NCBI GenBank assembly: GCA_018340805.1
Contig: JACMZG010001908.1
Location: 13,840,687 to 13,904,686, forward strand
Length of the DNA stretch: 64,000 nucleotides
DNA from: Microvelia longipes
Lineage: Eukaryota > Arthropoda > Insecta > Hemiptera > Veliidae
Reading direction: 5' to 3'
A program made the position numbers and the translations under genes. The notes under the pieces are model-generated. The model ran no database searches. It was not told the DNA's origin and saw only the letters and a list, made by a program, of their open reading frames with translations. This document shows positions 1 to 64,000 of the stretch, piece after piece (position 1 is the stretch's first letter; each line of letters begins with the position of its first letter).

Positions 1-570
1 TCACCATGTAATTAGATTAATGTTGACGCAGCAATGGTTTTACCACCATCATACAGTATAATTACGTTACATTAGCCGGAGCTAATCAGTGTCTTAGTTC
101 CAGAGTGATTATTTACCGATACATTTATGTAGTACCCATCGTGTACTAGTTAACAAAATGATATTTACCACAATATTATACGTGTAAGCCGAGAGAATGG
201 TAGATAGTTACCATTGTTTATTATCCAATATTTAATAAGTTACCGGAATCGGGTGAAGAGTACCATGTTACCCAACTATTAATACTTATGTTACCCATGT
301 GTCCTAGTATACCATTTTCCATATTAAATAAGTTACATTGGGTAATCAGTACCATTGTTTACCATATAATACGTTATACCCATGGTAATGAGTTTTATCC
401 AGGTTTACCATGATTAATAGTTTACCATGGGTAATTGAGTTACCAATGATGTTTACCATCAAATTATAGTTATGTGGGTAATAGTTACATGTTTACCATT
501 TATAGTTACTATAAGGTAACTATAATATGGTAAACATGTAATATGGGTAATAGTTACCATAAGACCCTCG
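1..570. repeat. Degenerate GGTAA/TTACC-rich repeat tract
   Basis: The first ~570 bases are crowded with short variants of TTACCAT, GGGTAATAGTTACC and ATGGTAA in both orientations, spaced roughly 20-35 bases apart. No open frame is present. It looks like the edge of a diverged or badly assembled minisatellite. No clean unit length can be fixed by eye, and 600-820 holds nothing recognisable. Confidence 0.45.
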
Positions 571-822
571 TCCATACATGTACCATGTTTTCCCGTATTT
601 ATAAGGATTTAATGTTGGTGCATGTTAAACGTTTTACTTAATATGAATAAAAACGTTAAATTTCGCTATAAACCAATTGCAATGTTTAATTAATTAAACA
701 AAGAACGTCTTCTTGGCATATTTATAGTTATAAATGTTCTGAGAAATACTTGTATTGTGTTTATTAAAGAAAGGAAGGCATGCATTTTCCCGCTTTAGCC
801 AATCGATACGAATCAGGGATCT

Positions 823-899
823 TGTTGTGACAAGCTAGTTTTATTTTATTATTTTTGTCAAATTTGTAAAATATATTTTCAGTCTTTGTTCAAATTGAC
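823..899 (+). mobile_element. Short BEL/Pao LTR-like end, subfamily A, solo
   Basis: Starts TGTTGTGACAAGCTAG and ends GTTCAAATTGAC, closely matching the sequence that directly follows the BEL/Pao ORF and its GGCGGGGAG purine tract at 10005-10081. Its TG...CA-type ends and position after the polypurine tract identify it as an LTR or LTR remnant. At ~77 bp it is much shorter than usual BEL LTRs, so it may be an internally deleted form. No coding part is attached here; a 21-base A run at 931-951 follows, and 900-1130 holds nothing else I recognise. Confidence 0.55.
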
Positions 900-1134
900 T
901 CTGGCGACCATTGACAGATAGAAGAGTTTCAAAAAAAAAAAAAAAAAAAAATAGGAAATCGAATTTCAATAATTGTTTCAGTTTATCAAGCAATTTTGTA
1001 AGTTATTTTATTCTATGGAGGGAGTTAAAAAGATCTAGAAAAATTTTCAGAATTGGATTAGTAAGGTAGTCAATAAACTGGAGCAGTTAATGTCCAGTGA
1101 GCCTAAGGACATTACGGCGATAAGGACTATCCTT

Positions 1135-2075
1135 TTCATTGTAGTACTTGGTTCAACTAGCTATTCTGGTGGACAAACTGTCCAAGATATTGCTTCTGAA
1201 CCTTTTTCTTAGCTGGGCAATGACATTATTTCGTTGACACACTGCTGATTAAAACTAAATGGTTGTACTTCGTTGGCCGATCAGGAGAAACTATTTTGTG
1301 TACAACTATTTCAATCTCGCTTAGTACAGTCTTCATATCCTCCACTATTAATGAGGACCTTCCAAGTGTTCGCCGTAAAAGATTTTTCATTGGACCTATT
1401 AACCGTTCCCACCATCCACCCCACCACGATGCAGTGGGAGGATTAAATACCCATTGAATCCTCCTGTCTCCACTCTCTTTAGCTTAAATGCCTTATATAC
1501 CCCAGCAAATTTACATACATCACCTTTATAATTGTTCCAGAGTCTTTCTCGCCTAAACCATAAACCTACGTTAACCATAGTAAAAAACATTTCGATCAAA
1601 ATCCTAAAACTGATACTTTTCTACTTTAACAGTTGTACACAAAAATAGTTTCCTGATCGGTCCAACGGAAGTACACCATTTAGTTTTAATCAGCAGTTGT
1701 TGTCAACGAAATAATGTCATTGCCCAGCTAAGAAAAGGTTCAGAAGCAAATATCTTGGACAGTTTGTCCAACAGAATAGCTAGTGACCAAGTATACAATG
1801 AAAGAACAAGAACTGCATTTTTAGAACTGTTATTAGAGAAAAAACAGCCGCTCGGACATAGTCGTAAGGTGTTTCCTGACGTTAACGGAGAAGTCCGCGC
1901 GCGAGTCAAGATGAACACTGACAAAGGGAAATTCACTCCATTCAGCATTTTATATCCTTGGAGAAATCAAAGGAACGACACTTCTCGGGGCGGGGAGTTG
2001 TTGTGACAAGCTAGATATATTTTTATTTATTGTATTTTTTATAAAATATATTTTAGTCTTTGTTCACAATTGACA
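1135..2075. mobile_element. BEL/Pao 3'-end fragment pair in inverted orientation, subfamily B
   Basis: 1135-1620 reads on the minus strand as remnants of integrase (1399-1599, a frame with the RERL-WN equivalent of the RRG-RPRT region) and of the post-integrase domain. 1620-1997 reads on the plus strand as the same post-integrase region, ending in a purine tract and an LTR-like end (1998-2075, ending AATTGACA). The two halves are partial inverted copies of each other (for example AGCTGGGCAATGACATTA and its complement at ~1212 and ~1715). All frames are broken by indels. Not a functional element. Confidence 0.7.
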
Positions 2076-2080
2076 TAAAC

Positions 2081-2620
2081 ACTAAATATATTTTATAAAA
2101 ATGACAATAATAATAAAAAATATATCTAGCTTGTCACAACACTCCCCGCCCGAGAAGTGTCGTTCCTTGATTCTCCCAAAGGATATAAATGCTGAATGGA
2201 GTGATATTCCCTTGTTCAGTGTTCATCTTGACTACGCGGACTTCTCCGTTAACGTCAGGAACACCTCCACGACTAGTCCGAGCGGCTTGTTCTTTAAATA
2301 CAGTTCTCAAAAAATGCAGTTTCTTGTTCTTTCATGTAGTACTTGGTCACTAGCTATTCTGTGGAAACTGTCCAAGATATTTGCTTTCTGAACCTTTTTC
2401 TTAGCTGGGCAATGACATTATTTCGTTGACACAAACTGCTGATTAAAAACTAAAATGGTTGTACTGTCGTTGGCCGAATCAGGGACTAAATTTTGTGTAC
2501 AACTATTTCAATCTCGCTTAGTCAGTCTTCATATCCTCCACTATTAATGGGAGGACTTCCAAGTGTTCGCCGTAAAAGATTTTTCATTGGACCTATAAAC
2601 CGTTCCCACCCATCCACCGA
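2081..2620 (-). mobile_element. BEL/Pao 3'-end fragment, subfamily B
   Basis: A truncated LTR-like end (2081-2141, reverse complement of TGTTGTGACAAGCTAG at its inner edge) is followed on the minus strand by the purine tract and a broken post-integrase (DUF5641-like) region. It joins the preceding plus-strand copy tail to tail near 2076, so two LTR-like ends form a palindrome. It ends where the next TGTCAATTTGAAC terminus begins. Confidence 0.65.
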
Positions 2621-3162
2621 TGTCAATTTGAACAAAGACTAAAATATATTTTATAAAAATGACAATAATAATAAAAATATATCTAGCTTGTCACAACACC
2701 TCCCCGCCCGAGAAGTGTGTCGTTCCTTGATTCTCCACAAGGTATAAATGCTGAATGGAGTGATATTCCCTTGTTCAGTGTCATCTTGACTACGCGGACT
2801 TCTCCGTTAACGTCAGGAAACACCTCCACGACTAGTCCGAAGCGCTTGTTCTTTAAATACAGTTCTCAAAAATGCAGTTCTTGTTCTTTCATTGTAGTAC
2901 TTGGTCACTAGCTATTCTGGTGGACAAACTGTCCAAGATATTTGCTTCTGAACCTTTTTCTTAGCTGGGCAATGACATTATTTCGTTGACACAACTGCTG
3001 ATTAAAACTAAATGGTTGTACTTCGTTGGCCGATCAGGAAACTATTTTGTGTACAACTATTTCAATCTCGCTTAGTACAATTCATATCCTCCACTATTAA
3101 TGAGGACCTTCCCAAGTGTTCGCCGTAAAAGATTGTCATTGGACCTATTAACCGTTCCCAGA
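2621..3162 (-). mobile_element. BEL/Pao 3'-end fragment, subfamily B, second copy
   Basis: LTR-like end 2621-2698 (TGTCAATTTGAACAAAGACT at its outer edge), then the purine tract and broken post-integrase region on the minus strand. It is nearly the same segment as the preceding copy, in direct tandem with it, differing mostly by one-base insertions and deletions. It stops at the next TGTCAATTTG terminus at 3163. Confidence 0.65.
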
Positions 3163-3479
3163 TGTCAATTTGAAACAAAGACTGAAAATATATTTTCACA
3201 AATTTTTGACAAAAATAATAAAATAAAACTAAGCTTGTCACAACACTCCCCGCCCGAGGAGTGTCGTCCCTCGACCTTCCAAGGGATATAAACGCTGAAT
3301 TGGCCTTAGATCTCTCCTTTTGTCTTTAACTTGACTACGCGGACTTCACCATCAGCGCCAGGAAAACAACTCTATGACTCGTCCGAGGGGCCAGTCTACA
3401 CGTTTCTTATCTTCTGCACACAATAAAGTACAGTTCACCAACTTTCACTGTAGTACTTGTCCTTGTTTGTTATGGTGTA

Positions 3480-3722
3480 CTAACTGTCAAGATATTCATT
3501 TCTGAACCTTTTCTTCAGGTGGACTATGACGTTATTACGGTGACGTAACCTCCTATTCAAACTTACTGTTTTAATTTTATCGAATTCGACAGTCTGCGCA
3601 CTTCGTTGGCCGATCAGAAAACTATTTGGTGTTAGAGGTTCTAGGTCTGTGGGATTAGCAGAGATGAAAGTCAATGGTCTGGCGTTAATGACTGCTTCAC
3701 ACTCGCACAGTACAGTCGTCAT
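3480..3722 (-). pseudogene. BEL/Pao post-integrase domain (DUF5641-like) remnant
   Basis: A frame of 80 residues carries PLTFISANPTDLEPLTPN and FLIGQRSA, hallmarks of the C-terminal end of the BEL/Pao integrase region, followed by RLRHRNNVIVHLKKRF and a frameshift near 3480. The fuller version of this segment is at 9072-9623. It belongs to the copy at 3163-5932. Confidence 0.8.
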
Positions 3723-4422
3723 TTCTCCGCTATTAATGAGGACCTTCCGAGGTTCGCCGTAAAAGATTTTTCATTAGACCTATTAACCGTTCCCACCATC
3801 CACCCCACCACGATGCAGTGGGAGGATTAAATACCCATTGAATCCTCCTGTCTCCACTCTCTTTAGCTACTGACACCCAATCTATTGCTTTAAAAGGCAT
3901 TGTTTGCCCCTACGAAATTTTTTCCTTATCGCTATACATAGTTTCTTGGCCTCCCTCGTCTAGCTATAACCTACGCAACGCTAATAAAAAAACTTCAGTC
4001 GACAATCCCAGAACTAATTCTAAAGTGCACTGCTCTAAACAGCAACAGGTAAACAGTGCTATCCATGCCTTTTGCCACCTTAAGATATAACAGGTCCTGC
4101 AAAATCTACCCAGTAAACTCAAAAACTAAGCTATCTTGTACCCTACAAGGAGGCAAAACAGCCGGGACGGTGTTAATGGTTTAGCACTATATCTTTGGCA
4201 AGAAGTACATTTCTTTATAGCTTTCTTTTGGTTTTCTCTCTCCTAAAATCCAATATTTTTTCCCGTAACACACTGAGTAACATTTGTACCCCTCGATGAA
4301 ACCTGTGTTATGAGCATGTTTATTTTGAAATTATACTTCGTGATTTTTGGGAGCAAAATGGGACAGCAAAAATCATATTGATCATCTCTGAACGCAACTT
4401 TAGATTTTAATTAATAATACCT

Positions 4423-4959
4423 TTACAATTCAAAAAATGGATTTAACTCTTGAATATTTTTATCTTTTATTCCCTTAAAACTTTCTTTTTGAATTAATTT
4501 AATTATGAATTTTTCTGCGTCATCTAGTTCAATAACTAGTAATAACCTTCCCAAATATCGTTTATTTTTTCCTTTTTTACAATTATTTATAAACCTATTT
4601 ATCCACGCCATTACTACAACTATCTTGTTGAAATCTAACGAATGCTTATAATACCAGTTCCTATCAAATTTAGTCACCACTAAACTTACGCTCTCTTCTA
4701 CGATAATCTCACTATTATCGCATACATTCACACTCTCATCATTCAAATCTACACTATCCTGGTTTGGCCAAGTGTTCGGTGGCCCTTTTAGCCAATTTGG
4801 CCCTTCCCAGCCAGATGTCAATTCTTTCTCTGATTCTACACTCGTAACTGTATTGTCAACGTAAAAACAATCTAGAAGTTTCTTAACAACCCAATTAAAA
4901 TATTCTGAATGGTCACTTAAATACTTTTTTACATGAAACTCGATGGTTGCTCCTAACAA
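4423..4959 (-). pseudogene. BEL/Pao reverse transcriptase end and RNase H/integrase linker remnant
   Basis: The 178-residue frame contains CFYVDNTVTSVESEKE, the counterpart of the reverse-transcriptase YVDD box with its last D replaced by N, then GPNWLKGPPNTWPNQ and FNKIVVVMAWINRFINN, typical of the linker before BEL/Pao integrase. The spacing between the YVDN box and GPNWL is far too short for an intact polyprotein, so most of the RNase H region has been deleted. It ends with a stop at ~4423, followed by an out-of-frame integrase remnant. Confidence 0.8.
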
Positions 4960-5072
4960 GAATGGACTACATTTAACCCCAATACCACTCTACAGTGTCT
5001 ATAAATTTTCAAAATACCATTTTTTGTAGTCTTTCCCACCAAAGAAAACGTACTACATCTCTATCTTCTGGT

Positions 5073-5306
5073 CTAATACTTATCATAGAGAAATGCTTTT
5101 TTGATATCTGCTACAACCCCTATTTTATATTGCCTAAATCTTATTAAAACTTCTGGTATCAATTCAATTAAATTTGGACCGTTATCTAAACATTGGTTTA
5201 ATGATGGTTGGTTTCTTTCTTTAGCTGAAGCATCAAACACTGGCCTTATTGGCGTTGAACTACCTACTTTAATTACTGCTCTATGTGGAAGATAGTGTTC
5301 TCCCAT
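5073..5306 (-). pseudogene. BEL/Pao reverse transcriptase N-terminal remnant
   Basis: The 77-residue frame contains HYLPHRAVIK, IRPVFDASAK, PSLNQCLDNGPNLIELIPE and IGVVADIKKAFL, the first conserved blocks of BEL/Pao reverse transcriptase (the A block has ADI-KAF). A frameshift ends the frame just after this block at ~5085. Confidence 0.88.
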
Positions 5307-5947
5307 TTAGAGCCTACCTCGGGTGCTTCTTCTATAATACCCATACCTAACCATTTCATTAAACACATTTTCGTACGCTTCAAACATATTATCTTTAATT
5401 AATTTAAGAGTAGTAACTTTTAAACGTTTTTCTGCCAAATTTCTATTAGTTGGTAAAGGGGGGCTGTCATAATTCCAAGGGAAACGTATTTCATATCGCC
5501 CGTCCTCTTTTTGTATTACAGTTTTTAGAAAATGTTCTTTCGTAGCTATTTCCATTTCCTCTTTAGATTTTTTCTCCCCTGGATCTTTAATTCCTATTAA
5601 ATCTAAATCCCACAACTTAGTTAAATTTAGACTCTTCATTGACTGGCTCAAAACAGCACTTATTCCACTAAAACTAGCATTATTGTTTTTCCCATTAGAG
5701 TCCATCCTAAACATGTTTCTACCGCAACCAGCCCACAATCAAGTATTTTCCTATTTCCAGTCAACAAAATACCAGCTATATCAGCACCTATTAACAAACC
5801 TATCGGTGCAGGCTTTTTCCCTAAATCAGAGAGCTTTATCTTACTTTTCGCAAGCTCTTTATCCCATGGCCCATGCACTATTGGTGTTATACTCTGACAT
5901 ATTACTGATTGCTCTAACACCTCCATGTCAGATGTCAATTTGAACAA
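5307..5947 (-). pseudogene. BEL/Pao protease and protease-RT spacer remnant
   Basis: Two overlapping minus frames (5660-5947 and 5307-5738) together carry GLLIGADIAGILLTG and GLVAVETCLGWTLMGK, the flap and core of the BEL/Pao aspartic protease (peptidase A17). They are followed by LWDLDLIGIKDPGE and the spacer to the reverse transcriptase. The expected catalytic D-S/T-G box lies upstream and is missing, cut off by the neighbouring LTR-like end at 5933. One frameshift separates the two frames. Confidence 0.85.
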
Positions 5948-7195
5948 GACTAAAATATATTTTATAAAAATGACATAATAATAAAAATATATTCTAGCTT
6001 GTCACAACACTCCCCGCCCGAGGAGTGTCGTCCTCGATCCTTCCAAGGGATATAACGCTGAATTGGCCTTAGAATCTCTCCTTGTTGAGTCTTTAACTTG
6101 ACTACGCGGACTTCACCATCAGCGCCAGGAAACACCTCTATGACTCGTCCGAGGGGCCAGTCTACACGTTTCTTATCTTCTGCACCAATAAAGTACAGTT
6201 CACCAACTTTCACTGTAGTACTTGGTCCTTGTTTGTTATGGTGTACTAACTGTCCAAGATATTCATTTCTGAACCTTTTCTTCAGGTGGACTATGACGTT
6301 ATTACGGTGACGTAACCTCCTATTCAAACTTACTGTTTTAATTTTATCGAATTCGACAGTCTGCGCACTTCGTTGGCCGATCAGAAAACTATTTGGTGTT
6401 AGAGGTTCTAGGTCTGTGGATTAGCAGAGATGAAAGTCAATGGTCTGGCGTTAATGACTGCTTCACACTCGCACAGTACAGTCGTCATTTCCTCCGCTAT
6501 TAATGAGGACCTTCCGAGGGTCGCCGTAAAAGATTTTCATTAGACCTATTAACCGTTCCCACCATCCACCCACCACGATGCAGTGGGAGGATTAAATACC
6601 CATTGAATCCTCCTTTCCACTCTCTTTAGCTACTGACACCCAATCTATTGCTTTAAAGGCATTGTTTGCCCCTACGAAATTTTTTCCATTATCGCTATAC
6701 ATAGTTCTTGGCCTCCCTCGTCTAGCTATAAACCTACGCAACGCTAATAAAAAAACTTCAGTCGACAATCCCAGAACTAATTCTAAGTGCACTGCTCTAA
6801 ACACAGCACAGGTAAACAGTGCTATCCATGCCTTTTGCCCACCTTTAAGATATACAGGTCCTGCAAAATCTACCCCAGTAAACTCAAAAACTAAGCTATC
6901 TTGTACCCTACAAGGAGGCAAAACAGCCGGGACCGGTGTTAATGGTTTAGCACTATATCTTTGACAAGAAGTACATTCTTTAATAGCTTTCTTAATGGTT
7001 TTTCTCCCTCCTAAAATCCAATATTTTTCCCGTAACACACTGAGTAACATTTGTACCCCTCGATGACAACCTGTGTTATGAGCATGTTTTATTATTGAAA
7101 TTACTACTTCGTGATTTTTTGGAAGCAAAATGGGACAGCAAAAATCATATTGATCATCTCTGAACGCAACTTTAGATTTTAATCTAACGCTCGGA
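5933..7195 (-). mobile_element. BEL/Pao integrase-to-LTR fragment, subfamily A
   Basis: LTR-like end 5933-6009, purine tract, post-integrase region (frame 5962-6327) and integrase (frame 6592-7257) on the minus strand. It stops near 7190, where it is fused to a plus-strand fragment of another subfamily. The region between the two frames (6327-6592) still reads as BEL but with indels. Everything upstream of the integrase zinc finger is missing. Confidence 0.82.
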
Positions 7196-7257
7196 CCAGT
7201 CCTGGAGGTGTAGTCAAGATGAAGACTCAAGGAAAGATTCAAGGGAAGATTCCTCAT
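6592..7257 (-). pseudogene. BEL/Pao integrase remnant
   Basis: The 221-residue frame holds an HHCC zinc finger (H-x3-H in HAHNTGCHRG, C-x2-C in CTSCQRY) and a DDE-type core: FTGVDFAGP supplies the first D, and MYSDNGKNF the second D. The expected third acidic residue is lost after the frame shifts near 6600. The first ~20 residues are a chimeric read-through from the adjoining plus-strand fragment. This is the best-preserved integrase in the window. Confidence 0.88.
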
Positions 7258-7383
7258 TCAGTATTTATATCCTTTGGAAGGATCAAAGGACGACACTTCT
7301 CAGGCGGGGAGTGTTGTGACAAGCTATGTTATATTTTATTATTTTTGTAATTTTCATAAAATAAAATTTAGTCTTTGTTCAAG
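7190..7383 (+). mobile_element. BEL/Pao 3' tip with LTR-like end, subfamily C
   Basis: A plus-strand piece matching the 3' tip of the inverted element next to it (CGGACCAGTCCTGGAGG, then purine tract CAGGCGGGGAG and LTR-like end from 7312). It is abruptly joined to minus-strand BEL at ~7190. Its LTR-like end is followed at 7385 by the same end in reverse, so 7312-7461 is a palindrome of two LTR-like ends. Confidence 0.65.
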
Positions 7384-7384
7384 A

Positions 7385-9033
7385 TGTCAATTTGAACAAA
7401 GACTAAATTTTATTTTATGAAAATTACAAAAATAATAAAATATAACTAGCTTGTCACAACACTCCCCGCCTGAGAAGTGTCGTCCCTTGATCCTTCCAAA
7501 GGATATAAATACTGAATGGAGGATCTTCCCTTGAATCTTTCCTTGAGTCTTCATCTTGACTACACCTCCAGGACTGGTCCGAGCGGCCAGTATATACGTT
7601 TTTCAAATACAGTTCTCGAACTTTAACTGTAGTACTTAGTCCACTGTCTATTTGGTCAACTGTTCAAGATATTCGGTTCTGAACCTTTTTCAAGTTGGAC
7701 AATCACGTTATTTCGTTGACGAACCCTCCGATTTAAACTGAATGGTCGTACTTCGTTGGCCGATCAGGAAACTATTTAGTGTTTGTCATATGAAAGTCAA
7801 AGGTCTCGCTTAGTACAGTCTTTCATGTCCTCCACTATTAATAAGGACCTTCCAAGTGTATGCCGTAAAAGAATTTTCAGTATGCCTAGTAAACGTTTCC
7901 ACCATCCACCCCACCACGATGCGGTGGGAGGATTAAAACCCAATTTGATCCTCCTGTCTCCACTCTTTTTAGCTTTAAATGCTTTATTTACCCCTGAAAA
8001 ATTTGTCACATCACCTTTAAAAATATTTCCTAGTCTTTCTCGTCTAACCATAATCCTACGTAACCATAGTAAAAACATTTCAATCAAAAATCCTAGAACT
8101 GATTCTAAATAAACTATTTTAAAAACTCCACATATAATAAACGTAAACCATGTCATCGCTATTATTATTATGTTAAAATATAAAGATTCATAAAACCCGT
8201 TACTATTAAATTTAGTTACCCCTAAGTCCCCCCTCTCTTTTCTAATCTCACTATCCATTGAACTCTCACATTCATCATTCATTTCCACACTATCAATTTT
8301 ACTGGCTATATGTTTATCAACTACTATTCTTTTAAACTGTTCTTCCGTGACAATGTCTGTTTTCTTTTGAATTTTTTCTCCCTTTGATCTAATTTAAATT
8401 TTGTAACTTAGTTAATTTTGACTCTTCATTTAATGAACTCATAACAGCACTAATTCCACTAAAAGAAAATTTATCCGGTTTTCTCGGAGAACTCTCATTC
8501 ACACTCTCATTTTTTCTCTTGGAAACGTTTACTAGGCATACTGAAAATTCTTTTACGGCATACACTTGGAAGGTCCTTATTAATAGTGGAGGACATGAAG
8601 ACTGTACTAAGCGAGACCTTTGACTTTCATATGACAAACACTAAATAGTTCCTGATCGGCCAACGAAGTACGACCATTCAGTTTAAATCGGAGGGTTCGT
8701 CAACGAAATAACGTGATTGTCCAACTTGAAAAAGTTCAGAACCGAATATCTTGAACAGTTGACCAAATAGACAGTGGACTAAGTACTACAGTTAAAGTTC
8801 GAGAACTGTATTTGAAAAACGTATATACTGGCCGCTCGGACCAGTCCTGGAGGTGTAGTCAAGATGAAGACTCAAGGAAAGATTCAAGGGAAGATTCCTC
8901 CATTCAGTATTTATATCCTTTGGAGGATCAAGGGACGACACTTCTCAGGCGGGGAGTGTTGTGACAAGCTAGTTATATTTTTATTATTTTTGTAATTTTC
9001 ATAAAATAAATTTAGTCTTTGTTCAAATTGACA
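7385..9033. mobile_element. Foldback-like unit built from BEL/Pao 3' ends, subfamily C
   Basis: Bounded by TGTCAATTTGAACAAAG (7385) and CTTTGTTCAAATTGACA (to 9033). The outer ~490 bases on each side (about 7385-7880 and 8555-9033) are reverse complements, each containing an LTR-like end, a purine tract and the post-integrase region. The ~670-base centre holds integrase remnants on the minus strand (7797-8288, with FNPPTASWWGGWWKRL) and unplaced sequence. No intact frame. The long terminal inverted repeats make it look like a foldback element even though its parts are retrotransposon-derived. Confidence 0.65.
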
Positions 9034-9045
9034 TCAACCGTTCCC

Positions 9046-10081
9046 AATTTGACAAAAATAATAAAATAAAACTAGCTTGTCACAACACTCCCCGCCCGAG
9101 GAGTGTCGTCCCTCGATCCTTCCAAGGGATATAAACGCTGAATTGGCCTTAGAATCTCTCCTTGTTGAGTCTTTAACTTGACTACGCGGACTTCACCATC
9201 AGCGCCAGGAAACACCTCTATGACTCGTCCGAGGGGCCAGTCTACACGTTTCTTATCTTCTGCACCAATAAAGTACAGTTCACCAACTTTCACTGTAGTA
9301 CTTGGTCCTTGTTTGTTATGGTGTACTAACTGTCCAAGATATTCATTTCTGAACCTTTTCTTCAGGTGGACTATGACGTTATTACGGTGACGTAACCTCC
9401 TATTCAAACTTACTGTTTTAATTTTATCGAATTCGACAGTCTGCGCACTTCGTTGGCCGATCAGAAAACTATTTGGTGTTAGAGGTTCTAGGTCTGTGGG
9501 ATTAGCAGAGATGAAAGTCAATGGTCTGGCGTTAATGACTGCTTCACACTCGCACAGTACAGTCGTCATTTCCTCCGCTATTAATGAGGACCTTCCGAGG
9601 GTTCGCCGTAAAAGATTTTTCATTAGACCTATTAACCGTTCCCACCTGGATGGTGTCGAATTCGATAAAATTAAAACAGTAAGTTTGAATAGGAGGTTAC
9701 GTCACCGTAATAACGTCATAGTCCACCTGAAGAAAAGGTTCAGAAATGAATATCTTGGACAGTTAGTACACCATAACAAACAAGGACCAAGTACTACAGT
9801 GAAAGTTGGTGAACTGTACTTTATTGGTGCAGAAGATAAGAAACGTGTAGACTGGCCCCTCGGACGAGTCATAGAGGTGTTTCCTGGCGCTGATGGTGAA
9901 GTCCGCGTAGTCAAGTTAAAGACTCAACAAGGAGAGATTCTAAGGCCAATTCAGCGTTTATATCCCTTGGAAGGATCGAGGGACGACACTCCTCGGGCGG
10001 GGAGTGTTGTGACAAGCTAGTTTTATTTTATTTTTTTGTCAAATTTGTAAAATATATTTTCAGTCTTTGTTCAAATTGACA
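9046..10081. mobile_element. Foldback-like unit built from BEL/Pao 3' ends, subfamily A
   Basis: Left arm 9046-9434 (minus) and right arm 9652-10081 (plus) are reverse complements so similar that the same 70-residue antisense frame occurs in both (9178-9390 and 9702-9914). The left frame 9072-9623 covers the end of integrase and the whole post-integrase domain (LLRRTLGRSSL, PLTFISANPTDLEPLTPN, WPLGRVIEVFPGADG) up to the LTR. The right copy repeats it from VEFDKIKTV onward. LTR-like end 10005-10081; the left one is truncated to 9046-9087. The spacer (9435-9651) is unique to the left copy. Confidence 0.75.
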
Positions 10082-10515
10082 GATCTTTTAGATACTCGAT
10101 AACAGAATGATAAGAGCAAAGAAGTTGAAATTTTAAAATAATTCTCATCCTTTAGAGGTGCAAGGGAAGTAAAATCCTCAAAGACGTGCGATGGAATGGA
10201 AAATGTTTATTATTACTACATTGTCGTTCTGGTCCATTATTCACGGAAATCCTAAACAGAAGGTCTATTGCCACCAACATAATAGAAGTCATATAAGCAG
10301 CTAATAATAGGTTTAAGAGATACAAAACTAGCTGACTTTCTAATTCATTAGCCATTCATAATTAGATTGATGGAGCAACACTTCTCGACTTGTGTTCTAT
10401 TGTTGAGGAAAGTAGATTTAGCTCTTTATATTCTTGATTGCCTCCGAGGCGGTGATCGTGTCATTGCTTGATTTCGGCACCACTCAAAGTGCTGTTTAAT
10501 TGTCATTAACTATGT
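10082..10515. other. Unassigned intergenic sequence
   Basis: No recognisable gene, RNA or repeat; only short chance frames. It begins directly at the LTR-like end of the BEL cluster. Confidence 0.4.
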
Positions 10516-10995
10516 ATTTAATTTCGCAAAAAATCGGATACGGAGTACCTACTTTTCCTTATCACATCGGGTTCGCTACGCTTCGTATTTTCTTAATACA
10601 CTCGGATCCGCTATATCCTCCACACTTGTACCGAATTTAAACTAAATCGGTTTATTTTCCGGTTTTGTAATTTTTTTTTTTTTAAAAACGAACACAAATC
10701 ATGTGATAAAAATTAAAATAATGCTGATAATGAGATGAAACTTTGCACGTATATTAGTCTCATACATGCCTACATGCGTACCAAATCTTATATTTCATAC
10801 TGTTTAAGAAATTCCCACAAACATTTCAAAAAATTACAAATTTCCAAAAGGGTTTAGATCGAGCTGGAATTATTTTGCCCATACCGTGTATGGTTAACAA
10901 AAATACGAAGTTACTTTTTATTATCAGTATTATTTCCGGTGTTATTACATTACATATATGACATAATGTAAACACGTTTTTTGATAAATACGTTT
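10516..10995 (-). repeat. Diverged copy of the 5S-associated dispersed repeat, 5S part deleted
   Basis: Contains CACATCGGGTTCGCTACGCT and the AATGCTGATAATGAGATGAAACTT block found in the copies at 21846-22425, 23846-24672 and 30745-31465, all in the same relative order. The central 5S-like block and its GCTTCGCTCGTC neighbour are missing, lost between ~10600 and 10640. Confidence 0.55.
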
Positions 10996-11030
10996 GAAAT
11001 TTCGCTTATATCATTGCAGTATGTCATTTA

Positions 11031-11034
<4 letters not shown>

Positions 11035-11067
<33 letters not shown>

Positions 11068-11771
11068 CATATTTATTGATTAATACAACAACAATTATGA
11101 TTGTTACAAGTATTAGAGTTAAATGGTTTTAGTGGCTTGAGAGACTTGTTAGAAAACAATCCAGTGATTGCACTCAGGCGGAGTGATTAAGCTAGTACAA
11201 TATAGTGGTAAATAGATAAATAATCATAATAATAATAAAAATAAATAAATAAATAAATAAATTAAAAAAAAATAATAATAATTAAAAAAATAAATAAATG
11301 AAAATAAAAAAAAAAAAAAAAAATGAAAGATAAGATAGGAGCATATAACCTAAAGAGCCTGCAGCCTCTGACAGCTAAGGTCTCACTAAGAGGCTATTCA
11401 TAGCCACAGCTTTTAGCTGGGGGAGGCTGCAGTACCTTAGGGGGAGGCGGTATATAGCGGGTTTAATTGATCTCTGGGCCACTGCCGCCTCAGACGTCTG
11501 ACAGGATTGTCCGGAAGGGTTTCAGAGGAAAGAAGTTGTACAAGAGGATTGGGATGATCGATAACGGATTCATGGAATTTTTGATAACGGGATTTGGAGA
11601 GGTCTCTGACAAATGGGACATTGAGGTCATTATGGATGGTAAGGTTTGAAACATAGAATGGAGCATTGGTGATTTTCCTTAGGATTTTTGACTGGAGGGT
11701 TTGGAGGCGTTGAGAGTTGGAAGGCTTGGTGCTACCCCACACTTCTAGACCATAGGCCCACGCGGGTTTTA
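11035..11771 (-). mobile_element. 5'-truncated Jockey-like LINE with target-site duplication
   Basis: The minus-strand frame 11437-11742 encodes the C-terminal part of a Jockey-type reverse transcriptase: WGSTKPSNSQRLQTLQSKIL, RKITNAPFYVSNLTIHNDL, HPNPLVQLLS and RRLRRQWPRDQL. The 3' UTR runs to an A tail (T run at 11047-11064 on the plus strand), preceded by an AATAAA on the minus strand. The insert is flanked by a 12-bp direct repeat GTCATTTATATA at 11023-11034 and 11772-11783, as expected of target-primed reverse transcription. The A-rich stretch 11215-11325 lies in its 3' UTR. Confidence 0.85.
11437..11742 (-). pseudogene. Jockey-like LINE ORF2 C-terminal fragment
   Basis: A 101-residue frame covering only the tail of ORF2 after the reverse-transcriptase core. 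The residues just upstream (AYG-EVWG type, at 11743-11770) also fit, so the truncation is at the 5' end of the insertion, not a frameshift. The stop codon lies next to CTP/YTASP-like residues and is probably the native end of ORF2. Confidence 0.85.
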
Positions 11772-11783
11772 GTCATTTATATA

Positions 11784-12990
11784 AAGTAGTAATATGACGA
11801 ACTAAAGTGGCGAGGTGCCATGAGGCCAAATGCTTCTTGTTTTCACAATATAATTGTGCTAGTGACACCAAGGAAATGTAACAAGCAAAATGCAATGCTA
11901 CATCTGGGAACTGTTTCATCATTCGACATATGTCATCATTGATGGCTCGACATAATGTCATGTCCCACTCTGTTTCGTTACGTCTAACTCATCAGGGCGC
12001 CGACAGAGCCTGAACTATATTGTGTCAACTATTCACGTTTTTCAAAACTCGGTAGTATCAAAATGATATATGCTCCTTGTTTTGTTACTTGTGTCTGATT
12101 TAATGTGTAATAATTTTAATTAAAATCCAGAGTTAATTTATTTATTTTTACACGGCGTGTAATGTTATATCAAGCATATGACTTGTAAATTTCATTCGAG
12201 TTGTATTTCCTTCGAAAAGGATTTTCAAAAACTACAGCTCTGATTCAACCATCACTTTCCCTACGAGATCGAAACTTAAACCATAATTCTAACTGGTATA
12301 ATCTCTTATCTAACACGTTACGTTGCCTTAGGCATATCTATATGAGACTATGTAGATAGCAAAGGGCGTAACCTACTAGCGTGCTTAGGACAACTATAAA
12401 TCAAGTTGAGATTGTGCATGTTTGCAAGTCCGAAAACCTTTTCCACCCTAGGGAGTAAAGTCCTTCTTTACCTCCCCTATTTCTAATATCTATTCGATAT
12501 TGAGTTATTATTCATATTTTTCTTGTATCTATAATATATTACATTTTAAATAAAAAAATATTTCATTGGTTTACGTGACCCTAAAGTTAGGTTTCATACT
12601 TTTCTAGTTTTCATCTCTTTTTTTATAACATTTTTAAATTTTTTATTATGCTCGTTTATGGTTCTTATTTATATTTGAATAAATAACATAAAAATAACAT
12701 AAAGATTTTTATGTTATTTTTTAAAAACTATTTGCCAATAAAACTATCTTAATAAACTCACCACACCATTACTGGAGTATTTTCCGATCATAACTGTTTA
12801 TTTAAAACTGAATTTGAATGAGATTGAGTACAAGTGGAGTTATTCATACTTTTTTTTTAATTAATGTCCGTTTAGAGCCTTGCGGCTCATTAGGGATAAA
12901 CCCTCGAGAACCACCTCGGGTGGTAGTAGCAACCGTTACTTGTGTATTCTAAAGTTGGCGATAATTTATCTGAACAATAATTATATAAAT
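11784..12990. other. Unassigned intergenic sequence
   Basis: No gene recognised. 11784-11990 shares short words (for example CATATGTCAT, GTCATGTC) with the diverged repeat at 36600-36990 and may be an old interspersed repeat. 12870-12950 contains a GC-richer block with CCTCGAGAACCACCTCGGG. The rest is plain A+T-rich DNA. Confidence 0.35.
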
Positions 12991-12993
12991 TGA

Positions 12994-13083
12994 GAGCCAT
13001 ACCCTGGGATGCGAACCCCAGACCTCCGTTGTGTCAAAGTCAGTGTAAAGACTAACGCTCTTACGACCTGCGCCACGGAGGCA
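12994..13083 (-). mobile_element. tRNA-derived SINE head
   Basis: On the minus strand GCCTCCGTGGCGCAGGTCGT supplies an A box (TGGCGCAGGTCG) and GGTTCGCATCC (13007-13017) is a perfect B box, 60-odd bases apart. The ends do not pair as an acceptor stem and the anticodon arm is distorted, so it is a tRNA-derived retroelement rather than a tRNA gene. A relative lies at 23350-23426. Confidence 0.65.
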
Positions 13084-13144
13084 GTTGTTATTCATACTAG
13101 GAAATCGAAGAAAAGATTCTCTCCACAAAAACAATAGTTTATTG

Positions 13145-13190
13145 GCAAAGCGCTTTCAACCTAATATGAGGTCATCATCAGTGCCTTGAA
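13145..13190 (-). ncRNA. Hammerhead-like motif on the opposite arm
   Basis: On the minus strand CTGATGA (13181-13175), stem II GACCT/AGGTT and GAAA (13157-13154) are all present. In helix III the base that should pair with the A after GAA is C rather than T (GAAAGC..GCC), which would break the cleavage site. Likely a decayed ribozyme. Confidence 0.4.
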
Positions 13191-13283
13191 GATAAAGATT
13201 AAAGTTATAAATACATAAAATTATTTTCTTTTCCGAGATGGTAACAGCTCGATGAGTCGAGTAAGACTCACCGAGTCTTACTC

Positions 13284-13340
13284 TTACTGATGATGACCTG
13301 ATGTTAGGTTGAAAGCGCTTTGCTATTGTTTTTGTGGAGA
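13284..13340 (+). ncRNA. Candidate type I hammerhead ribozyme, Penelope-type
   Basis: The conserved core CTGATGA (13287-13293) is followed by a stem II (GACCT/AGGTT, 5 pairs with one wobble), then GAAA (13311-13314). A very short helix III follows: A-G-C pairs with G-C-T around the loop GCTTT, placing an A (13325) at the cleavage position in a permitted UA-N context. Minimal helix III is characteristic of hammerheads in Penelope-like elements. Helix I pairs poorly here, so self-cleavage is uncertain. Confidence 0.5.
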
Positions 13341-13977
13341 CTCTTTTGTAACTGAATCTGTTTTTGTTTTAAACACAATAAAACATTAGTTAAATGAAAT
13401 ATTTGCATGAGTCTGAGACTCATGCACCTAATTTATAAAATTGTATTATGAAAATTTCAAATTGAAAAAATTGCGCAAGTAAAATTTCAAACTTCCAAAA
13501 TGAATCTAGTTAACAAAAAATGATAAAGTTTAATTAATTTTCTTTAATATATTGTTAATTACCGAAGCTGTCGTAGTTTTATTAATGTTACTCCTAAACT
13601 TTTAAACTTTAATATAATTTTTTGGTAAAATAAAGCTTTATTAGTTTTATTTATCGAACCTAAAATGTGTGTTCTATTTTGGATGACACATCATAAATTA
13701 TTAAATTCCAGACGAAGTTTTAAAGTGAAATTAAAGCAGTTAGGGTTGGAGTAAAAACCTTGAGATAAACTCTGTTGTGGGTAGATTACATTTTTGATAT
13801 ATCATGTATTGCAACCTAGATTGAATAAAAAATCCTTATTCCTCAAAATTTTTGAAGAATAAGAGAAGTTTGCGCAACGTTGTTATACTGAGTGCTTGTT
13901 AGGGTACAAATAGTTGTGCTGACTGTTCAGTGAATATAGAAGGCACTGCTTCCTACGTATTTATACCTCCATAAATT

Positions 13978-14695
13978 ATAGAGTGATAAGTTGTAGATGA
14001 TGGTGCCTAGAGTTATAAGTTGTGGATGATGGTGCCTAGATTGATAAGTTGTAGATGATGGTGTCTAGAGTGATAAGTTATGTCAGATGAGTGATGATGG
14101 TCAAGAGTGATAAGTAAATGATGGTGTCCTTGAGTAATAAGTTGTAGTGATGGTGTCAAGAGTGTAAGTGTAGATGATGGTGTAAGAGTGATAAGTCGTA
14201 GATGATGGTGTCAAGAGTGATAAGTGGTAGATGATGGTGTCTTGAGTAAATAAGTTGTAGATGATGGTGTCAGAGTGAGTGTAGATGAAGTAATAAGTAG
14301 TGATGGTGTCAGAGTGATAGTTGTAGATGATGGGTCAGAGTGATAGTTGTAGATTGATGGTGTCGAGTAATAAGTTGTAGATGATGGGTGTCTAGAGTGA
14401 TAAGTTGCAGATGATGTGTCAAGGTGATAAGTTGTAGATGATGGTGTCTTGAGTAATAAGTTGTAGATGATGTCAAGAGTGAATAAGTGTAGATGATGGT
14501 GTCTAGGTGATAAGTTTTAGATCATGGTGTCAAGATGATAAGTTGTAGATGATGGTGTCTAGAGTGATAAGTTGTAGATGATGGTGTCATGAGTGATAAG
14601 TTGTAGATGGATGGTGTCTAGGGAGGTGGTAAGTTGTAGATGGTGGTGTCGTAGAGTGATAGTTGTTAGTTGGTGTCAGAGTGTATCTAGAGTGA
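13978..14695 (+). repeat. 29-bp minisatellite, about two dozen copies
   Basis: Tandem copies of GAGTGATAAGTTGTAGATGA followed by TGGTGTCTA (29 bases). Copies vary mostly by losing or gaining single bases, which keeps any reading frame from staying open. The flanks on both sides are ordinary A+T-rich DNA. Confidence 0.9.
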
Positions 14696-16140
14696 TAAAG
14701 ATATCCTTATGCAGTGTAATGGTCAAAGCATATCGCCTGTATACGTTGCTTGTTTAGCTCGAGCGTAAGAATTCCCGCCACAATTTTACGATTTAGGCGG
14801 CCAATTTCATTTCATTATGGAAAACGATTTCAATATTAACCAGATTTTGAGGCACGCTAGTTTTTTGGTTTTTAGTTTTAAGTGAAAATTATCTGCAGAA
14901 TTTTGCTACTAGTTTTTGAACGAATAATATCTTTTCAGTTCGCCTTACAAAATAATAATCCATTTAAAAACCTAACGCTCTTATGTTTGACAAATTTTAT
15001 TGAAACTTGTAAATTAAGGTTTGTAAATAATGTTGAAAACAGTCGTTTGCGAAAACATTTAAGAACTTCGTTGTAGCAAGAATTCTTGTCCTCAAAAATA
15101 ATTTTTTTAAAAAGTTAAAAATTTAAATCTTATTGTTCGAAAGGAAAAGTTTTACTAAATGGAAATTAGTTTTTAAATTCGAATTCCTAGTTTTAAATTT
15201 AAATGATTCGCCAGATTTATTTAAATCTTTCTCAAAACTAATTTAAACTTTATATAATTCCTTTATTTGTGTTTAGTATTGAATTAAAGCCTTCGGAGTG
15301 AATTTCAAAAGTTTCAAAATATAAATAACAGAATTACGCGTGTAATAGTTTACAATTAGTGGAAATTGTTAAAATTGTAATTATTTGAATGGAGTTTTTC
15401 TTTAGTTTTAAATTCGGAGTTTTAACTTTTCTTTAAAATTGATTCCTCTCTTTTTTTTACAGTTTTAATGGAAATTAAAAATCATTTCATTTTAAGGTGT
15501 TTAAACTTAAAATGGTAATTTACATTACATGATTACATGTAATCATTAGTTTATAATGTTTTTGTTCATTCGTTTTGTACCCTTTTGCTATTCAGCTCAT
15601 TATTAAGTTGATTTAACAAATCATATCATCGTTTCGCCCAAACGATTACTTAACTTAGTTTAATGGTAGTCCGATTAAATCTTAAAGAAAGTATCAAATT
15701 TTAACCGATGAAGTAGACTACTGAAATATGTTATAAAAACTAGACTGGTAGAAAGATGTAGAATGCAAGTGACTGCAAAAAAAAGTTTGCAGTCAAAAAA
15801 AAGGTTGCAGAAACAAAGCTTTTGACACAAAAATGTGATCTTCATCAGGTGTTGAGATTCTTAAGGGGCTGATTATGGTCATGGCTAATCGCAAGGAGAT
15901 AAAGCTGACTGTCTTTGGACTGCTTTTTTAGGTATCCTTGTTCTCAATAGGAGGTTGATTTTTGTATCCAGTATTATTTAAATATGTCTCCCAGTGCGAG
16001 CGCTAACGTCTTACAAAAATTCTATATACAAATATGTATAAAATGTATAAATTTTTTAATGACAATTAGAAAATGATATATGATAAAAAAAAAACTTTTG
16101 GAGCTTTTTTTCGTCAGGTTGAAGGTCACTAGTACATAAG
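14696..16140. other. Unassigned intergenic sequence
   Basis: A+T-rich DNA with no gene I can support. 15765-15850 contains a short run of TGCAGTCAAAAAAAA/GCAAAAAAAAGTTTGCAG words, a small local repeat. No RNA gene seen. Confidence 0.4.
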
Positions 16141-16146
16141 CATACA

Positions 16147-18715
<2,569 letters not shown>

Positions 18716-18886
18716 ATTTTTCCTTCTTATTTCCCTCTCATACCGTTTTCTTATCCTTCTTCGTCTTTCCTTCTTCCTTCTTACATTTTTACGACTCATT
18801 TCTCATTTCTTGCGTCCTCTTCTTATCCATCCCACATTCTACCCTGTCCCTCTATCCCTTTCTCATTCTTCAACCTTCCCCTTAAC
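18716..18886 (+). repeat. Polypyrimidine tract
   Basis: About 170 bases that are almost entirely C and T on the plus strand (TTCCTTCTTATTTCCCTCTC, CTTCTTCCTTCTTACAT and similar). It lies about 210 bases beyond the stop codon of the minus-strand secreted-protein gene, so it would be a purine-rich stretch just past that transcript. The two plus-strand frames through it are compositional artefacts. Confidence 0.75.
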
Positions 18887-19071
18887 TTTTTACTACTCTT
18901 GCTTATGCTACTACTGTTTTTGGAAATTTTATAATGCTCGTTACAATATATATTTTTGTAAAACAAATAATCAGAAGTTTTTCTTCTGAAAATTGAATTC
19001 ATTTAAAAATAGATTGCATCAATTTAAAGGAGTTAAGTCGTTCAATAAAAACAATGAAATTTTTAAAAAAT

Positions 19072-19077
19072 TGTATT
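19072..19077 (-). terminator. Possible AATACA polyadenylation signal
   Basis: On the minus strand AATACA lies 21 bases beyond the stop codon of the secreted-protein gene. This is a known weak variant of AATAAA. No canonical AATAAA is visible in the next ~300 bases, so this is the best candidate, with low certainty. Confidence 0.3.
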
Positions 19078-19097
19078 TTTTACTGCTCTCTTATAGT

Positions 19098-20183
19098 CTA
19101 ATAGCTATAGTTCCATCCCCCTGAGAATCCATTGCTAAATGCGCCAGCAGCGTTGCTAGCGGCATTAGCGATGTTGCCAGCGGTATTAGCGATGTTGCCA
19201 GCGGTACTTAAAGCTCCCTGGGCGACGTTTGCAGCAGTGCTAACGGCTTTACCCGCTAAATTACCTGCAGTGTTGACAGCTCCGTTCGCTAAATTACCTG
19301 CGGCGTTAACAGCATTACCAGCTAAGTTTGCTGCAGTTCCGATGGCACCTCTGGTTACACTACCAGCTACGTTGAGAGCACCGTTAGCAACATTGTTGGC
19401 AGCATTTATGGCACCATTGGCAAGATTGTTAGCAGCTCCGAGAGCTCCTGCTGTTACTCCACCAGCGACATTAACAGCACCATTGGCGAAATTAGCGGCA
19501 GTACCGACAGCTCCATGGGCAAGTCCTTGAGCAGCTCCGACTGCACCTCTTGCTATTCCTCCTGCTGCGTTTAGAGCACCAGCGGTAATGCCTCCAGCGG
19601 CATTTAGAGCACCGTTAGTAAGACCTCCGGCTGCTCCAACAACACCTCTAGCTAATCCTCCTGCTGTGTTGGCTAGGAGATTAGTGGCACCAAGAGCTCC
19701 GTTTAGGATATTACCTGCTGCATTGAGAGCTCCTCCAGTCAAACCGGATGCGAGACCAACAGCTCCATGAGCTAAACCTGTTGCTGTTCCTAAAACTCCG
19801 TGAGCTGCCCCTAATGCTCCATTAACAACGCCGTTAGCAGCTCCTAAAGCTCCTCCTGTCAAACCTGCTGTGGTTCCCAAAGCTCCATTAACAACGCCGT
19901 TGGCAGCTCCTAAAGCTCCTCCTGTCAAACCTGCTGCGGTTCCCAATGCTCCATTAACAACGCCGTTAGCAGCTCCTAAAGCTCCTCTTGTCAAACCTGC
20001 TGCGGTTCCTAAAGCTCCATTAACAACGCCGTTAGCAGTACCAACTACTCCACTAGTTAATCCATTGACTCCTACTTGTCCAAATACCGGCCTATTCCTG
20101 TTTCCAAACAGGAACGGGCTTGGGAAAGCTTGACACGAGCCCATGAGAACGGCTACTGCCATGATAGATACGAACACCTTCAT
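19098..20183 (-). CDS. Secreted Ala/Gly/Asn-rich protein made of 11-residue repeats
   Basis: A single 361-residue open frame ends in TAG. Residues 1-19 (MKVFVSIMAVAVLMGSCQA) are a clear signal peptide with cleavage likely after SCQA. Residues ~20-40 (FPSPFLFGNRNRPVFGQ) are a Pro/Phe/Arg-rich start. The rest, to ~345, is about two dozen copies of an 11-residue unit, G-A-[LVI]-[GN]-[AT]-A-x-[GN]-[LVI]-x-[NGRH]. The tail GFSGGWNYSY is aromatic. No Cys remains after the signal peptide, and charged residues are rare. The ATG is preceded by GATC and a splice acceptor (TTTTATTTTAG, AG at 20188-20189), so an upstream non-coding exon is expected; one with a TATA box is found at 22493-22544. I do not recognise a family. 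By composition it could be a structural, cuticle, silk-like, salivary or ice-binding protein; function is unknown. Confidence is high that it is a real gene because the long repetitive frame, signal peptide, promoter and splice sites agree. Confidence 0.85.
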   Translation of the reverse strand: MKVFVSIMAVAVLMGSCQAFPSPFLFGNRNRPVFGQVGVNGLTSGVVGTANGVVNGALGTAAGLTRGALGAANGVVNGALGTAAGLTGGALGAANGVVNGALGTTAGLTGGALGAANGVVNGALGAAHGVLGTATGLAHGAVGLASGLTGGALNAAGNILNGALGATNLLANTAGGLARGVVGAAGGLTNGALNAAGGITAGALNAAGGIARGAVGAAQGLAHGAVGTAANFANGAVNVAGGVTAGALGAANNLANGAINAANNVANGALNVAGSVTRGAIGTAANLAGNAVNAAGNLANGAVNTAGNLAGKAVSTAANVAQGALSTAGNIANTAGNIANAASNAAGAFSNGFSGGWNYSY

Positions 20184-20229
20184 GATCCTAAAATAAAAAT
20201 ATCACAATAAGTAAAAGATTTAAATTGAC

Positions 20230-20512
20230 AGGAAATACAAATAGGCGTAGGCGTAATAAGTAAACTAAGTTTCGTTTCAATACGTCAAGTAAATCTATGG
20301 TTTTTGTTGTATCATACGTTAAGCTGCATTGAGCGAGGTTAGTGTATGAATGGGTGATCGTTAGGAATAAAACTAATTAATTACTATATGAGAACGAGCG
20401 AAGCGAGTCCAAAGACGTTTAAAAGTATGAATTTGACACATGGTATATTCTGAGCGGAAGATGAGCTTAGCAAATCCGATGTGATGATGAAATGTTTCGT
20501 GGACGGTACCTG
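20230..20512 (+). repeat. 5S-associated dispersed repeat, partial copy
   Basis: Carries AAGTTTCGTTTCAATACG, a 5S rRNA-like block at 20318-20370 (TTAAGCTGCATTGAGCGAGG ... TGGGTGATCG), then GAGCGAAGCGAGTCC and AATCCGATGTGATGA in the same order as the full copy at 30745-31465. The first ~450 bases of the family are missing. Confidence 0.7.
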
Positions 20513-21027
20513 ATATGTTTTTCTTTCTATTGTGTTTTCAATAAATAAATCTCGACTAAATATAATCCTAACGTCACTTATTAAAACATTGTTATTAATT
20601 TTTTTGTTTTTATTCTTGAACAAATCTTTAACGAGACTTACACGAAAGGAATTGAGTTTCAAATTCTGTGTTAATTTCTGTTTTTATTTTCATTTTATCT
20701 TTAGTCTGAAACGATTTGAAAATTTTAAAGCCCAATAAGTTTTAATTAAATTAGAAGGTAAATGAACCGCAACTTTACTCTTCCTTTATTTCCATCCATC
20801 GCTTCAAAACGAGAACGAGAGTTTCAATTAGTTATATATTAGAATACAAATTGAATTTAATTCCGTTTTTACTTTTAAATAAAAACCAATCTAAAAAGTT
20901 TATCTGTTGCTTTCAATTCTAAAACAGGAATAACTTTCCCTGTATTTTAATTTTTAGTAGATCAGCGACGTGCTACGATGTTGTTTAAAAATAATAACCT
21001 TTTTATTGGGTTTAGAACAACTCTTGG

Positions 21028-21269
21028 TATACAGAATCATTCAAAAAAATTATCATGTTGTTCTTAGACTTTTTCTAGGTTGTTCCTAGCTTTTTTCTAG
21101 AATTTAAGTTGCAAAGTTTGGAAAATGCTAGGAGAAACCTAGGAGGAGTCTCTTCCTAGCCCTAGGGACGGTTAAAGATGTTCTAAAATGGACACTAATG
21201 CTAGGAGGAAGCTAGGATGAAGCTAGGAACAACCTAGGAGAGATTTTTTGATCATTCTGAATACGGGCT
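21028..21269. mobile_element. Small foldback/MITE with CAGAAT-type inverted ends
   Basis: Left end GTATACAGAATCATTCAAAA and right end TTTTTTGATCATTCTGAATA are imperfect inverted repeats. Inside, TTCTAGGTTGTTCCTAGCT (left) mirrors AGCTAGGAACAACCTAG (right), and GCTAGGAGGAAGCTAGGATG forms short direct repeats near the right end. About 240 bases, no coding capacity. Confidence 0.6.
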
Positions 21270-21436
21270 TTAATCTCTAATACTACTCCCGATTATAATA
21301 GTATGAACAAGACATACAAATTTATTCTGGGTATTCTAAAATTGAGCATTCCCGATACTGGCAGGTTCAAATGTAAATTGAATACAATTTAAATCCTTTA
21401 TTGATGCACTTTTTTTGAGCACTTTACTGTTTGATT

Positions 21437-21610
21437 AACTGTGAGGCAATCATCATCTTCTTCTCCTTGGCGGCGTGCCAGAAAAGTGACTCGACTTTAG
21501 AGGTAGTGTTGGCAAGGGTATATAGGGTGTAGTACCTGATTATATCGTACTTTTATACAATATAATCACTGCTGGCTTGCTGCCAGCCCTGTGATGATTG
21601 CCTCACAGTT
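21437..21610. mobile_element. 174-bp foldback element
   Basis: Perfect 19-base terminal inverted repeats AACTGTGAGGCAATCATCA (21437-21455) and its complement (21592-21610). A second hairpin GCTGGC-TTGCT-GCCAGC lies near the right end. GC content is higher than the surroundings. No protein. Confidence 0.65.
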
Positions 21611-21845
21611 TAAATAAGGCCCTTTAGTATTGCCAACTTAGCAACTTAACTTTGAAACTTCTCCACCCAATTCGGACATGACTTGGCGGGACAGAAAAGT
21701 GTATTTCCCTACTTTTTTGGACCAAAGACTTGGCGGGGAGTTTTTTAACACGTAAGTGGTTTTGGTTAGATTTAAATATGAATATAAAATTCATTCGGGA
21801 CTGAAGTCTTCTATTGATTACTTATTATTCGTTTTCGGAATCAAT

Positions 21846-22425
21846 TCGCTAATCCTTAGATAGTAAATACATCCGTTTCATTCCCAGCAATCACCCATCC
21901 AGTAACTGACCACGCTCGATGATGCTTAACTTTTATGATCCAATAAAATCATGGATATACTTGTATTGAAACGAAACTTAAATTACTTATTAATTACGTA
22001 AAAGTATATACTTGTACCAAGTATCTGGATTTTCCGATTTATTACGTTTTTAAAGAAAAGTACATTCACATGTTATCTAAAGAAAATTAAACTATAGCTG
22101 ATAATTAGATAAAACTTGGCACATATGTTAGTTATATACATGAGTGCAAAATCTTAATGCGATCTTACCATTTTTCCGCGTTTTAAGTCATAATTGCGAG
22201 TTCATGACTTAATAAAATAAATTTCCGGATACAAAGTACAAATTTTGTACAAAGTTAACAGACACATACAGAGAAACAACTCTGTGAGAACCACTTAGGA
22301 GGCCTTAATAAAGACTGAAACGAATAATTCAGGTGACATCCCGGTTTCGGATTTTTTTGCAAACACAATACTTTTCCTGTATACCTACGGTATAAATGTG
22401 GAAAAGTAAAACGGTTATTATTTTC
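21846..22425 (-). repeat. 5S-associated dispersed repeat
   Basis: On the minus strand this contains TTAAGCATCATCGAGCGTGG and TCAGTTACTGGATGGGTGAT (21880-21930). This closely resembles the internal promoter region of arthropod 5S rRNA (AAGCA-CG-GCG-GGTCAGTACTTGGATGGGTGACC). The flanking sequence matches the other family members (CGTTTCAATAC, GAGGCCTCC-AAGTGGTT, the GGATGTCACC-type end). It sits in the 5' UTR intron, on the sense strand of the host gene. Confidence 0.75.
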
Positions 22426-22492
22426 TGTGAGAATTAAACGAACACCTTATTCTTTATTTGCTGCGGTGAAAAAAATAAAACTTTTGACTTAC

Positions 22493-22544
22493 CTTTCTTC
22501 AAGCAAAATATCCAACAGCAAAACCCCCTAAGCAGAAATAGTTT
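22493..22544 (-). other. Non-coding first exon of the secreted repeat protein gene
   Basis: Begins at an initiator-like TTCAAAC 28 bases after the TATA box and ends GAAGAAAG before the donor GTAAGT. It contains no ATG in this interval, so translation must start in the second exon. A transcription start within a few bases of 22544 is inferred from the TATA distance only. Confidence 0.55.
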
Positions 22545-22564
22545 GAACCTGCGCCGATAACAAT

Positions 22565-22572
22565 CTTATATA
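22565..22572 (-). promoter_or_regulatory. TATA box of the secreted repeat protein gene
   Basis: TATATAAG on the minus strand, in the context AAAGGTATATAAGATTG, lies 28-30 bases upstream of an initiator-like sequence and 73-80 bases upstream of a strong splice donor. The GC-rich bases around it (GGCGCAGG just downstream) are unusual for this region. A focused TATA promoter fits a tissue-specific, highly expressed secreted product. Confidence 0.6.
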
Positions 22573-22579
22573 CCTTTGA

Positions 22580-23345
22580 TGCTGTCAATCACATTTGCTC
22601 TCTATTAATTAATAATCCACAATTATTAAAGTTTTGTTAGCTTATTATAATTTTGTTTAATGCTCCTTATTGTCATAAATATCGTATCACAACGAATAAT
22701 ATTTATTGCTGTTTGGGTTTGAACATACGTTAGATGTATATTTGATTAATTTATCTGTTTTTTATTTAAATGATTGTTAAATAAAAATGTTAATTCTAAC
22801 CCAGGATTAATGAGTGTTTCACGTCATATTGTTTAACTTTAATTAACATTAAGTTTTATAGAATTTTTATGTTCTCTTTTTAATCGAAAAAGCTAGCTGG
22901 GTGGGAAACCACTTCTCTGCCCTAGGAAAAGGAAAAGCAGTGGTAAAAAAAGGGTAGTTATTTAGGTTAATTTTGTTTTATTGTATTGGTAGTGATTTAT
23001 TACTAATGATTTATTAATAGCCCATAACTTATTTATTTCAAAAACGTTTATTATTTCCGTGAAAATCAAATAAACACCCTCTCCAATCTTTGCTGCGATT
23101 TTGATTTAAATCAGGAGATTATTGAGAAGGTTATAATAGGTTGTGTAATAAAGAGTATATTAGGGTATAAAAGGTTAGATAGGTCACGTGTGCATTGACC
23201 AATTTAGTCTTTGTAATAGGTATAGAATTTGAAAATATTAAGTCATTGCCACAAGCAGCTATTAAAAACTAGTCAATTGGTCATACACTCTAAGAATTAA
23301 TTCAAGTTGGCCAAATATTTTTAATACGAATGCTATTCATAAAAT
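22580..23345. other. Upstream region of the secreted repeat protein gene
   Basis: Would contain its upstream control elements. No motif can be assigned with confidence. 23192-23258 is the presumed source of the 67-base duplicate at 24033-24099. Confidence 0.4.
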
Positions 23346-23349
23346 CTTA

Positions 23350-23426
23350 GAGCATAACCCGGACTGCGAACCCCGGATCTCCGGTGCCGAAATCGAGTGC
23401 CTATACGATCACGGCCACGGAGGCAG
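23350..23426 (-). mobile_element. tRNA-derived SINE head
   Basis: Minus strand GCCTCCGTGGCCGTGATCGT, with an A-box-like region, then GGGTTCGCAGTCC with a near-perfect B box. Same CTCCGTGG start as the copy at 12994-13083. The acceptor ends do not pair, so it is not a functional tRNA. Confidence 0.6.
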
Positions 23427-23845
23427 ATTTTATAACTATTAATTTACAGAAAAAGTAAGTTATTAGGTAAAATTTTGTTAGGTTTTTTGAGTTCTAGGGA
23501 TACAAATATGACATTTTGCCTCATACTTTTTCCAAAACCGCTACTTTGGCAAGAATACATGCCCAAAATAATGGTGTTTTAGAGTAAAAATGCATTTATT
23601 TCATTTTCAATTTTTTAAAAATTCGTTGTTAGTATTTTCCGTACTATTCAGTGTTAGCATTTCTGTTTCACTATTTTAGTAAATTAGAAATTATAGAAAA
23701 GGTTTTGGGATTCTCAAGCCACATTAGTGGTGTACGTCTGTAAATTTATTTAAGTGGTAAATTTTGATTACTGGTATTGCGAGAGTTTTAATGACAATAG
23801 TAAAAATTTACTATTGTAGACTGAAAATGTTTTATTTATAAAAAG

Positions 23846-24672
23846 TCGGGTACGGGGTAACTCGGAACTTTCCCTCATCACATCGGATTCGCTACGCTCA
23901 ACCACCCTGTTTCTAAATCGCTTCGCTCGTCCTTAGTATATACAATTTACCAAATGTATAATGCAACATATGTTTTGACTCGCTTCGCTCGTCTTCAGAT
24001 AGTAAATGCATCCGTATCATTCTCAGCGGTCGGCATTGACCAATTTAGTCTTTGTAATAGGTATAGAATTTGAAAATATTAAGTCATTGCCACAAGCAGT
24101 GCTGTATGGGGATACAGCACTGACTACACTCGATGCTCCTAATATTTATGATTCAACAAAAATCATGATATACTTGTCGTATTGAAACGAAACATAGTGT
24201 CCTTATTTATTAGGTAATAATATAGGTATGTCATTTAATAAAAATTGAACTAATGCTGATAATAAGATAAAACTTAGCACATATGTTATTCTTATACATA
24301 GTCACATTCGTGCCAATTTTCAATCGGATAGCATAATTTTTCCACCTTTTATGATTTTTTTGTAATTTTCGCTGAGTAATTATTGCGGGTTAATAACGTC
24401 ATAAAAACTATTTTCCGAATAGCACAACTACAGCGGTAGACTGATTATTACGGAAAGTTTCAACTCTCTAGTATAAATACCCTGGGCGCTACGATGATAA
24501 CAGACACACAAATACACACACACACACATACAGACGGACAAGTTTGAGAAAACCACTTAGGAGGCCTTAAAACACCTGAAACGGATAATTCCGTTTTCAT
24601 CGCAGTTTCGAATTTTTCGCTAACACAATACTTTTCCTACATACCTATACGGTATAAATGAGGAAAAGTAAT
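23846..24672 (-). repeat. 5S-associated dispersed repeat interrupted by a 67-base insert
   Basis: Begins GTCGGGTACGGGGTAACTCG and ends with the CAGTTTCGAATTTTT block, with CTTCGCTCGTC twice and CATCGGATTCGCTACGCT near the left end. The 5S-like block (AGCACTGACTACACTCGATG) is split from its left half (TCTCAGCGGTC) by 24033-24099. An (AC)n run lies at 24505-24528. Near full length. Confidence 0.75.
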
Positions 24673-24994
24673 AAGAATTCTTGGAATATGTACCTATTCG
24701 TTTTGTTCATTTAATTTCACGTAAGATATCAATAGTTATATCTATTTAGTAGTGTAGTTATACCTAATAATAGCGTATTTCGTGATTATTCATTCTGTAA
24801 TTATTGCTTTTAATAATTGATTTTTCATTCAATATAAAATTATGGCACTGCGAATCACAAACTAAATATCAAACCTTTACCCCCGGTTGATGCTGGGATC
24901 CGTGGTGCAGCGACAATATAGGCAATACACAACTGTATTGCGTAGTTAGTCTACCCAAAACATCTGCAGGCGCACAAAAAATTATAAAAATATT

Positions 24995-25242
24995 GAAACT
25001 TTTTCGAATCCTACGAATTCCAAAAGTGTTTCTTACATTTTTTAATTTTTTTGCGGATAGTATACACTTTTTTCGAATCCGACGAATTTCCAAATGTGTT
25101 TCTTACATTTTTTAATTTTGTTGCGGGATAGTATACACTTTTTTCGAATCCGACGAATTTCCAAATGTGTTTCTTACATTTTTTAATTTTGTTGCGGATA
25201 GTATACACTTTTTTCGAATCCGACGAATTTCCAAAATGTGCA
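24995..25242. repeat. 70-bp tandem repeat, about 3.3 copies
   Basis: TTTTTTCGAATCCGACGAAT recurs at ~70-base intervals (CGAATC at about 25005, 25075, 25145 and 25215), each followed by TTCCAAATGTGTTTCTTACA and GCGGATAGTATACAC. Antisense frames through it are products of the repeat. 24680-24994 upstream holds nothing recognisable. Confidence 0.9.
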
Positions 25243-27440
25243 ACATTAAAATATTGTTTACGGGAAATTATCTATTTTAGGTGTATTATGGGCCTACGAA
25301 GAGATTTTCACAAAGTTATGTTTGTCGGTTTCTACAAGACTAAGCCTATCTGCTTCAATTTTCGAGCGTGACCACAGCATGATTTAAGTGTGATACAGAC
25401 ACACTCTCAGACAGACAGCACTGATGAAAACCACTAACAAGTTCCGTAAACGGAAGATTAAAATAACATATCGGATCCCAGAATTTTCGGTTGAGTACTT
25501 TCATTTTAAATACTACTGTATTGGAAATGATAAAAAAAATAAACAACGATCATTTTGTTGAATTCAATAGCTACATAGTCATGTGCAATTAGAAGAGTCA
25601 TTGAAATTCTAATCATATTTCATTATGTTCATCTTAGACAAAATATTGATTTTTATCTTCATCGCCAGTTTATTACATATTAAAGTTAGTTCTAATAAAA
25701 GGATCTTATTTTAGCTTAACTTGATGAAAGATCTAAACTACAAAGTGTTGCTATACTGTTTGTTTTTAAGATCTTCAATTCAATTGCTGCGCATTTTAGA
25801 GTAAAGACTGCAAGACTGTTCTTAATGCTTTAAGATGAGTATGCTACATTAACCGTCTCTTTAACCTTAATTTTATAGTAGTTTCTTTTTAATATATTTT
25901 GAGGAAGGTTATAAACTAGTTACGATCGAATACAGTTTATAACAGACAATATATATTAATTTATTTTCAAACATTTCATGCTTTAAAGCTATTATCATTA
26001 GAATAAAAATGATTTTTCAAATTTCATAACTTAAAAACGAAATCCAATCTTTTACCCCCTTGTAATGTTTTACTACTATAGGTATTAATGTGTAAGGGTT
26101 AGGAGATTGCGCCCTGTCTGGGGCCGCCCCTCGTAGACTTGGCGGCGCGCCGGCGGACCGTCATCCTGCCGAGTTATTTGTCTGTCCCACCCTCTTACCC
26201 TGTGTTTTACGGTTCTTTTATGTTAATTAGGTTTGGTTTTTTATAAGTATTAATGGCAATAAAAAATGGTAAACAGAAAATTGACCCTAATTTTTTTTAA
26301 TGTGTATAATAATTTTATTACACTACGCACAATGACATTGCTTCATTATTCTATAAGACAAAATTACTTTATGGTAAAGTTACCAAGAGGAGAGATGAGA
26401 ACCACGAGTTCAATCATTTAGAAACATTCTTTAGGGCGCTTTTTACTAATTCCATATCAGGAAGGCATCCACGGGGGGCGGTGGTGTTTAGATTCTGTAT
26501 CTCTTGGAAATAGGCCTCTGAATTTGAAAACAATATTTTCGATTCAGAAAAACACACATCTGTTTGTGTGTGTGTAGTTTTATTATAGTTATTTAAAATC
26601 ATATAAATATTGTTTTATATAATTTCAAAAAAGGCCCTTTTAAACATAATTTGGAAACTCTCCTGGGTCCGACACCAGCCATGCCACCCGTCCCGGTAAC
26701 CAATTTTAAAGTTCAAAGGAACTTCGAAAAAATAAAAAAAAATACTATAACTAAATACATGTCAATACATTTTAACCAGGAAAGACTTTAGTATCAATTA
26801 TGTTTTACAAAAGCTTGATACTAGCTTGTTAGCTTGCTGTCCTAATTGATTTATTTCGTATCAACTGAGTTGTTTCAAATTGTTTCTAAAATAATCCACC
26901 ATTAATTCACAATAGATATCAAATCATCAATAAATATCAATTCATTCAATACGAGACGCTTTCAAACGAAATTTTTATTTTACTAAAGTGCTTTCCAGTT
27001 CATTACTTTTTTCACAAGTTTTCCTAACACCATGTCGGAGGGAGGGAGAAGTTTCTCTGATTTTCCCTAACTCCTATCCAGTGCTTTTACTGTCCTGTAT
27101 GTGTGTTTGTCTACTTGTTATAGTGTGTGCGTGTATAAGTTGTCCTATATAGCTGTGATTTTAACTGGTATTTATGTATTTTTTTATTTAAGCTTTCATT
27201 GCATTTTTAAGTTTTTACGCTTAATATTATATGAAGTGGAACTGTATCGATTTTGAATTTCTTTTGAAGTGATTTTCTCATCTAGTTTATTTTTTAAATA
27301 GGTTTGAGAAATATGTAAAGGCTTGATACAAATTCTCAATAGGATAAAGTTTTTTTTATTTACAAAAAAATACGAAAAATCTTCAAAACGATTTAAGCTT
27401 TGTTTAAGATAATAATCTTTTGTTGCAAATGTTAAATGCA
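25243..27440. other. Unassigned intergenic sequence with a GC-rich island
   Basis: No gene supported. 26105-26190 is strikingly GC-rich for the window (GGGGCCGCCCCTCG and GGCGGCGCGCCGGCGG) and flanked by plain A+T-rich DNA. 25360-25470 resembles the poorly conserved right end of dispersed repeats (GAAAACCACTAACAAG). Otherwise featureless. Confidence 0.4.
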
Positions 27441-27444
27441 TCTT

Positions 27445-27655
27445 TTAAGAGTTGGGGGCTTTCTTATCTGTTGTTGAAAATATTAAATAAATCCTTAATA
27501 GGAATGGTGCTTTATTATCTAGTGTTGAAAATATTAAATAAATCCTTAAAAAGATCGGAGCTTTCTTATCTAGTGTTGAAAATATTAAATATACCATTAA
27601 AGGGATTGGGGCCTTCTTATATGTTGTTGAATATATTAAATACATTCTTAAACCT
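27445..27655. repeat. 51-bp tandem repeat, four copies
   Basis: GTTGAAAATATTAAATAAAT recurs at ~51-base steps (27472, 27522, 27573, 27623) with GG-GCTTTCTTAT between. As 51 is divisible by three, a 17-residue repeat stays open on both strands, which explains the two overlapping ORFs. Low-complexity, A+T-rich and without a signal or known domain, so I do not call a gene. Confidence 0.85.
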
Positions 27656-27855
27656 ATTTTGGCTTAAACAGATATGAATGTTGTTGCTAATGTTCAAGAA
27701 ATTCTTGAAATGAATTAGAAGACCGTCTTTTTTGATGTCGCAAATAATATAAAATGCCTTTCAAATGAGGAATTAATTTTCCTTTCTTCTAATTTTAAGT
27801 AATTTTCTTCTTGTCATTAGACCCTAAAATTAAAAATCGAGATTTTTCCAGAGAA

Positions 27856-28042
27856 TTAAGTGTCTAAAGATAGGGAATTAAGTGTCTAAAGATAGGGAAT
27901 TAAGTGTCTAAAGATAGGGATTAAGTGTCTAAAGATAGGGAATTAAGTGTCTAAGGGAATTAAGTGTCTAAGGGAATTAAATGTCTAAGGATTAAGTGTC
28001 TAAAGATAGGGAATTAAGTGTCTAAAGATAGGGAATTAAGTG
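27856..28042. repeat. 22-bp minisatellite
   Basis: About eight or nine tandem copies of AGGGAATTAAGTGTCTAAAG plus AT (22 bases), with a few shortened copies of ~15 bases in the middle where AAAGATA is lost. Confidence 0.9.
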
Positions 28043-29380
28043 CCGAAATTTCTTAAAGCAGTCATTGCCATTTTGCATTTACTTAATTCACTAAGTTTTT
28101 ACTTTTGTTAAATTACCAAGATAAATGTTTCTTTGTTTCTTTTTACGTTTTAAATTTATTTTTGAACAATATAAGAGCTCGAATAGCTGATTATATTATC
28201 AAAAGTCTAAATTTAAACTACGGTACGAACAATGCACTTTATCGAAACGGCTCTGCCCTAAACCGCATTGGATTTCTAGCAACCACTGATATAGATAGGA
28301 ATTTTTAAACCCTAAAATAAAGCTCCTGATCCCAAAAATTCAACAAACCTTCGCTACCCTAACTCTAATTCCTGAGAGAACCCCTGCTAATCATTTTAGC
28401 TTGTTTTACTATTTAAAAATTTCAAACAATTAGAGAAAATTTTAACTGAAATTTTATTTTTTTTTTTTTTTAACTTTTTTAATTATCAAATCAGTATTCA
28501 AAGAATGTTTTTTTTTAAAAAACCCTCCACTGTCAGTTATTGTTTATTCATAACTATGCAAAGGATTCTGGAAATAATTGCGCTGCTTTGATTGGCCAAC
28601 TAATAATTATAATATTTGTTTTGATGATCCTACAAATCATGGTATTGATTTGTAGGAGGAGGAAAAAAGAAATAGAAATTATGGTAACAAAAATAGTCAC
28701 TCGCTCTTCACTCTTCAATTGCTCGAATATATACTTAACTATTGAAATATAAGACATATTATTGACAAATATAGACAAATAGACATACATAGAGACACAT
28801 TTCTCCCATAATATGAACCCTAAAATGGTTAATCGTATTTTAGTCGTCAAGTTTTTCTACGTCGGACAAATGAACCATCAAACTATGGTATTTAGAAGGA
28901 TTGACTTAAGTTAGTTGGTATTGAGAAAGGTGGACGTTCAAACAACAAATCATTGTATTATAGAAAATCTAGATGACTCGCAAAGTAATCTAAAGAGACC
29001 AGATCGAAAAAAACAGGGTGTCATAGTATACCAATAAGTAGCAATAAATAGTATAAGGACTATAATATAAAAAATATAGTTTGAATAATGTAGCATGACT
29101 CTACGAAGGTTGGTATATAATGCATGACACGACCAAATCACGTATTATTATAGTTTACCAATGATTTTTCTTGATTAGAACTGTTTTTAGAATTATTTAA
29201 CTTGTGCATCATACAACTTTAATAGCACCTCTGTATTATAACATCTTTGTACTTCGAATTGCCAGATTTCATAGTTTTACATATCTAATGTTATCATAGC
29301 ACAATAAAATTACAGAGATTGATGCTAGTTGACGATAATGTAGTGCTCATCAACTTCCCGTTCAAGGGTTATTAGGATGG
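28043..29380. other. Unassigned intergenic sequence
   Basis: No gene supported. A plus-strand 70-residue frame at 28540-28752 has a hydrophobic stretch followed by CRRRKKE, but no start context, splice sites or homology that I can see. Confidence 0.35.
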
Positions 29381-29384
29381 AATT

Positions 29385-29440
29385 ATGGGTTACGAATGGT
29401 TACCCATGTAAGTCCTGACCACGCTCAAAGCAACATTCTA
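29385..29440 (-). repeat. Short 5S-like fragment of the dispersed repeat
   Basis: Minus-strand GAGCGTGGTCAGGACTTACA and TGGGTAACC correspond to the 5S promoter-like block of the family. The surrounding parts of the repeat are not recognisable. Confidence 0.5.
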
Positions 29441-30040
29441 TTATCCATGACTTAGAGACTTTTCGAGTTTTGTCGTAAATTATACTGGTAGTTAAAAATA
29501 AATGTTAACGTCATAAGAATATCAGATTACCATTACCAAACTAAAAGGGATTATTTAGAGGGGTTCCAGGTAGATTTCCCTGGAGAGGATCCTCTCTGAT
29601 GCCCCTACAGGATTCAGTGGGAAACCTCTGACCTCGTGCCAGCCCTGGGCTTTTACTTTTCAATAAAACACACCTGAGTCCTATATTTTAACAAAAAAAA
29701 AACGTTTTAAATAGTACGGACATTTTTGCGTTATTGATGTATATCTCTTTAAGTCTTATTTTTAAAATATATTTCCATAACTACAATTCACTTAAAATGA
29801 TTTGGCAAAGTTGATGTAACTATTTTAGCGGTTTACAAGTGATATTTTTTCCAATCAATATTAATAAGAAGTATTGAATTAATTATTAAGCACCCTGTAG
29901 TGACACCTGGTGCTACAAGTGGTGTGTCTGAAAATTAGATCAAATAATGACTCTGACACAACCTAAACCGGGAAAACCTCATAAGCGTAATTTTCATTTG
30001 AATATTCACTATAATTAATAATATCAACACCTACTACGTA
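29441..30040. other. Unassigned intergenic sequence
   Basis: Nothing recognisable apart from a short GC-richer block at 29560-29650 without an open frame. Confidence 0.35.
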
Positions 30041-30043
30041 TTT

Positions 30044-30228
30044 TCACTAATTATAAACTTTATTAAGCAGAGCCAGCTTTCGGCAATAATGCTATCTACA
30101 ACAGTGCCGTGGTGATATGCTGAGTCATTCAAGTCATGGAATATCACCACGGCACTATTGCTAATAGTGCTAAGTGATGGCATTATTGCCGAAACCAAGC
30201 TCTGCTTAATAAAGTTTAAAATTAGTGA
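30044..30228. mobile_element. Penelope-type palindromic remnant
   Basis: Outer arms TAAACTTTATTAAGCAGAG and its complement (30044-30092 and 30178-30228), with GCATTATTGCCGAAA present in both. An inner hairpin is formed by GTGCCGTGGTGATAT and ATATCACCACGGCAC. The right arm reads GTGATGGCATTATTGCCGAA, a hammerhead-like stem II plus GAAA, but the CTGATGA core is degraded. About 185 bases. Confidence 0.55.
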
Positions 30229-30477
30229 AAAGACGTTGTTGGTGTTGAATTATTGTTCACAATTCCACTGCGCTTACTGAACTTAAGTTGTAACTATTAT
30301 TACTTAAACCTTGCTTAAACCAAATAAAATTTGACAATATTATTAAGAAATTTATATTGTATTTGATATTTGAGATTTTCCTCATTACTAAATCTTCGAG
30401 CTGAATTTTGAGTTTTTACATTTTAAAGGATTTATATGATAAATGAAATAATTTATCATATGTGATAAAAATGAAAA
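30229..30477. other. Unassigned; one small hairpin
   Basis: TATGATAAAT and ATTTATCATA (about 30435-30461) form a 10-bp hairpin. Nothing else seen. Confidence 0.35.
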
Positions 30478-30548
30478 TGAACCCCTTTGGGATTTGAACC
30501 CAATTTGTTTACACAGTACTTTTTAACCTATAGTTTAGAAGCTACACT
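30478..30548 (-). repeat. tRNA-like fragment with B box
   Basis: Minus strand GGGTTCAAATCCCAAAGGGG contains a perfect B box and could form a T arm. The A box is unclear and no acceptor stem forms. Likely a tRNA pseudogene or SINE fragment. Confidence 0.35.
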
Positions 30549-30744
30549 GATAAAAAATGGGGGATAAGTTCCCCGCGTTCAATCTTGTTCACACGACATT
30601 TACTGTAGGGGTTGTATCTCCTACCAAACACGGCGTGTACACGAAGTAATAATTTTTTTACATTATTTTTTAAACGATTTACTCCATTTTCTCATTACTG
30701 CTTTTGCTATAGTGCCTAAATATTTTCTAAAATTTATTTTTTCA

Positions 30745-31465
30745 AAAAGTTTGCAAAAAGATCCGATACCGGGATGAAACCGGAATAATCCGTTTCAGGC
30801 GTTTTTGAGGCCTCCTGAGTTGTTTTTGAAAAGTTGTCTGTCTGTATGTGTGTGTGTGTGTTATCATCGTTATATTAGAGAGTTAAAACTTTGCATAAAA
30901 ATCAGTCTACCGCTGTAGTAGTGCTATTCGGAAAATATTTTTTATGACTCAGCGAAAATTTCAAAAAATCATAAAACTCGGAAAAACCATAAGATCGGAT
31001 TGAGATTTAGCACGCATGTGACTATGAGTAAGACTAACATATGTGGTAAGTTTCATCTCATCAGCATTAGTTTAATTTTTATTAAATGACTTGTAAACGT
31101 TTTTTAAAAAATTGGGAAATGGTCCATTTGAGTTGAAATTTGGTACAAGTGTATATTTATTACCTAATAGATGAGTACACTAAGTTTCGTTTCAATACGA
31201 CAAGTATATCCATGGTTTTTGTTGGATCATAAAAATAAAGGAGCATTGTGCGTGGTCAGTGCTGTATGGGTGACAGCTGAGAATTATACAGATTCATTTA
31301 CTATCAAAAGACGAGCGAAGCGAGTCCAAAGGCATGTTACAGTATAAATTAAGCGAACTGTATTTCTGAGGACGTGCGAAGCGAGTCCGAAGCAGGAAGG
31401 ATGAGCGTAGCGAATCCGATGTGATGAGGAAAAGTTCTGAGGTTCCCCGTACCCGATTATTTACA
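30745..31465 (+). repeat. 5S-associated dispersed repeat, full-length reference copy
   Basis: The most complete copy. In order it has AAAGATCCGATACCGGGATG, GAGGCCTCCTGAGTTG, a (TG)n run, CAGTCTACCGCTGTAG, a CTCATCAGCATTAG block, AAGTTTCGTTTCAATACG and the 5S-like block (31235-31285: AGCATTGTGCGTGGTCAGTG, TATGGGTGACAGCTGAGAAT). Then come two GCGAAGCGAGTCC motifs, GCGAATCCGATGTGATGAGG and CCCCGTACCCG. It has no ORF; about 720 bases. The 5S block suggests a pol III promoter and thus a SINE3-like element, but it lies in the middle rather than at the 5' end. Confidence 0.75.
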
Positions 31466-32160
31466 TTGCTTTAATTGCATTCCCCAATTTTAATTGTTCT
31501 AAGAACGATTTCTTCCATTCTTCATTTGCTATAATGCCTAAATATTTTCTACTTCAGTTGTAAAGTTAAGTTCACTGAAGTTTAGTGGATCTAGATTAGG
31601 AATAAACTTTTTAAATCTTTGTTATTCCAGGACTTTCATTATGACATTATTTCTCACAATTTCAAATTAAAATAATCTCACATATTTTTTCTTTTTGCTT
31701 AAAAATACATTTTACGCGCTAAAATGAAAATATGAGCTAGTTCTTTTTTTAAATAACCACTTTTTTAATTTTTTATCTCTTTACCGTTGGTTAATTAAAT
31801 TTGGTGAAAAAATCGCTCCTTTTCTTTAAAAAATTACCAAAAAGGCTTTTATTATTATGAAGTACGAAAAAACCTTTTCTTTGTAGCAGAGCGGAAAATA
31901 TAATTTAGGGTCTTTTATGGTCAAATTTTGTGAGGGAAAAGAAATTTATTTCTACTTTTTGGTTAAACCAAATTAAGTTTAGAGTGTGAAAAAGAGCGGA
32001 AGAAAAATCTTTCTATTATGTTTATGGGGAGCGTTTCCTTTTAAATACTTTTAAGGGAAATTTTATTATTATGTAAATTAATTAATCTTTGGCACTTAAT
32101 TAAAGAAAACCTTCGATTGGCTTAAGATCTTTGGTGGCGCCAAAGAACTTAAATTAACTA
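31466..32160. other. Unassigned intergenic sequence
   Basis: No gene or known repeat recognised; A+T-rich. Confidence 0.4.
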
Positions 32161-32184
32161 CCAATTAGACTAAAGCATGATGCA

Positions 32185-32345
32185 ATATCGATCCCGAGTT
32201 AAATAAGAGTAGTTAAACTGTGTTTGGCGCGGTCATTACTTGGTTGGGTGACCTCTCAATTTTATAAGTCACTGAGATGGTTTGTGGGTGAGTCCGAATT
32301 AGGTGTTCACGTGCGCTAAATTAACAACCGTTTAGCGTCCCGACT
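32185..32345 (+). repeat. 5S rRNA-like SINE fragment
   Basis: CGATCCCGAGTTAAATAAGA, then GTTTGGCGCGGTCATTACTT and GGTTGGGTGACC, match the order of the 5S rRNA loop B to box C region, extending further 5' than in the other copies. The tail (32260-32345) shares nothing with the 720-base family, so it may be a second 5S-derived SINE or a 5S pseudogene joined to other DNA. Confidence 0.55.
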
Positions 32346-32404
32346 GTTACTTTAGCACGGACTAAGATCTGATATAGTTACTAAGGAGTCGGAGTCGGTA
32401 AAAA

Positions 32405-32640
32405 ACGGCTGACTTTGACTCCTTCGAAAATTGCCGACCTTGACTTCGACTCCTTCAAAAATTGCCGACCTAGACTTCGACTCCTTCGAAAATTACGACT
32501 AACTTCGACTCCTTCGAAATTGCCGACCTAGACTTCGACTCCTTCGAAAATTGCCGACCTAGACTTCGACTCCTTCGAAAATAGCCGACCTAGACTTCGA
32601 CTCTTTTGAAAATTGCTGACCCAGACTTCGACTCCTTGTA
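32405..32640. repeat. 31-bp minisatellite
   Basis: About seven copies of CGACTCCTTCGAAAATTGCC followed by GACCTAGACTT (31 bases). More G+C than its surroundings. TTCGAA lies in most units. The unit length is not a multiple of three and no frame stays open. Confidence 0.9.
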
Positions 32641-32930
32641 TGTAAACAAATTTTTACATGGTTTTAAGTGTCGCACCTAAAATATATCTGTTTGCCAATA
32701 ACTCACGAACTAAAAGTTGAATAGCTTTGGGATTTCCACCAATCGTTCACTGTGTTTTCGCTATCTATGTCTATGACTCTATGTTGAACGTCGAAAAGCA
32801 GGAAGTAAATTAAAAGGGTATATGAATATATTTATATTAATCGCCAATCACTGACCATCATTGACTATTAATATAATCAAATAAAGAGAACAAAATTACA
32901 GTAACTTATATTATAGAACGTTTAAAATAC

Positions 32931-33972
32931 TACTGCAACAGATGCAGTCATTAATAGCCGTTTATGTCACCCGTGGAGTCATAAAATGGCGGCTTTAACT
33001 CAATGGTTCATCGGCTTGTGTATTATCCTCTTAGTACGGATGCGTACGATATCGAATTGTCTTGTATTAAATACATAGCAAACAAAAATGATGTTTCCAT
33101 TATTGACAAACTTGTTGTAGGAAAACTAAGCAAATAGTACTTCGAAATATGGGAGTTAATAATGCAAGCCATCGTATCCAAGATATGGTCTGGTGCTCGG
33201 TTCCTTATCTTCTTATAGGTGAAATTTCGAATAAAGTAGCTAGTGTTCTACAAAGGAATAATCATAGACCGAGTTTTAGCGTTCCTACCACCTTTCGCAC
33301 TCATCTTTCGCATGTCAAGGATCCGATTACATTTGAGGCTAGCTGTAGGGTCTATGTCATGCATTGTGGTGCTTGATACGCGAACTATGTTGGCCAAACT
33401 GGTAGTAGTATCTCTACCAGGGCGGGTGAGCACGTCTGTGAATCTTCGTTTAAGACCGAAAATAGTAGTAATTTTTATCAACGTATTCAGCGTATGGGGC
33501 ATACAAATAGCGAGCACAAGGTTGGTATTATTCATCATATTACTAAAGGCCCAAAAATGGCTCGATTGAGAAATTTGAAATTGCGCGGAGTCTAAGGGCT
33601 TTAGGTGATGATAACCTTAATGAGAGATGCGCCTGCTGAGTTCTAATCAAAGAACGTTCCCCATTTCAAATAGATAAAGTCAGTCTCAAATCTTGTAACT
33701 AGACTCAAAAGGAAAAATTAGCTTCTTCTCACCGGTAAATTTACAGTATTTAGTCTATCATTTTTTGTATTTGTTTTATTTCATTATTTGTTTTTGTTGT
33801 TTTTCGTGTTTTTTAATTTTATCGTCATCCCTCTTTTTTGTAGGCACTGAGAATGACCTGTATTATGTTGAAAGCCGGTTTTGTCATTACTACATTGGTT
33901 GAAATTTATTTGTGGGTAGACTTTCATTTACACCCTTATGGTATAAAATCCACTAACGCTTATAATTTAAAT
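32931..33972 (+). mobile_element. 5'-truncated Penelope-like element
   Basis: Flanked by GTTTAAAATAC at 32920-32930 and 33973-33983, an 11-base target-site duplication inside a MITE. The plus strand encodes the end of the reverse transcriptase (VPYLLIGEISNKVASVLQ) and the start of a GIY-YIG endonuclease domain, followed by an untranslated end with a decayed hammerhead-like motif (CTGAGAA at 33847, GAAAGCC at 33870). The domain order RT then GIY-YIG is that of Penelope-like elements. Broken by stops and frameshifts. Confidence 0.8.
33149..33600 (+). pseudogene. Penelope-like RT tail and GIY-YIG endonuclease remnant
   Basis: The frame 33149-33376 (VPYLLIGEISNKVASVLQR ... EASCRVYVMHCGA) ends in TGA, where the element should read on through a C-x-A-x-YVGQTG motif. 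The same frame continues after the stop as YANYVGQTGSSISTRAGEHV and then RIQRMGHTNSEHKVGI, i.e. the GIY-YIG core with its R and E/H positions. One in-frame stop is thus the main visible lesion in this stretch. Confidence 0.8.
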
Positions 33973-34149
33973 GTTTAAAATACATATTGTAACACAATGC
34001 GCGGAAAGCCCAAAACAATTGATTTATCATAACCTCACTCTTAAAGGAGATTTCAATGATGTTTCTCAGACTTGGGAGTGCTCAAATAATGTTTTACGCC
34101 TCTCAATGTACTGAGATAGGCTATGTCCCCTCTTGCTATATATCTCTAG

Positions 34150-34490
34150 GTTTAACCCTAAAATAAGATTGTCATTTGTCTTATCTCTATGAAGAAATTG
34201 AAATCACTCATAGTCCCCTTTTTAGTCTCTCTTCCATGAATCTTGGTTGGAGTGAAACGAGGGAGTTACAGACCACTTTGTTCCCTGCTCTTTTATATTG
34301 AAGTGAATTTTTTTTCTGTCAATATTTTCATTGTTGTCTAGTGTAGGGGAGGGGAGAGACAAGCCTTTATATTGACACTTGTATGAAATGCTCGATCTGT
34401 ACTTCAAACTATACACGCTTTTATCTGTCCTTATATATCTTTCACATCTTGTTACTTTTTTTTCAAAAGCAGCCTATGGTTTTATCAGAA
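34150..34490. other. Unassigned intergenic sequence
   Basis: No gene supported. Confidence 0.35.
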
Positions 34491-34496
34491 AATGTT

Positions 34497-34740
34497 TATG
34501 CGAGTTAAAAAGAGACATGTTTTTGCGAGTTAAAGAGAGACATGTTTTTGCGAGTTAAAGAGAGACGTGTTTTTGCTAGTTAAAGAGAGACGTGTTTTTG
34601 CTAGTGAAAGAGAGACATGTTTTTGCGAGTTAAAGAGAGACGTGTTTTTGCGAGTTAAAGAGAGACGTGTTTTTACGAGTTAAAAAGAGAGACATGTTTT
34701 TACGAGTTAAAAAGAGAGACATGTGTTTAAAAGTAGACAT
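34497..34740. repeat. 25-bp minisatellite
   Basis: About nine copies of AGAGAGACGTGTTTTTGCGA followed by GTTAA (25 bases), with ATG/GTG and GCG/ACG/GCT variants. The last two copies are two bases longer. Confidence 0.9.
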
Positions 34741-35493
34741 GTAATAGCGCGTAATAAAGCAGTCGAAGTTCTTAACAGTAGAAAACTATTAGGAAAACTC
34801 TTCTGTGGGCCCTTCAAATATATATTTTGACGCCTAATTTTAAAATAGACAAATCTAAGTCAAGCATTCTTCAAAAGCTACTTTAAATTTTGAACTAAGC
34901 TTTACTAACTAACTTTTTAAATATGTTCCAAGCTGTCTTTTATTTTATGATTGAATCCCACATTTTAAAGTTACACTTATTAAAAACTTATTAAAACAAG
35001 GTAAACATATTCTTTTGTTAGTAATATTTCTTAATTAACGAATTACGACTTGTGTTAAAAAAATACTAGTAAAGCTTCGCAAGTAAGGAAATTTGAAAGT
35101 TAACAATTTTCGGTACATAAAAGGGTCTATCTAGTTGGAGTGGTAGCCATTTCCTTCCTTATCTTATCACTGGTGTTTATATTCTTCTTTTGGAAGTAGA
35201 CAAAATTTCACCGCCTGCACGTTGCCTCAGTAGTGCTGCCCCCGGAGGCGAAATGTCTGCTTTGCCTCTTTACAGTCAAAATACTTATTAAAACCTCACA
35301 GGTTTTTCTTAATGAGAAATGTCGAGTTGCCCTCAAAGAGCTCCTGTCTAGTTATGAATTTCCTCTATTTTGTACGAGAAAACCTTTTAACCTACTTTCT
35401 AACCAAAGAAAATGCCTTTTCCTCCTACTAATTTTCTCTGTCTTTCTCTCTCCCTCTTTCTCTATTGGAAACATGGAAACACTTTTAAATTAA
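34741..35493. other. Unassigned intergenic sequence
   Basis: The plus-strand frame 35233-35493 (86 residues) has no recognisable domain and is partly pyrimidine-rich (CTCTGTCTTTCTCTCTCCCT). I do not call it a gene. Confidence 0.35.
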
Positions 35494-35636
35494 AAAAAAC
35501 TTGAGTACGGGGTACATTGGAACTTTTCCACTTCTTATCGGATTTGCTGTGCTCAGACTGGAAAGATCACAATTTATTCCTGGGACCACCCATTCACCAA
35601 CTGACTACGCTCAATGCCGTTTAAGAATAGTTGTCT
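35494..35636 (-). repeat. 5S-associated dispersed repeat, right-end fragment
   Basis: GAGTACGGGGTACATTGGAA, a degraded ATCGGATTTGCTGTGCTCAG, and on the minus strand the 5S-like block GGCATTGAGCGTAGTCAGTT ... TGGGTGGTCCCAGGAAT (35574-35632). It ends where a Penelope-type palindrome begins. Confidence 0.65.
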
Positions 35637-35762
35637 AAACGAAGAATCAGCTACTGTCGATACTTGCTGTTGGATATGAATATCCCTGGACCGGTTTCGG
35701 CATAAGGCCATCATGAGCAGGCGGGGCAACACTCGTTTGCGACAGTAGCTAATTCTTCGTTT
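35637..35762. mobile_element. Penelope-type palindrome with hammerhead-like core
   Basis: Arms AAACGAAGAATCAGCTACTG (from 35637) and its near-complement ending 35762 enclose, on the minus strand, CTCATGATGGCC...GCCGAAACCGGTCC. GCCGAAACCGGTC is the classic Penelope-type hammerhead 3' core with a minimal helix III. The CTGATGA box has one mismatch (CTCATGA). Related decayed copies lie at about 52143-52255 and 53922-54025. Confidence 0.6.
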
Positions 35763-36595
35763 GCTTCTTCAACTTTTTTTAATAGTTATTTAGTCTTAGG
35801 AAGCATTGGAAAGGTTACGCTACTCTCGTATAACCCATATATTTTGCTCTTCTGCTATCATTTAAAGTGACGTTTTTTCGCCGTTATGCCTTTTTTTGTT
35901 ATTTCTTTTGATATAAAAAGATCTTACGGAACCTTCCAAACTCATTTTAAATTCTAAAGTATTAACAAAAACTGGCCTCAGTTGCCTACTCCATCAATTT
36001 TTGTGAGCAGAATATAATATGCTCGTCATAAGTTTTGTAATTCTCTTTCAAACTAACAGTATGCAGTTCATGTTAAAGCATAAATATTTTATTTTCCATC
36101 CTTTCTAGTAAATCCTCTCTGAATTTTATGTACTTAGGGACATTGAGAGCTATTGTCGAGTAATTTTTTGGGCGACGTTTTTTTCATTGAAATGTCTGGG
36201 TTTGACAATACCCTCTGCTAACGCTGAAAAGGAGTTGTATTTTTTGTCAAGTATTGTTTTAACTGCCGGCTGTTTGGAACAGATAAAGCCTTGTCGGTCT
36301 TCCATTCAACTCTTTTATTCAACAAGCTGACCTGTTTTTTTTATTATGTAGAACGAAAATTGAAGTATGAGAACAATTGTTCACTATTGTGGTATTGACG
36401 TTTGGAAAATCGTAGGTTTTTTTTAAGTAGTGCACAGATATAGAAAGTTTAATGACAAATTTTGGTGTCAAGTTAAACCCTGTGTTAGGCGCTATTTCTA
36501 ACTACTATCGTTTTTCATTAGTGGAAGAAGATAAGAGGCCTTCGGCCCTTTTCGGCATCAGCGCTGGGAGCCGCTTCGCGGCCACATAGTTATTG
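35763..36595. other. Unassigned intergenic sequence
   Basis: No gene. 36535-36590 is a GC-rich patch with the palindrome-like GAGGCCTTCGGCCCTTTTCG and GAGCCGCTTCGCGGCC. Confidence 0.35.
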
Positions 36596-36599
36596 TCCT

Positions 36600-36990
36600 A
36601 TGTCATTTCGTCATATCACTAGTTTATATAAGTGGCACGCTGTCACGATAAAGCAAATTTCCAAATGTATTAGCCAAAAAAACCGTGATTTGTTTACATT
36701 ATGTTATATATGTCAATCAATAGCATCGGAAGTAAAACTAATAATAAAATTTAACTTCATTTTTGTGTTAACCATACATAGTAGTACATGTGTAAGCTCG
36801 ATCTACACACGTTTTCAAGATTTGTGATTTTGGTTGAAATATTTGTGGGGTCATTATTGTGGATTAATGACGTCACACATATTTCATAAACAGTCGTGTT
36901 TGGGACATTAATAAGGCTGATTTTTGTGCCAAGTTTTATTTCGTTCCAAATAAGCGTTTGATAGTCATTGAGTCTCATAGAAACCGTCTA
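36600..36990. repeat. Diverged dispersed-repeat fragment
   Basis: GTGGATTAATGACGTCACAC and GGCTGATTTTTGTGCCAAGT are laid out as in the GTTAATAACGTCATAAAAAC...GACTGATTATT part of the 5S-associated family (24385-24460). No 5S-like block. Assigned with low confidence. Confidence 0.35.
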
Positions 36991-38170
36991 GGAACAAAAA
37001 TCTAGTACTATAACATATTGTATAATTACTCCAACTCTGTCTGGCCGCAAGGGTGGGTTTATCTTAGAACTTAGTCTCAGATTTTGAGTTCAGAATACCA
37101 TATGGTTTCACTGCTTCCAAATAACAAATAGAGCGTCAGGTTCTCTTCAGATTACTGTAGCAAAAAACCAAACCTATGGTGTCTTCATTGAAGTCCAAAT
37201 AGACTTAAAAATTAATATGACGTAAGGTTACTTACAAACTAAGTACTCATTAAAAATAACTTGTTTCATTTAAAGTTTATGAAATCGGAACTGTATTTTT
37301 AAGTTCTATAAAATATTTTCCACGACAAAATATTAATTCTGAGTAATAAAATTCATATCGTTAAGAGAAGGTAATAACCTGGTTAAGAAACATAACCACA
37401 GTTAAGAAGGTTAAATATATTTTCTATTTTACTACCATGAAATGCAACATAGAGTGTAAAATCCATATCTTAGGTTAAATAGTGCTATGTAATATTTAAA
37501 AATTAACTTAAATCATAAAACTAGAATATGTTAAAAAGGTTGGTTGAGAAGTGAGGTAGAGCGGCTGACTAAAATACACTGTATTCATTTCAATCAAATT
37601 TGGAACAGAGTACCATGCCTAAACTTGCTATCTTAGCAAAGACTAGAACCCTGTAAAATAAATCAAGAATGGAACCATTAGAAAACATGAAAAACGAGCT
37701 ACGGCAACATGGTGAATGAAATAGACTTGTAAATATAAAATTTTGAATCTTACCTTCATTTACAGGGTGACTATATAACTTTCATAGACTATCCTAAACA
37801 ACATGATTTAATTATGCTAAATGTCTGACGCCAAAAACAAACCAAAACTAAATCAAATTAATAAAGTTAAAGAGACAAGCCTGGACAAGCCCTCGGCAAA
37901 GCCGAGATCACAAGTGGACAACCTAAATATCCTAACCTCAGTTGCGAATAAAAAAACAACGCCTTCTCAATATTATATTGCAAAATTAAATAAATAAAAT
38001 TAAGAAACCATTTAGCCAAAAGAAAATATACACCAATGGAAATAAAAAAATAAACCAGACTCGAAATAAAACTATCCAAAATTAAAATAAAATAAATTTT
38101 CAAAGAATTTCCCTTAAAATCCCGCGGATTTTAAAATTTAAAATTTCCGTTACAGGACGTATACGATATT
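36991..38170. other. Unassigned intergenic sequence
   Basis: No gene or repeat recognised. Confidence 0.4.
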
Positions 38171-38171
38171 T

Positions 38172-38183
38172 CTATATATATAT

Positions 38184-38270
<87 letters not shown>

Positions 38271-38271
38271 C
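38172..38271. repeat. (TA)n microsatellite
   Basis: About 100 bases of interrupted TA repeats. Confidence 0.95.
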
Positions 38272-38759
38272 AAAAATTCACCAACGATCCATGACCTTAA
38301 CTTCATAAGCTTATTTTTATTCAAAAATTCGCTAAAACGATACTGAAATTTCACCCGATATATTTGGTTTTTATGACTCATTTCTACAGATTACGAAAGA
38401 TGTCTTAGAAGTTATGTTACGTTATATATTGAAAGTAAACTTCTCAATACACTTAATTTGTAGCGCTGACACAATATCACTTTTCGTGAGGCTATCTTGA
38501 AAATCCACACAGATGTTTATCTTCTCCGTTTATTACTTTTGAAAGTTTTGTAACTTTACTACCGTAGTAATGAGAATTAACGGAAGGAAGTAAAGCTTAA
38601 ATGCTTTAAATGTTTATATGTAAGTTAATTAGTAGTTAATAATGTAATTAAATAATATTACATCACTTTTCTTTATTTCTTATCTAGTAAACTTGCAGTT
38701 AGACTTTGAAACAGGAGCCTAGAGATCTCCCGCAATTCGTGCAACAAAAATGTTAGATA

Positions 38760-39347
38760 AATAGAGGTATTATTACTAGAGAGGCCCTATAGGGCCTAAA
38801 TTTAAACACCGAAAAAGTAACCTGACCACCTTCGCTTATATATATAATCAAATAATCAGAACAAAATTATTGTAACTATTATAAAAGAAACATTAAAAAT
38901 ACAAATTAAATCACAAAAAATGTGCGGAAAGCCGATTTTTCATAGAGATATATACTAGAGGGGGCATAGCCTATCTCATTACTTTGAGAGGCCTGAAACA
39001 TCTTTTTGGGGCTTTCAGGGTCTCTGTGTAACCATATTGAAACCTCCTCCAAGAGTGAGTTTAGGTTATAACAAACCAATTGTTTTCGGCTTCCCGCACA
39101 TTCCTTGTATTTTGATTTGTATTTTTAACGCTCTACTGTATGAGTTACTGAAAGTTTGTACTGATTATTTGATTGTATTTATTACCAAGGTGGTCAGGTT
39201 ACTTTTTCGATGTTTCAAAATTTAACTTTTAGGGCCTCTCTAGTAATATATCTCTATGCGAATTTCCTTGAAAGAGGTTTCAATGAGGTTACACAGAGCC
39301 CCTGAGAGCCCAAAAAAGATGTTTCAGGCCTCTAGTATATCTCTATG
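38760..39347. mobile_element. MITE copy (CATAGAG family) interrupted by a second MITE
   Basis: 38760-38940 (ATTATTACTAGAGAGGCCCT, GTAACCTGACCACC, AAATGTGCGGAAAGCCGA) and 39259-39347 (GGTTTCAATGAGGTTACACA to TAGTATATCTCTATG) are the two halves of one plus-oriented copy. The interrupting copy at 38941-39258 is complete and reversed. Confidence 0.8.
38941..39258 (-). mobile_element. Complete 318-bp CATAGAG-family MITE nested in another copy
   Basis: Starts CATAGAGATATATACTAGAG and ends CCTCTCTAGTAATATATCTC plus TATG, so its ends are inverted repeats of about 24 bases. It reads on the minus strand relative to the copies at 40068 and 42008. No coding capacity. Flanking bases CGATTTTT/CGAATTTC match at 6 of 8 positions, a possible decayed 8-base target duplication. 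Confidence 0.8.
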
Positions 39348-39430
39348 AATTTTGCAGGTACTACGGAATTAAATCAGCTGATCAAAAAAGTACCATGTTT
39401 TGTTTTCATTTTACGAGGTCGCCCCCGGGG

Positions 39431-40822
39431 TCTCGACATCACGATGTCTTGACACTATTTAATGACGGCTCTTAGTGAAGATATGTTTATCTTACGTAGA
39501 ATCAGTACGAGGGGAGTCTGACCCATTTTTGTCATCGACACTTGTCATGGTTTAATGATGCCTCGACTTGTGATTGTCTCGATACTACATAACATTGTCG
39601 GACTTTTGGCAAGTTCTCATGTAGTCTTGACATCACGATGTCTCGGCAATATAAAACGTTGACACTTTCCCGTAGTCTCAATATTTGTTTGTCTCAAAAC
39701 TTGATAACTTTAACTGAATCATGTGTCGGTGTTACGTCGTGTCGAGACATCGACGTGTCGATACTATGTAGAATCCTACCAGGGTAAAAATATTAGAAAT
39801 AAATATTTCCAATATTTATTGGACGGGTCCCTCCGTTTGTCGATGTTACGTAGTGTCGAGACTATCACATGTCGAAGTATCGTTGAACCATGACTTGTGT
39901 CGTTTGCACAGGACAAAAATTTGTCACGTAACACCCCTGTCCTGATTTTACTTAAGAACGACACCTATAATAGTGTCTAGGCTTTACAGTGTCGGTAACC
40001 CGTAGGGACTGGAAATATTTATAGTATTAGAAATAGTATTTCTTTTTAATATTTTTACCCTGGCTGGCATAGAGATATTATTACTAGAGGGGCCCTATTG
40101 GTTGAATTTTGAAACATCGAAAAAATAACCTGACCACATTCGGTTACCAAAATAATCAGATAAACAGAACAAAATTACAGTAACTCATATAATAGAACGT
40201 TTAAAATACAAATCAAAATACAAACAATGTGCGGGAAGACGAAAACATTTGATTTATTATAAACTTAACTCACTCTTGGAGGAGGTTTCAATGAGGTTAC
40301 ACAGAGCCCCTGAGAGCCCCAAAGAGATGTTTCAGGCCTCTTAATGTATTGATATAGGCTATGCCCTCTCTAGTATATATCTCTATGCTGGCAGGATTTT
40401 ACGTTGTATGTACACGACGTTACATCGACACATGGTTCAGTTATAAGTGTCGAAGTTATCAAGTGTCGATAAAGCTTATAATCCTGCTACGGAAAGTGTC
40501 TTCGTTATATAATTATTATCAATATTTTGATAAATATCATAAGGAAAAGGTAAATAAATTCATAATTAATATTCATATGTTTATTAAATAACCCAAAGAA
40601 ATTTAAAGTAGTAATAATTATTAAAAAAACCTGACTTTCGACACAGGATTCAACACCGTTAAGTGTCTACACAACACATTGTCGGTATTCGACCTACAAA
40701 TTATCGTTGTTCAACACAGGGTCGAACCCCCGTTTACACGAAGTAAAATCGGTGTCGAGAACACCGGTGTTCAACACCTCGTGTAGACGAAGTAATAGTG
40801 TCGAGACATCGTGATGTCGAGA
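39431..40822. mobile_element. 1.4-kb foldback element with a MITE in its right arm
   Basis: The outer 28 bases (39432-39459, CTCGACATCACGATGTC...) and 40794-40821 are inverted repeats with one mismatch. Further in, 39710-39838 (CATGTGTCGGTGTTACGTCG, AATCCTACCAGGGTAAAAAT) mirrors 40004-40066 plus 40388-40450. The MITE at 40068-40387 splits the right arm, and removing it restores the symmetry. The arms are dense in TGTCGA/TCGACA words. The loop is ~39840-40003. No protein-coding frame. Confidence 0.75.
40068..40387 (+). mobile_element. Complete 320-bp CATAGAG-family MITE
   Basis: Ends CATAGAGATATTATTACTAG and TATATATCTCTATG. Inside are GAAACATCG, ATAACCTGACCAC, CACTCTTGGAGGAGGTTTCA and GCCCCTGAGAGCCCC. 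Flanks CTGGCTGG and CTGGCAGG agree at 7 of 8 positions, which suggests an 8-base target duplication. Inserted in the foldback element. Confidence 0.85.
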
Positions 40823-42000
40823 CAACGTGGGGAGCCGCATTTTACGTGCAATATTACTTTAATTTATTTAAACAATATTTAAAAAAAATAATTATAGAAT
40901 AAGATTAGTTTATGCATAAGAAAAATCGACGGATTTATTGTCACGCACACTAATATCTAGATATAACAACTGTAAATAAAAGAATAAAAAATGGCAACCC
41001 TGATTTCAACTGTTTTTGTTTTGTTTTATTTCAACTAAATGACTCGTGCATTTTAAACATCCTTTAAATTTATAGTATTTTTAATATAGTAATTAATTTT
41101 TTATTTTTTTTTTTAACTTTTAATATTTATAAATTAACTTTTGTTGAGGTTTACTCGTACGTTAATATTATGAATATTATTAAAATGTCAGATAAATAAA
41201 ATCTATTGTGTATTTGTTTCTGGCGTTAGTAGATAAAATTTTGTATTTCACTTTGCAGCAAAGGAAACTTCTTTAACTCGTTTTAAGTTCACCAGCTTTG
41301 GATTGACCTCTGAAGGTAATTAAAATTTGCTTGACTCGGGCTTTGCCTCGTCGGACAAAGTGTAACGTAAAAGTAAAAGTAACGTCTCGGTTTGCTCAAA
41401 TTTTCGTCGCAATAAAGAATTGCAGAAATTTTCTGGGCGTTCAATTGGCCGTTTTTGATGTTTCTACATTTTTCAAAGACTATCCTGCCATTTTAAAGAA
41501 TAATCCAAAATCGTGCTAGTAACTCACCTTAGGCCTTTAAAATAAACTTTATTCAAGTTAGTTACTGGAACGGCAGTTAGTTACTGAAAAGTTAGTTACT
41601 TAGTAGTAAGTTAAGTTAGTTAGTTAATAGTCATTTGAATTACTTTTCGCAAGTGAGAATTTTGTTTCGATACAGATGTTTCGGTTAGAAATAGTTTCCA
41701 GATCGAGTTGGGTACACTACTTTAATACAATGTGTGAACCGTATTGGCGATCTAGGTGTCAGGTTATACTTTTTGAAGAACCTTTTTTCCTTAAAAACAG
41801 GAAGTGATATTATTAAATTTCAAGTATTATTTTTTTTCTTCAACTTTATGAATAATTACTATTATTTACCTAATATTTAGTGTTTTTGGAATCATTGTAA
41901 CCTATTTTTTTGCCTGCTAGCAAATAATCTGCATGTTATACGTGTTAACTAAATTAACTTAGTGATGGGAAGAATTAAATGTAAAAAGGGATCTCTACCT
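40823..42000. other. Unassigned sequence upstream of the calcium-sensor exons
   Basis: No exon found, although the upstream exons of the calcium-sensor gene could lie here or farther away. 41560-41640 has short GTTAGTTACT direct repeats. Confidence 0.35.
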
Positions 42001-42007
42001 TTCCATG

Positions 42008-42321
42008 CATAGAGATATTATTACTAGAGGGGCACATTGGTTGAATTTTGAAGCATCGAAAAAGTAACCTGACCACTTTATACTATCATTATAATCAAAT
42101 AAACAGTACAGATTACTATAAGTTATATAGTAGAACTTTTAAAATACATATCAAAACACAAACAATGTACGGCAAGCCAATAACAATTGATTTATTATAA
42201 CCTCACTCTAAAAGGAGGTTTCATTGCGGTTATGCAGAACCCCTGAGAGCCCTAAAATGATGTTTTAGGCCTGTGGATGTATTAAGATAGACTATATCCC
42301 TTCTAGTAATATATCTCTATG
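42008..42321 (+). mobile_element. Complete 314-bp CATAGAG-family MITE
   Basis: Ends CATAGAGATATTATTACTAG and AGTAATATATCTCTATG, with internal order as in 40068-40387 but somewhat diverged. It lies 285 bases before a coding exon, so in an intron if the gene extends upstream. Confidence 0.85.
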
Positions 42322-42606
42322 TCTCTAAATTACTTGACTTATAGATGTCGACTGGGCATTTTAAAGTGGGATTTAAGACGATTCGCTTTTGATAAGATGT
42401 GTAAACGTACTTGAACTATTAGTACAATTTTAAATTTTTCGTTTTCCGAGACCTTATCTGTTACTACTTATTTTAGGATTTTATTTTGAAGTTGAAAAAA
42501 TTAAAACCATTTCTCTATCCTTTAAGACATTTTAACGTATAAATTCGACCGCTTCTCGTCAATAATTGTTTGTGAATGTACCCTTAATCCGTTGTTCTGT
42601 TTGCAG

Positions 42607-42735
42607 GAGTTCCTGTTAGCAATAGATGTCACATCGTCGGGTACGCCTGAAGAAAAATTGAAATGGGCATTTAGGATGTACGATGTAGATGGAAACGGTG
42701 TTATTGATATCCAAGAAATGACCAAAATAGTGCAG
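42607..42735 (+). CDS. Neuronal calcium sensor paralogue (CG7646-like), EF-hand 3 exon
   Basis: A 129-base exon (43 codons, phase 0 at both ends) between acceptor TTTGCAG and donor GTAACT. It encodes [20 protein letters not shown] then [35 protein letters not shown] is a canonical Ca2+-binding EF loop (D1, D3, N5, I8, E12), corresponding to EF3 of the neurocalcin/visinin/recoverin family. The leading EFLLAI is the end of the EF2 helix, so at least one upstream exon with EF1-EF2 and the N-terminal myristoylation site must exist. I could not find it in this window. The same sequence differs from the neurocalcin exon at 62651-62839, and the intron position differs, so it is a separate paralogue. 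From memory the closest match is the Drosophila CG7646 product. Confidence 0.9.
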
Positions 42736-45063
42736 GTAACTTAGTTTAATGTTATTTAATAAATTTATCATATATAGACAAAGTGCAACAAAGGTGTTAC
42801 TACCAACCGTGCTCTTCAGACGTTTATGCTGCCCTTGAACCCTTGAAAATTTAGCCCTCTTCCATTTAAAAATTTATTGAAATTACATGAAGGTGTGATA
42901 GTTTTGATGGGGAAAGACGATTACTATGACTTACATTAATTTGCGTGTCCAGTATTCTTTAATGGCCCAACTATGTTTCTTACAAATCATTTGGTTATAA
43001 CACCTTAAATAAATAATTTGTAATTGTATTAAACTATTAGACACACTCCACAGCCTGTCGCTCTAGACCCAAACCCATCATTAAGGGTGTGTTGGCGAGA
43101 GTGATCTGTATTGGTCAGTGTCATGGCCATATGTCTTGTGTTGATGTTTATTAATGCTACTAGAGCAACAAGTCTACAACTCCAGGTTTTATTCTATCTC
43201 ATTTTTATCATTGTAAGAAAACAGAGACCTACTTCTGAACTTATACAAAGACAATACAAAGCAAATAAGTGTTCTTCAGACTGTTTGACGATAATTTGCG
43301 TTAACAAAGAATCTTGTAAATAAACTTGTAAATTTATTTAGCTTTTTTTTAATGAAGTTCTGCTAAATTTGATGATTCAGCTGAAAGTAATTAACAAGAA
43401 CATATTGCAACGTTAAAATAAATAAATTTCATTCAAGTTTAGAATATGTAATTTGGGTATTTTTTAGTTTTGGTAGTTTTTTAGTATTTCCTGTAGAACC
43501 TTTGAGAAATGACTACGCAGATCATAAGCATTTTAGATAAATGATTATTTATTTGATAAGGTAGTTCATTAATCAAATTTTCTCAGTAGAATTTTTGAGG
43601 AAGGTTAAGTAACATCGCAGATCGTATGCATTGTGGATCGATATTTATTTACTTAATTAGTAGTTTATTATTCAAATTTTCTCAGTAGAATTTTGAGAAA
43701 GGTTAAGTGACAACACAGGTCGTAACCATTGTGAGTATATCATTCATTAGTTATTAAAATTGTTTATTAATCAAATTTTCTGAGTAAAAACATTTGAGGG
43801 AGGGTTTGCCAGAGCAAAAATAATGTGGATTGAATATTAAATTATTTAAGAAGTGCCGTTTAAGATACTTACAATATGCTTTTATACTTAAAATACGTTT
43901 CATCTACAATCGACAATAGCTTTAAATGACAATTAAATATTTAGATTTAATTACTGTATGATTGCGTCATATGTGAACTGTAGAAATTTACACTCGACGA
44001 CAATAGCGTAACAAAATTGAAATATTAATGTTGTGTTAACTTTTTAATGGGGAAATTATCAAGTAGGAAAGTGAATTTTCTATGCGAGATAATTACGTGG
44101 AAAGTTCAACTCTACCGGGGAAACTGAATAAATAATCAACTCGAGCTGAGTTTCTGTCTGATATAGCATTTTATTTGTCTTAAAGAATAAATATGAGAGT
44201 TTGAATATTATTAATATGTGTTTTTAATTCGTTTTTCTGCCACAGTCTAATATATTTTTAACAAAATGTATTTATTTATTCCTTATTTGTTTACTTTATG
44301 TATTAAGACATTAAAACAAACACTGGCATAGCTGATTTCATTAGATTGATAGGCTTACAACATCTTTTCAGGAACCAAAGTGTCTAGATATTGCTTTGGA
44401 GAAAAAGAAGCAGCGAGTAGGTTTTATAGCTAGCCTTTCAATGAAATAATAATTAGTTATAAAACTTTAACAGTAAGATTTTTATATTATTTGTTATTGA
44501 TGTTATGGTATATCTTGCAGATTTAGGCGTCAAATAGTGGGAGATCTCTGGGCCCTGTTTAGTTTCAGCTTATTATTCGCAGTCTGCACAAATTAATAAA
44601 TTAAATTCTAGCCCTATGCCAAAATGAATTGCTCTAGAGTTAAAATTGATGTCTTGCTGACATCATACATCATGCATTACCTTCTACAGATGAAACTGGC
44701 GTTAATCTGGACTATTTAAAATTGAATAAAATATTTTTGTGTGATTTAGTGTATTTTTCAACATATTTAATCGTTTTATGAGACAATTATTTAACAATAC
44801 TTTCTCAAAAGGCATTTATTTATTAATGTATACATTTTACATAAATACATGTGTATAATTAAAATGTACACGAACATATTTGTGGCTGTCTTGACATCAA
44901 CTCTAACCCTGTATTTTTTAAAATACATTAGTCAGATCGTAACTATAAAACCTGCTAATTTGTTCAAATATTGTATGAGCTCAAGGCTCGTAAGCGAGAC
45001 AATCATCTCCTTTAAAATTAAAATCAGTGAAATAATTAATATATGTTGCATTTATTCATTCAG
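42736..45063 (+). other. Intron of the CG7646-like gene with a ~95-bp tandem repeat
   Basis: A 2328-base intron bounded by GTAACT and CATTCAG. 43490-43810 holds about four copies of a ~95-base unit (TCTCAGTAGAATTTTTGAGG, AGGTTAAGTAAC). The plus frame 43111-43323 is open by chance. Nothing else recognised. Confidence 0.6.
43490..43810. repeat. ~95-bp tandem repeat, about four diverged copies
   Basis: Recurring block CAAATTTTCTCAGTAGAATT then TTGAG-AAGGTTAAGT and GCAGATCGTA, at about 43493, 43585, 43680 and 43772. The outer copies are weak. Confidence 0.65.
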
Positions 45064-45240
45064 GCAATATACGACATGCTTGGGGCGTGTTCGTCAAACA
45101 GACCAGCAGACACAGCTGAGGACAGAGCGAGAAACATCTTCGCCAAGATGGACGAAAACAACGATGGTCAACTCACGCAGGACGAATTCCTCAAAGGTTG
45201 TCTCCAAGATGAAGAGCTCTCCAAAATGTTAGCTCCTTAA
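45064..45240 (+). CDS. Neuronal calcium sensor paralogue (CG7646-like), terminal exon
   Basis: After acceptor TTCATTCAG the exon continues in phase 0 from the exon at 42607-42735: AIYDMLGACSSNRPADTAED, then RARNIFAKMDENNDGQLTQD, then EFLKGCLQDEELSKMLAP and TAA. DENNDGQLTQDE is a canonical EF4 loop (D1, N3, D5, G6, E12). The C-terminal end LSKMLAP differs from neurocalcin. The two exons give 101 residues, roughly the C-terminal half of a ~190-residue protein. Members are small cytosolic or membrane-tethered Ca2+ sensors acting on guanylate cyclases, channels or kinases, usually in neurons. An alternative ATG-started reading (45043) only extends into the intron and is not needed. Confidence 0.92.
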   Translation, partial: AIYDMLGACSSNRPADTAEDRARNIFAKMDENNDGQLTQDEFLKGCLQDEELSKMLAP

Positions 45241-45372
45241 ATTTCACTAAGCCCACAATGTCTCCAGCATCACACAAAATACAAAAAGTTTCCTTTAAAA
45301 CTTTGTATAAACAAATTTCAAACAAATTTACATTTAAGCTACCTGTCTCATTTTAAAACAAAAATAATAAGA

Positions 45373-45378
45373 AATAAA
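45373..45378 (+). terminator. Polyadenylation signal AATAAA, first candidate
   Basis: AATAAA in GAAATAAATTTAACACC, 133 bases after the stop codon of the CG7646-like gene. Other AATAAA hexamers follow in the A+T-rich downstream DNA (for example near 46293), so a longer 3' UTR is possible. Confidence 0.45.
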
Positions 45379-48300
45379 TTTAACACCAGCTCTCACCTTA
45401 TTAACTTTTGTAAGTCCCCTATTATTTTAATTAATTTGTATAATTATTTTTTTAATTACTCAACTCACTAAAGAATCTCTACTAACTAATTAAAGCTCAA
45501 TTCTTTGATTCTCTGTTTAGTTAATTTATTCTTTGTTTAATTACGTGGATTTCAATCACCCTCATAAACTAATTTTACTGTGGTTGCATAATTTATTTAA
45601 TAAATTTGAATCTTACTTTGTTGAAATATTGAGTAATTTTACTTTTTTTATTAATGAAGCATTTTTTGGCTACTCTTTTAAGCTAAAGTTTATAACAAGT
45701 TGTTATATTATTTACTCTTTTTGCTTTTCCTTACCTCCTGCCAGAGGTGTAAAGGAATATTTTTTTGATACTTTTATTCTTTTATACAACTTAGTATTTT
45801 TTTTTATATTTTCCCTGCTTATAATTTTTTTCTTTATTATTCTATTTTTGACCTTTATTCCTTATAAAACTTACATAAATTCTTATGCAACTTTGATATA
45901 GATTCAATCATTTGTTATTATGTTTTTCTTCCAAGTTTATTTTTTAAATTTATTCCAATTTAAATTTACATTCTTACTCTTTTACAAACCAACATTTCTT
46001 TGCTTCTGATTCATTTTTACTTATTATTTGATTAATTCGAGATGTCAAACAATTTCAGAGCTTTTTTAATTAGTTTAGGGTTAACTATTTCTTATTTATT
46101 GTAAATTATATTATAATATTGATTATTAATATGTACTTAGAAAATGTTACTGACCATGACCTAGACATAATATTATTCAAATATTATGTCCCTACAGTGA
46201 CATATTATGTACATACTTTATGTGCGACCAACATAAACAGATAATGACTAGTTGTGCAATATTTTTTTAAGTATATCATTTTAAATTAATGCAATAAAAT
46301 TTATTCATATTTAAATTGTAAGGAAAATAAAAATTTGATTGAATAATTTCTAGAATAAGTGGAAATAATGGAACAGTTTTGTATATTTTGTTTTAATTCA
46401 AAATCTCTTTTATAAGGGATGTACTTGGTAAGTCTTCAGTAACCCATTACTGAAAAAAACCAAATATGAAGAATAAAGCTGGTTTAAAATTACAAAAAGT
46501 TACTTTAAACAGTATAAACCTCTATTTATTATACTTAAGGAAAATAACTAAGTTTTAGGGCTTTGTCCAAGATGGTTTAACAAAGTATAGAAATGACGAA
46601 TCATTATCACAAGCTGGCACGTGTTAGACAAAGATGGTCTATTCTTATTTCATCTTAATAACTAAGTGAAAATTAAAAATTTTCAAATTACCTGAAAGTG
46701 CCATTTTGATTTTTCTTCTAGTCTCCTTTCGAGTCCATTTAATAAAATGTTATGTAATATATTATTTGTTTATTATAAACTGAAGTAATCCACTTCATTT
46801 GTCTGAAGCCTTAAAATTATGTTTAGCAAATTTTACATACAATATTGCGCTTATTTATCTGACTTCTTTCAAACAAAAAATAAACGTATTTTATTCTACC
46901 TAAACTTAATATTTCTATTCCAATTGTGATAAAAATAAACTTTTACAAAAAAAATATTATTTCATGAAATACAAATTCATGTCATTTACATTGATTTAAT
47001 AATTTATAAATAATTATATAAGGTAAATATTTCATTTTTCAATTAAAATTGTATCATTCCCTCCTCATTGAATAAAAAAAAGGAATAAATGAAAATGACA
47101 TAATATTCATTCGTTTGGCTGAAAAATATAAAATTAATTTTGAAATAAAAAATGCTGCAATATTTGAAGCTTTAATAAAAAAAAAAGAACACTTGATAAA
47201 AAAAAAAAAATAAAGAAACAAAAAAGGTTAATTGATATAATATACTTTTGTACAGTTTTTTTGTTAATTTGATAATTTGTATTGTAATAAATTTACAAAA
47301 TAGCACAATTTTATGATGAAGTGGTAAAAATTTAGTGTTTAGATGAATTTATTACTTAACGATTTCGGATGTCTGCGTTTTATCCGGGTTTCTACGTAAG
47401 CAAGTTATTATGTGTGTATTTATTGAGTAAGTATAAATATATAATATAAAATGGATGGTTATAAAAATGGGCTGAGGTCCTACGCAGCATACCTTACAGA
47501 TTTTATTCATATTTGACAAAACTTTTGGAGAATTCTTTATAACCTTTCATGCAGAAGGACACATAAGAGGTTATGTCACCAGGTTGTTTATGTTAGTGGA
47601 TAAAATAGTTTTAGATTTAAATTTCCACTGGAGTATGATAAGTATGCCTTGACCAGTGGTCAAGGCACTTTTTGACACAAAGGTTCTACTAAAGTTCCCT
47701 CTATCCCTTCCTTACTTTGAGTAAAAAAAAGTATTGTAAATTTAACAAAATCCTGTATTTTCGATTTATTTGATTTATTACAGATGTTTAAAGAACTTCA
47801 AACAATTTGTTTTCTAGAAAACTGTTTATAGGTTTGAGTTTTGCTTTTGACTCTTTTGTTGAGGATGACAGGCAACTTTTTGTAAAGTTTTTATTAAATA
47901 ATGACTAAAATCTATCAGGTTGGTGTAGTATCTTTTGTGTACAAAAATTATTGATATTACTTTGACATTTAAAAAATTATTTCATTTTTGTTTATGATTT
48001 CAAATATTCATATTAACTAGTACACTAAAAATATTTTTTTAATGATTTTATATACAAAAAAGTATTATTAATTTTTTTTTTCCAGAAGCCCTATTTACTC
48101 ACATCCATAATAATAAATCTTTTACATAAAAAATTAACTATAAATAATAATAAAAACAAATATCAAATCAATTTATATGATTTGATATTTTTTATTCTAT
48201 TATAAAGAATACCCAAATTTTTAATGCAAATTGTACAATCTTCTCTCTTTATCTCTTTTTGTATTGGCACATTGATTGTACCCCTGATGCCTCAAATTCA

Positions 48301-48520
48301 GTCAATTTTTATATTGTTAAGATATATTTAACCATTTTTGAAAAAAAATTGTTTTAGTTTGATTTTTATTTAATCATTTTTATTTGATTAAATTTTGTTT
48401 TACTACATTATAATTTAATTTTTGTTTTAATTTGATTTTTTATATTTTTATCTGGCTAAATTTTTTTTATTTACATTATAAATTTTATAAAACTTATATT
48501 AGGTTTTTGTTGTCCATCAT
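45379..48520. other. 3' flank and intergenic DNA, A+T-rich
   Basis: No gene supported. The 122-residue plus frame at 45533-45901 is a low-complexity Phe/Leu/Ile-rich product of T-rich DNA. A near-perfect palindrome, TGCCTTGACCA then GTGGTCAAGGCA, lies at 47645-47667. Possibly includes a long 3' UTR of the calcium-sensor gene. Confidence 0.4.
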
Positions 48521-49660
<1,140 letters not shown>

Positions 49661-49661
49661 G

Positions 49662-49805
49662 CTAAAATCAGTTGACAGCGTGGGAAAATAATGCGATGGA
49701 GCTAATGAGGGTAGTCCTTGATGATCAACCACGCCCTCAATTTCAAATGAGGAGAACCTTATTGGTTCTTTAACTCTATTTTTCTGTGCTGTCAACTGAT
49801 TTTAG
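49662..49805. mobile_element. 144-bp palindromic MITE (CTAAAATCAGTTGACAGC family)
   Basis: Left end CTAAAATCAGTTGACAGC and right end GCTGTCAACTGATTTTAG are exact inverted repeats. The next ~35 bases also pair imperfectly (GGAGCTAATGAGG with ATTGGTTCTTTAAC). The core is GC-richer (CCACGCCC). A second copy lies at 63702-63851. Confidence 0.8.
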
Positions 49806-51721
49806 TGTTGTTGGTTGATAAATTGTAGGTGTTTCACTTATTTCAGTCCTCAATTATTACATCCTTAATGGTTGACGAACCCTATTAATGCAACTAGTGA
49901 TCTATTAGTAGAGCAAGTGATTGAGATACCATCTCCACTAGAATTTGAGCCCCTGCCGGAACTGCATTACTGCTAAACTATGATGTATAAAACATAGCGC
50001 CTTACCACAACCTCATCCACTACTATAATGCAGCTATTCAATGATCTTCAGATGTTACTGTATGAGATAAACATTTCTCCTATTCTTCAACTTGTGGTAT
50101 ACATAACCACTTTATTACCGATTTAATATAAGGATTTAATATTAAGGACAAAATACCAATTTTCATTTTTTTTACAAAACATACTTTAATATTGACACTT
50201 AAACTATTCATAGTGATCTAATACAAAATACAATATTAAAAGATACCATTTTTGAGAATATTTAGAGAAAACCTGATAACGATAATTATTTGAGTGTAAT
50301 TAGGACTATTTCCATTCTTTTCTAAATCTATGCTCTCTGAGTAAGATATAAATTTTGGATTCCTAAATATTATTATTTGATCATAAATATTATTATTCAG
50401 TGTGGTTGGTTCACAGAAATAAACATTCTGATTTTGTATTTTTCCATTATAATTTAATAAAATGTATTGCATTCCAATGATTATTTTCTCACAAATAACA
50501 TTAAAGTTAAGCAGATCTTATAAAGTAAATAAGATCTCATAAAGAAAAATCAAATCTTATTAGATAAATCTGATCTTATAAAGTAAATAGATCTTTTTGT
50601 TTATCAAGTTCTTTATTGGCAAAATTTTCCATTGTTAAACTTAACATTTTTCTACCTGATATTCATATTATTTAAATATGATTTTTTTTAATAAGCTTAA
50701 GATTAAATTTAGGTTAAGTAAGTCATGTTGATTTATAAATAATAAACTTTAATATTAGATTTCAATTTGAAATTACAAAGATGCTTATTCAGTTTTATCT
50801 AATTAAAAGTTAATTTGACAAATTTTATTGAAAGTAAATTTGACTCTTTAGCTGTACGACTTTATAATTTTTATTTATTTTACATGGTTCTAAAACAATA
50901 TTTTATGAATTGTAATGTTCCAATGAAAAAAATATCAGAAGATGCACGCTTCTTGTGAAAATTCTGTTTGTGAAACCCCTATTAAGTTTTCAATTTGGAT
51001 AAATTATTTACAAATAAAAGTATCGAATATAATTTATTTTTGGTTATCAAAGTATTTTTGAATTGATGTTACTAGGTTTCTTATAGTGGAATATGCTTTG
51101 GAAGGAAGGCCAAAACTTTTTTCTCATTTCACATTTGTCTAATTTTAAGTTTGTCAAATTTAAGTAAAATATTTAACTTTTTAAGTACTTTTTTGATAAT
51201 TTAACTTATTTAAAAATGGCAAACATTTTTATTTTAAAAATATAATAATTTAATTACTTTTTGTAGGCTAGTGTTTTTTTAAGTTTTATTTCACCCCTTT
51301 TTTTTTATATTTTAGGAAGTAATTGAATCAGGATTCAAATTAAATTTATTTGCTGTGTGTGATATTTTTTCCAAAATGTTTACCGCTGAGGTAAATTCAT
51401 TGAGACTTTGCAATGTGTATAGTACTGTCAATTTACTCTCATTTATTAATAATTTTATTTATATATATTAACCCTTTACTATATTCTTTGTGCTGAATAT
51501 TTACATTCTACTATTATAATTTTGAGTTAAAATAATAATACTAATCCTGTTGTGCATATGTCTTCCTGTATGCTCAAAAAATCTAAAATTAAAAAAAATA
51601 CTTTTTGTATATTTGTCAACTTTTTGCAGATTAAAAGGTAAAAAAATTGATTAGAAAGTATTTTTTATATTTAAAATTTTTATTTACAAGCATTTTCTTT
51701 GTCTAAATTTGATATCTTTGG
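49806..51721. other. Unassigned intergenic sequence
   Basis: No gene. 50495-50600 repeats AATCTTATAAAGTAAAT-like words (about four) and looks like a short tandem array. Confidence 0.4.
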
Positions 51722-53361
51722 CAAAATTTATGAAGTATACAATACATAGATAGTACACATGGCATGATTGTTGTATGTTTACGGCACAAGTTGCCTATGT
51801 ACTAAGTTATCGTATCTGTAAGGTTTGCCAAACTGTGTGCTCTCTTAATTGATCTTTGAGAGAACTTGAGTCTTGTAAGAAAATAATTATTAAAAGTATT
51901 AATCAGAATTGACCCTTATCTTAGGAAATATAATTTAAAATAATTTTTGGGACGTGCGTTTTACTGTTAGAATGTCATTAGGGTTGAATACTTGGCTGGA
52001 ATGATATATATGGTGGGATTTTATGTTGGAATTGAGTTTCTAAGTTCCAATACTTTATTTAAAAACTTTTAATCGCAATACATACTTGTTTATCTTATTC
52101 TTTTTACATACATACTCTCTTGAAGAACCATCTTAAACATGTTATTGAAGAATCAGCTATCGTCAATACTTGACGTTCACATTCGGTGTCTATATTGCGA
52201 TTGAACTATCAACAGTAGCTTATTTACTACTACTTCTTTAACTTGCCGTAAATTATTTTATTGTCTAAAAATATAAATAACAGCATTATACTTACTTATA
52301 GCAAATTTTCATTAAAAATACGCTTAATTTAAATACTATTGAACTTAATAAGTATGTTTTTGGTTTTATATGCAGACTACATTAATTTATTTTATAAAAT
52401 TTTATTTTAATAGTCTTTAAAAATGAAGCTATTTTTGTCAGTTTAGCATTTAAAAAAATAAAAAAGGGGGTTTTTCTAAACTATCAAAAATTTTATTTAG
52501 AGCCAATTAATTGAATTTTGCAATAATTTGACTTGTTATTGATTTCATTTTAGTAAATAGTAAATTAATATACTTGCTATTTGTATTTATACTGGCATTA
52601 TTATATTTATATTACTTTATTGTTTATTAATAAAAAAAAATATTTATAACTAATTTTAGAAGTCAAAGTCAGAAAAAATGCTTTCTATGTCAAGAGTTAT
52701 ACACAAGAGTTATATTGAATCTTACAATAGACTTAATATTGTTTTGCATTATTTCATGGAAAATTATTTATTTATTGTGGAGCTTAATTAAACATTATTA
52801 GCTCCTTGCAACTCCCATAAAAATTAATTTATTAAGATAAACATTAGCAAGATCCCTAATAAAATTAATTTTATTTAAACTATTTTTTAAGTTCATAAAT
52901 TGTAATTAAAATTTTTTAAAATAATTAAATATATTGAAAATTCGCCTTTTTGCACATATTGTATTATAAACAAAATAAATAATTAACAGAAATAACCCAC
53001 TATATGTGTTTGTAATTTACATTGTAAATTATTTGATTAAGTTTGTCTTATCGAATTAGATAATTTTTTTGAGGAAGTATTCTGTACCCTGTTTATGGTA
53101 TCTCTTATTATTTTATTTTACTATTAATAATGTTTTATTTTCGGTGACGTTTTGTCTAAAAGATTTAATCCACCAAAGTGGAAATTAACTTCATAGCATG
53201 ATATGACAAGAAATCTAAATTTAATTTTTTATATTCTATGGGTTAATAGTCTTTTTTAAACCTTTGGAACTGAAATAGTAGAATTATATTAAAAAACTAA
53301 ATACTGAAAACCTAAGCTTTCAATAAGGGGTCTAAGTTTCATGAGAAGCCACAACACCTCG

Positions 53362-53410
<49 letters not shown>

Positions 53411-53505
53411 ATTATATTATATAATATATATAATTATATACAATATATATATATATATATATTATATATATTATATATATATATATTATATATAATTATG
53501 AAGTA
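51722..53505 (+). repeat. 1.78-kb tandem duplication, copy 1
   Basis: Starts CAAAATTTATGAAGTATACA and ends with AACACCTCGCAAATATATAT and a TA run (53363-53497). The same sequence restarts 1784 bases later. The unit contains a decayed Penelope-type piece (GAAGAATCAGCTATCGTCAA, about 52143-52255) but no gene. Confidence 0.9.
53363..53497. repeat. (TA)n microsatellite between duplicated blocks
   Basis: About 135 bases of TA-dominated repeats with TTATA and AATTA interruptions at the junction of the two duplicated blocks. Confidence 0.95.
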
Positions 53506-55136
53506 CAAAATTTATGAAGTATACAATACATAGATAGTACACATGGCATGATTGTTGTATGTTTACGGCACAAGTTTGCCTATGTACTAAGTTATCGTAT
53601 CTGTAAGGTTGCCAAACTGTGTGCTCTCTTAATTGATCTTTGAGAGAACTTGAGTCTTGTAAGAAAATAATTATTAAAAGTATTAATCAGAATTGACCCT
53701 TATCTTAGGAAATATAATTTAAAATAATTTTTGGGACGTGCGTTTTACTGTTAGAATGTCATTAGGGTTGAATACTTGGCTGGAATGATATATATGGTGG
53801 ATTTATGTTGGAATTAGTTTCTAAGTTCTACTTTTTAAAAACTTTTAATCGCAATACATACTTGTTTATCTTATTCTTTTTACATACATACTCTCTTGAA
53901 GAACATCTTAAACATGTTATTGAAGAATCAGCTATCGTCAATACTTGACGTTCACATTCGGTGTCTATATTGCGATTGAACTATCAACAGTAGCTTATTT
54001 ACTACTACTTCTTTAACTTGCCGTAAATTATTTTATTGTCTAAAAAATATAAACATTATACTTATTATAGCAAATTTTCATTAAAAATACGCTTAATTTA
54101 AATACTATTGAACTTAATAAGTATGTTTTTGGTTTTATATGCAGACTACATTAATTTATTTTATAAAATTTTATTTAATAGTCTTAAAAATGAAGCTATT
54201 TTTGTCAGTTTAGCATTTAAAAAAAATAAAAAAGGGGGTTTTTCTAAACTATCAAAAATTTTTTATTTAGACCAATTAATTGAATTTTGCAATTATTTGA
54301 CTTGTTATTGATTTCATTTTAGTAAATAGTAATTACATATATTCTTGCTATTTGTATTTATACCTGGCATTATTAATATTTTATTACTTTTATTGTTTAT
54401 TAATAAAAAAAAATATTTTATAACTAATTTTAGAAGTCAAAGTCAGAAAAATGCTTTCTATGTCAAGAGTTATACACAGAGTTATTGAATCTTACAATAG
54501 ACTTAATATTGTTTTGCATTATTTCATGGAAAATTATTTATTTATTGTGGAGCTTAATTAAACATTATTAGCTCCTTGCAACTCCCATAAAATTAATTTA
54601 TTAAGATAAACATTAGCAAGATCCCTAATAAAATTAATTTTATTTAAACTATTTTTTAAGTTCATAAATTGTAAAATTAAAATTTTTTAAAATAATTAAA
54701 TATTATGAAAATTCGCCTTTTTGCACATATTGTATTATAAACAAATAAATAATTAACAGAAATAACCCACTATATGTGTTTGTAATTTATTCATTGTAAA
54801 TTATTTGATTAAGTTTGTCTTATCGAATTAGATAATTTTTTGAGGAAGTATTCTGTACCCTGTTTATGGTATCTCTTATTATTTTTATTTTACTATTAAT
54901 ATGTTTTATTTTCGGTGACGTTTTGTCTAAAAGATTTAATCCACCAAAGTGGAAATTAACTTCATAGCATGATATGACAAGAAATCTAAATTTAATTTTT
55001 TATATTCTATGGGTTAATAGTCTTTTTTAAACCTTTTGGAACTGAAATAGTAGAATTATATTAAAAAACTAAATTACTGAAAACCTAAGCTTTCAATAAG
55101 GGGTCTAAGTTTTCATGAGAAGCCACAAACACCTCG

Positions 55137-55138
<2 letters not shown>
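53506..55138 (+). repeat. 1.78-kb tandem duplication, copy 2
   Basis: Follows copy 1 almost base for base (ACATGGCATGATTGTTGTAT, GAAGAATCAGCTATCGTCAA, CAACACCTCGCAAATATAT). Differences are mostly missing single bases in runs or short missing words. The plus frame 54108-54311 lies in it and is open only because of such an indel. Confidence 0.9.
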
Positions 55139-55205
<67 letters not shown>

Positions 55206-55214
55206 AATATATAT

Positions 55215-55301
<87 letters not shown>

Positions 55302-55312
55302 ATATATATATG
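55139..55312. repeat. (TA)n microsatellite
   Basis: About 175 bases of TA repeats closing the second duplicated block, followed by TGAAATAGGATCGATTTCCT. Confidence 0.95.
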
Positions 55313-58300
55313 AAATAGGATCGATTTCCTCCCTCCTCCCCCCTTCTGCTGTTTCCATGCTGACAACACATAGAATTTTTGTTGTAACTGTGCGGAAAAG
55401 TGTTTAAATTATGCAGAATTTAAATTAGAAAAGAGGAATTATCTTAGATTTATTATATTTCGTCTAGAGACATTTCCTTTTAAGTGTATTATATCTTTTT
55501 TTTAACAGAAAAAGTGTGTTTAAAGTTTTTTATTTTATTTTAAATTAAGTCTTACTGAATATCAACTTTTGTATTATTTGTTTTCTGAGCTTGTTTCTAA
55601 AAAAATGTTGTTATGGTTGGGAACATGGTTGCGATTATGTGGTAGAAATTGATAGTAGACTTAATAGATTACAACATAACTACTAGTTTTCAATTGTTTT
55701 AATATTTTTTTATTGGAAGTATGTTTTGGATATCAATGAATCAAACCAAGTTTTTTACCATTATAAAATTTTAAATGTTTTTAGAAACAGTTCTTATCTT
55801 GATCAGAATCGACATGGTTTATTAGCTAATTTGCTCTTTGTGTCCAATTTGTTATTTACATCGTAAATCTACTTGTAGTAGGGTTATATTTTGGATTTAT
55901 AAATATAACCACCAATTGTATGGTTACAATTAAAGCTTAAATTCTCAATATGAAATTTATTTTGTATAAAACAATGTTACACTTTTACATTATATTATAA
56001 CAGTGTGCAGTTTACAGTTTTATTGATTATGTGATTAAAATTTATAATTTGTAAGGCAAAGAAACACTGTAAATGAATATTGTATGACCAAGGCAATCGT
56101 TTGTAAGATCCTAAGTGTTTTTATTATAAAATGATTTTTTGATTTAATATTTTGTAGAAAAGTTTGTAATTTTAATTTGACCATTTTCTTGATTTGTTTT
56201 AAGATGAGTTTGTTTAATAAAAATGAAGAATCAAAGGAGCAGTAATAGGAAAGTCAACATTTTTAATTTTTAATATTGTGATTTTATGTTTTTAATAATA
56301 TGTTAAAATTAGTATTTTAACATTAATTTTAAATGTGAAAATTGAGGATTTTATAGAAATAATTTTATAAAGTTTTTTTTTGCAATGGCCAATTAAAAGA
56401 CTGTAAGAATATACATGTTTATATTATACTAATATTAAGCTACTAGTATTGACAGCAGCATACAACAAAATGTAATTTCCAAGGTTCTTTTAAGGAACTT
56501 TTATGAAAAATTGATGACTCATTTGTTTTTGAATTATTACTTATTTGTCTATTATTTTTTTACTTTTAGTTCAAATTATTTGTTTACTCCATTGTTCTTT
56601 CTTTGGTTTTATTATTGAATATTAGCTAATTTTTTTGTAATTTCACTACAATCAAAGTTTAGTAGTAAGTTGCTCTTTAAAAAATAATAAATTTATGAAC
56701 ATCATAAATCGTACTATAACCATGGTCATAATTCGCCATTTTTATGAAACCATTTTGATATCCTGTGTTTGATCAAACCAAAAATCTGATAAGTTCTTCC
56801 TCTCATAGGACTTGATCTTTGTGCCAAGTTTCATTAAAATTGGATTGTTAGAGCTGTAGCGTGTTTATAAGCAATGTGCACATCCATACACTTTTACTTA
56901 AATACAGACTCAATTTTTTTTATATTTGAGATCTTTTGGTTCCAAAACAAGGAGATTTTATGAAAAAAAGGGTTTTGTTCTTTTGTTAATGCAATGAGCC
57001 TCCTCAAGGGAAGCAAAATATATATTCTCATAGTCTGTAAATTCACCATTGCCAACAAAAAGAACTTTATAAAATTATTTATTTTAAAAAAATAATTTTC
57101 TGTAATAATTGGCTTATATCATAACACCATATTTTGTCTCATGCCTTCAATTGCTCTAGCAAACAATAAATTATTACGTGGAGAGACATCTTTTCTCTAT
57201 TTTGGAACACTACAGCTCCTTTTACTTTGACAAAATTATTTAATAAATTTAGTGTCTAAGAGTCTAGTTAGTGTCTTTAAGAGCTACTTCATTTGTTGTA
57301 TTGTTTCTATTGCAAAACTTAAACAACTTTAGTGTTAGTTTCTAAAACTTAAAACAAATCATTTTTTACCTTACCCTCCTTTTAAGGTATTCATAGTCGC
57401 TAATACTGCTAAATTTAAAGAAATTAGCAGGATTAACACTGAATTATTTTAAAATTGAAAATGTGATGAATTATTTATGTTCTTAAGCCAAAGTTGGCAA
57501 GTTCTTTCTAATACCGATAAGCTTCAATTTTTGGTTAAAAAGTTCAATTTTTACACTTTAAACTTATTCCTACCCAAATATTGGTCTTAGACAAAATATG
57601 CAAGGTGCAAAATGTCTTGTACTCATCTCTAGAACCCAAAAAGTCCAATAAAAAAGTGTACTTAAAATTTTTTTTTTTTTATTTTTTGCAAAATTTGGTT
57701 GTTGCACGGGACACCTAATGTTAACTACTCCACCAAAAGAATTTCTCTTGAAACAGTAATAGTAACCAGAGTTTCATTAATTTGTGTCTTAACAGTTCAA
57801 AAATTTGAAAGGGAGGGGGGAGACTTTTAGTCCACCCAAATAACCTAATATGTATTTATTATATTAATCAGGTTTGATTAGGAGAGTAAACAAAAAGTAA
57901 ATAATTCTTTACTTTACTTATTGAATCTTTTTACGATAATTTTTATAATTAGTTATTGACAGTATCATAACTAGAGTAAAACATTAGACATCATAGATCA
58001 AGTTTATTTTTTCCCAGTCTTGCATAATCTATTCTTTTTAACAATGCTGTTGAATATTTCTTAAGTTGATTTTTTTTCATTTAATTTATTTGGATTGTTG
58101 GTGAGTTATAATTTATTTCCTTTTTTTAATTTAATTAAATTTAATATATTTAATAAAATTAATATATTTTTTCATGTATATATAATGTATTAATCATTTT
58201 TTTATGTTTTAGGTCACCAAAAACCATCACCAGTAAGCCTTGTACTAATTTTTAAATTACACAAAAATCCATCTTTATAAATAATCTTTTAAGTTAAAAA

Positions 58301-58560
58301 TATGACTCAGTGACCATTCAATTATTATTTTAATCAATAATTATTAATTTTTTAGGATTAATTTTTTGTTTGTGTGTGTGTTTTGATGGTAATTTATCAG
58401 CCATTATATTCATTATTTTAAACTTATTTGCTTACATAAAAAACTAAATTAATTAAATTTGACATAGTTTGTTGTTTTGAAAGAGATTTTGTAAGAATTG
58501 CACATTTTATATAATAAATAAAACACTATAATTAAAAAAAAACTTATTTATATTATATTT
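55313..58560. other. Unassigned intergenic sequence upstream of Nca
   Basis: No gene recognised. 56810-56900 (TTGTGCCAAGTTTCATTAAA and TTGGATTGTTAGAGCTGTAG) has the flavour of an old LINE 3' tail. Non-coding 5' exons of Nca could lie here but cannot be told by eye. Confidence 0.4.
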
Positions 58561-58569
58561 TGTCTTGTA

Positions 58570-58762
58570 CCTTAATACAAATAATGAGACAATACAAACA
58601 ATGATAAATGACAAAACAAATAATGAGACAATACAAACAATGATAAATGACAAAACAATACAAATAATGAGACATTACAAACAATAATAAATGACAAAAC
58701 AATACAAATAATGAGACATTACAAACAATAATAAATGACAAAACAATACAAATAATGAGAAA
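58570..58762. repeat. ~44-bp tandem repeat
   Basis: About five units of CAAATAATGAGACATTACAA followed by ACAATAATAAATGACAAAACAA with spacings of roughly 39-44 bases. The minus-strand ORF over it is repeat-derived. Confidence 0.85.
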
Positions 58763-59634
58763 TGTGTTTGGGGAAGTTTTGCATCATCAGTGTAAACTAT
58801 GTGTAAAACTTTAATTAATAAATAAACTTTTATTTAATGAAGTTTATTTATACACTAATGATGGAATACTTCCTGAAACATATCTGATTATTATTTTTTT
58901 GTGATGCTAGACAAGAAGTCTAATAAAAATAAGTTTTTTTTTAAATGTTAGTGTTTTATTTATTATATAAAATAAATTTGACTTGTAAAGTAGAAATCAA
59001 AGATAAATATTTATCTTTGAATTCATTTTTCAAAAGGAGGTATCTTCTTTTGCAATGAAATAACTAACAGTTTGAATGGGGTTTAAATACCATTGATTCA
59101 CCTCACAGACAAAGATTGTGTACTACACTAAGAGAGCTAACTGAAATTATTTTTTTTAGAGTAGAATTATTATTATTTAAAAGAGTTGCTTCAATTTTTG
59201 GTGACTCTGAACTAACACTATGTTAGTAATTTTTGGTAACTGTACCTAACCTATTTTTGGTGACTCTGGTAATTTTTCTTTCTCTGCCTAACCTATGTTT
59301 GCATTAAACCCACACTCATAAAACCTTCAGAGGTTATTTAAATAGAAATACCTTTGAAACTAACATGTTATGATGTCTGATCAAAAGAAATGTCAGAGTC
59401 TGATAACAAGCACTCTTTCTTAAACACCTACTCAGCTTTTTATTTGTTAAAATAGAGAGACTTGGGGGAGGGACTAAGCTCTTCTAAAAATCATATTGGC
59501 CCCCAATATTTTATTAAAAGTACCTTTTTTTCTTTTCCAAGAGTAAAAAAAGGCTTAGCCTCCCAAGTTTTGGATGTTGGTTAATTTTGCAACTCTTATG
59601 AAAATGGTGTACTAATTTCCCAATGTTCTTTTAG
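58763..59634. other. Upstream of Nca coding start; intron or 5' flank
   Basis: Ends in a good acceptor (CAATGTTCTTTTAG). 59205-59275 has three repeats of TTTTTGGTGACTCTG/GGTAACTGT. No coding exon. Confidence 0.4.
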
Positions 59635-59654
59635 GTCAGAAAAAATAGATTGTT

Positions 59655-59724
59655 ATGGGAAAACAAAATAGTAAATTAAAGCCTGAAGTGCTGGAGGATT
59701 TGAGACAAAACACTGAATTTTCAG
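59655..59724 (+). CDS. Nca: Neurocalcin, first coding exon
   Basis: ATG is preceded by acceptor TTCTTTTAG (AG at 59633-59634) and 20 bases of 5' UTR, so at least one non-coding exon lies upstream. The exon encodes MGKQNSKLKPEVLEDLRQNT then EFS and ends in split codon G|AT (phase 1) before donor GTATTT. MGKQNS is an N-myristoylation signal (Gly2, Ser6) used by neurocalcin for Ca2+-dependent membrane switching. With the exons at 60859-60977 and 62651-62839 it gives 126 residues that match insect Nca as I remember it almost throughout. The final exon (rest of EF3 helix and EF4) is beyond 64000. Role: Ca2+ sensor that regulates membrane guanylate cyclases and other targets in neurons. Name is secure by family, not checked by search. 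Confidence 0.93.
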
Positions 59725-59789
59725 GTATTTATTACTTTCCTTCTTTTTTTCCTTTTTATTTAAATTTGATTAACATTTATTTTAACAAT

Positions 59790-60010
59790 AATTCAGAGCT
59801 TGGCATGAAAGTACAGCAGCTATGGAAAATGGACAAATTGTTTTTTGTGGCAATTATATTATCGGCTACAGGAGTCATATCTCATACACTTCATGACAGT
59901 TTGCATGAATTAGATACTAATCCTTACATTTACAAAACTTTAAAGAAAGCTGCCATCATCAATACCTGCATCATCATATGAAAATTTTTATCGACAGACC
60001 TTGTGACTTA
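59790..60010 (+). pseudogene. LINE ORF2 C-terminal fragment in Nca intron
   Basis: Reads ELGMKVQQLWKMDKLFFVAI, then ILSATGVISHTLHDSLHELD and KKAAIINTCI, followed by a frameshift into RKFL. The SATGVI-TLH-SL...LNTC-RKFL order is the common tail of endonuclease-type non-LTR retrotransposon ORF2 proteins. It is open in frame with the first Nca exon by chance, so it must not be read as Nca protein. No clear target duplication. Confidence 0.75.
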
Positions 60011-60206
60011 AGACAGAAAAAATAAGATGTTTGACTTGACTTTGCACATCAATTTATCTATTGTTGGCAAGTTTCTTTGACTGAGAGAGAGAGAGAAAGT
60101 TATTAATAAATAACATTATTATTCAAATTTATAATATCATTTATGTGGATCCATAAAAAGTAAAGAAATAAGAAAAAAAACTTTTGTGATGCAAAGAGAC
60201 TGCTAA

Positions 60207-60676
60207 AAAGAGACTAATACTTAGAGGGATGATACTACAGCTCTTATCATTCCTTGGGTAGCTAGGTGCCGTAACTGTTCATTGGTGACGTCATTTTTTG
60301 ATTTTTCATTATAATTACAATGAAAAATCATATAAATATTACATTATTTTTCGACTATTTTGTCTTAAATTAAGTGAAATGAATTTAAAATAATTTTTTT
60401 GTTACTTAAAGAAGGGATTTTTTTTTGTTAAAAAAAGGGTTGTAAGCAATAAGATTTTGGTGGGCTGTCAATTGACTTTAGCCGTGTGTTACATTTTAGT
60501 AGAGTGTGTGCTACAATAGGAGTTCTAGAGGGTAGGGGGAGTATCTAGTCTCTCTTTCTAGGGAGACTATAGTAAGGGTAAGTACAGTTATGGCACATTC
60601 GGAAACTGTCTCACTTCCAGACCCCTTATCACTGTGTTATTCTGACTATGTACTCCCTCTAAGTATTAGTCTCTTT
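60207..60676. mobile_element. Possible foldback element with 23-bp inverted ends
   Basis: AAAGAGACTAATACTTAGAG plus GGA (60207-60229) is exactly reverse-complementary to 60654-60676. The interior shows TCTCTCTTTCTAGGGAGAC hairpin-like words and a fragment GTCAATTGACTTTAGCC (about 60467-60484) that resembles the end of the 144-bp MITE. About 470 bases, within Nca intron 1 (before the exon at 60859). No coding frame. Confidence 0.55.
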
Positions 60677-60740
60677 GACGTGATGTAAAAGATAGGTAAG
60701 GTTATATTTGACAACTTATTTCTTATAAGCTGTTATTTGA

Positions 60741-61741
<1,001 letters not shown>

Positions 61742-61750
61742 GTCCCAAAC

Positions 61751-62263
61751 AATTTATTATTATTAATGATTGGGGTTGGAGTCCACTGCGACTGGAAGTC
61801 TATTGTACAATCCCCTCAATTGGTCCAGGTCAGAATAATCCTTTTCCCCGGACTAGGTCTAGGATCTTTTTGACCAGTGATTCATTGGTAGAGTCAAACT
61901 TAGTGAGAGTGCTGCTACCAAAGTTGGAGAACCTTTGAAAGGCTAGGGCTTCACATCTCAGAAGTATGTGAGAGACTGTTTCGGTTTCCGATTCACAAAG
62001 CCTACACACTGGGTTATCTTTAAAGATACCAATGGTATGGAAATGTTTTCGGAGGTGACAGTGACCAGTCAGTAGTCCAGTTACTGTTCTAAGGTCCCTT
62101 CTGCTTAGACTGAGGAGGTCCTCAGTTACTTTGGGACTGGGTCCTTTTAACATAAGTTTACTGTGCCTCATGCCAGAGGATTTGTTCCAGTGGTGCAGGT
62201 GTTTGGTTAACAGCCAATCTTTAATTACACCTTTGGCTATAGCTTTAGGTATGGCTACTATGG
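61751..62263 (-). mobile_element. 5'-truncated LINE with target-site duplication, in Nca intron
   Basis: Flanked by GTCCCAAAC at 61742-61750 and 62264-62272 (9-base target duplication). The minus frame to 61830 encodes LLSLSRRDLRTVTGLLTGHC ... CRLCESETETVSHILLRCEA, the tail of a retrotransposon ORF2 with the RNase H end and a C-x2-C-x7-H-x4-C knuckle, typical of the I/R1-type superfamily. The 3' UTR ends in a short (TAA)n run, not a poly(A). It is inserted antisense to Nca. Confidence 0.85.
61830..62262 (-). pseudogene. LINE ORF2 C-terminal fragment
   Basis: About 145 residues, complete to its own stop (LVRGKGLF) and apparently undamaged, so the insertion is probably recent. Only the 5' part is missing. 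The initial residues extend into the target duplication and are not a real start. Confidence 0.82.
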
Positions 62264-62272
62264 GTCCCAAAC

Positions 62273-63240
<968 letters not shown>

Positions 63241-63325
63241 GAGTGTGGTTTGTCGGATTTGAACCCAGGCCTCTTGATTACTAGTTTGATGATCTAGCTA
63301 TTAGACCAACCTACCAGTATGAAAT
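63241..63325 (-). repeat. tRNA-derived sequence (pseudo-tRNA or SINE head)
   Basis: Minus strand TACTGGTAGGTTGGTCTAAT supplies an A-box-like TAGGTTGGTCT, and CTGGGTTCAAATCCGACAAA contains a perfect B box (63255-63265) with a good T arm. The anticodon arm is mismatched and the acceptor ends pair poorly, so I do not call a functional tRNA. It would be transcribed antisense to Nca. Confidence 0.5.
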
Positions 63326-63701
63326 ATTATGATTTCCCAAGTTTTGTTTACTCTTTTGTATAAAATAAATGTGAGTAAGTTTAGAATGAAAGTTTCTTTA
63401 AAAAGTGACTTTAATCTTTTAAAACTTATCTAAGTAATTATAAATATCAAACTTCATCAGTGGTAGTTAACGGATCTAAAAGGTTTTACCCCTGTGATGT
63501 CACCAGGCTCCACGGTAAGTGGAGTAATAATTTTGGTGTAGTTGGTAGACATGTGTTGCTCCACAAATGAGTGATGGGAACAAATAACAGCCCAGAGATT
63601 TCCAGCAATCAGGGCTCCAAAAGCTATAGACCTATGGTTTCACCTGTAGTTTAACTATTACCAATTTTGACAAAAATCAGTAAATATTATAGTATTACAC
63701 A

Positions 63702-63851
63702 TGGTTGTAATCAGTTGACAACATGGGAAAATAGGGCTGAGGAACCAATGAGGTTTGTCCTATATGAAATTTCGGGCGTGGTGGAACATCAAGGAAAAAC
63801 CTCATTGGCTCCATTGCGTTATTTTCTTACACTGTCAATTGATTATAACCA
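63702..63851. mobile_element. 150-bp palindromic MITE (TCAGTTGACA family)
   Basis: Left end TGGTTGTAATCAGTTGACA and right end TGTCAATTGATTATAACCA are inverted repeats. Inside, GAACCAATGAGGTTTGTCC mirrors AACCTCATTGGCTCC. Second copy of the family at 49662-49805. The 65-residue plus ORF across it is chance. Confidence 0.8.
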
Positions 63852-64000
63852 TTTATCACTATAAATATACAGCGTATCCTGTAAATTTATAGTGAAGAAA
63901 AAAATCCTTCTATCTACTTATGGCTACAAAATTATTCATTACTGAACTGTTTTCAAACTGAAAAATGTCATTTTACCATCAATGTCAAGAAAATATTTAA

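Follow-up and report, generated by a model that had tools for sequence, protein, structure and literature searches.

The window gene and its surroundings

The 64-kb stretch of DNA analysed here (C558:13840687-13904686, hereafter the window) carries on its minus strand a complete coding sequence, 19098..20183, which by its ORF translation runs from ATG to TAG as a single coding exon of 361 aa and corresponds to C558:13859787-13860869 in genome coordinates. The predicted protein begins with a hydrophobic, signal-peptide-like segment (residues 1-19, MKVFVSIMAVAVLMGSCQA; 20127..20183, minus strand), putatively assigned from the sequence and from an alignment with the MK[AT]FFAVLAVAAIFGSSAAQ-like starts of paralogues rather than by a signal-peptide program. 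This is followed by an N-terminal linker of 18 residues (20-37; 20073..20126, minus), which contains Pro and Arg and lies outside the array, by the repeat array itself (residues 38-351; 19131..20072, minus) and by a C-terminal tail, GFSGGWNYSY (residues 352-361; 19101..19130, minus). Upstream of the start codon, comparison with the paralogues suggests that an intron of the 5'UTR may end at a 3' splice site, TTTTAG|GATCATG (20188..20189, minus).

The 314 residues of the array are tiled by 26 units of 11 and four units of 7 residues with zero remainder, the unit boundaries having been set by eye and the sum verified by script. The initial annotation had counted about 24 units and three of 7 residues, GVNGLTS (residues 38-44; 20052..20072, minus), TAGGLAR (residues 173-179; 19647..19667, minus) and TAGNIAN (residues 334-340; 19164..19184, minus); each of these three fits the tiling, but the overall count was low and a fourth, GALGAAH (residues 122-128; 19800..19820, minus), had been missed. 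Its remark that the protein is almost uncharged was borne out, as the array contains 4 Arg, 1 Lys and zero Asp/Glu (1.6% charged residues), with a hydrophobic fraction of 0.50, an aromatic fraction of 0.006 and 24% Gly; Ala makes up 28% of the array and 26% of residues 20-361. The glycine-zipper-like G-x2-G-x3-G spacing it had pointed out is likewise present, at columns 1, 4 and 8 of the unit.

This composition bears on the idea that the protein is the precursor of membrane-active secreted peptides, for defence or saliva, which would be cut into amphipathic pieces. An amphipathic helix, a secretory-type start and a tandem multigene family (see below) would suit such a precursor, but positive charges are nearly absent and the units are not separated by dibasic pairs, and we consider it hardly to be expected.

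The remainder of the window holds features of other kinds. Neurocalcin exons lie on the plus strand at 59655-59981 and 62645-62989, the second of which matches EF-hand families and named arthropod neurocalcins, whilst the first has no Pfam match and is presumably a neurocalcin exon. The matching exon marks the source of the DNA as an arthropod, and probably an insect. Retroelement ORF fragments occur at 3480-9701 (minus) and 9391-10020 (plus), with several near-copies in both orientations, and the ORF at 6592-7257 matches Integrase_H2C2. There are 57 tandem-repeat rows in the whole window, and other tandem repeats were seen at 13979-14666, 25000-25240, 27853-28042, 32411-32637, 34492-34728 and 58574-58760. 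Elsewhere in the assembly, several COX1 matches are found within 47 kb of a long contig (G000:C564:11661969-11708593, minus), two of them broken by TGA alone, which is Trp in the invertebrate mitochondrial code; they may stem from mitochondrial sequence inserted recently in several copies, or from misassembly, and one COX1 copy is perhaps hemipteran. Neither a TTAGG nor a TCAGG array was present in eight 800-base contig ends, one of which was all N.

Periodicity and helical geometry of the array

Self-identity of the protein at lags of 11, 22 and 33 residues was 0.485, 0.524 and 0.487, compared to a mean of 0.18 and a maximum of 0.26 in 2000 shuffles, and chance is ruled out as the origin of the pattern by such shuffle comparisons. 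At the DNA level, Tandem Repeats Finder reported a 66-bp (two-unit) repeat at 19816..20038 (minus; 3.4 copies, 95% matches), a 21-bp repeat near the C-terminus (94%, 2.6 copies) and 33-bp rows elsewhere (62-76%). The 21-bp repeat corresponds to the TAGNIAN unit, whose codons are a perfect duplicate of the preceding seven (21/21 bases); those of GVNGLTS, GALGAAH and TAGGLAR match the seven codons on either side at just 2 to 13 of 21 bases. Codon differences between the three 66-bp copies (6 synonymous, 4 non-synonymous) give no clear selection signal. Differences from unit to unit were most frequent at the third codon position (0.64), followed by the first (0.45) and the second (0.31). In pairwise comparison of the 11-residue units 47% of residues are identical, and because just 44% of these share a codon (40% in the last 15 units), the pattern of the array is kept at the protein level. 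Among the 14 C-terminal units pN/pS was 0.56, and pN was lower in the hydrophobic columns (0.243) than in the polar ones (0.501) at equal pS (0.66); unit pairs are not independent, and these values and the codon figures are descriptive.

Over residues 41-350 the hydrophobic moment peaks globally at 98.5 degrees per residue, next to the 98.2 degrees of a helix with 11 residues in three turns, and its height (0.24 on the Eisenberg scale, 0.26 on that of Fauchere-Pliska) is about twice the maximum of 200 shuffles (0.12 and 0.13). Minor peaks at 64.5 and 163.5 degrees are further harmonics of the 11-residue period; indeed, as a strict period restricts the moment peaks to its harmonics, 98.2 is one among few possible values. 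Measured in a fixed frame of 98.5 degrees, the moment keeps a local direction between -43 and -121 degrees across the array, a spread of about 80 degrees. The mean moment at 98.18 degrees was 0.291 in 11-residue windows and 0.273 in 33-residue windows (maximum of 300 shuffles 0.16), and the latter fell to 0.169 and 0.077 at the strand angles of 160 and 180 degrees. Nine family stretches gave 0.225-0.298 in 33-residue windows, each exceeding the best of 200 shuffles of its own, and 0.250-0.308 in 11-residue windows.

On the helical wheel the columns follow one another as 5 (Ala/Thr), 9 (Leu/Val/Ile), 2 (Ala), 6 (Ala), 10 (Ala/Thr/Val) and 3 (Leu/Val), with the polar side formed by columns 7, 11, 4, 8 and 1, which are Gly/Asn and where the 11-residue units also have their few Arg, His, Lys and Gln residues. 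Hydrophobic residues occupy columns 2, 3, 6 and 9 in 92-100% of cases, columns 5 and 10 in 62-65% and the other five in 0-23%. In a hendecad coiled coil the bulky residues come together in one core on the wheel. Here an arc of 131 degrees, occupied by Ala 2 and Ala 6, separates the bulky columns 3 and 9, and their placement at the edges is more easily reconciled with a broad flat face or with close Ala-Ala packing than with a hendecad core. The hydrophobic face, as inferred from the wheel, would thus be broad and flat, unlike the single narrow core of the usual hendecad coiled coil, and the coiled coil put forward in the initial annotation is not supported in the form given.

The changes of length between units were analysed by a segmentation in which any deletion of 1-10 columns carried an equal charge. 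Its 11 input stretches comprised the window array, genes C and D after splicing, A, B and J, one stretch of H and two each of F and G; it did not extend to gene 2, E and I, to the first exons of F and H, to the N-termini or to the final residues of some stretches. Thirty jumps were found, 23 of them of 4 columns, two of 7 (equal to the phase of +4), three of 3 and two of 8, the procedure operating modulo 11 so that -4 is indistinguishable from +7. All three jumps of the window array are of 4 columns, the first unit not being counted as it forms the edge, and one of the three is the 21-bp duplication. The 4-column jumps fall at several different columns, and many are shared by descent, one event having been copied in paralogues. 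Length changes that keep the helical phase, a hendecad-type feature, are therefore seen in 23/30 (4 columns) and 2/30 (7 columns), and 5/30 are of 3 or 8. However, the 11-residue unit has an internal 4-4-3 near-repeat, so 4-column changes could partly arise by slippage; the length-change rule fits a helix but is not proof of one. Together with the moment peak at 98.5 degrees and its stable direction, it upholds the earlier suggestion of a continuous hydrophobic stripe on an 11/3 helix whose phase is kept by the 7-residue units.

Slippage is central to a reading in which the protein is a disordered or beta-forming low-complexity matrix, or a mucin-like filler, and the 11-residue period mainly a product of DNA slippage. 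The very low complexity, the Gly content (21-36% across nine family stretches), the 66-bp and 21-bp DNA repeats and the minor peak at 163.5 degrees are all consistent with such a filler. Against it, diverged units keep the column pattern although their third codon positions differ, most length changes preserve the helical phase, and the windowed moment is lower at strand angles, such that we regard the filler as improbable.

Structure prediction, which had been proposed as a check, gave long helices in both AlphaFold2 runs at moderate confidence, which was lower when family rows were supplied. From the single sequence, helices were drawn at residues 32-195 and 202-358 with a mean pLDDT of 70 (44 to 70 in the five models); with 8 family rows they spanned 39-128, 137-236 and 242-355, and the mean fell to 59. 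In this second model residues 251-350 scored best (75-91) and 134 residues stayed under 50. AlphaFold2 tends to draw Ala-rich sequence as helix anyway. A Foldseek comparison of the single-sequence model with the PDB returned zero matches at E 1e-3 among 128 at E up to 10, and hence the model assigns no fold.

The seventh of these 128 matches was the hyperactive winter flounder protein (4ke2_A, E 0.051, 21% identity over 193 columns), which, though not significant, speaks for ice binding in the manner of fish type I antifreeze proteins. These, including Maxi (4ke2), have in common with the window protein an 11-residue period and a long Ala-rich helix, and the flat stripe of Ala 2-6-10 likewise favours this reading. 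However, type I proteins are characterized in the available portion of PMC10992025 by more than 60% Ala and by 11-mers which begin with Thr, compared to 26-28% Ala here and, in the window protein, a longest run of 3 for Thr at a spacing of 11. Thr pairs at that spacing number 4 in the window protein (1.6 +- 1.1 expected) and 0 in the five paralogue stretches examined, each of which has 0-6 Thr in total. Judged by these type I features, the ice-binding option of the initial annotation fails on both counts, and we hold such a protein to be very improbable.

The gene family and the search for relatives

In the 664.6 Mb and 1470 contigs of the genome, with the best 48 candidates scored per query, at least 22 matching places were found at E 1e-3 with the window protein and at least 35 with the N-terminus of a paralogue. 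Counted by start-Met exons, there are at least 12 genes of the 11-residue repeat kind, amongst them a tandem cluster of eight on C707 (14,150,272 to 14,237,855), two genes near C1361:80.71 Mb, one at C1361:18.236 Mb and the window gene itself. Most genes of the C707 cluster start alike, with MK[AT]FFAVL.VAAIFGSSAAQ, and a T-rich AG precedes the ATG in 12/12 genes, within about 10 bases in 11 of them and as CTAG about 18 bases upstream in J; as read from the sequence, this could end a 5'UTR intron in all 12. A coding intron, G|GT..AG|GT, is found in genes C, D, E and F and falls inside a 7-residue unit (GA[LC]G|LAN or SAYG|LAN). WGK forms the last three residues of six paralogues (2, D, E, F, G and H) and AGW those of C, and a Trp near the C-terminus is common to the window gene and seven paralogues. 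In the genome matches, the ends of A and B did not appear, nor did a second exon of B. The reading frame is interrupted in genes 2, E, F, G and H and, at its end, in A, which may reflect errors of this assembly or decay.

One C496 place (E 4.8e-4; nothing at E 1e-6) and three on C629 were not counted in the family. The C629 repeat (LLGQVHGLVHS, 11 residues) was rejected because its sequence is different; at G000:C629:47553730-47555010 (minus) it takes the form LLGQVHGLV[HRD]S, and the two open frames that carry it, 167 and 89 aa long, have no obvious signal peptide. In gene I (G000:C1361:80714402-80716092, minus), which is a member of the family, the first exon consists mostly of GGLTGGLTGSLGG-type blocks, and the downstream frame enters a GNQGNRGQ-type repeat.

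Outside the genome the family appears isolated within the limits of the searches. The window protein matched 0 Pfam families by hmmscan at E 10, and 8 family members gave a sole match, to Senescence, which was weak (E 0.33) and confined to one member. A profile of the 8 members had no match in the PDB at E up to 1. In the protein database there was none at E 1e-3 for the window protein among 7994 candidates scored and none at E 0.01 for 11 aligned family sequences, in the main their N-terminal parts, among 7997 scored; these negatives are limited, as scoring extends just to candidates with the most shared words, a filter which becomes crowded by repeats. The neurocalcin exon of the window, used as a control, returned named arthropod proteins, and arthropods are therefore present in the database. 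Bacterial and archaeal genome contigs contained no match to the repeat protein. A match to a contig of the viral collection (L001) was set aside: at 4188-5768 two long ORFs overlap on opposite strands, one of 526 aa and SAVxSAV-type and one of 283 aa with NGAANGVVN-like repeats, and the match falls in a plus-strand ORF opposite the 526-aa ORF rich in the former repeats. No description of the family was found among the literature matches listed, and a text search with six of its peptide words returned no paper, the scope of both being main texts. A composition-based name borne by one Daphnia magna and one oyster gene fits the window protein, in a comparison by name alone with the available portions of PMC11331620 and PMC12040131. 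The statement that no named family with this pattern is known thus stands for Pfam, the PDB and the protein database, and, as far as their sequences tell, the 11-residue repeat proteins are a variant of a known protein design, without a named family or a relative elsewhere within the limits of these searches.

A self-assembling helical structural protein, silk-, cuticle-, egg-coat- or glue-like, would be a different answer to what such a family is for, its members packing into fibres or films through Alacoil Ala-Ala and glycine-zipper contacts and without a lipid surface. We think this possible, though doubtful. The secretory-type start, low complexity and high Gly/Ala would be in keeping with it, as would a tandem multigene family of varying repeat number, the G-x2-G-x3-G of columns 1, 4 and 8, the stripe of Ala 2/6/10 and the shared Trp near the C-terminus. 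However, the bulky residues sit at the edges of the hydrophobic face and not in one core, and no Pfam family was matched by the window protein, nor beyond the one weak case by the 8 members.

A possible surface coat and its known counterparts

The geometry and numbers close to those of perilipin 4 (Plin4), the secretory-type start and the near-zero charge led us to rank a non-ionic extracellular coat or surfactant first and helical self-assembly second. We tentatively favour, with less than even confidence, a secreted, non-ionic, Plin4-like 3-11 amphipathic helix which would fold upon a lipid, air or cuticle surface and coat it; of the options in the initial annotation, coating is probably the best. 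In the computed part of this proposal, one side of an 11/3 helix is lined by Ala/Leu/Val and the opposite side by Gly/Asn across 314 residues. In water the Gly-rich chain would be loosely folded and, on meeting a lipid, wax, air-water or cuticle surface, would fold lengthwise into a 3-11 helix, as Plin4 and alpha-synuclein do. The helix would then lie flat with its broad Ala face toward the surface, and neighbouring helices would pack sideways via their Gly/Asn faces, giving rise to an extracellular film or emulsifying coat of non-ionic protein. The wider proposal, that a whole multigene family encodes giant amphipathic helices which are extracellular and non-ionic, an arthropod protein surfactant which acts outside the cell as Plin4 does on droplets but with a Gly/Asn polar face, we regard as rather unlikely.

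The coat is favoured by the moment peak and its stable direction, moments near those of Plin4 and alpha-synuclein, the low moment at strand angles, hydrophobic columns which change less than polar ones, the 25/30 phase-keeping jumps and the AlphaFold2 helices. It should be considered with caution as Plin4 and synuclein are 15% and 24% charged versus 1.6% here, and 24% Gly disfavours a helix in water. The AlphaFold2 confidence was moderate and fell with family rows, a minor moment peak lies near the strand angle (163.5 degrees), the possible harmonic angles are few, slippage is an option, 5/30 jumps are of 3 or 8 and the youngest three copies are without clear purifying selection. If coating is true, the family would be a source of simple, repetitive, secreted protein films, and at least 12 genes which keep the 11/7 geometry, near-zero charge and Gly/Asn face would test which features of a helix matter for surface coating.

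Several known systems share parts of this design. LEA proteins have an 11-residue period. So do apolipoproteins, of which apolipoprotein A-I is 35% charged according to the available portion of PMC5889406. The polar face of both kinds of 11-mer is charged, whereas that of the window protein is Gly/Asn. Hendecad/heptad coiled coils and the helical silks of bees and ants resemble it in that mixed 11/7 spacing preserves the stripe, and differ in that it has its bulky residues at the face edges and almost no charge. Bee and ant silks are Ala-rich and secreted.

Plin4 and alpha-synuclein, in turn, are intracellular. Alpha-synuclein has the same 11-residue amphipathic period and was the sole PDB sequence at E up to 1 in a phmmer search, but the match is not significant (E 0.27) and, as the profile of 8 members had no PDB match, membership of the synucleins was rejected. 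Its moment is given as 0.30 over a helix region of 89 residues with 24% charged residues, and that of Plin4 as 0.257 with 15% charged, a hydrophobic fraction of 0.35 and an aromatic fraction of 0.002 (PMC5889406, Table 1), although published moments may use windowing unlike that used here. Plin4 consists of 29 33-mers without insertions or deletions and a predicted C-terminal 4-helix bundle (available portion of PMC5889406). It coats pure triglyceride as an immobile layer whose stability depends on polar residues (PMC5889406, PMC8064757), and droplet binding is nearly lost when conserved polar residues are changed or lysine is replaced by arginine (PMC8064757; both as far as the available portions go). 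The perilipin feature of an 11-mer repeat with 3-11 amphipathic periodicity is present in the array and in the family stretches, but neither a PAT nor a 4-helix-bundle domain was found by Pfam profile in the window protein and 8 members, and membership of the perilipins was rejected. The signal-peptide-like start argues against a cytosolic lipid-droplet location. The window protein is thus like Plin4 in its 11-residue period, 3-11 helix, weak moment (0.273-0.291), few aromatics and great length, and unlike this lipid-droplet protein in its secretory-type start, 1.6% charge, 7-residue units, 10-residue tail and lack of a Pfam domain.
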